The notes beneath the pieces were generated by a model. The model made no database searches. It saw only the letters and a program-made list of their open reading frames with translations, and was not told where the DNA came from. Below are positions 1-20,888 of a DNA stretch of 20,888 nucleotides, in pieces. Numbering within the stretch: position 1 is the stretch's first letter; the number at the start of each line of letters is the position of its first letter. The translations under genes were made by a program, and so were the position numbers. The stretch is from a virus: IMG/VR virus record IMGVR_UViG_3300030102_006128, positions 1 through 20,888 of that record; one strand, 5' to 3'.

Positions 1-595
1 TGTTTCCACGAGTATTAGCATTTTGGAAAAGATTTAGTGTAGTCAAATCTTTCTCTGCAAATGGATCAATAATCATGTTCATGTTGTCAGATACAAACTT
101 ACGAGCAGCCATGATTCTTCGTGCCTCTGCAAGGTCGTTTGTGTCCATAACAGTAGAGTCTGTGTTGTTGTCAGCAAATGCTGCTTCAAACCCTTTACGA
201 GCCTCAGTCTTTACATCAGCGTTGATTTGGTCAATTAGTTGATGTAGCCTCGGTACAAAGTGTTGTTGTACTAAGTCAGGAAGTGCAAATTTTTGGTCAG
301 CCTTGTCGATGCTGAAGCCACTGAAGAAGTGCTTGTTAATTACTAACTGCTCTTCACTAGCATTAGGTGTGCCTAGAGAATAGCTACCAGTATATGCAGT
401 AGGTGCGCCTGTTGGCTTTACTGCACGAGTTATGCTTACAGTCTTGTTACGTGCTGCTACTAGACCTTCGATTGATGCGCCAGCTACGTTAGTAACAGCA
501 CTAGATACCATTGGTCGGTTTGGATATTGGTTAGCTAATGCTACCTCAACAAATGCCTCTGGCTCATAAATATTAAAGTTGGTATTAATTGCCAT
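1..595 (-). CDS. Major capsid protein, N-terminal part (runs off the window)
   Basis: The frame opens with ATG at 595 (MAINTNFNIYEPEAFVEVAL) and stays open to the window edge, giving about 198 residues with the C-terminus missing. Position argues for the coat protein: it is next after portal and scaffold in the same direction, the standard order of a phage head operon. The text fits the P22/HK97-fold coat family: a long helical stretch near residues 110-150, then a region around 160-185 resembling the 'arrimaarkfvsdn.n.iidp' part of such proteins. No SD sequence is visible; the leader is A/T-rich. A possible promoter and a hairpin lie in the roughly 100-bp gap upstream, which would allow extra capsid transcription. 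Capsid identity is inferred mainly from context. Confidence 0.8.
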   Translation of the reverse strand, partial: MAINTNFNIYEPEAFVEVALANQYPNRPMVSSAVTNVAGASIEGLVAARNKTVSITRAVKPTGAPTAYTGSYSLGTPNASEEQLVINKHFFSGFSIDKADQKFALPDLVQQHFVPRLHQLIDQINADVKTEARKGFEAAFADNNTDSTVMDTNDLAEARRIMAARKFVSDNMNMIIDPFAEKDLTTLNLFQNANTRGN

Positions 596-624
596 GTCTT
601 TATAAAAGTTAAATTAAATGTTCG

Positions 625-658
625 ATTATATTTAGCTTTTGGGTCGCTATGACCAAAA
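625..658 (-). promoter_or_regulatory. Possible capsid-gene promoter -10 box and upstream hairpin
   Basis: In the gap between scaffold and capsid genes the minus strand reads TATAAT at 630-625, about 30 bases before the capsid ATG. No good -35 box sits at the right distance. Just upstream (658-637) is an imperfect hairpin, TTTTGGTC / GACCCAAAA with a short loop. It has no following T-run, so it is not a terminator; it could be an mRNA processing or stabilising stem, or a protein site. Confidence 0.3.
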
Positions 659-695
659 CATGACAATTAAGGTTTTGCCTAACCAATAGATGGAT

Positions 696-1436
696 TTATC
701 CTTGTTCAGCCCAGCCGCCAGCTAGTTTCATAGCCCCATAAAGCTGTTCTGCTTTCTTTCGGTCTACTGGACTAGAAGAACGCACAAGTTTTTGAAACTC
801 TTCCCTGCTAGGTCTGTCAGTAGAAGGAGTACCACCAGTTGCTCCTCCTGTACCCACTTTCTTGGGTTTTGCAAATTGTTTGGCAAACTCTACTAGAGAG
901 TTGCCTACCGATTTTCTATTGCCTTGAGCATCTAAATCAGGAACACCATTTTTGGTGGCATAAAACTGACCGTTGCTCTCCTCAATCTCGTACTCGTTAT
1001 AGAACAGTTGTTCTATGTAATTTTTTTTGAGCGTCAACTCATTATCCTGCTCTAAAGCATTGAAAGCACCCTGAAATTCAGACCCTATCTTGGTCTCCAT
1101 TTGACTGAGTGCCAACTGCTCCTTAGCAGCCTCTGCTTCTACTTGGGCTTGCTGCAACAGTTCTCGCAACTTGTCTTCTTCACCTGCATCAGATTGCACA
1201 GGCTGCATTTTATTTGACAATAAAGAGAACGCATCATCGAGAGTATTGACATCATTACCTAGTATTTCAGAGAATTTACTTATCATATCACGTTCGACTT
1301 TGCTCTTACCTTCATTGTAAGCACCCCTAAAGAACTTGTCTTTGTCGAACTCAGGTTGTTGTTGTTCGTTTTGAGAAGTTGTCTCTTCTGTTGTTGACTC
1401 AGGAGCGTCAACAGACTCTGTTTTTTCTTCACTCAT
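696..1436 (-). CDS. Head scaffolding protein
   Basis: A 246-residue, very acidic, low-complexity protein. Residues 1-30 are almost all E, S, T and Q. Residues about 85-115 are an Ala/Glu/Gln-rich predicted coiled coil, and a Gly/Thr-rich linker lies near 195-210. This profile and the place between portal and major capsid genes are typical of scaffolding proteins, which guide procapsid assembly and then leave. The C-terminus (from about 210) is more basic (KLVRSS, DRKKAEQL), as expected for a scaffold helix that binds coat protein. No protease motif is seen, so a scaffold-protease fusion is unlikely. ATG at 1436; the leader has no SD. Confidence 0.8.
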   Translation of the reverse strand: MSEEKTESVDAPESTTEETTSQNEQQQPEFDKDKFFRGAYNEGKSKVERDMISKFSEILGNDVNTLDDAFSLLSNKMQPVQSDAGEEDKLRELLQQAQVEAEAAKEQLALSQMETKIGSEFQGAFNALEQDNELTLKKNYIEQLFYNEYEIEESNGQFYATKNGVPDLDAQGNRKSVGNSLVEFAKQFAKPKKVGTGGATGGTPSTDRPSREEFQKLVRSSSPVDRKKAEQLYGAMKLAGGWAEQG

Positions 1437-1452
1437 AATGGTTATAAGTTAA

Positions 1453-3012
1453 TTATTGCTCGCTATTTGATTCAATACCAATTTGAACTTGTCTTGCAAG
1501 TTCTTCTGTTGGTAATATATCCAATAAATTACGTAAATCCCCAGAACTTTTTGGCATACCAAATTCCTCAAAATAGTTCATTACATCATCAATATCTTCT
1601 TGAGGCATGGATCGTTTTCTCATGTACTCTGCTGTTAGCTTGACAAGTAATGGCAGAGGCAATGCCTTGTACTGCATACCCTCTGTAATATCTGAGAATA
1701 TTTCGTCTGCACTAGACAAGTCATAGTGCTTGCTGTAGGTTACAATATAGTTCTCAAAGTCCTCGTCACGAACCTTCGCCATTCTTCTAAGAACTTGATT
1801 TTCAACCATTTCCATGTCCATAGCTGTTGAGGCCAAAAGACCCTGCTCGTCTACATTATCAAACCTCTTTGCTGCACCAGACACATTACTCTTGACTAGA
1901 GACTTATCACGAACCATAGCCATGGAGAATATCAATGACATCAGGTCACCAAAGATTACATCCCTCAAGTGTTGCAAGCCCTGCATATCAGCTTGATACA
2001 ACATATTGTTTGGTATTGTTTGCTCGTCAGGTATAATGATAGCCATACCCACACCCTCTTTGATTGTGCGTGAATCGTACTGGTCATCATCAGCAACCCC
2101 TGCTAAACTACGAACCACAGAGTCAAAGAGAACAGGAATAGGATGACCAAATAATTCTGACCCTTTCTTCAGGTCATAGAACAACTCTGAGGCAGCAAGG
2201 TACATGCCCTTGAGTGAGTATCTTCTAGGCTTACCAACCACAAAGGAACTGTTTGCATCTGTCTGCCCTTTGAGTAGCGTAGCTGGAACCTCGCCAAATG
2301 GGTTCTCTATCTCTAATATTTTTTTCTTTACACTATTCTGTTGTATATAAACACAAATGTATTCAGGGGTATATGCAGTCCATCTAAACTTCTTGATGTT
2401 TTGTATGTCGTAGTACATCTGACGAGTAACAAGCAAAGTAAGAACGCCTTGTTTTACTTGGAAGTTAAATATCTCATGAGGACGCAAAACAAAGTTGTAA
2501 GGAACCACGTTACCATTGTTATCGGTAACAGGATTGCCATCTCCATCCATCATCAAGTCAGTTACTACTGCGCCAAAGCCAAGTACCTCTTTTACGAACA
2601 TTACCTTGTCACGATAGAACTCAGTAATAGAACACCCTGCATCATCAAAGTTGCCTGATTTATATTTCCAGAAGTCCTTGTTTTCAGGAAACATCCTGTT
2701 GACGTTGTTCTCGTCATATATCCTCTGTTGAGCAGCAAAGAACTTTTGCTCCAAAGGAAACAACTTCATTCTACCTAGTCTTTCTTTGTACTCATCGTCA
2801 GACTCAATGGTAGACTGTTCTATAATGTAAGACTTGTCAGAAAACACCGTAGATGATATAGCTGTGTATTCATCATACTCAGACTGAAACCAGCTATTCA
2901 TTATTTTAGCCCTGTCCAACACCACACTGTAATAGGGATGTCTAGTTTCCTTCATTACTATATCTTCAGCGACATCTTTGGGTACAGAGTAAATTTTAGA
3001 TAAATCAATCAT
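1453..3012 (-). CDS. Portal protein
   Basis: A 519-residue protein of usual portal length, followed at once by scaffold and coat genes and preceded by terminase and lysis genes. Features that fit portals: an N-terminal helical region, a central part with the NPFGEVPATLLKG segment and the following YLAASELFYDLKKGSELFG helix, a patch near 340-400 with IFGDLMSLIFSMAMVRD, and an acidic C-terminal helix. The portal is the dodecameric ring at the capsid vertex through which DNA is pumped. The ATG at 3012 overlaps the upstream 39-aa gene as ATGA, implying coupled translation. Family is recognised by architecture and context, not by a single catalytic motif. Confidence 0.85.
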   Translation of the reverse strand: MIDLSKIYSVPKDVAEDIVMKETRHPYYSVVLDRAKIMNSWFQSEYDEYTAISSTVFSDKSYIIEQSTIESDDEYKERLGRMKLFPLEQKFFAAQQRIYDENNVNRMFPENKDFWKYKSGNFDDAGCSITEFYRDKVMFVKEVLGFGAVVTDLMMDGDGNPVTDNNGNVVPYNFVLRPHEIFNFQVKQGVLTLLVTRQMYYDIQNIKKFRWTAYTPEYICVYIQQNSVKKKILEIENPFGEVPATLLKGQTDANSSFVVGKPRRYSLKGMYLAASELFYDLKKGSELFGHPIPVLFDSVVRSLAGVADDDQYDSRTIKEGVGMAIIIPDEQTIPNNMLYQADMQGLQHLRDVIFGDLMSLIFSMAMVRDKSLVKSNVSGAAKRFDNVDEQGLLASTAMDMEMVENQVLRRMAKVRDEDFENYIVTYSKHYDLSSADEIFSDITEGMQYKALPLPLLVKLTAEYMRKRSMPQEDIDDVMNYFEEFGMPKSSGDLRNLLDILPTEELARQVQIGIESNSEQ

Positions 3013-3128
3013 CTTTTAGAGTATTGTAGGGCTATGGCTATGGCTTGCTCTCTGCTATACCCCTCGTTTATAAGTTGTCTTATGTTTTCAGAAATCGTCT
3101 TTTGAGATTTACCTTTCTTGAGTGGCAT
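3009..3128 (-). CDS. Small 39-aa conserved-type phage protein
   Basis: This gene reads MPLKKGKSQKTISENI, then a helix RQLINEGYSREQAIAIALQ, ending YSKR. The pattern KGKSQKTIS.NI..L..EGY...QAIAIAL recurs, from memory, in many aquatic phage genomes as a tiny ORF beside portal or terminase genes. Its function is unknown. The stop overlaps the portal start as ATGA, and it begins six bases after the stop of the holin-like gene, so it fills the gap exactly. The Arg/Lys-rich N-terminus and single amphipathic helix suggest a nucleic-acid- or protein-binding peptide. Confidence 0.7.
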   Translation of the reverse strand: MPLKKGKSQKTISENIRQLINEGYSREQAIAIALQYSKR

Positions 3129-3133
3129 GACTC

Positions 3134-3628
3134 CTAATCTTCGTCCCTAGATGATTTACCAAAATAGTAACCAGTCACAGTAGTAAAAGCAGTAAAGATT
3201 GCACCAAATGCTACATTCACAAGAGTCTGAGAGTTGCCTCCTATGTCATCAGTAAATATCAAGACACCAACCAATGCAAAAGCACCTAGTATGATAGATG
3301 CTGCAAGGATCGTGTTCATGTTTCTAGTAAAAGCATTCTTTGAGGCTTTCATTCTAGCAAGTTCACCCTCACGAGCATTTTGAACATCCTGCATCTCCAT
3401 CTTAAACTCGTTCAGGTCATGCTGCATCTGAGTAAGAATAATTTCTTTGTCGTCATTAGATAGTTCAGTAGATAGCCCTACCTCTTTCTTGAATAGTTCT
3501 AATACTTGGTCGCTTCTACCACCAGTTGCTATGCTAGCAACGACAGTGGCTGCTTTTGCACCTAGCTTAGGTGCTTTCTTGGTTAGTAAATCAATAAAGC
3601 CCATATTGGCTAGTTTTTTCTTGCTCAT
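3134..3628 (-). CDS. Holin-like membrane protein
   Basis: A 164-residue protein starting MSKKKLANMG at 3628, two bases after the stop of the upstream gene; longer readings from 3697 would overlap that gene heavily. Residues 1-100 are soluble: a basic start, a Gly/Ala-rich helix, then a charged helix ending in QDVQNAREGELARMK. Two hydrophobic segments follow at about 106-126 and 136-157, with a short charged C-terminus. This resembles the three-transmembrane holins of gene transfer agents and many marine phages (GTA holin 3TM family), where the third segment can be weak. Pairing with the XhlA-like gene just upstream supports a lysis role; the endolysin lies far away at 16204. Confidence 0.6.
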   Translation of the reverse strand: MSKKKLANMGFIDLLTKKAPKLGAKAATVVASIATGGRSDQVLELFKKEVGLSTELSNDDKEIILTQMQHDLNEFKMEMQDVQNAREGELARMKASKNAFTRNMNTILAASIILGAFALVGVLIFTDDIGGNSQTLVNVAFGAIFTAFTTVTGYYFGKSSRDED

Positions 3629-3630
3629 AT

Positions 3631-3906
3631 TTATTTTATTAAGTCCATAAGTAAATTTACAAGGGTTCCAGAACCTAGTCCTGCCCCAGTAGCCCAAGCA
3701 ACTATCTTCTGCTTAAATTTTACAAGTTCTTCAATTTGTTTCTCGTTGTTTTCTACTTTATATACGAGACCCTCTTTGTTGAACTCGTTTCCTAACAATG
3801 CTTCTTTCATATCTTGAATGTCTTTAGTTATTAATTCTATTATGGAATGTAACTGTTTTACCTCAAACTTCAAGTCATTATTGAGCTGCTCTTGCGATAT
3901 AGCCAT
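3631..3906 (-). CDS. XhlA-like holin accessory protein
   Basis: A 91-residue protein with a charged coiled-coil N-terminus (about residues 5-68, heptad-like with many E/K/I/L) and one short hydrophobic C-terminal segment (about 69-88, WATGAGLGSGTLVNLLMDL). Length, coiled coil and C-terminal anchor match the haemolysin XhlA family, membrane-associated partners of holins. The holin-like gene starts two bases after its stop. The start ATG at 3906 follows the neighbouring gene by seven bases. Other small phage coiled-coil membrane proteins share this shape, so the call is moderate. Confidence 0.55.
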   Translation of the reverse strand: MAISQEQLNNDLKFEVKQLHSIIELITKDIQDMKEALLGNEFNKEGLVYKVENNEKQIEELVKFKQKIVAWATGAGLGSGTLVNLLMDLIK

Positions 3907-3913
3907 TATTTAG

Positions 3914-4189
3914 TTACCATTTTTTGCACGACCAATATCTTGCCGTAAATTTATCTTTTGCTGTTGAACAACGATGTCTAGCCCTAAAAGACTTTCTACG
4001 AGCTGGCTCATTCTTACGAATGGGCATATTGGGATCACCATAATGGATAACCTTGACTTGATTACCTTTCTTTGCTAAAACTACAAATTTTTTGGTGTCC
4101 CTCCAACTCCTGCGAGGCTTGTTGAATCCAGCATACGTATGACCCCTGTACTCGATTCGACCACCGCTAAGTCTTTTAACATCTTTCAT
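3914..4189 (-). CDS. Small basic Cys-containing protein, function unknown
   Basis: A 91-residue strongly basic protein. The frame extends to a TTG at 4225, but the first ATG is at 4189 (MKDVKRLSGG), which also keeps the gene clear of the inverted repeat upstream; this start is preferred. The C-terminal half has the recognisable pattern MPIRKNEPARRKSFRARHRC, then DK.TARYWSCKKW, with two cysteines near the end. I recall such 'RRKSFRARH.C...DK.T..YWSC..W' proteins in many aquatic phages and some large viruses, without a known function. The neighbouring inverted gene at 4276 is also small and basic, so the two may act together, perhaps binding DNA. Confidence 0.65.
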   Translation of the reverse strand: MKDVKRLSGGRIEYRGHTYAGFNKPRRSWRDTKKFVVLAKKGNQVKVIHYGDPNMPIRKNEPARRKSFRARHRCSTAKDKFTARYWSCKKW

Positions 4190-4221
4190 GGCGACAAAAT
4201 AGCTACTATTTATGTTTTGAT

Positions 4222-4244
4222 TCAATACTAAATTAAAGTATTGA
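4222..4244. promoter_or_regulatory. 8-bp inverted repeat between divergent genes
   Basis: TCAATACT at 4222-4229 and AGTATTGA at 4237-4244 are perfect inverted repeats separated by seven bases. They sit in the 86-bp space between two divergent small basic genes (ATG at 4189 leftward, 4276 rightward). The position suggests an operator or a bidirectional promoter control site. No T-run follows on either strand, so it is not an intrinsic terminator. Confidence 0.45.
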
Positions 4245-4275
4245 TTTGTAATGATATTTTCTTTTACTTTTGGTT

Positions 4276-4662
4276 ATGTCAGAAAACGTACCATCCAATC
4301 CAAGACTATACAGCAGAGTAAAATCTGATGCTAAACGTAAGTTTAAAATATTTCCTAGTGCATACGCATCAGCCTATATCGTTAGAGAATATAAAAAAAG
4401 AGGCGGAACATACACAGGAAGAAAGAGCAAAAGAAAAGGCATCGCTCGATGGATGCGTGAAAAATGGACTACTCAAGATGGCTCTCCTTGTGGGTCAAAG
4501 AAGTTCAAGGGTGTAAAAAAGTGTCGGCCTACTGTTCGTATTAGCAAACAAACACCTGTTACATGGCAAGAACTCAAGGCAAAACGCAAGGCAACTGAGG
4601 CTGTGAGAGAAAAACAGCGTGTAGGAATGGGTAAACGTGCCAAAGCCATTAGGAGAGACTAG
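4276..4662 (+). CDS. Small basic protein in reverse orientation inside the packaging operon
   Basis: A 128-residue protein (MSENVPSNPRLYSR...), about a third Lys/Arg. The core KSDAKRKFKIFPSAYASAYI, then VREYKKRGGTY, resembles a widespread small viral family ('AK.KF.V.PSAYAN....Y...GG'; possibly DUF5872) of unknown function. Two cysteines lie in GSPCGSKKFKGVKKCRP. The ATG at 4276 is preferred to the TTG six bases earlier. It is the only rightward gene between 1 and 12434 and converges on the terminase nuclease gene with a 4-bp stop overlap, so its transcript is antisense to the leftward operon unless timed differently. Confidence 0.7.
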   Translation: MSENVPSNPRLYSRVKSDAKRKFKIFPSAYASAYIVREYKKRGGTYTGRKSKRKGIARWMREKWTTQDGSPCGSKKFKGVKKCRPTVRISKQTPVTWQELKAKRKATEAVREKQRVGMGKRAKAIRRD

Positions 4663-5444
4663 CGCAACACATACATTGGAGTTGAAGAAGTCTTTTCATT
4701 ACGCCAAATAGCATAATCTGTCGCATCGCTCATGTGCCCACGATCTCCATTGTCTATTTTTATGCCTTTGTCATTCACAATGGAGTACATATAGTCTTTT
4801 ATGGTGTGCTCGCATCTAGTATTTATCAAAAGTCGTCTCTCACCATTGATTCCAGCATAAATTACGTTGTTTATCTTATCTACACGCACTTTTCTTCGTG
4901 GATTTTGAATGTCTAACTCATTTTTATACGAAATTTGATTCTGATCGAAAATTTCTCGCACATAATCCCAGTCATTTTTGCCTACACGACCATAATTACC
5001 ACTTTTTTGGTTAGAAGTATTGTCCCCAGCCAATAAAACCTTTGAAACACCCCATTTATTCAATAATTCAACAGCTTTGAGGGCTTGCTCGGTAGTAAGT
5101 GCCTCCTTTGAGAATAATTCATCAAAGACCAAGTATTGTTTAAGTCCATTTCTGGCTTTTTTGACCTGTAATAAAGCCCAACAATGTGGGCTACGATTAA
5201 AATCAGCACACAGCCAAGTAGGAAGGCTATTATCAAAGTCCATAGAAGTAATATTTCCATCTGGATATTGATTGTATCCATCAAAGTGCTTATAAGCCTT
5301 CTTGGTTGGGTCATCTGTTTCCTCACTCATTTCGTATCCAAGTTTGTACGATAGAAAATCCATCGCTTCTTCTTGGAGCAATCTTTGTTTACTATGATTT
5401 GTTTCCCAAAGAGGTATTTCCCATACTTTATCTGGCTGTCTCAT
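4659..5444 (-). CDS. Large terminase, nuclease domain (separate ORF)
   Basis: A 261-residue protein with the RNase H-like fold of terminase nuclease domains. The three acidic metal ligands are recognisable: D81 in TWLCADFNRSPHCW, D141 in VLLAGDNTSN and D240 (or D243) in GHMSDATDYAIW. It begins in the inter-domain linker (VWEIPLWETNHSKQRL) and has no ATPase motifs; those are in the ORF at 5766-6569. It cuts concatemeric DNA during packaging. Its ATG at 5444 lies inside the previous ORF (17-nt overlap), suggesting coupled translation. It is in the same reading frame as the ATPase ORF, although a third ORF in another frame separates them. No sign of decay is seen. Confidence 0.85.
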   Translation of the reverse strand: MRQPDKVWEIPLWETNHSKQRLLQEEAMDFLSYKLGYEMSEETDDPTKKAYKHFDGYNQYPDGNITSMDFDNSLPTWLCADFNRSPHCWALLQVKKARNGLKQYLVFDELFSKEALTTEQALKAVELLNKWGVSKVLLAGDNTSNQKSGNYGRVGKNDWDYVREIFDQNQISYKNELDIQNPRRKVRVDKINNVIYAGINGERRLLINTRCEHTIKDYMYSIVNDKGIKIDNGDRGHMSDATDYAIWRNEKTSSTPMYVLR

Positions 5445-5784
5445 AATCTCGTATTGACTGAAGGGCGCTTTTTGGGTCTACAAAAAATATAGCCACATGA
5501 TCATCAGCCGCATCCTCTATTATTGATAAAGCACCAGATACATAATGATGAACAGTTTTAAGGTCATAGCTTAGTATGTTCCATCCATATCTCATACATT
5601 CATCTATAACATAATCTAATATGCCTGACTCTGATTCTTTAGGTAATATTTCCCAATGCTGTTTCATCACCTTTGCCTCTATCATACTAGAAAACAATTT
5701 TATTTCTTTTTTGATACGATTTACTTCATTTTGATCTGTATCTACAGAAAGCCTTATGTATGTTACTATTTCAGGTTTTTCCAT
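5428..5784 (-). CDS. Unknown 118-aa ORF between the two terminase halves
   Basis: Starts MEKPEIVTYIRLSVDTDQNE. It is mixed alpha/beta in appearance: a beta-like start, a Lys/Glu helix, a central IDECMRYGWNILSYDL segment, and a C-terminal VAIFFVDPKSALQSIRDYE. I do not recognise the family. It overlaps the ATPase ORF by 19 nt and the nuclease ORF by 17 nt, so the three are packed as one translational unit. It is read one base back (-1) from the frame shared by both terminase halves. It could be a terminase-associated protein, an inserted domain, or part of a frameshifted polyprotein. Confidence 0.65.
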   Translation of the reverse strand: MEKPEIVTYIRLSVDTDQNEVNRIKKEIKLFSSMIEAKVMKQHWEILPKESESGILDYVIDECMRYGWNILSYDLKTVHHYVSGALSIIEDAADDHVAIFFVDPKSALQSIRDYETAR

Positions 5785-6569
5785 TCTTCTACTTTATACC
5801 CAGTTTTATCTTCTTTTACAGAAATCTGAAGAACATTGAATATTCCAGACTTCATTAGTCTGCTATTAGCGTCATTAGGATGATAGGGAGTACACACGCT
5901 CAAAACAATACCTTTATCGTGAACACGCTTGATCCATGTGTTAGATACCTTGTTCCATACTGTATCTCTACGTGCAGTGGATATTCTATCCTCGTCATTG
6001 CATACATCATCAAGAATCAATACGCCTGCTCGCTGACCTGTAGTTTGAGTCAGCACTGCATAAGCCTCATAAGTAGGGTTGCCTGTTCTGTTGCGACTCT
6101 TTACTATTATTCTTTGAGTTGATCCAGTATCAGTCTTATCAAACTCAACAGCATTAAAATTATTCTCTTTGCACCAGTACCTATACATATCACTCATAAA
6201 TAATGCCCTCAAAGACAATATTCTTTTAGCAGAGATACCACCATCAGCAGACACAATCAAAGTCTCAAGTTCGTGTTTTCTCGTGGTCATATATGCTGAT
6301 AGACCAATGGCTACTTGTTGCGACTTACCAGTATTATAGGGTGCACGAATCAAGCCATTCAGACGAGCGTTATTAGACAACGATTCCTGCTCCCAGTCAT
6401 AAATTCCCTGCTGCATAGCTAGGTGTATATCTGCCTGCGTAAGTTTTCTGCCATCTTGATCTGCCAAACAATTTTCAATAAAAGAGTTTCGTAAATCAAT
6501 AGAATCTGGTGGTGGTTCATGCCCAACAATATTGACAAGTAAATCAGACCAATTAGCTTTTTGACTCAT
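5766..6569 (-). CDS. Large terminase, ATPase domain (separate ORF)
   Basis: A 267-residue protein with the ASCE ATPase signature of large terminases: Walker A RAPYNTGKS near residues 75-83, Walker B GVLILDDVCNDED near 182-194 with the catalytic acid after the aspartates, and a coupling-motif-like SVCTPYH near 224-230. It stops right after the ATPase core (KVEEWKNLK). The nuclease half is encoded separately at 4659-5444. The ATG at 6569 is chosen because AAGAGGAAGC just before it is a good SD; a longer frame to 6614 runs into an upstream small gene. It powers DNA translocation through the portal. The split of ATPase and nuclease is unusual. Confidence 0.88.
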   Translation of the reverse strand: MSQKANWSDLLVNIVGHEPPPDSIDLRNSFIENCLADQDGRKLTQADIHLAMQQGIYDWEQESLSNNARLNGLIRAPYNTGKSQQVAIGLSAYMTTRKHELETLIVSADGGISAKRILSLRALFMSDMYRYWCKENNFNAVEFDKTDTGSTQRIIVKSRNRTGNPTYEAYAVLTQTTGQRAGVLILDDVCNDEDRISTARRDTVWNKVSNTWIKRVHDKGIVLSVCTPYHPNDANSRLMKSGIFNVLQISVKEDKTGYKVEEWKNLK

Positions 6570-6696
6570 GCTTCCTCTTGCGTTTTTTCTTGCGATGAGC
6601 AACAGTATCAACACGCTTAAATATTCTCGCTTTATTCTTGAATCTTACAAATTGAGTAAAAAAGTTTGTTTTAAAGATAGGGAACCTAAACCTCAT
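6553..6696 (-). CDS. Small 47-aa highly basic protein
   Basis: Reads MRFRFPIFKTNFFTQFVRFK, then NKARIFKRVDTVAHRKKKRK, ending RKHESKS. It fills the space between the nuclease gene and the terminase ATPase gene: its ATG overlaps the upstream stop by 11 nt and its own end overlaps the terminase start by 17 nt, typical of coupled genes. The C-terminal RKKKRKRKH stretch suggests nucleic-acid binding. No family is recognised. The alternative is that this is only the terminase leader, but the open frame, the composition and the tight junctions favour a gene. Confidence 0.55.
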   Translation of the reverse strand: MRFRFPIFKTNFFTQFVRFKNKARIFKRVDTVAHRKKKRKRKHESKS

Positions 6697-7192
6697 ATTC
6701 GTAAATAGTCTCTTTAATAGACATCAAATCATCCTTCGTAATATACAAAAAAACATCCTTTTTACCCTTTCTGCCAATAGGCTTATATAGTATTCCCTCG
6801 TAACCATACTTTCTAGCAGCGTTATCAACCCTCATAACTGGCATATTAGCCCTTCTGTGTTTTATCATTCTTCTTACCACTAAGGCGTGTAACTTTCTAT
6901 TATCTACCAGAACAAATGATCCATGAAACTGAAACGCTACTTTATCAGCCCCCCTCTTACTACACCAACCTAGCTTGCCCTGTACATTGGTTATCTCAAC
7001 AAGAACGTATCCATCTATATGAGACCTTTTCAATCCTTTAACATCAACAGTTATATCTTTTAAGTAAGCATCAATGTGATTGTAGTCATCATACTGAGTA
7101 CCAGCTTTAGCACCAGATAGCTTGCAAAATAATTGTTCAGATTCTTTGCCCTTTCTGATTCTTTCTTGTTGGTTGTCTTTATAGTAACTCAT
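6686..7192 (-). CDS. Putative PD-(D/E)XK-type endonuclease
   Basis: A 168-residue protein (MSYYKDNQQERIRKGKESEQ...). The layout fits a small restriction-like nuclease: an N-terminal helix with acidic residues (E17, E19), then HIDAYLKDITVDVKGLK, where D41 and D50-x-K52 (VDVKG) form the core acidic-x-lysine motif, followed by beta strands and a C-terminal basic part. It lies between the small and large terminase genes, where phages often keep an endonuclease for DNA processing or host DNA breakdown. Start at 7192 (weak GAGG SD) overlaps the upstream stop by 14 nt; a longer frame to 7225 is possible. The specific activity is unknown. Confidence 0.6.
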   Translation of the reverse strand: MSYYKDNQQERIRKGKESEQLFCKLSGAKAGTQYDDYNHIDAYLKDITVDVKGLKRSHIDGYVLVEITNVQGKLGWCSKRGADKVAFQFHGSFVLVDNRKLHALVVRRMIKHRRANMPVMRVDNAARKYGYEGILYKPIGRKGKKDVFLYITKDDLMSIKETIYEYEV

Positions 7193-7754
7193 AGTCTGCC
7201 TCGATTGCCTCCATTTTTTGAGCAAAATCTCTAAGTTGATCTATATTCAAATAATCCTGAAGAACCTGCAAGGTTTGCTCCCTCATCTTGTTTTTGTACT
7301 CAATAATAATGGTAGGCTCATTGCTTAGTTCCTTGCGAACATCATGCAAGTCCTTCATTATCTTACTCAAATCCTTTGGATGAATCGCATCCAAGTCTGG
7401 ATGATTTTCAAGAAGAGAAGTTATCTTTACTAGCATGAACTCAACCTTCGTTGATAGCCTCTCTTTTCGCTCCTCTAGCGTCCCAACAGCCTGAAGAGTG
7501 TTACGGTATTGCTCTAGTTCTTTTAAGATCTCTGGATCAAATTTTGATATTTCTGGTAGTTTTTTGGTTTTCTCTATAAACTGAATCTCATCATCTATAT
7601 GTTTTCTTTCTGACTTCCAGTTGTAAATAGTTTGTCTTGACACACCCCATTTTTGAGCCACTTTTGACACATTTCCAATTACATCAATATCTCGCAAAAT
7701 TTCTATCTTTTGCTCAGGTGAAAACTCGCTGTTACCAGCCCTTTTTTTCGACAT
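7179..7754 (-). CDS. Small terminase subunit-like protein with HTH
   Basis: A 191-residue protein. Residues about 10-50 form a homeodomain-like HTH of the transposase/terminase-small type (FSPEQKIEILRDIDVIGNVS, then KVAQKWGVSRQTIYNWKSE). The rest is almost wholly helical and charged with coiled-coil character (LEERKERLSTKVEFMLVKI, DLHDVRKELSN), suited to forming a ring. HTH at the N-terminus, helical oligomerisation part and location upstream of the large terminase genes support the packaging subunit that recognises viral DNA. ATG at 7754 is preferred to the TTG six bases earlier. A general transcription regulator is the alternative. Confidence 0.7.
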   Translation of the reverse strand: MSKKRAGNSEFSPEQKIEILRDIDVIGNVSKVAQKWGVSRQTIYNWKSERKHIDDEIQFIEKTKKLPEISKFDPEILKELEQYRNTLQAVGTLEERKERLSTKVEFMLVKITSLLENHPDLDAIHPKDLSKIMKDLHDVRKELSNEPTIIIEYKNKMREQTLQVLQDYLNIDQLRDFAQKMEAIEADYELL

Positions 7755-7902
7755 ATTCAATTATTGATTCTATTCGATTATAGATATAGTTTGGCAGTTT
7801 ATCAGACATGGAAGGTATTTTGTATAAGCTCTCTATGATCACTTTTATTTCTTCTAAAAGTTCCTCTTTGCTTGCTATTTTTTTCTTCTTATGCCAGCCC
7901 AT
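7732..7902 (-). CDS. Small 56-aa protein, first gene of the packaging block
   Basis: Reads MGWHKKKKIASKEELLEEIK, then VIIESLYKIPSMSDKLPNYI, then YNRIESIIEYVEKKGW. It is helical and amphipathic with a Lys-rich start. AAAAGGTG about five bases before ATG is a reasonable SD. The end overlaps the small terminase gene by 23 nt in another frame. It appears to open the leftward packaging operon, since only intergenic DNA lies upstream. No function is recognised; a small accessory of the terminase gene is one guess. Confidence 0.6.
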   Translation of the reverse strand: MGWHKKKKIASKEELLEEIKVIIESLYKIPSMSDKLPNYIYNRIESIIEYVEKKGW

Positions 7903-8158
7903 TGTACACCTTTTTTATCCGATTTACAAAAAGGTACCTCAAACCATCTGATTTTACAAATATTTTGTAATGGGTAAAAACTTTTTAAAAAAAAATTGAC
8001 AGCTATTGGTAAAAATTTAGTTTTTGCGGCAGGGAGGGTAATCAGCATGCTACGGCGAAAATTTTAAGGCCTGCACCCCTGTCAGATAGCCAGAGACGGC
8101 CCAAAAATCCCCCCAGCGCCATGCAGGCGGCGCCAGAGGTGTAAAGGGTTGGCAGAAA
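7903..8158. other. Intergenic region between accessory module and packaging operon
   Basis: This 256-bp stretch holds no convincing gene. Its left part (7921-8020) is very AT-rich with long A-runs and two degenerate copies of the window's repeat. The right part (8030-8158) is GC-rich, with a GCGCC/GGCGC inverted repeat at 8116-8120 and 8129-8133. On the minus strand that repeat is followed by G6-A-T5, a weak terminator candidate for the genes ending at 8159. The promoter for the packaging operon should lie here; TTTACC, 16 bp, TAAAAT on the minus strand is a weak match. Confidence 0.5.
7970..8018 (+). repeat. Two degenerate copies of the ATGGGTRRAAATCC repeat
   Basis: ATGGGTAAAAACT at 7970-7982 matches the consensus for ten bases, and ATTGGTAAAAATTT around 8005-8018 is a weaker copy. 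They are in the same orientation as the arrays at 9619-9741 and 11797-11922 and also lie at the downstream end of a leftward module. A third related string, AAAAATCCCCCC at 8104-8115, shares only the right half. Confidence 0.5.
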
Positions 8159-8407
8159 TTAGAGCCCTGCAATGCCCAGAACCTGAGAGCGAGCCCACGC
8201 CACCTGATCAGCTGTTGGGCTAGGGTTGCCAAAGTGCAGCGCTGCCAGCAATACCAGCACCTCAGATAAGTAAGCTACCTGCTCATATTCAGAGGGCCGC
8301 TTGCTGTGGGTTCTGCTGATTCTGCTCTGGCTAAAGTGAAGGTTAATCTCTGCTTCAGTCTGTGATAATGGGCCCAGCACTCCGAATCTCTCCAGATATA
8401 GGGCCAT
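8159..8407 (-). CDS. Hypothetical 82-aa protein, last gene of four-gene module
   Basis: Starts MALYLERFGVLGPLSQTEAE and is mainly helical, with a hydrophobic helix SEVLVLLAALHFGN in the middle. No family is recognised. The chosen ATG (8407) overlaps the previous stop as TAATG and has GGGAG eight bases upstream. An in-frame ATG at 8422 adds five residues and is the alternative. Base composition is clearly richer in G+C than the packaging genes to the left. An overlapping Trp/Pro-rich frame reaching 8050 was not accepted as a gene. Confidence 0.55.
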   Translation of the reverse strand: MALYLERFGVLGPLSQTEAEINLHFSQSRISRTHSKRPSEYEQVAYLSEVLVLLAALHFGNPSPTADQVAWARSQVLGIAGL

Positions 8408-8799
8408 TAAATTAACTCCCATGTCTCACCCCCTATCTCAGTATAGGCACTCTTTAAGTGCTTCAGGTTCTCAGGTACTATCTGCCATTCAAGGCCTGCC
8501 AGCTGAACCAGTTCTTTAGAGATACTAAGCACCTTTCCTCTGTTCTGATTCAGTACGCACTGCTGGCCGAAACTGTCCAGAGCTAGAGAAATTACTAGCT
8601 GCCTTTCTGCCTCATCTCTATATCTCACCAGATAGCAGCGTTCCTGCGTTCCCTCCCACATTCCAATGCCAGCAGTATATCTGAGGTTTAAATCTTGCAG
8701 GCACTGCTCCAGATTTAGAGAGCGCTTCAGGTTCTCAGTAAAGGAGAGCCCAGCGAGCTCTCCAGATATTAAAAGGAAGTCTGCTTTTATGTTATTCAT
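8407..8799 (-). CDS. Hypothetical 130-aa protein
   Basis: Starts MNNIKADFLLISGELAGLSF; the ATG at 8799 overlaps the previous gene's stop and follows a strong SD (GGAGG, seven bases away), so longer readings to 8838 are rejected. It is a mixed alpha/beta protein with a strand-rich middle (TAGIGMWEGTQERCYLVRYR, then EAERQLVISLALDSF) and a C-terminal LVQLAGLEWQIVPENLKHLK. No catalytic motif is visible and the family is not recognised. It lies in the GC-richer accessory module and is translationally coupled on both sides. Confidence 0.6.
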   Translation of the reverse strand: MNNIKADFLLISGELAGLSFTENLKRSLNLEQCLQDLNLRYTAGIGMWEGTQERCYLVRYRDEAERQLVISLALDSFGQQCVLNQNRGKVLSISKELVQLAGLEWQIVPENLKHLKSAYTEIGGETWELI

Positions 8800-9118
8800 A
8801 GCTGGCCTCCTGTACATAGGTATCAACCAAGTGCTCATATAGTACAGGTACTAAACCGCCCTCCAGTTCTGGACTGTCCTGCACTCCAGATAGGAATACT
8901 TTACTCATATGGCTCAGGGCTTGGTAAAGATTGCTGCGGCGCCCTTCATAATAAGCAGCTGCAAAGTGATAGACTGCCAGCGCTATGTCTAGCCTTGCCT
9001 CCTCTCTGACATCAGGATACTGCAGGTAGTCGTAAAGGGTTTTAATCATTTCTGAGAGCATAGGGTCAGCTACTGAGTAGCTGCCCTGTGTGATGTCTGA
9101 TGTTATATTGATAGTCAT
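8792..9118 (-). CDS. Hypothetical 108-aa helical protein
   Basis: Reads MTINITSDITQGSYSVADPM and continues as a helical, acidic protein with aromatic-rich helices (ARLDIALAVYHFAAAYYEGR, then RSNLYQALSHMSKVFLSG). ATG at 9118 follows the previous stop by one base and has a GAGGAG SD. The repeated helix pattern with A/Y/L resembles TPR-like or four-helix bundles, but no family is recognised. It is part of the four-gene module 9449-8159. Confidence 0.6.
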   Translation of the reverse strand: MTINITSDITQGSYSVADPMLSEMIKTLYDYLQYPDVREEARLDIALAVYHFAAAYYEGRRSNLYQALSHMSKVFLSGVQDSPELEGGLVPVLYEHLVDTYVQEASYE

Positions 9119-9119
9119 T

Positions 9120-9449
9120 TTAAAGCTCCTCTCCAGTATTAAAAATAGTTACTATTGTAGGTACATCGATAAAGGCGTGCTTATCATTCTTATAGTCATT
9201 CCACAAGTACTTGCCCATAATAAGCTCACTCTCTCCATTGTATCTTTCATTACTTGCCCAGTCATTAAGACTGGCTTCTATATGCTCTAGAGCTTCCTGC
9301 TTACAGGAATCTTTTACATACTTATTAACTGCCTGCTCAAAGTGAGACATCATGTCCTTTTCTCTCACTTCATAAACAGTGCTGGTAGGGTCTATGTCTC
9401 CGATGGGAGCGTTGATGTATTCAAAAGTAACTTTATATATATGGTTCAT
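9120..9449 (-). CDS. Hypothetical 109-aa protein, first gene of four-gene module
   Basis: Starts MNHIYKVTFEYINAPIGDID. The N-terminus looks like beta strands, then a helix EKDMMSHFEQAVNKYVKDSC, then WASNERYNGESELIMGKYLW and an acidic end. It is acidic overall and unrecognised. It lacks a clear SD (leader ACTAAGAAA), unlike the genes downstream. A good promoter match lies 44 bases upstream, and further up are a G-quadruplex motif and a repeat array, so this gene opens its own transcription unit. Confidence 0.6.
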   Translation of the reverse strand: MNHIYKVTFEYINAPIGDIDPTSTVYEVREKDMMSHFEQAVNKYVKDSCKQEALEHIEASLNDWASNERYNGESELIMGKYLWNDYKNDKHAFIDVPTIVTIFNTGEEL

Positions 9450-9492
9450 TTTCTTAGTATTAAATTAGAGCAGCGTCATTGCTGCATAACTC

Positions 9493-9521
9493 AATATACC
9501 ACTTTTATTCATTATTCAAAA
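9493..9521 (-). promoter_or_regulatory. Promoter candidate for the four-gene module
   Basis: On the minus strand TTTTGA (9521-9516) and TATATT (9498-9493) are separated by 17 bp, a good sigma-70-like fit, 44 bases before the ATG at 9449. The sequence AAGTGG-TATATTGA-GTTAT resembles AAGTGTTG-TATATTGA-TGTAT before the gene at 11690, suggesting two copies of one promoter type. Confidence 0.5.
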
Positions 9522-9553
9522 CTGAATACAAAATTATTTTTACTTTTTTTTAG

Positions 9554-9593
9554 GGCCAGCTGGCCAGCCCCAGCCCCAGCCCCAGCCCCAGCC
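9554..9593 (-). repeat. G-quadruplex-type hexamer repeat with adjacent 12-bp palindrome
   Basis: CCCCAG is repeated four times without change at 9568-9591. On the minus strand this is four GGGG runs separated by CT, a textbook G-quadruplex motif. Directly beside it is GGCCAGCTGGCC (9554-9565), a perfect palindrome. The minus strand is the coding strand of the genes starting at 9449. The tract is out of character in an AT-rich phage. It could act as a transcription or replication roadblock, or simply be a slipped-strand expansion. Confidence 0.75.
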
Positions 9594-9618
9594 GAATCAG
9601 GTTCAGGTCGTATCTGCT

Positions 9619-9741
9619 ATGGGTGGAAATCCCTTTAGGATGGGTAGAAATCTCTCTACGATGGGTGGAAATCCCCAGCGCAAAAAAAAAGGACTCCTAC
9701 CTATCATGGGTAGAAATCCTTTTGAAATGGGTAGAAATCCC
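9619..9741 (+). repeat. Array of five ATGGGTRGAAATCYC direct repeats (iteron-like)
   Basis: Copies begin at 9619, 9640, 9661, 9706 and 9727. Distances are 21, 21, 45 and 21 bp, so neighbours lie two helical turns apart with one position skipped. The unit is ATGGGTRGAAATCYC, an imperfect dyad GGG-N7-CCC. The last copy ends at 9741, touching the stop codon (9743) of the putative HTH gene on the minus strand. The same motif recurs at 11797-11922. Phasing and position suggest binding sites for a protein such as an initiator or repressor. Confidence 0.85.
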
Positions 9742-9742
9742 T

Positions 9743-10117
9743 TTAATAGTGCCAGCAGGCATAGTCCCATATACCTCTATAGTAGCACCACTCCAGATAT
9801 TCTTGGTCTGATATATGAGGGTCGCTATAGTCAAGACTTCGTAACCAGTCTATAAGGTCTTTCTCATGTGCGAAACACTGTCCAAACTTTGTCTCAAAAC
9901 CTTGAGTCATTCTCTGTCCAGTCTTGCTGCATACTCTAGTATGAGTATCCATGTACTCTTTAAGTCGTCTATATTCTGAAGCCCACGTTCTGTCCATGAA
10001 GTCCTCATCAGGAAACGTCTTCATATATGACAACCTATTTTCCTTGATTCCAGTATCTTCTGAGATTTGCTTCTGTGAGAAGTCGTGGTCATCCTTTAAC
10101 ATACGAACTATGTTCAT
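9743..10117 (-). CDS. Putative HTH DNA-binding protein, last gene of six-gene operon
   Basis: A 124-residue protein. Residues about 13-34 (FSQKQISEDTGIKENRLSYM) look like a lambda Cro/CI-type helix-turn-helix; the rest is acidic and aromatic, with a Cys/Trp/Tyr-rich end (YLEWCYYRGIWDYACWHY). Two cysteines lie at the C-terminus. The ATG at 10117 overlaps the previous stop as ATGA and has a GGGGGG leader; an upstream ATG at 10129 would overlap more. The direct-repeat array starts two bases after its stop, so those repeats are a natural candidate for its binding site. It is not assigned to a named family. Confidence 0.6.
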   Translation of the reverse strand: MNIVRMLKDDHDFSQKQISEDTGIKENRLSYMKTFPDEDFMDRTWASEYRRLKEYMDTHTRVCSKTGQRMTQGFETKFGQCFAHEKDLIDWLRSLDYSDPHISDQEYLEWCYYRGIWDYACWHY

Positions 10118-10332
10118 GATACCCCCCATGATTTGCTGTTACTGATTATGTTGTCCCATGCTTCGGCCATGGTATCAATGGCATCTTGTGCCAGCTGAAA
10201 AGTAAGAGTCTCACTCAAAGACTTGTTCCATGCTGTAATAAACATCTTGTTTCCTACGACCTCATAGTCCATCTCCATGAAGTTCATATATGATATAGCT
10301 TTAGCTAGATTATCCATAGTATCAATATCCAT
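10114..10332 (-). CDS. Hypothetical 72-aa acidic protein
   Basis: Reads MDIDTMDNLAKAISYMNFME, then MDYEVVGNKMFITAW and a helical end. It is acidic and Met-rich, with no recognised family. Its start overlaps the upstream stop by 11 nt and its end overlaps the HTH gene as ATGA, so it is translated as part of the six-gene operon 11690-9743. Confidence 0.6.
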   Translation of the reverse strand: MDIDTMDNLAKAISYMNFMEMDYEVVGNKMFITAWNKSLSETLTFQLAQDAIDTMAEAWDNIISNSKSWGVS

Positions 10333-10591
10333 TTAAGTGTTCGTGGTATTTTCTGGACATCTCATTAATGAGATATCGTCCAGATGAAGTGTGGAACCCA
10401 TAGCTGTGGGTATATAGACCCTTGATGGGTTCGTTCTCAATGAGGAGATGGAACAAGTCCACCTCCCCCACGTTTTCAGATTGGGATACCCACTGGCAAG
10501 CAGAAACCAGACATTCCACGTCCAGTTTAGTTCCCCCATAGTTGGTGTCCATGTAGTCCTTCACGTTCTCTGTTGTTAGTTGTTCAATCAT
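10322..10591 (-). CDS. Hypothetical 89-aa protein
   Basis: Starts MIEQLTTENVKDYMDTNYGG and contains LVSACQWVSQSENVGEVDLF and GLYTHSYGFHTSSGRYLINE. It is acidic, with several His and aromatic residues toward the end. GAGG six bases before the ATG is a fair SD. Both ends overlap neighbours by 8-11 nt. The family is unknown. A second frame in this stretch (10333-10539) was judged a shadow. Confidence 0.6.
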   Translation of the reverse strand: MIEQLTTENVKDYMDTNYGGTKLDVECLVSACQWVSQSENVGEVDLFHLLIENEPIKGLYTHSYGFHTSSGRYLINEMSRKYHEHLNGY

Positions 10592-10784
10592 GGTTGGCCT
10601 CTTCTTCTTTTAGTTGTATTCCTTCTTTTAAGTATATCAGAGCTTCTTTGGCATCTTTGATTATCCAGTGCTCAATGACATGAGCAGCTTCTGCCCAGTC
10701 ATCCTCATTCACCCAGTGCCGAGCTTGCTCTGCTGCTCGCTCGAACCACTGGATACATAGTAGTATGTTATCTTTAGTCGTCAT
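10584..10784 (-). CDS. Hypothetical 66-aa helical acidic protein
   Basis: Starts MTTKDNILLCIQWFERAAEQ and is almost entirely helical with many Trp, Ala and Glu (WVNEDDWAEAAHVIEHWIIK). The C-terminus is strongly acidic (LKEEEANHD). No SD is evident; it overlaps the gene before it by 11 nt and probably relies on coupled translation. No family is recognised. Confidence 0.6.
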   Translation of the reverse strand: MTTKDNILLCIQWFERAAEQARHWVNEDDWAEAAHVIEHWIIKDAKEALIYLKEGIQLKEEEANHD

Positions 10785-11196
10785 CGTGTCTTAGTTTTTT
10801 TAGTTGTTTGATTACGTCCTTGATTAGTGTGTCATCAGTAATAGAGCATTCCTCATGTAACATCTCCTCACCTGCTATGTAGACTAGCATATTGCCTATC
10901 TCGTCCTTCTGAACCAAAGTCCTGAACTCACCGAACATAGATTCTTCATAGTCTCTGACATAGTCTATGAGCTGGAAGAAGTCCATACTCTGGAAGGCTG
11001 AGCTCATCCACTTATAGGCCTCATAGTGAGAGTAGAACCAGTAGTCCTCATTGAACAGCTTATGATGGAAGTCGTATAGTGAATCGTACCTGAATGTCAG
11101 GGTCTCATCAGGTAGCCCATTGTGTTCCAGCTCCTCTATGGCATGGTCAATAAGAACGTTCTGTGCTTCGTTGGTTAGGTCTAAAAATAAACTCAT
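10774..11196 (-). CDS. Hypothetical 140-aa acidic protein
   Basis: Reads MSLFLDLTNEAQNVLIDHAI and is helical, aromatic-rich and strongly acidic (Asp/Glu outnumber Lys/Arg more than two to one), ending KKLRHDDD. GGAGGTATC before the ATG is a perfect SD, and the start overlaps the previous stop as ATGA. The acidic, compact profile is seen in many phage host-takeover and DNA-mimic proteins, but that is only analogy. No family is recognised. Confidence 0.65.
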   Translation of the reverse strand: MSLFLDLTNEAQNVLIDHAIEELEHNGLPDETLTFRYDSLYDFHHKLFNEDYWFYSHYEAYKWMSSAFQSMDFFQLIDYVRDYEESMFGEFRTLVQKDEIGNMLVYIAGEEMLHEECSITDDTLIKDVIKQLKKLRHDDD

Positions 11197-11690
11197 GATA
11201 CCTCCTTGCCTGAACCTTTACGATAAGAAATCGAGCAGTGCTCCATCATTGTTTGAAGAAGTACTCCAGCAACCAGTGGGCTCTCCTTGAATCCCCAGTC
11301 CACCGCTTCATCAATAGTATCTCTACTAGCTACTATCGACTGCTTGCCTTCAGGTGTGCTAAAGTCCATAGGTAGAGTCTGAATCCCATGATATTCAAAA
11401 GTGGTGTCCTGATTCTTTCTGGAGTCAACGTCTATGGCCACTACCTTCAGGAGCAGCTCTCGGTTCTCATTGCTCATGGAGCTATACAGCTTGAAGATAT
11501 TGCCATCGAATTTATCGTAGAAGTGCTGGCCCAAGCTGCCACCGAATACTTCAATGAAGGTATCCTTGAGTCTTAATGGGTTGAAGTTCCACTCGAACTC
11601 AACGAGCATATTAACGGTATCTCTCAGGACTTTATAGTCTAAGTCTTCAGGTGTGAACCCAAAGTTCAATGGTTGATTTGTTGTTTTCAT
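11193..11690 (-). CDS. Hypothetical 165-aa protein, first gene of six-gene operon
   Basis: Starts MKTTNQPLNFGFTPEDLDYK. It has a helical N-terminal half (DTVNMLVEFEWNFNPLRLKD), a GGSLGQHFYDKFDGN turn, and a C-terminal half with MDFSTPEGKQSIVASRDTID and GVLLQTMMEHC. No catalytic motif is visible and the family is unknown. A promoter candidate lies 34 bases upstream, then the second repeat array. Base composition and SD use in this operon differ from the packaging genes. Confidence 0.65.
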   Translation of the reverse strand: MKTTNQPLNFGFTPEDLDYKVLRDTVNMLVEFEWNFNPLRLKDTFIEVFGGSLGQHFYDKFDGNIFKLYSSMSNENRELLLKVVAIDVDSRKNQDTTFEYHGIQTLPMDFSTPEGKQSIVASRDTIDEAVDWGFKESPLVAGVLLQTMMEHCSISYRKGSGKEVS

Positions 11691-11723
11691 AGTATGTATC
11701 TCTTAGTTTCGATTGAATACATC

Positions 11724-11752
11724 AATATACAACACTTATAGATGGAATCCTA
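11724..11752 (-). promoter_or_regulatory. Promoter candidate for the six-gene operon
   Basis: The minus strand has TATATT (11729-11724) followed by GA, 34 bases before the ATG at 11690. The -35 region is weak (TAGGAT with 17 bp spacing). The context AAGTGTTG-TATATTGA-TGTAT matches the promoter candidate at 9493-9521, which is the main support. Confidence 0.45.
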
Positions 11753-11796
11753 ATATTCAGATACAAATAATCAGATTAAATGAAATTACTTTTGGA

Positions 11797-11922
11797 ATGG
11801 GTAAAAATCCCCAAAGTGGGGAACTAAAATCGTAACTGAGATGGGTGGAAATCCCCCTGAGATATGGGTAAAAATTCACTATGGGAATGGGTAAAAATCC
11901 TTTTGATATGGGTGAAAATCTC
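11797..11922 (+). repeat. Array of five ATGGGTRRAAATYCC direct repeats (iteron-like)
   Basis: Copies begin at 11797, 11841, 11864, 11887 and 11908, spaced 44, 23, 23 and 21 bp. In the 44-bp gap a decayed copy is visible near 11818 (GGGGAACTAAAATC). The array ends at 11922, immediately next to the stop codon (11923) of the initiator-like gene. Motif, orientation, copy number and the single double-length gap all match the array at 9619-9741. The neighbourhood of a replication-initiator-like gene makes an iteron role plausible. Confidence 0.85.
11803..11822 (-). terminator. Weak intrinsic terminator after the initiator-like gene
   Basis: On the minus strand TCCCC-ACTTT-GGGGA is followed by TTTTT, a 5-bp stem with a T-run, about 100 bases after the initiator-like gene's stop and before the promoter of the next operon. 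The stem uses part of one direct repeat (11797-11812). It is short, so efficiency is uncertain. Confidence 0.45.
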
Positions 11923-12354
11923 TCACATGATCTCACCTAAAACGATTTCCCTCCCCCTTCTTAAAGAAGAAACAGTATTATTATTATTTATATTAATATG
12001 TTTGACATTTCGATCAAGGGGGTCTTGACGCAAATCGCTAGGGTTCTTGCGTTTTCGATCAAGGGTTCTTGCGTTTTCAGTCAAGGGGTATATCTTTCTC
12101 TTTTGATTTCCATTCTCATCAATAGGATGATACTCTACTCTTACAAATCCAGCCTTCTTTAATGACTTGATCCACCTAGATATGGTTTCTGTCCTTGTAT
12201 TATATAGATGTGCAAAATAGGAATTAGTACTAAAACAGTATCCATGCTTACTAGATAGGGTTATAATTTCAGCGTACAGTATTTTTTCATTAGCGGTAAT
12301 CTTTTCACTGTACCTTACATCCGCACTTAGTATTACGTAGTAATTAGGTTTCAT
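11923..12354 (-). CDS. Replication-initiator-like winged-helix protein (HTH_36 type)
   Basis: A 143-residue protein starting MKPNYYVILSADVRYSEKIT. Residues about 5-91 form a winged helix typical of phage and plasmid replication initiators: ITANEKILYAEIITLSSKHG, the recognition region NSYFAHLYNTRTETISRWIK, then a wing VRVEYHPIDENGNQKRKIYP. The C-terminal tail (from 92) is basic, then Asn-rich (HININNNNTVSS). An upstream ATG at 12420 is open but the protein then starts with atypical sequence and would cross the promoter, so 12354 is chosen. The coding DNA contains short tandem repeats and an AT-rich run. A strong promoter lies upstream, and the gene diverges from the replication operon. A pure transcription regulator is the alternative. 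Confidence 0.7.
   Translation of the reverse strand: MKPNYYVILSADVRYSEKITANEKILYAEIITLSSKHGYCFSTNSYFAHLYNTRTETISRWIKSLKKAGFVRVEYHPIDENGNQKRKIYPLTENARTLDRKRKNPSDLRQDPLDRNVKHININNNNTVSSLRRGREIVLGEIM
11975..12090. other. Candidate replication origin inside the initiator-like gene
   Basis: Two near-identical tandem units of 22 bp (core AGGGTTCTTGCGTTTTC, then GATCA or AGTCA) lie at 12040-12061 and 12062-12083, with a third, diverged unit before them (about 12018-12039) and a partial one after. Next to them is an almost pure A/T stretch at 11975-12000. Repeats plus AT-rich DNA inside an initiator gene is the arrangement of phage lambda ori in gene O. Protein residues 93-118 and 119-128 are encoded by the two parts. 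Function is inferred. Confidence 0.5.
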
Positions 12355-12365
12355 TATTTTTCTCT

Positions 12366-12393
12366 TTGTGTATTGTAATATTTTTTGTAATAT
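12366..12393 (+). promoter_or_regulatory. Rightward promoter candidate for the replication operon
   Basis: TTGTGT (12366-12371), 16 bp, TAATAT (12388-12393) precede the exonuclease ATG at 12435, which has GGAG as SD. The -10 box overlaps that of the leftward promoter on the other strand, so the two may compete. Confidence 0.5.
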
Positions 12394-12417
12394 AGGGCAT
12401 ACTAAGTTAATAAACAA
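12389..12417 (-). promoter_or_regulatory. Leftward promoter candidate for the initiator-like gene
   Basis: On the minus strand TTGTTT (12417-12412), 17 bp, TATATT (12394-12389) is a good sigma-70-like promoter, 35 bases before the ATG at 12354. It shares the TATATT box with the promoter candidates at 9493 and 11724. Confidence 0.55.
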
Positions 12418-12434
12418 CATAATGGAGTACTAAG

Positions 12435-13280
12435 ATGAAGGTTTATTCAGACCTATCCAACAAAGATTATCATTCTTTGAATAGCCACATATCAAGTTCA
12501 TTTATTAAGAACGTGGCAAAACACTCAGTAGCTAAGGCACTGGAACCAAGCAAGCCATCACCAGCTCTTTTGTTTGGAGATGCCATGCACACATATTTTG
12601 AAGACAGAGAAGCATTTCATGCAAGATTCAAAGTATTCAAGGACTCAAAGATCATTGAACAAATAATGGAGAAGAGGCCAGACATAATTAATCCAAGCAT
12701 GACAAAAGAGTATAAGAGCTATAAAAACGATTTTATGTGCTCTCTTGGAGAACATCAAGAAGTGATTTCTGAAGAAGACATGGAAAAAATACAGCTCATG
12801 TACAATTCAGCTATGGACAACGGTGGACTAAAACAAGTCTATAGTCAAGTTGATCATGATCAAATGTGGGACGAATATTCTTTTGTGACAGATCAAGAGG
12901 ATTTATATGGATTGAATTACAGAGTAAGGCCAGATAGGCTTCTTGTAGACTCTGATGGAAATCCAAAGGGGATCATTGATTGGAAGTCTTGTAGAGACGC
13001 TTCAATGAAAGCGTTTAGATCAGACTTCTGGAGATTCAGATATGACCTACAAGCAGTTTTTTACTGTGAAGTATTAGGTGTTGATGTACAAGATTTTTAC
13101 TATGTTGCAATAGAAAAGGAATTTCCATATAATACTGCTGTCTATTCTTTAGACCAAGAAACTGCGATAAGCGCCGCAAAAGAACTAAGTGAACTAAAGC
13201 AGCGTATAGCAGACTGGAAGAAAAACCCAACGCAAGCTAATATTGGTTTGCCTAACTCAAATGAAATAATACTACTATGA
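12435..13280 (+). CDS. RecE/Cas4-like PD-(D/E)XK exonuclease
   Basis: A 281-residue protein with the RecB-family nuclease motifs in order: LLFGDAMHTYFED with H52, RVRPDRLL with D167, GIIDWKS with D182-x-K184, and YDLQAVFY with Q206 and Y210. The N-terminus (YSDLSNKDYHSLNSHISSS) matches the phage RecE-like/DUF3799 group. It would resect double-stranded DNA to leave single strands for recombination. The gene just after it, overlapping as ATGA, looks like a matching annealing protein, as in RecE-RecT pairs. It has a GGAG SD. A 14-bp palindrome (TTGATCATGATCAA, 12850-12863) lies within the gene. Confidence 0.8.
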   Translation: MKVYSDLSNKDYHSLNSHISSSFIKNVAKHSVAKALEPSKPSPALLFGDAMHTYFEDREAFHARFKVFKDSKIIEQIMEKRPDIINPSMTKEYKSYKNDFMCSLGEHQEVISEEDMEKIQLMYNSAMDNGGLKQVYSQVDHDQMWDEYSFVTDQEDLYGLNYRVRPDRLLVDSDGNPKGIIDWKSCRDASMKAFRSDFWRFRYDLQAVFYCEVLGVDVQDFYYVAIEKEFPYNTAVYSLDQETAISAAKELSELKQRIADWKKNPTQANIGLPNSNEIILL

Positions 13281-13714
13281 GCCAAGATAACACAAAACTC
13301 AGAGAACTTGCCGACAGATACAATCTTACAGGCAAAGACTTTTTCAAGAACCCTAGTCAGAAATTTGTAATCATTACAAGGACTGGCGTAGAGAAGATCA
13401 TGCAAAAAGATAATATTCAGGTCACTTGTGAAGTGGTTCCTGAACTAACAGAAAATCAAGAAAATTGCTGCGTCAAAGCTACTGCACAAAAAGTAGACAA
13501 AGATGGTGTAATTTACTTTGTTGAATCTTTTGGTACTTCTAATCATTATAACTATCCTGTAAAGGTTAGTAAGAAATCTGGTAAGCCATTACCTCATTAT
13601 CCTGTTGAGGTAGCGGAAAAAAGAGCTAAGGCTCGTGCAATATTGCAACTTACTGGATTTTATTCAGAGGGCATATACTCTGAAGATGAGATAAATCAAG
13701 AAGAAGATGTATAA
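13277..13714 (+). CDS. Possible single-strand annealing/recombination protein
   Basis: A 145-residue protein. The middle (KFVIITRTGVEKIMQKDNIQ) and the segment YPVEVAEKRAKARAILQLTG, then FYSEGIYSEDEI, resemble phage recombination proteins in which an 'AEKRA..RA' helix ends the DNA-binding core (ERF/Rad52-like families). It is smaller than RecT or ERF. Linkage supports the call: it overlaps the exonuclease stop as ATGA. The C-terminus is acidic (INQEEDV). No catalytic motif is needed for annealing. Without a profile search the family is not certain. Confidence 0.5.
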   Translation: MSQDNTKLRELADRYNLTGKDFFKNPSQKFVIITRTGVEKIMQKDNIQVTCEVVPELTENQENCCVKATAQKVDKDGVIYFVESFGTSNHYNYPVKVSKKSGKPLPHYPVEVAEKRAKARAILQLTGFYSEGIYSEDEINQEEDV

Positions 13715-13728
13715 ACTTTCAATTTAAA

Positions 13729-13818
13729 ATGAAAGTTGCAATAATTATAACCCTCGTCATCATTTCGATGGTGGTGGGGGTATCTCATGCGTATGAGCGC
13801 CAAAGCAAAAGGCCGTAG
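13729..13818 (+). CDS. Possible 29-aa signal-peptide-like small membrane peptide
   Basis: Reads MKVAIIITLVIISMVVGVSH, then AYERQSKRP. A Lys at position 2, a hydrophobic core of about 15 residues and a VSHA-YE cleavage-like site look like a signal peptide or membrane anchor. The leader AATTTAAA is of the A/T-rich type common in this window. It overlaps the next gene by 32 nt in another frame and fills an otherwise empty 72-bp gap. Its small size leaves it uncertain. Confidence 0.35.
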   Translation: MKVAIIITLVIISMVVGVSHAYERQSKRP

Positions 13819-14218
13819 AACTATAATCAAAGCTATCGAGCTCTTTAAAAATAAGGGCATGATCGTTGATGAAGTTGAACTAACTGGACGCTTTCGTAAG
13901 TCTAAAGACCTTTTCTCAGGACTATGCACCAAATGCTGGAAACTTGACTGTGAGCATGTTTTAGAATATACATTTGATGGTTTTGATTTGATAGCTATGG
14001 ACGGTAGTAACGTTTGGCTTGTTCAGGTTAAGACTAATAAACCACCCACACAAAAACCATACATTCGTTTTGCGAAAAAATTCGCAGGTAAGTATATTCG
14101 TGTCCTTGCTATGACGTGGTATGACAGAAAAGGATGGGTATTGCATACTTTCAACAAGGATGGAACAGTAACCAAAAACGATTTAAGAAATAAAAAAAAT
14201 GCGAAGAAAAATGACTAA
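13787..14218 (+). CDS. Holliday-junction-resolvase-like nuclease with a Cys/His cluster
   Basis: A 143-residue protein with a PD-(D/E)XK pattern of the resolvase/VRR type: basic N-terminal helix (RRTIIKAIELFKNKGMIVDE with E29), then FDLIAMDGSNVWLVQVKTNK with D67 and Q80-V-K82. Between them is LCTKCWKLDCEHVLE: Cys47, Cys50, Cys55 and His57 could bind zinc, which is not usual for such small nucleases. GGGGG six bases before ATG 13787 supports this start. It lies in the recombination/replication operon, suggesting branch cleavage or DNA repair. The end overlaps the next gene. Substrate unknown. Confidence 0.6.
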   Translation: MRMSAKAKGRRTIIKAIELFKNKGMIVDEVELTGRFRKSKDLFSGLCTKCWKLDCEHVLEYTFDGFDLIAMDGSNVWLVQVKTNKPPTQKPYIRFAKKFAGKYIRVLAMTWYDRKGWVLHTFNKDGTVTKNDLRNKKNAKKND

Positions 14219-14438
14219 GAATGAACTTGCAATATTGAAACTATTAAATGAGAACAAAAAAGCCACCTATGCTGAAATAGAACCTAAGATGGAACTGGAA
14301 AACCACGATAAATATTGGACTACATTTTCTACGATATGTAGTTTAATATCTTCAGGTGTAATCGTTTCTAATAACAAATATCCATCTGATTATTCTTTAA
14401 CATCGTATGGAAAGGTTAAGGTAAAAGAACTGTTATGA
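14211..14438 (+). CDS. Small winged-helix-like protein
   Basis: A 75-residue protein (MTKNELAILKLLNENKKATY...). It reads as a compact winged helix: helix 1 NELAILKLLNEN, helix 2 YAEIEPKME, recognition helix TFSTICSLISSG, and a wing SNNKYPSDYSLTSYGK. The start ATG at 14211 overlaps the previous stop; an ATG at 14199 adds four residues (MRRK) and is possible. The stop overlaps the helicase ATG as ATGA. It may regulate the operon or assist loading of the helicase; neither is shown. Confidence 0.65.
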   Translation: MTKNELAILKLLNENKKATYAEIEPKMELENHDKYWTTFSTICSLISSGVIVSNNKYPSDYSLTSYGKVKVKELL

Positions 14439-15685
14439 AGCGTAATGACATGATGCACTTGGAGGAAGTGCTGATTGGTACGCTAATATCTTATAGAGAA
14501 TTTAGAGACCTTATATTCAATACGTTAGATGCTACCTATTTTCACTACCTTCGACCTGTATATTTAGAGGCTTGCAGACAGCATGCAGAGGGAACAGTAT
14601 TCAATGAAGATACTCTGGCTGCTAAAATAGAGGGCATGAACATTGATGAGTTTTATGCACTCATGATGATGCACGTTGCATCTGAAGATGAGACTAGAGC
14701 ATATCTAAAAACTCTGAAAGATACTACTGATAAGAACAGATTAAGATATTCGCTAAAGCATGTCAGTGATGTAGCTAATAGTCCAACCACTACAATGGAC
14801 GATCTATTAGTAGAAATTGATAAACTCAATCAGACAGTAGATGACGCATCGCAAAAAATCGCTTTGACTCCATCTGAAATATTAGAGCGTGAAATGAATG
14901 AGCCTAAAAAAGAGAAGCTGATCACTGGTGTGCATAAATTAGATGATGGTCTACATAAAGATGTTGGACTCCATAGAGGTGATATAAATATTGTTTTAGC
15001 TGACTCTGGTCATGGTAAGACTCAATGGGCAACTTTTTTAGCAAGTAAACTTGCTCAACAAGGCTATCAAGGTCTGTGGTTTCAGATGGAAGACTATGAT
15101 GTCAATACTGCTAAACAGCTTGGCTTGATGGTTGGATACGAAGCTGATAACGTAAGGATCATTGATTCTGTAGATGATATAGACGAGATCAAACGTATGT
15201 GCAGGCTAAACAAAATGGATTATGGTCTTGACTTTGTAGTCATAGATTATATTCAAGAAGTATATGCTCAAGGCAGGTTTGATAGCAGGACGCTAGAAAT
15301 TCAATATGTAACTAAGGTTATGAAGGATATTGCTAAACAGCTCAATGTGTTGGTAATCGTTCCTAGTCAAGTTACTATAAACTCATTAAATAGGTCTGGT
15401 TGGAGCTTAACTCCAAAGTATAAAGACGCACAATGGGCACAGGCTATAAAGAACGTAGCTCATTGTATGACATCAGTGTTTAGACCAAACATGGTTCAGT
15501 CTTTAGTAACCACAGATCACGAAGGATACTTAGCTGTAAAAGGCAGAAAAGATGGTGAAATTTTTGACTATCAATCAGTCTTTGTAAAGCTAGTAAAAAC
15601 AAGAAGAGGCCAACTTTCTCACAATTTTATGCACATGATCCATAATGGAGACATGGGACTTGAAGTTGCTAAATCAAAGATTTGA
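14435..15685 (+). CDS. DnaB-type replicative helicase
   Basis: A 416-residue protein with the two-part structure of DnaB-family helicases: an N-terminal helical domain (LEEVLIGTLISYREFRDLIF, residues about 9-100), a linker, and a RecA-like domain. In it, GLHRGDINIVLADSGHGKTQ holds Walker A (ADSGHGKT, 189-196), LWFQMEDYD has the catalytic Glu (219), DFVVIDYIQEV has Walker B (about 266-271) with the DnaB-like 'DYIQ', and VLVIVPSQV matches motif H3. It unwinds DNA at the phage fork. It follows a small winged-helix gene with an ATGA overlap. No primase gene is seen in the window. Confidence 0.88.
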   Translation: MKRNDMMHLEEVLIGTLISYREFRDLIFNTLDATYFHYLRPVYLEACRQHAEGTVFNEDTLAAKIEGMNIDEFYALMMMHVASEDETRAYLKTLKDTTDKNRLRYSLKHVSDVANSPTTTMDDLLVEIDKLNQTVDDASQKIALTPSEILEREMNEPKKEKLITGVHKLDDGLHKDVGLHRGDINIVLADSGHGKTQWATFLASKLAQQGYQGLWFQMEDYDVNTAKQLGLMVGYEADNVRIIDSVDDIDEIKRMCRLNKMDYGLDFVVIDYIQEVYAQGRFDSRTLEIQYVTKVMKDIAKQLNVLVIVPSQVTINSLNRSGWSLTPKYKDAQWAQAIKNVAHCMTSVFRPNMVQSLVTTDHEGYLAVKGRKDGEIFDYQSVFVKLVKTRRGQLSHNFMHMIHNGDMGLEVAKSKI

Positions 15686-15742
15686 TTTTACTTAGTGAGC
15701 CTCATATATTTAAACTTAACATTTAATATAAATACAAGAAAA

Positions 15743-16033
15743 ATGGCGACAATAATCAATGCGTCTATAGACGTAACAAAAATCCCAAAAGAATCGTTAA
15801 TCAAAGGTAAGAAAGGCACATACGCTAATGTTACTGTGTTTATTAACGATGAAACTAGGTTCGGCAATAATGCAAGTATTGCTATGAGTATGTCCAAAGA
15901 AGAAAGAGAAGCAGGACAGGAAAAAATTTGGCTTGGCAATGGTCGAGTAGTTTTTACAGATGGTGAAGTAGCTCTAGCAGATAGAGAAGAAAGTGCCCCT
16001 TCTAAAGTAGAAGAAGAGGCATTACCCTTCTGA
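15743..16033 (+). CDS. Putative single-stranded DNA-binding protein with SSB-like tail
   Basis: A 96-residue protein (MATIINASIDVTKIPKESLI...). The first 75 residues look beta-rich (KGTYANVTVFINDETRFGNN, then EKIWLGNGRVVFTDG), fitting a small OB-fold. The C-terminal tail is acidic and ends EEEALPF, close to the SSB acidic tip (D-D-I-P-F type) that recruits partner proteins. It is encoded just after the helicase and is last before a terminator, so it would be abundant. ATG at 15743 follows an A-rich leader; a GTG at 15695 would add an unlikely hydrophobic extension. The OB-fold is not proven. Confidence 0.55.
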   Translation: MATIINASIDVTKIPKESLIKGKKGTYANVTVFINDETRFGNNASIAMSMSKEEREAGQEKIWLGNGRVVFTDGEVALADREESAPSKVEEEALPF

Positions 16034-16110
16034 ACTCAGGGCGATGAAATTTCTAAGTTGTTATACAAAAGACTTATGTAATGTAATTTTCATTAGTTCT
16101 CTTAGTATAT

Positions 16111-16142
16111 GGATGGGGGGTTGAAAGCCCTCATCCTTTTTT
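16111..16142 (+). terminator. Intrinsic terminator after the replication operon
   Basis: GGATGGGGG pairs with CCCTCATCC around a short loop (TTGAAAG), with one G-T pair, and is followed by TTTTTT. It is 78 bases after the stop of the SSB-like gene and before the endolysin gene, so it should end the rightward replication operon. Confidence 0.8.
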
Positions 16143-16203
16143 ATTGGTATTGATATTATCATTGTAAGTGACTAGATTTTACTATTTAACTAATCAAAAT
16201 AAT

Positions 16204-16620
16204 ATGTACTACGATTATTTTAGTATTAAAGAATTTCTTGTTGATAGAGTCATGAGCGATGTTCCGATTCATGTAGTTGACAAAATAGAGAAATATCACA
16301 AGCCTATAATCAATCCTATACGACACAAAATAGGTCAATCTATACAAGTGTCTGAAAACAGTGGTTATCGTTCAAAAGACTGGGAACTTTCTCATGGCAG
16401 GACTGGAACTAGTGAGCATACCTTTACTGGTTTGGGGGCTGTAGACTACACCTGTGCCAACATGGAGCTTCTCTTAGAGGAACTTAGAGCGTCAGACTAC
16501 AAAAGGATTTGTTATTATCCAGATCAAAAATTTATACACTGTGACCATAAAGGTGATAGATACCACGAATTTCAAGTAGATGAGGACGGAAAATGGCAAT
16601 ACAAAGGAGAAAGAAAATAA
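16204..16620 (+). CDS. Peptidase M15-type endolysin (D-Ala-D-Ala carboxypeptidase fold)
   Basis: A 138-residue protein starting MYYDYFSIKEFLVDRVMSDV; the open frame reaches a GTG at 16168, but the ATG at 16204 matches the family start. The M15 motifs are clear: SGYRS (53-57), SHGRTGTSEHTFTGLGAVDY with zinc ligands H72 and D81, and QKFIHCDHKG with the third ligand H112. Such enzymes cut peptide bonds in peptidoglycan and act as endolysins. No signal peptide is present, so release through the holin (3134-3628) is expected. It lies far from the holin genes, in the opposite transcription unit, and after the replication terminator. Confidence 0.85.
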   Translation: MYYDYFSIKEFLVDRVMSDVPIHVVDKIEKYHKPIINPIRHKIGQSIQVSENSGYRSKDWELSHGRTGTSEHTFTGLGAVDYTCANMELLLEELRASDYKRICYYPDQKFIHCDHKGDRYHEFQVDEDGKWQYKGERK

Positions 16621-16730
16621 AGACAGTCATCGTAGATAATCGAACTGATCCTAACATGAAAGTAAGAACAGTAAAGCCAATAATAATATCAAAGATTGAT
16701 AATACTGATAAAAAAAGTAAGTATCATTGA
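16593..16730 (+). CDS. Small 45-aa basic protein
   Basis: Reads MAIQRRKKIKTVIVDNRTDP, then NMKVRTVKPIIISKIDNTDK, ending KSKYH. GAGGA seven bases before the ATG is a good SD, although it lies within the end of the endolysin gene (28-nt overlap). Composition is basic with beta-like hydrophobic runs (TVIVD, KPIIISKI). No family is recognised. It ends 56 bases before a terminator hairpin. Confidence 0.5.
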   Translation: MAIQRRKKIKTVIVDNRTDPNMKVRTVKPIIISKIDNTDKKSKYH

Positions 16731-16786
16731 ATCTTTATTGATAATTGTATAGATTAGATTATTCACATTTTACAATGCGAGCATCA

Positions 16787-16827
16787 ACCCCCCAGTGCCG
16801 TAAAATGTATTTTTGGGGGGTATTTTT
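16787..16827 (+). terminator. Intrinsic terminator after the endolysin unit
   Basis: ACCCCCCA (16787-16794) pairs with TGGGGGGT (16814-16821), enclosing an inner AAAAT/ATTTT pairing, and is followed by ATTTTTT. The long loop is unusual, but the C6/G6 stem plus T-run in AT-rich DNA is a convincing terminator between the small basic gene and the DnaA-like gene. Confidence 0.7.
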
Positions 16828-16851
16828 TACTAAGAAATAACTAGATCAAAA

Positions 16852-17196
16852 ATGATAGCAGAATATATTGTAAACGAAGTCTGCGATAGATTTCAGATAA
16901 CAAAAAAAGAACTAAGAAGTAGAAAAAGATATAAGCATTTAGTAGATGCAAGGCAGGCTTGCGCTTTTGCTTTAAGAAATCTGGATTGCACCTATAAATT
17001 TATAGGAGATGTAATAAATCGTGAGAGTCATACAACTATTATCCATATTTTAAAGAAAAGACACGATAATTCGCACGAGAATCAACGTATAGCTCATAGA
17101 ATAATAAAAGAATATAAGAGCATGGCATTGCCTAAGATCAGGCGGCAGAAGCTAAATATGGAAGAGTTTTTAGAGATGGTTCAACAAATTAACTAA
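16852..17196 (+). CDS. Stand-alone DnaA domain IV-like DNA-binding protein
   Basis: A 114-residue protein matching only the C-terminal DNA-binding domain of DnaA. It opens with a helix IVNEVCDRFQITKKELRSRK, continues VDARQACAFALRNLDCTYKF, then IGDVINRESHTTIIHILKKR (about 51-70), which corresponds to the DnaA signature 'GRDHTTV..A..K'. There is no AAA+ ATPase domain. A lone domain IV could bind host DnaA boxes and compete with DnaA, or direct phage replication or transcription to such sites. It has its own unit after a terminator; the leader is A-rich. Function beyond DnaA-box-like binding is inferred. Confidence 0.8.
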   Translation: MIAEYIVNEVCDRFQITKKELRSRKRYKHLVDARQACAFALRNLDCTYKFIGDVINRESHTTIIHILKKRHDNSHENQRIAHRIIKEYKSMALPKIRRQKLNMEEFLEMVQQIN

Positions 17197-17201
17197 ATAT
17201 C

Positions 17202-17405
17202 ATGGAACTTATAAGCGTTTTACTATTTTCGTCAACAATGAGCTTTATCGGCTTTGTTTTTGGCCTATCCAAAAATATAAAAGAATCAGAAAAAGAGATT
17301 TCTGACTCATTTAGAAAAGGATACATAGATGGATATATGGACGCAGTAAGAAGAAAGGGGGATGATCCTTATTATAAAGACTTCCCAAAGATGGGAATAA
17401 ACTAA
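17202..17405 (+). CDS. Small single-pass membrane protein
   Basis: A 67-residue protein with one hydrophobic N-terminal segment (about residues 2-24, ELISVLLFSSTMSFIGFVFG) followed by a charged tail (SEKEISDSFRKGYIDGYMDA, then VRRKGDDPYYKDF). Orientation is probably N-out with a cytoplasmic tail. It follows the DnaA-like gene by five bases. Similar short phage membrane proteins are common but unnamed. The stop overlaps the convergent gene on the other strand by a few bases, and no terminator separates them. Confidence 0.65.
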   Translation: MELISVLLFSSTMSFIGFVFGLSKNIKESEKEISDSFRKGYIDGYMDAVRRKGDDPYYKDFPKMGIN

Positions 17406-17530
17406 CCTTTTTTACTACGACCAGTTCGTTTCATTGCGACCATTCTGCCATTTTTAGATCCAGTCATTCCTTTTTTTTTCTTCTTCTTTTTATCTTTGGT
17501 GTCTCCACCACCATATGAACTATAATGCAT
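17402..17530 (-). CDS. Small 42-aa Lys-rich protein
   Basis: Reads MHYSSYGGGDTKDKKKKKKK, then GMTGSKNGRMVAMKRTGRSK, ending KG. It is made almost wholly of Gly, Lys, Arg, Met and Ser. It starts four bases after the stop of the preceding small gene and is last in the leftward fibre operon. Similar G/K/M-rich mini-proteins are common in aquatic phages next to structural genes. The 9-base T-run in the plus strand makes this frame sensitive to sequencing error. No function is known. Confidence 0.55.
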   Translation of the reverse strand: MHYSSYGGGDTKDKKKKKKKGMTGSKNGRMVAMKRTGRSKKG

Positions 17531-17534
17531 AATA

Positions 17535-17690
17535 TTATTTACCTATTTTTTGTTGTGCTTTTCTATGGGCTTCAGCAAAGGAGTCGCCCATGAGCATTCT
17601 CCTACGCATAAAGTCCATGTGTGCTTTTGTGTGATGAACTGAGTGTCTACTCAGCTTTGTCTCCTGACTCTTGGTCAGTCTTTGTTTCAT
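17535..17690 (-). CDS. Small 51-aa protein of a recurrent phage type
   Basis: Reads MKQRLTKSQETKLSRHSVHH, then TKAHMDFMRRRMLMGDSFAE, ending AHRKAQQKIGK. The pattern 'L...S.HH...HM.FMR..M..G.SF.EAH..A....G' recurs, as I recall, in many phage genomes as a tiny gene near tail or lysis genes; its function is unknown. It overlaps the upstream gene by 44 nt in another frame, yet the peptide is far too patterned to be chance. Helical, basic, His- and Met-rich. Confidence 0.7.
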   Translation of the reverse strand: MKQRLTKSQETKLSRHSVHHTKAHMDFMRRRMLMGDSFAEAHRKAQQKIGK

Positions 17691-17805
17691 TATCATTTTC
17701 TAGTGCGTTTTGATAACCTTTGATAAGGTGTTGGGTTTCGTGTAATTGCATCACAAGTTGTGATTCAAACTTTTTCAATTCTTCTAGTCTTTCTTCTGCT
17801 GTCAT
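17647..17805 (-). CDS. Small 52-aa acidic helical protein
   Basis: Reads MTAEERLEELKKFESQLVMQ, then LHETQHLIKGYQNALENDNE, ending TKTDQESGDKAE. It is a single long amphipathic helix (residues 2-38) with an acidic disordered tail, likely a coiled coil. The A/T-rich leader (GTAAAATT) before ATG 17805 is the type used by its neighbours. It begins 27 bases after the stop of the 97-aa gene and overlaps the 51-aa gene. Function unknown. Confidence 0.6.
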   Translation of the reverse strand: MTAEERLEELKKFESQLVMQLHETQHLIKGYQNALENDNETKTDQESGDKAE

Positions 17806-17831
17806 AATTTTACTCGCTTAAATTATTGTTG

Positions 17832-18125
17832 TTACCAAGGGAAACCCTTGAGTGTCGTTGGGTTCTTTTGTCCATCAATCTGTGCCTGAACATTTGCTTC
17901 TATAGCATCTTTGTCGATTACCTCGTAAACCCAACCAAGAACAGTTTCCTCAGTTAGGTCTGCGTATGCTACATAATCTTTAGATGATGGGTCTGGCGTG
18001 AACCCTTCAGAACCATAGCACCTGCCTGAGTAGTCACCATCAGTTTTGCCACAGTCCCAATGGGCTACAACAACACCTTTGTCTTTATCGTTGGTGTATT
18101 CTAATGTATTTATTTTCCAATTCAT
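17832..18125 (-). CDS. Conserved phage protein next to tail fibre, function unknown
   Basis: A 97-residue protein (MNWKINTLEYTNDKDKGVVV...). The pattern W-I-LEY....-GVV-AHW, YGSEGF.PDP, Y.DLTEE.VLGWV and the end NPTTLKGFPW matches a family (possibly DUF7936) commonly found next to tail fibre genes in aquatic phages. The family has no known role; a fibre-associated or tail structural role is suggested by context. Two Cys residues (DCGKTDGDYSGRC) are present. The ATG at 18125 follows an AAATAAAATT leader, four bases after the fibre stop. Confidence 0.7.
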   Translation of the reverse strand: MNWKINTLEYTNDKDKGVVVAHWDCGKTDGDYSGRCYGSEGFTPDPSSKDYVAYADLTEETVLGWVYEVIDKDAIEANVQAQIDGQKNPTTLKGFPW

Positions 18126-18129
18126 AATT

Positions 18130-20888
18130 TTATTTGTTTTTTAGTTGTTCAATTTCTGCTTTAAGTTCTTGTATTGCCCCCACCAATAATGGAACTAACT
18201 TGCTTTGGTCAATACCCTGATAAACTGGTGTGCCATCATCCTTCACTTCATCCTTTTCACCAGTTATTGCTTCAGGTACAACATCAGAAACTTCATGTGC
18301 AAGAAATCCATCGACAGTTGTATCAGCATCAGCAATAAAGTTAAACCTGCTTGGTTTTAGTTGACTTATCCTATCCAAAGCTCCCTCCATAGGGACAACG
18401 TTTTCTTTCAATCTATAATCAGAACTTGTAGAATATGTTGTTGCTGACCCTGATGTAGAAATGAATCCAACCAATCCATTTGGATTTGTAAACATAACTA
18501 TTGTTGAGCCACTTGTCGAATCAACCCCAAAGTGTGCAGCTCTTGTTCCATCACTTGTGTTAAATGCTACAAGTCTAGCTTCTTCTGTAATGTTGGGAGA
18601 TGAATCGGTTGTGTTTATAAGTAGATTTCCACTATTAGTCAATGTCATCACCGTAGTTGCTGTAGCAGTAGGGTCTTGACCTTGCCCCTGACCTGAGCCA
18701 GATGCTTGTGCTTCAAACTTCAAGTCTTTAGCGTTACCTAAAACAATTCTATTATCTTTGTTAGTCCCAGCAGATGTTAAATATAAGGCTGCATTACCAT
18801 CATTAGCTTCAACAGCCATAATAGTATCTCCACTTGACTTAGCTATATGAAGAATTTCGTCAGGACTAGTAGTACCAATACCTACGTTACCAGAAGTATC
18901 AATTAAAAATGTACTTTGCCCTGACCCAAAAGTGCTATTTCCACCTCTTATCAAAAATCTTTTTCCATCTCCTGCCTGAAGTAACATTCCAGTCCCATCA
19001 TACCCAATAAAAGCACCACTAGCACCACTGCCTCGAAAAGACATGAATTGGGAAGTGTTCGTTCCAGTACCCACATGAAGAACATTACCTTCACCATGAA
19101 TATCTAAAACCGTACCAGGACTATCAGTACCAATACCTACTCTACCACTGGAGTTAATGCGCATACGTTCAGTTTGGTTTGTGCTAAAAGTTAGGCTACG
19201 TGAGTTTTTAGCATTAAATCCCCATTCAAGATTGCCATTAGTTTTTATGCTTAATCCATCTGAAATGTTTGCGTTTCCAAATTCGGCTATTGTTTCACTG
19301 GTTGTTCCACTAGAAACAACATCTAGCTTTGAACTAGGACTAGTACTACCAATCCCTACGTTGCCCGAACTATCAATGACTGCACCAGTCCCACCACTTC
19401 CAAAAAACCCAATCTTTCCAGTGGCAACACTTGAAATACTTCCAACTGTTGTGCCATCTTTTCGAAGGTCTATAATAGTACCATCATCAGTAAGGCGGTT
19501 AAGTCGCATAGTAACGTTACCGTCTACTGTATGGTAAGCAGTACCATCACTAAACAATGAAGTACCTACTGTTGCTAATGCAGCAGTAGTCTTACCCACC
19601 AATACGTTACCACTTGAATCTATGCGCATGCGTTCTGAGCCTGCCGTTTCAAAAGTTGTCGTATTACCTGATGCGTTGCTTATGACTTTATTATAGGTTC
19701 CATTATTATATGTTCTAAGACTTGCTGATGTATTACCTGAACTGCCAGTTATTGCATCAAGAAACACTTCTCCTGAACTTGCAGGTATTATATGAAAACC
19801 ATATCCATTTCCAGTTCCTGATAATGCAGTGCCAGTTTTTGATACTTGAAGAGGAGCTGAAGGGCTATCAGTACCAATACCTACTCTACCAGAACTATCA
19901 ATGACTGCACCAGTTCCACCACTTCCAAAAAGCCCAATCTTGCCAGTGGCAACACTTGAAATACTTCCGACCACTGTACCGTCTTTTCTAAATCTAATTA
20001 ATTCACCATCACTTCCGACTCTATTAAAGTTTGGAAAATCGGTACTATTGTAAGCTAAATATATAGACCCTGATGCGTTAAGGTTTATACCTGTTTCAGA
20101 CGTTGAATCAAAAACAGTTCCAGTTGTATCACCCACTAATACGTTACCGCTAGAATTAATACGCATACGTTCTGAGCCATTATTGCTAAACCTATATCCC
20201 CTTAGATTGCTATTGTTGTCAAAAGATAATCCAAAATCGTCTAGTGTAATGGTTTGTGCATACGAACTAGTTGTGTTGACCGATGTTGTAATACTGTTAG
20301 TGGTAGCTGAACTGAATAATTTTAAACCACCGCTAACAGTTAGGGCATTATCAGGACTATCAGTACCAATACCTACGTTACCGCTAGTACTTAAGGTTAA
20401 AGGTACACTACTTCCCTGTCTTATTCTAAAAGCATTTGAGGACGCTAAATCTAAACTAGTAAGTGCTGAAGTTTGACCTAAAACAAAAGAACCATTATCG
20501 TTTTCAAATCTAACTATATCACTTGTAGCTCCAGAATGTACATGAAGTTTTTTTGCAGGACTAGTAGTACCAATACCAACATTACCACTAGCTGAATTAA
20601 TATTCAAGTTGCTTGCATCTAATGCGCTCTGACCACCTATTGACAAAAACCCACCTTGTGAATGTAAATAGTTCAGGGTATCATCATCTTCTATGAGAAT
20701 ACTAGCTTTGTCATCAGTGCTTTCAAATTTAGCTACAAAGTTTGCAGTTCCACTTTTAACGTGCAAAGTTTGGTCAGGGTCTGTTTCTCCAATGCCTACT
20801 TTACCCTCCTGAGTAATGATCATCTTGGTGCCTATAGTCCCAGAATTTATGGTCTGAAAGTGCAATTGACCTGACTCATTAGTAGACT
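18130..20888 (-). CDS. Tail fibre/spike with S74 self-cleaving chaperone (5' end outside window)
   Basis: About 918 residues are visible and the frame continues beyond the window, so the start is not seen; the TTG at 20865 is only an internal codon. The body is built of about ten repeats of 'SGNVGIGT.SP...L.V', typical of beta-helical or trimeric fibres. The last 97 residues (SDYRLKENVVPMEGALDRIS... to a coiled coil QELKAEIEQLKNK) form a Peptidase_S74 intramolecular chaperone. The Ser at 18421-18423 and the Lys in DYRLK are the expected cleavage dyad, so the tail should fold the trimer and then be cut off. Low-complexity QGQGQD and two long internal duplications suggest fast evolution of host recognition. 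Confidence 0.9.
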   Translation of the reverse strand, partial: STNESGQLHFQTINSGTIGTKMIITQEGKVGIGETDPDQTLHVKSGTANFVAKFESTDDKASILIEDDDTLNYLHSQGGFLSIGGQSALDASNLNINSASGNVGIGTTSPAKKLHVHSGATSDIVRFENDNGSFVLGQTSALTSLDLASSNAFRIRQGSSVPLTLSTSGNVGIGTDSPDNALTVSGGLKLFSSATTNSITTSVNTTSSYAQTITLDDFGLSFDNNSNLRGYRFSNNGSERMRINSSGNVLVGDTTGTVFDSTSETGINLNASGSIYLAYNSTDFPNFNRVGSDGELIRFRKDGTVVGSISSVATGKIGLFGSGGTGAVIDSSGRVGIGTDSPSAPLQVSKTGTALSGTGNGYGFHIIPASSGEVFLDAITGSSGNTSASLRTYNNGTYNKVISNASGNTTTFETAGSERMRIDSSGNVLVGKTTAALATVGTSLFSDGTAYHTVDGNVTMRLNRLTDDGTIIDLRKDGTTVGSISSVATGKIGFFGSGGTGAVIDSSGNVGIGSTSPSSKLDVVSSGTTSETIAEFGNANISDGLSIKTNGNLEWGFNAKNSRSLTFSTNQTERMRINSSGRVGIGTDSPGTVLDIHGEGNVLHVGTGTNTSQFMSFRGSGASGAFIGYDGTGMLLQAGDGKRFLIRGGNSTFGSGQSTFLIDTSGNVGIGTTSPDEILHIAKSSGDTIMAVEANDGNAALYLTSAGTNKDNRIVLGNAKDLKFEAQASGSGQGQGQDPTATATTVMTLTNSGNLLINTTDSSPNITEEARLVAFNTSDGTRAAHFGVDSTSGSTIVMFTNPNGLVGFISTSGSATTYSTSSDYRLKENVVPMEGALDRISQLKPSRFNFIADADTTVDGFLAHEVSDVVPEAITGEKDEVKDDGTPVYQGIDQSKLVPLLVGAIQELKAEIEQLKNK
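19367..19463 (-). repeat. Internal duplication in the fibre gene, copy 1
   Basis: About 97 bp nearly identical to 19892-19988, 525 bp away in the same orientation. It encodes TVGSISSVATGKIGFFGSGG and the following TGAVIDSSG. Differences are scattered single bases, mostly silent, which shows it was a recent or gene-converted duplication. Confidence 0.8.
19892..19988 (-). repeat. Internal duplication in the fibre gene, copy 2
   Basis: The partner of 19367-19463, encoding VVGSISSVATGKIGLFGSGG and TGAVIDSSG. Shorter links of the form GTACCAATACCTAC also recur through the gene (near 18871, 19128, 19869, 20362), marking repeat junctions that could recombine. Confidence 0.8.

Follow-up and report, generated by a model that had tools for sequence, protein, structure and literature searches.

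The initiator gene and its surroundings

The window, i.e., the whole stretch of DNA that we analysed, is the entire record (20,888 bases) of a bacterial virus known from environmental DNA only. The record has no end repeats; therefore, it is possibly a fragment. Leftward and rightward operons diverge at ~12.4 kb, and the first leftward gene encodes the initiator (Table 1). The rightward operon encodes a PDDEXK nuclease, a DnaB-like helicase and a protein with a DnaA C-terminal domain. A preliminary description of this DNA had placed a DnaB-type helicase gene in the divergent operon, and the profile matches of this gene agreed with that. The DnaA-like gene (16852-17196, plus strand) encodes 114 amino acids and contains the DnaA C-terminal DNA-binding domain only (1.2e-16); a gene annotated as DnaA (~160 aa) is also located near the initiator of Polaribacter phage P12002L. 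No helicase-loader gene was recognised in the record. Local G+C content rises to ~0.5 across small leftward genes at 8000-8900 and is ~0.38 in the rest of the record.

Table 1. Coordinates of the initiator gene, its repeats and related features in the window.
Feature	Coordinates	Strand	Basis or conservation
Initiator gene, 143 aa: winged helix (residues 1-92), origin-encoded linker (putative), short conserved C-terminal tail	11923..12354	-	Pfam, PHROG, AlphaFold
Iteron 1, CCCTTGACTGAAAACGCAAGAA	12066..12087	-	L001 differs at two bases; no change in L002 and L003
Iteron 2, CCCTTGATCGAAAACGCAAGAA	12044..12065	-	L001 differs at one base; no change in L002 and L003
Iteron 3, diverged, CCCTAGCGATTTGCGTCAAGAC	12022..12043	-	L001 differs at one base; no change in L002 and L003
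Iteron 4, diverged, CCCCTTGATCGAAATGTCAAAC	12000..12021	-	Identical in all three close relatives
Candidate DNA-unwinding element, AACATATTAATATAAATAATAATAATACTG	11973..12002	-	Least stable 26-mer, longest A/T run
EIVLGEIM, conserved peptide at the C-terminus of the short-form initiator	11926..11949	-	Same motif in L001-L003, L089 and L101
Second array of repeats: five ATGGGTNNAAATC sites, of which one has a single mismatch, starting 2 nt after the initiator stop	11797..11920	+	Conserved in L001, L007, L008 and L009
Matching array of five ATGGGTNNAAATC sites that closely follows the stop of gene 9743-10129	9619..9739	+	Repeat scan
DnaB-like replicative helicase, divergent operon	14435..15685	+	Pfam DnaB_C 2.5e-18; phrog_19 3.5e-37

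Four iterons adjoin an A/T element

Four contiguous 22-bp units, two near-perfect and two diverged, ran along the minus strand from 12087 to 12000. Two near-perfect tandem units and a diverged third had been described previously. The near-perfect pair was recovered as a direct repeat (12040-12061 and 12062-12083, 91% identical, TRF score of 82); the repetition did continue beyond it, but as two more units (12043-12022 and 12021-12000) rather than one. Directly after the four units on the minus strand lay the A/T run that had been noted beside the repeats. It was pure A/T over 24 bp (11976-11999) and was the only A/T run of at least 18 bp in the 20,888 bases. Unwinding energy, which had been proposed as a check, gave the same position: the 26-mer starting at 11974, beside the repeats, had the lowest nearest-neighbour duplex stability among all 26-mers of the record. 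Inverted symmetry within the iteron units, as a dimer might need, was not significant for the units of the window. No DnaA box was found in the vicinity of the A/T element; an exact TTWTNCACA occurs no closer than 12217, inside the initiator gene.

We also considered GC skew as evidence for an origin and rejected it. The cumulative skew had its minimum near 12 kb; however, the sign of the skew followed gene orientation across the record, including genes that run against the presumed fork direction (the plus-strand gene 4270-4662 and the minus-strand genes beyond 17.8 kb). Coding-strand skew was equal for minus-strand genes on the left (0.149) and plus-strand genes on the right (0.147). Since the skew follows gene direction, it is uninformative on the fork and provides no independent support for an origin.

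The repeated segment is constrained at the DNA level

The lag-22 score of the initiator gene was 18, which was reached by none of 2000 synonymous-codon shuffles (maximum of 11) and by none of 1000 codon-order shuffles. Since 22 is not divisible by 3, successive copies are read in shifted frames and encode different peptides; therefore, this is not a peptide repeat. We then compared synonymous variation among four close relatives at amino-acid-invariant codons only. Of the 31 such codons between codons 92 and 126, 1 varied, compared with 41 of the 90 remaining ones (Fisher P = 5e-6). As codons 127-142, which are also conserved (1/11), were counted in the latter class, the contrast is larger against the winged-helix part alone (40/79).

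Such a constraint could reflect RNA or single-strand structure in the initiator transcript, e.g., for translational control, or a small antisense gene. None of 200 dinucleotide shuffles folded as well as the sense strand at 11970-12095 (z of -4.0); however, repeated units with complementary segments by themselves raise fold scores, and the segment matched no Rfam family. The close relatives are nearly identical across the segment, and pairing therefore receives no backing from covariation. On the antisense strand, one reading frame spans the segment and stays open for ~66 codons between stops in the window. It is truncated by a stop codon in L002, its product varies outside the iterons, and in the more distant cousins L089 and L101 the product is unrelated. 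Thus, neither its length nor its product is conserved, and the constraint is unlikely to stem from an overlapping gene. Furthermore, the repeat periods of 22-24 nt observed across phages fit two turns of DNA. In either form, we regard this explanation as highly improbable compared with an origin embedded in the initiator gene.

Homologous initiators carry repeats at the same place

The most similar initiators among named phages belong to phages with hosts in Bacillota, Fusobacteria and marine Bacteroidota. We examined nine of them, from three Staphylococcus phages and from phages of Cellulophaga, Fusobacterium, Enterococcus, Polaribacter, Lactobacillus and Acetoanaerobium. In all nine, tandem repeats of ~21-25 bp directly followed the winged helix and were themselves followed by A/T-rich DNA, which was often AATAATACAAGT-like and was least pure in Lactobacillus phage AB1.

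We collected further homologues by searching viral contigs and bacterial genomes with profiles. The preliminary description had singled out homologous genes lacking repeats at this place as evidence against its reading; besides the nine reference phages, all of which have them, 64 of 151 further homologues showed no repeat above the threshold used. Tandem Repeats Finder reported a period of 19-27 in the other 87, compared with 13, 17 and 21 homologues after synonymous shuffling, and periods of 22-24 dominated. Counted by distinct winged helices, 75 of 122 had a repeat. Using a stricter ungapped score, the repeat exceeded all 60 shuffles in 61 of 153 homologues, 60 of which had a period of 22, 23 or 24, and the A/T maximum lay near the far end of the repeat in 50; as the homologue sets hold related sequences, all these counts are non-independent trials. 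The in-gene repeat layout is therefore common among HTH_36 homologues but, at the threshold used, not demonstrably universal.

The close relatives L001-L003 have initiators 89-94% identical to that of the window. L089 and L101 are more distant, with 59-60% identity in the divergent nuclease gene and 73% in the next gene. Both kept three C-rich units and an A/T element, while the unit sequence was changed to CCCCTTCGTAAAAATACGA, as expected if the site and the DNA-binding domain evolve together. In both cousins, a perfect DnaA box (TGTGGATAA) is located ~10 nt after the initiator stop, where the window has its ATGGGT array.

The protein is a short-form HTH_36 initiator

The initiator matched Pfam HTH_36 at residues 19-71 (1.7e-9; 37.8 bits against a cut-off of 25). 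Its best PHROG matches were replication initiation families (phrog_19658, 186, 270 and 428; 7e-21 to 3e-14), and matches to lambda-O-like families were weaker (phrog_678, 1e-8; phrog_391, 8e-4). AlphaFold predicted residues ~1-92, the winged helix, with confidence, and confidence was low from residue ~95 to 143. The earlier proposal that the DNA-binding domain is encoded upstream and that the repeats encode a linker holds, in line with the HTH_36 match and the low confidence across the repeats.

A fold search with the predicted structure placed 5kbj, 4pql and 4pt7 in the top ten (E of 5e-3 to 9e-3). From their entry titles and PMC5703833, we take these to be N-domains of RepA_N plasmid initiators. 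The fold matches were weak (none at E ≤ 0.001) and most were general winged-helix regulators, winged helices being widespread. The initiator had no Pfam match to a RepA_N domain at E ≤ 0.1, and a PDB sequence search returned marginal winged-helix matches only. By descent, then, the protein is best classed from its family matches as a short-form HTH_36 phage initiator, neither an orthologue of lambda O nor a member of RepA_N. The label of a lambda-like origin given in the preliminary description holds for the layout and the proposed mechanism but does not extend to descent.

No C-domain family was matched in the 143 residues, and the protein ends ~20 residues past the A/T element. Homologues have a median length of 231 aa, and most run ~100 residues further with differing C-domains. 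A C-terminal region after the linker is common in HTH_36 initiators without being strictly defining, as several other homologues are short. Judged by these sequences, the missing C-domain is a variant feature and no bar to membership among HTH_36 phage initiators. The short form ends in a conserved tail, E-I-[IV]-L-G-[EK]-I-[IM]-stop, whose codons differ synonymously from one subgroup to another. In the scan of homologues, this tail turned up only in the window, L001-L003, L089 and L101.

Winged-helix proteins are usually regulators, as in most of the fold matches above, and the repeats might accordingly be an in-gene operator for this protein or for another regulator of the replication genes, with replication starting elsewhere. 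The constraint at the DNA level would look alike in that case. However, the site lies ~270 nt inside the gene and ~350 bp from the start of the divergent gene, rather than at a promoter. Moreover, the repeats are coupled to the A/T stretch of lowest stability in the record, a coupling that recurs in homologues, and the best family matches of the protein are replication initiation proteins. An operator function in place of an origin is, in our estimation, very unlikely.

Two ATGGGT arrays lie outside the initiator gene

ATGGGTNNAAATC was found in ten copies in the record, compared with 0.5 expected at up to 1 mismatch. The copies form exactly two arrays of five in one orientation, each 2-3 nt after the stop of a leftward gene. 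L001, L007, L008 and L009 have arrays in the same two places, the spacing being different in L008 and L009. A three-site ATGGGT pattern was not found in bacterial genomes, and phage records gave nothing convincing. We rejected a structured RNA at the array, as its fold z was 0.6. Five perfect CCAGCC copies (9564-9593) stand directly before the array at 9619. The product of gene 9743-10129 (minus strand) is a small protein with an HTH-like N-terminus and a very weak HipB antitoxin-like score (E of 0.078). As its N-terminus is HTH-like and its gene ends directly before an array, this product is a candidate for the array binder. We would guess that the arrays form an operator cluster.

The array next to the initiator may or may not be part of the origin. 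A stronger version would make the ATGGGTRRAAATC array (11797-11920), or its twin at 9619-9739, the true origin and the in-gene repeats a site for copy control or partition. The array does abut the initiator stop codon, its spacing is 21-23 bp in part and the two-place layout is conserved in close relatives; however, this spacing is lost in L008 and L009 (34 and 27 nt; 27 and 17 nt), and the A/T element touches the in-gene repeats rather than the array. In addition, the motif was found only in the close clade, and L089 and L101 keep the in-gene repeats without the array. We therefore regard an origin at either array instead of the in-gene repeats as exceedingly improbable.

Comparison with known in-gene origins

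We found no paper on the present phage group, and for the in-gene layout the literature provided classical examples only. In lambda O, the DNA-binding domain is encoded upstream and the origin encodes the linker. Midway along initiator gene O, the lambda origin combines four iterons with an A/T-rich tract (PMC7466680). The window shares with lambda and lambdoid phages four iterons and an A/T tract inside the initiator gene, the upstream DNA-binding domain and the origin-encoded linker. In contrast, its initiator is of the HTH_36 type, scores weakly against lambda-O-like families and has no C-terminal domain, and the phage encodes its own DnaB-type helicase, with no P-like loader recognised.

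In Bacillus phage SPP1, oriL lies within gene 38 and contains direct repeats and an A/T-rich element, and the phage encodes the DnaB-type helicase gp40 (PMC6316719). Repeats and an A/T element within the initiator gene and a phage-encoded DnaB-type helicase are therefore common to both phages, gp38 being likened by layout, from its description. However, SPP1 has a separate loader, gp39, whereas none was recognised in the window, and its second origin, oriR, ~13 kb away, is bound by the same protein, whereas the second array of the window differs in sequence.

In the RepA_N gene rep of pSK41, the origin is central, with four Rep boxes, and the central domain of the protein is an origin-encoded linker (PMC5703833). 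The likeness to the window comprises four repeats central in the gene, the linker encoded by them and a winged-helix-type N-domain, the last through the weak matches to 5kbj, 4pql and 4pt7. pSK41 Rep differs in its structured DnaD-like C-domain, where the window's protein has ~20 residues past the A/T element. Further parallels were the HTH_36 initiators of Staphylococcus phages 77 and SAP3, Cellulophaga phage phi39:1 and Fusobacterium phage Funu2. In these genes, a homologous winged helix is followed at the corresponding position by tandem repeats of 21-25 bp and by A/T-rich DNA. Unlike the window, they have C-terminal extensions, with Phg_2220_C in 77, DnaB_2 in SAP3 and no recognised domain in phi39:1 and Funu2.

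Proposed mechanism and significance

The shuffles, the synonymous constraint, the adjacent A/T element and the layout of the homologues support a lambda-like layout, and the sequence evidence indicates that a replication origin is very probably embedded in the initiator gene. By analogy with lambda, SPP1 and pSK41, we infer how it may act. The winged-helix initiator, encoded by the first two thirds of the gene, would bind the four 22-bp iterons (12000-12087), whose spacing corresponds to two helical turns. The resulting nucleoprotein complex would melt the adjacent A/T element, at which the DnaB-type helicase of the phage would be loaded, leading to theta replication. We consider it highly likely that this is the in-gene origin of a tailed phage. 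Helicase loading is the least certain step of this mechanism, because the C-terminal domain seen in related initiators is missing here and a loader gene was not recognised. A role of the terminal peptide in loading is a guess. Accounting for the short form by a minimal module, in which a winged helix and an origin-encoded disordered linker are joined to a peptide of ~8-10 residues that replaces the helicase-loading C-domain, possibly with the ATGGGTRRAAATC array as part of a bipartite origin, seems to us rather doubtful.

The in-gene origin layout has long been known from lambda, SPP1 and some plasmids. Distinctive here are the absence of the usual C-terminal domain, the conserved tail and a second repeat array directly after the stop codon. 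The analysis assigns, with good support, an origin to a group of uncultivated phages. As in-gene iterons of 22-24 bp are common across ~150 HTH_36 homologues, they offer a simple route to finding origins in metagenomic phages. Finally, the short-form initiator, with its conserved terminal peptide, would allow a test of how small an initiator can be.

Follow-up and report, generated by a model that had tools for sequence, protein, structure and literature searches.

In bacteria, domain IV of DnaA is by itself responsible for sequence-specific binding to double-stranded DNA, as described in the available part of PMC5835720. E. coli DnaA acts through a DnaA box to repress the promoters of its own gene (available parts of PMC5835720 and PMC8203912), and the latter source reports that full repression of dnaA requires ATP-DnaA together with additional ATP-DnaA boxes. 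A related domain is also known outside DnaA. REP-associated transposases carry a Bac_DnaA_C-like domain at the C-terminus and, in the part of PMC6006769 available, the consensus of most of their flanking repeats is unlike the DnaA box. Among the matches listed in open-access full text (subscription papers and bioRxiv preprints being outside the scope), there was no phage regulator that consists of a stand-alone DnaA domain IV.

Here we analyze a phage protein of this architecture, DnaA4, which is encoded in IMG/VR record IMGVR_UViG_3300030102_006128. The stretch of DNA analyzed (positions 1–20,888 of that record) is referred to throughout as the window. Comparison of this locus with its relatives provides the stand-alone domain with a concrete candidate job and with candidate target sites.

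A stand-alone DnaA domain IV protein

The only Pfam match of DnaA4 at E ≤ 0.01 is Bac_DnaA_C (PF08299), which covers residues 4–69 and scores 60.9 bits against a cut-off of 31.5. This domain occurs once across the whole 20,888-base record, in the DnaA4 ORF, and includes NRESHTTIIHI at residues 56–66. The AAA+ ATPase domain III is absent from this protein of 114 residues and a single Pfam domain. N-terminal domain I is absent too, the domain IV match beginning at residue 4, as is the HuH (Y1) transposase domain, Pfam yielding Bac_DnaA_C alone.

As a single sequence, DnaA4 had no match among solved structures, and a profile search was required to reach E. coli DnaA. The AlphaFold2 model, for which 37 homologs served as input, has a mean pLDDT of 87.6 and consists of five helices followed by a long helix (residues 74–113), whose confidence falls toward the end (block means 68–75). 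Foldseek ranked two DnaA domain IV–DNA complexes at the top, 3pvp from M. tuberculosis and 1j1v from E. coli, with a probability of 1.00. In VIA-align, the model could be superimposed on 1j1v_A, the E. coli domain IV on a DnaA box, with a Z-score of 11.5 and an rmsd of 2.2 over 87 residues, and the Z-score for 1l8q was 12.4. Six DnaA entries occupied the Z range of 9.6–12.4, while the following row of the ranking scored 5.3. By family, DnaA4 is almost certainly a DnaA domain IV protein.

A reading of this DNA made from the sequence alone (hereafter the sequence-only reading) had described a stand-alone domain IV with the above signature and no ATPase, in a phage with its own DnaB-type helicase and initiator-like gene. 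The Pfam score and the predicted fold bear out this description. The contrary outcome that it had named, a different fold, did not materialize, as the predicted model matches DnaA domain IV. Both the helicase and the initiator-like gene are real (Table 1).

Table 1. Features of the window that are relevant to DnaA4 and its putative operator
Feature	Position	Strand	Remarks
Replication-initiator-like gene	11923..12420	-	HTH_36; phrog_19658 'replication initiation protein'
DnaB-type helicase	14435..15685	+	DnaB_C; phrog_19; anchor for finding the clade
Sigma70-like promoter TTGAAT-N17-TAGATT	16727..16755	+	Consensus match only; clade form TTGACT-N17-TAGATT
Perfect DnaA box TTATTCACA	16759..16767	+	Three bases past the -10 hexamer; candidate DnaA4 operator; position kept in relatives
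ACATTTTAC, 5' strand of the pairing with the terminator loop	16765..16773	+	Overlaps the 3' end of the box
GCGAGCATCA, conserved leader stretch	16777..16786	+	
Terminator-like hairpin CCCCCC...GGGGGG + T run	16788..16828	+	Loop GTAAAATGT at 16800-16808, complementary to 16765-16773
DnaA4, stand-alone DnaA domain IV protein	16852..17196	+	114 aa, ATG start
DnaA4 layout	residues 1 to ~90; 74-113		DnaA domain IV fold; long C-terminal helix, tail KLNMEEFLEMVQQIN
Small protein, 67 aa, hydrophobic N-terminus	17202..17405	+	Directly downstream of DnaA4; adjoins DnaA4 in relatives too

We aligned 37 of the 43 distinct DnaA4 proteins. Only three columns of the alignment, corresponding to R26, H60 and T62, are invariant. 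In the profile alignment, these residues match R399, H434 and T436 of E. coli DnaA (numbering counted manually on the 1j1v chain, which begins with residue 374), which we take to be positions contacting the DnaA box. The position of E. coli D433 is occupied by S59 in DnaA4 of the window and by Asp in most relatives. DnaA4 is likely to bind the DnaA box. At the C-terminus, 21 of the 37 proteins have the tail FLExVQ or FLExIQ when the alignment is read by eye, and the remainder end otherwise.

Relatives and gene neighborhood

Within IMG/VR, the DnaA4 protein alone retrieved four relatives. The DnaA4 alignment retrieved ten loci, including these four, and the DnaB helicase retrieved 67. A profile derived from the five closest DnaA4 sequences matched 58 ORFs in 75 records; once seven duplicates were removed, the DnaA4 gene was present in 51 loci. 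It lies 1.0–2.5 kb (3.8 kb in one case) downstream of the DnaB helicase gene. The gene order shared by eight loci, followed up to the contig ends, is exonuclease, small genes, helicase, a small protein, an M15 peptidase-like protein and one or more small genes. In the same loci, DnaA4, where it is on the contig, comes after the latter and is followed by a small membrane-like protein.

Seventeen records lack a DnaA4 match; 11 of them stop within 2.1 kb past the helicase, and in L074 the helicase match itself is weak. On the contig of L052 the gene is present further along (L102). No DnaA4 was found in L031, L033, L055 and L070 over a run of 2.5–3.3 kb. The gene is clearly absent from L029, where the leader is directly followed by the next gene. 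A Pfam search of 26 chosen records detected one Bac_DnaA_C domain in 23 and none in three. The same 26 records contained no integrase (PF00589), but they may be fragments, so a temperate life is still possible.

We also searched 50,697 phage records. The helicase had only remote matches there (77 records, each below 60% identity). With DnaA4 as the tblastn query, three records were matched and set aside: all three encode full-length DnaA with several upstream DnaA boxes, and therefore resemble pieces of bacterial chromosomes. Of two divergent homologs used as tblastn queries, L060 gave four matches, two of them to records already matched by DnaA4, and L040 gave none in these phage records. In the search for a host, helicase patterns had no match in the genome collection; patterns from a seven-sequence helicase alignment matched 45 stretches, none of which was confirmed as a relative. 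Among the 37 aligned DnaA4 proteins, 19 matched phrog_16091 (unknown function) and seven matched phrog_4779 (transcriptional regulator), with weak scores in both cases (best E of 3.2e-6 and 1.3e-4, respectively).

Elsewhere in the window, the terminase large subunit is represented by two ORFs on the minus strand (4659–5444 and 5766–6614), which match different terminase families and have a 118-aa ORF between them.

A DnaA box on the promoter of the gene

The sequence-only reading had pointed to a search of the genome for DnaA-box-like sites. The window as a whole revealed no excess of them. There are three perfect boxes (TTATNCACA) against 1.40 expected (sd 1.20), a number reached in 15 of 100 shuffles, and 54 matches to TTWTNCACA with one mismatch against 60.55 expected.

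Of the 51 loci, 40 have a box no more than 250 nt away from the DnaA4 ATG. Among 17 representatives of upstream clusters, ten have a box, with 0.25 expected and a maximum of three in 1,000 shuffles; 175 of 8,274 background windows hold one. A k-mer count that made no use of the box also picked it up. The inverted box, TGTGGATAA, was present in eight of the 17 representatives (50 shuffles reached four) and ranked among the top 9-mers, alongside pieces of the leader.

For the promoter, we scanned the 65 loci that extend more than 900 nt past the helicase, allowing at most one mismatch to TTGACT-N17-TAGATT. The promoter was found downstream of the helicase in 54 of the 65 loci, and 49 of these 54 have a strict box on it. 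The 49 loci contain 51 boxes; as the loci are related, such counts do not represent independent events. Relative to the end of the -10 hexamer, 44 of the boxes are at offset -1 (25 inverted and 19 forward), one at 0 and four at +3, and two are within the spacer. In comparison, the same scan found TTGACT-N17-TATATT promoters at the helicase end in 50 of 66 loci, and none of these 50 has a DnaA box.

DnaA4 is on the contig in 43 of the 49 loci with promoter and strict box; the other six end earlier or are without the gene. In L039, L054 and L059, other small ORFs are inserted between the promoter-box and DnaA4. The five remaining promoter loci (L003, L005, L015, L029 and L072) have one-mismatch boxes on the promoter. 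In L058, L060, L061 and L062, which carry DnaA4, the TTGACT-N17-TAGATT promoter was not found; together with L003, L005, L015 and L072 they make up the eight DnaA4 loci that have no strict box at the promoter. In loci of the L034 type, a conserved gene extends into the promoter hexamers, whose conservation is therefore partly coding; the box sits after the stop codon of that gene.

Two further arrangements were seen upstream of DnaA4. L039 (9207–9435) has two promoter + box cassettes in tandem, the first with an inverted and the second with a forward box. In L007, L013, L044 and L049 there is a recurrent repeat resembling TTTGCACAATAAAAACCCTTAAATCTGCACAAT, which in some of them runs into the ATG.

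A second box site near the replication initiator

Most of the remaining boxes are found in one further region, beside the initiator gene and 2.7–4.4 kb upstream of the helicase. Among the 35 loci that cover this region, 31 (30 without the distant box of L002) have a box at a distance of up to 3 kb from the exonuclease gene, and the box is missing in the window, L003, L056 and L063. In several lineages, the second-site box is inverted and lies between the -35 and -10 hexamers of a leftward promoter, either TTGACA-N17-TAGATT or weaker forms. In other lineages, as read by eye, TTGTTT-N16-TATATT surrounds the box or a rightward TATAAAT just precedes it. The flanks thus vary between lineages, while the 9-mer box is retained.

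Repeats resembling GGGTAAAAATCC / GGGTGGAAATCC are present in the window at 11790–11920, beside the initiator gene, and again at about 9600–9850; they also occur in L002. Near the initiator they occupy the place of the second DnaA box of the relatives. It is possible that they represent iterons or sites of another regulator.

DnaA4 as a candidate autoregulating repressor

We are fairly confident that DnaA4 is an autoregulating repressor of the phage, whose operator would be a DnaA box of the host type. DnaA4, consisting of domain IV alone, would act as a phage transcription factor that binds single boxes on its own promoter and, in most relatives, also binds at a second operon, which adjoins the replication initiator. 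Once bound, it would cover the -10/start region or the -35/-10 spacer and, most likely, block RNA polymerase. The outcome would be negative autoregulation accompanied by the shut-off of the second operon. We interpret DnaA4 as an autorepressor because the edge of the -10 hexamer and the spacer are sites where a bound protein would exclude RNA polymerase. Autoregulation as such is probable. We infer binding, repression rather than activation, timing and any contact with host oriC. Regulation of phage genes was one of the roles proposed by the sequence-only reading, and the 51-locus comparison lends it support, given the perfect boxes on the gene's own promoter and the second site in most relatives. 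The parallel with the autorepression of dnaA is inexact, since a protein without an ATPase cannot copy the requirement for ATP-DnaA.

The operator corresponds to the bacterial consensus. Therefore, these promoters should be legible to host DnaA as well, and host boxes should be accessible to DnaA4. The former consideration leads to a different view, in which host DnaA is the reader and couples the timing of phage transcription to the cell cycle of the host, while DnaA4, as a competitor or anti-repressor, releases the promoters later. The commonest box, TTATCCACA, is indeed the bacterial consensus, and in phage lambda, DnaA-box-like sites close to the pO promoter are reportedly protected by host DnaA (available part of PMC3985674). 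Scans of 2.9 million viral contigs bear on this view in both directions. TTGACW-N17-TAGATT with a forward box was found in 20 stretches, 16 from the clade and four from elsewhere (L098–L101). With an inverted box, there were 30 stretches, 28 from the clade and two from elsewhere (L117 and L121). In the newly found contigs L104 and L109, DnaA4 is just downstream of the promoter and box. L098–L101 and L117, L121 represent two other phage groups, in which the promoter is directly followed by a perfect DnaA box and no DnaA4 match was found within the retrieved stretches. These six promoters may be under the control of host DnaA, or the combination may be due to chance. On the other hand, the combination of promoter and box is nearly confined to the DnaA4 clade (44 of 50 matches), which argues against host DnaA as the intended reader. 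In addition, L029, the sole clear case of gene loss, has a degraded box, TTATTTACA, yet one-mismatch boxes also occur in four loci with the gene. On balance, we consider it unlikely that the boxes primarily serve host DnaA.

The latter consideration, that DnaA4 may occupy host boxes, relates to the role favored by the sequence-only reading, namely, action against host replication. Occupying host boxes and blocking initiation is compatible with our data, given that the site DnaA4 is predicted to bind is the host consensus. An anti-host role is therefore possible, although less supported than phage gene regulation. That DnaA4 is mainly a weapon, sitting on the boxes of host oriC to block initiation, seems to us quite improbable. 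It has the same domain with conserved contact-aligned positions and, having no ATPase, would presumably bind DNA without opening it. However, a weapon would have no need for a box whose position on the phage's own promoter is fixed, and the host searches with the helicase in the genome collection confirmed no relative. Finally, DnaA4 lies near replication genes and the second box adjoins the initiator gene, but the boxes are single, set at fixed offsets from promoter hexamers in both orientations and not clustered, and DnaA4 is without the other DnaA domains, making it very improbable that the boxes belong to phage replication origins at which DnaA4 helps to load the phage helicase.

Leader RNA between the box and the gene

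In 30 loci, the DNA separating the box from the DnaA4 coding sequence shares GCGAGCAT-CCCCCC...GGGGGG followed by a T run. The leader motif was found in 30 stretches of the viral collection, of which 28 are on contigs already in our set and two are new (L083 and L086); in both new ones, DnaA4 adjoins the motif. L028-type loci have a different terminator, and those of the L034 type have none, their box being 38 nt from the ATG.

Base pairing between the end of the box and the loop of the terminator is present in every one of the 24 distinct leaders. The pairing involves ACATTTTAC and GTAAAATGT in the window, and CAGTCT and AGACTG in the larger leader class. In a first pairing test, which allowed G-U, the two leader classes were not separated in one direction (cross-class mean of 6.3 and maximum of 8 versus an own minimum of 6); in the other direction, cross-class pairing reached at most 4. 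In a second test, restricted to Watson–Crick pairs and to a 10-base segment at the box, own runs were 6–9, whereas cross runs were at most 3 and 4, and shuffled loops averaged 4.0 and 3.3. As the second test was selected only once the first had been run, we regard the pairing as support rather than proof. The leader of the window folds 2.5 sd better than its shuffles, with one of 200 shuffles being as good.

The leader pairing (window 16765–16828, L002 7877–7976 and other leaders) looks like a covarying H-type pseudoknot on the terminator. Such a pseudoknot-like stem would suggest an attenuator or a short RNA. As a point against the repressor reading, about 30 loci have a terminator-like hairpin between promoter and gene, so that control by the box may concern a short RNA. 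DnaA-dependent attenuation of his has been reported (available part of PMC10989985). Rfam searches produced nothing at the gathering score in four sources, the leader matches being sub-threshold only. Longer leaders have an additional hairpin, and both sides of its stem seem to vary.

Implications and comparison with known systems

A broader scheme can be envisaged, although we offer it tentatively and would not be surprised if it failed. The phage lineage may have made the DNA-reading end of DnaA its global repressor and the DnaA box its operator code. Host DnaA would read the promoters at entry and DnaA4 would read them later, tying transcription to the replication state of the host; DnaA4 would also compete at oriC, and the leader RNA would provide a second control. 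If the repressor model is true, the replication-initiation code of the cell serves a virus as operator, and phage and host are predicted to compete directly for DnaA boxes. Moreover, it would make domain IV available for study as a repressor that has no ATP switch.

How does DnaA4 relate to described systems? With domain IV of bacterial DnaA (PF08299; 1j1v, 3pvp) it shares the predicted fold, the helix-turn-helix with the HTT signature and the contact-aligned conserved positions. Unlike bacterial DnaA, it is phage-encoded, has an extra C-terminal helix and is without domains I–III, hence without an ATP switch. The promoter of the gene itself bears a DnaA box, which is also the case for autoregulated bacterial dnaA; in contrast to dnaA, DnaA4 usually has a single box, and it lies on the core promoter. 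REP-associated HuH transposases of subclass 2.1, as presented in the available part of PMC6006769, likewise have a DnaA domain IV-like part outside DnaA and in mobile DNA. There, however, the domain is fused to a transposase, whereas DnaA4 stands alone and most of its boxes are exact. With phage lambda (PMC3985674, in the part available), the shared feature is the presence of DnaA-box-like sites near a phage promoter. The difference is in the reader: in lambda it is host DnaA, whereas here a domain of the box-binding type is encoded by the phage itself.
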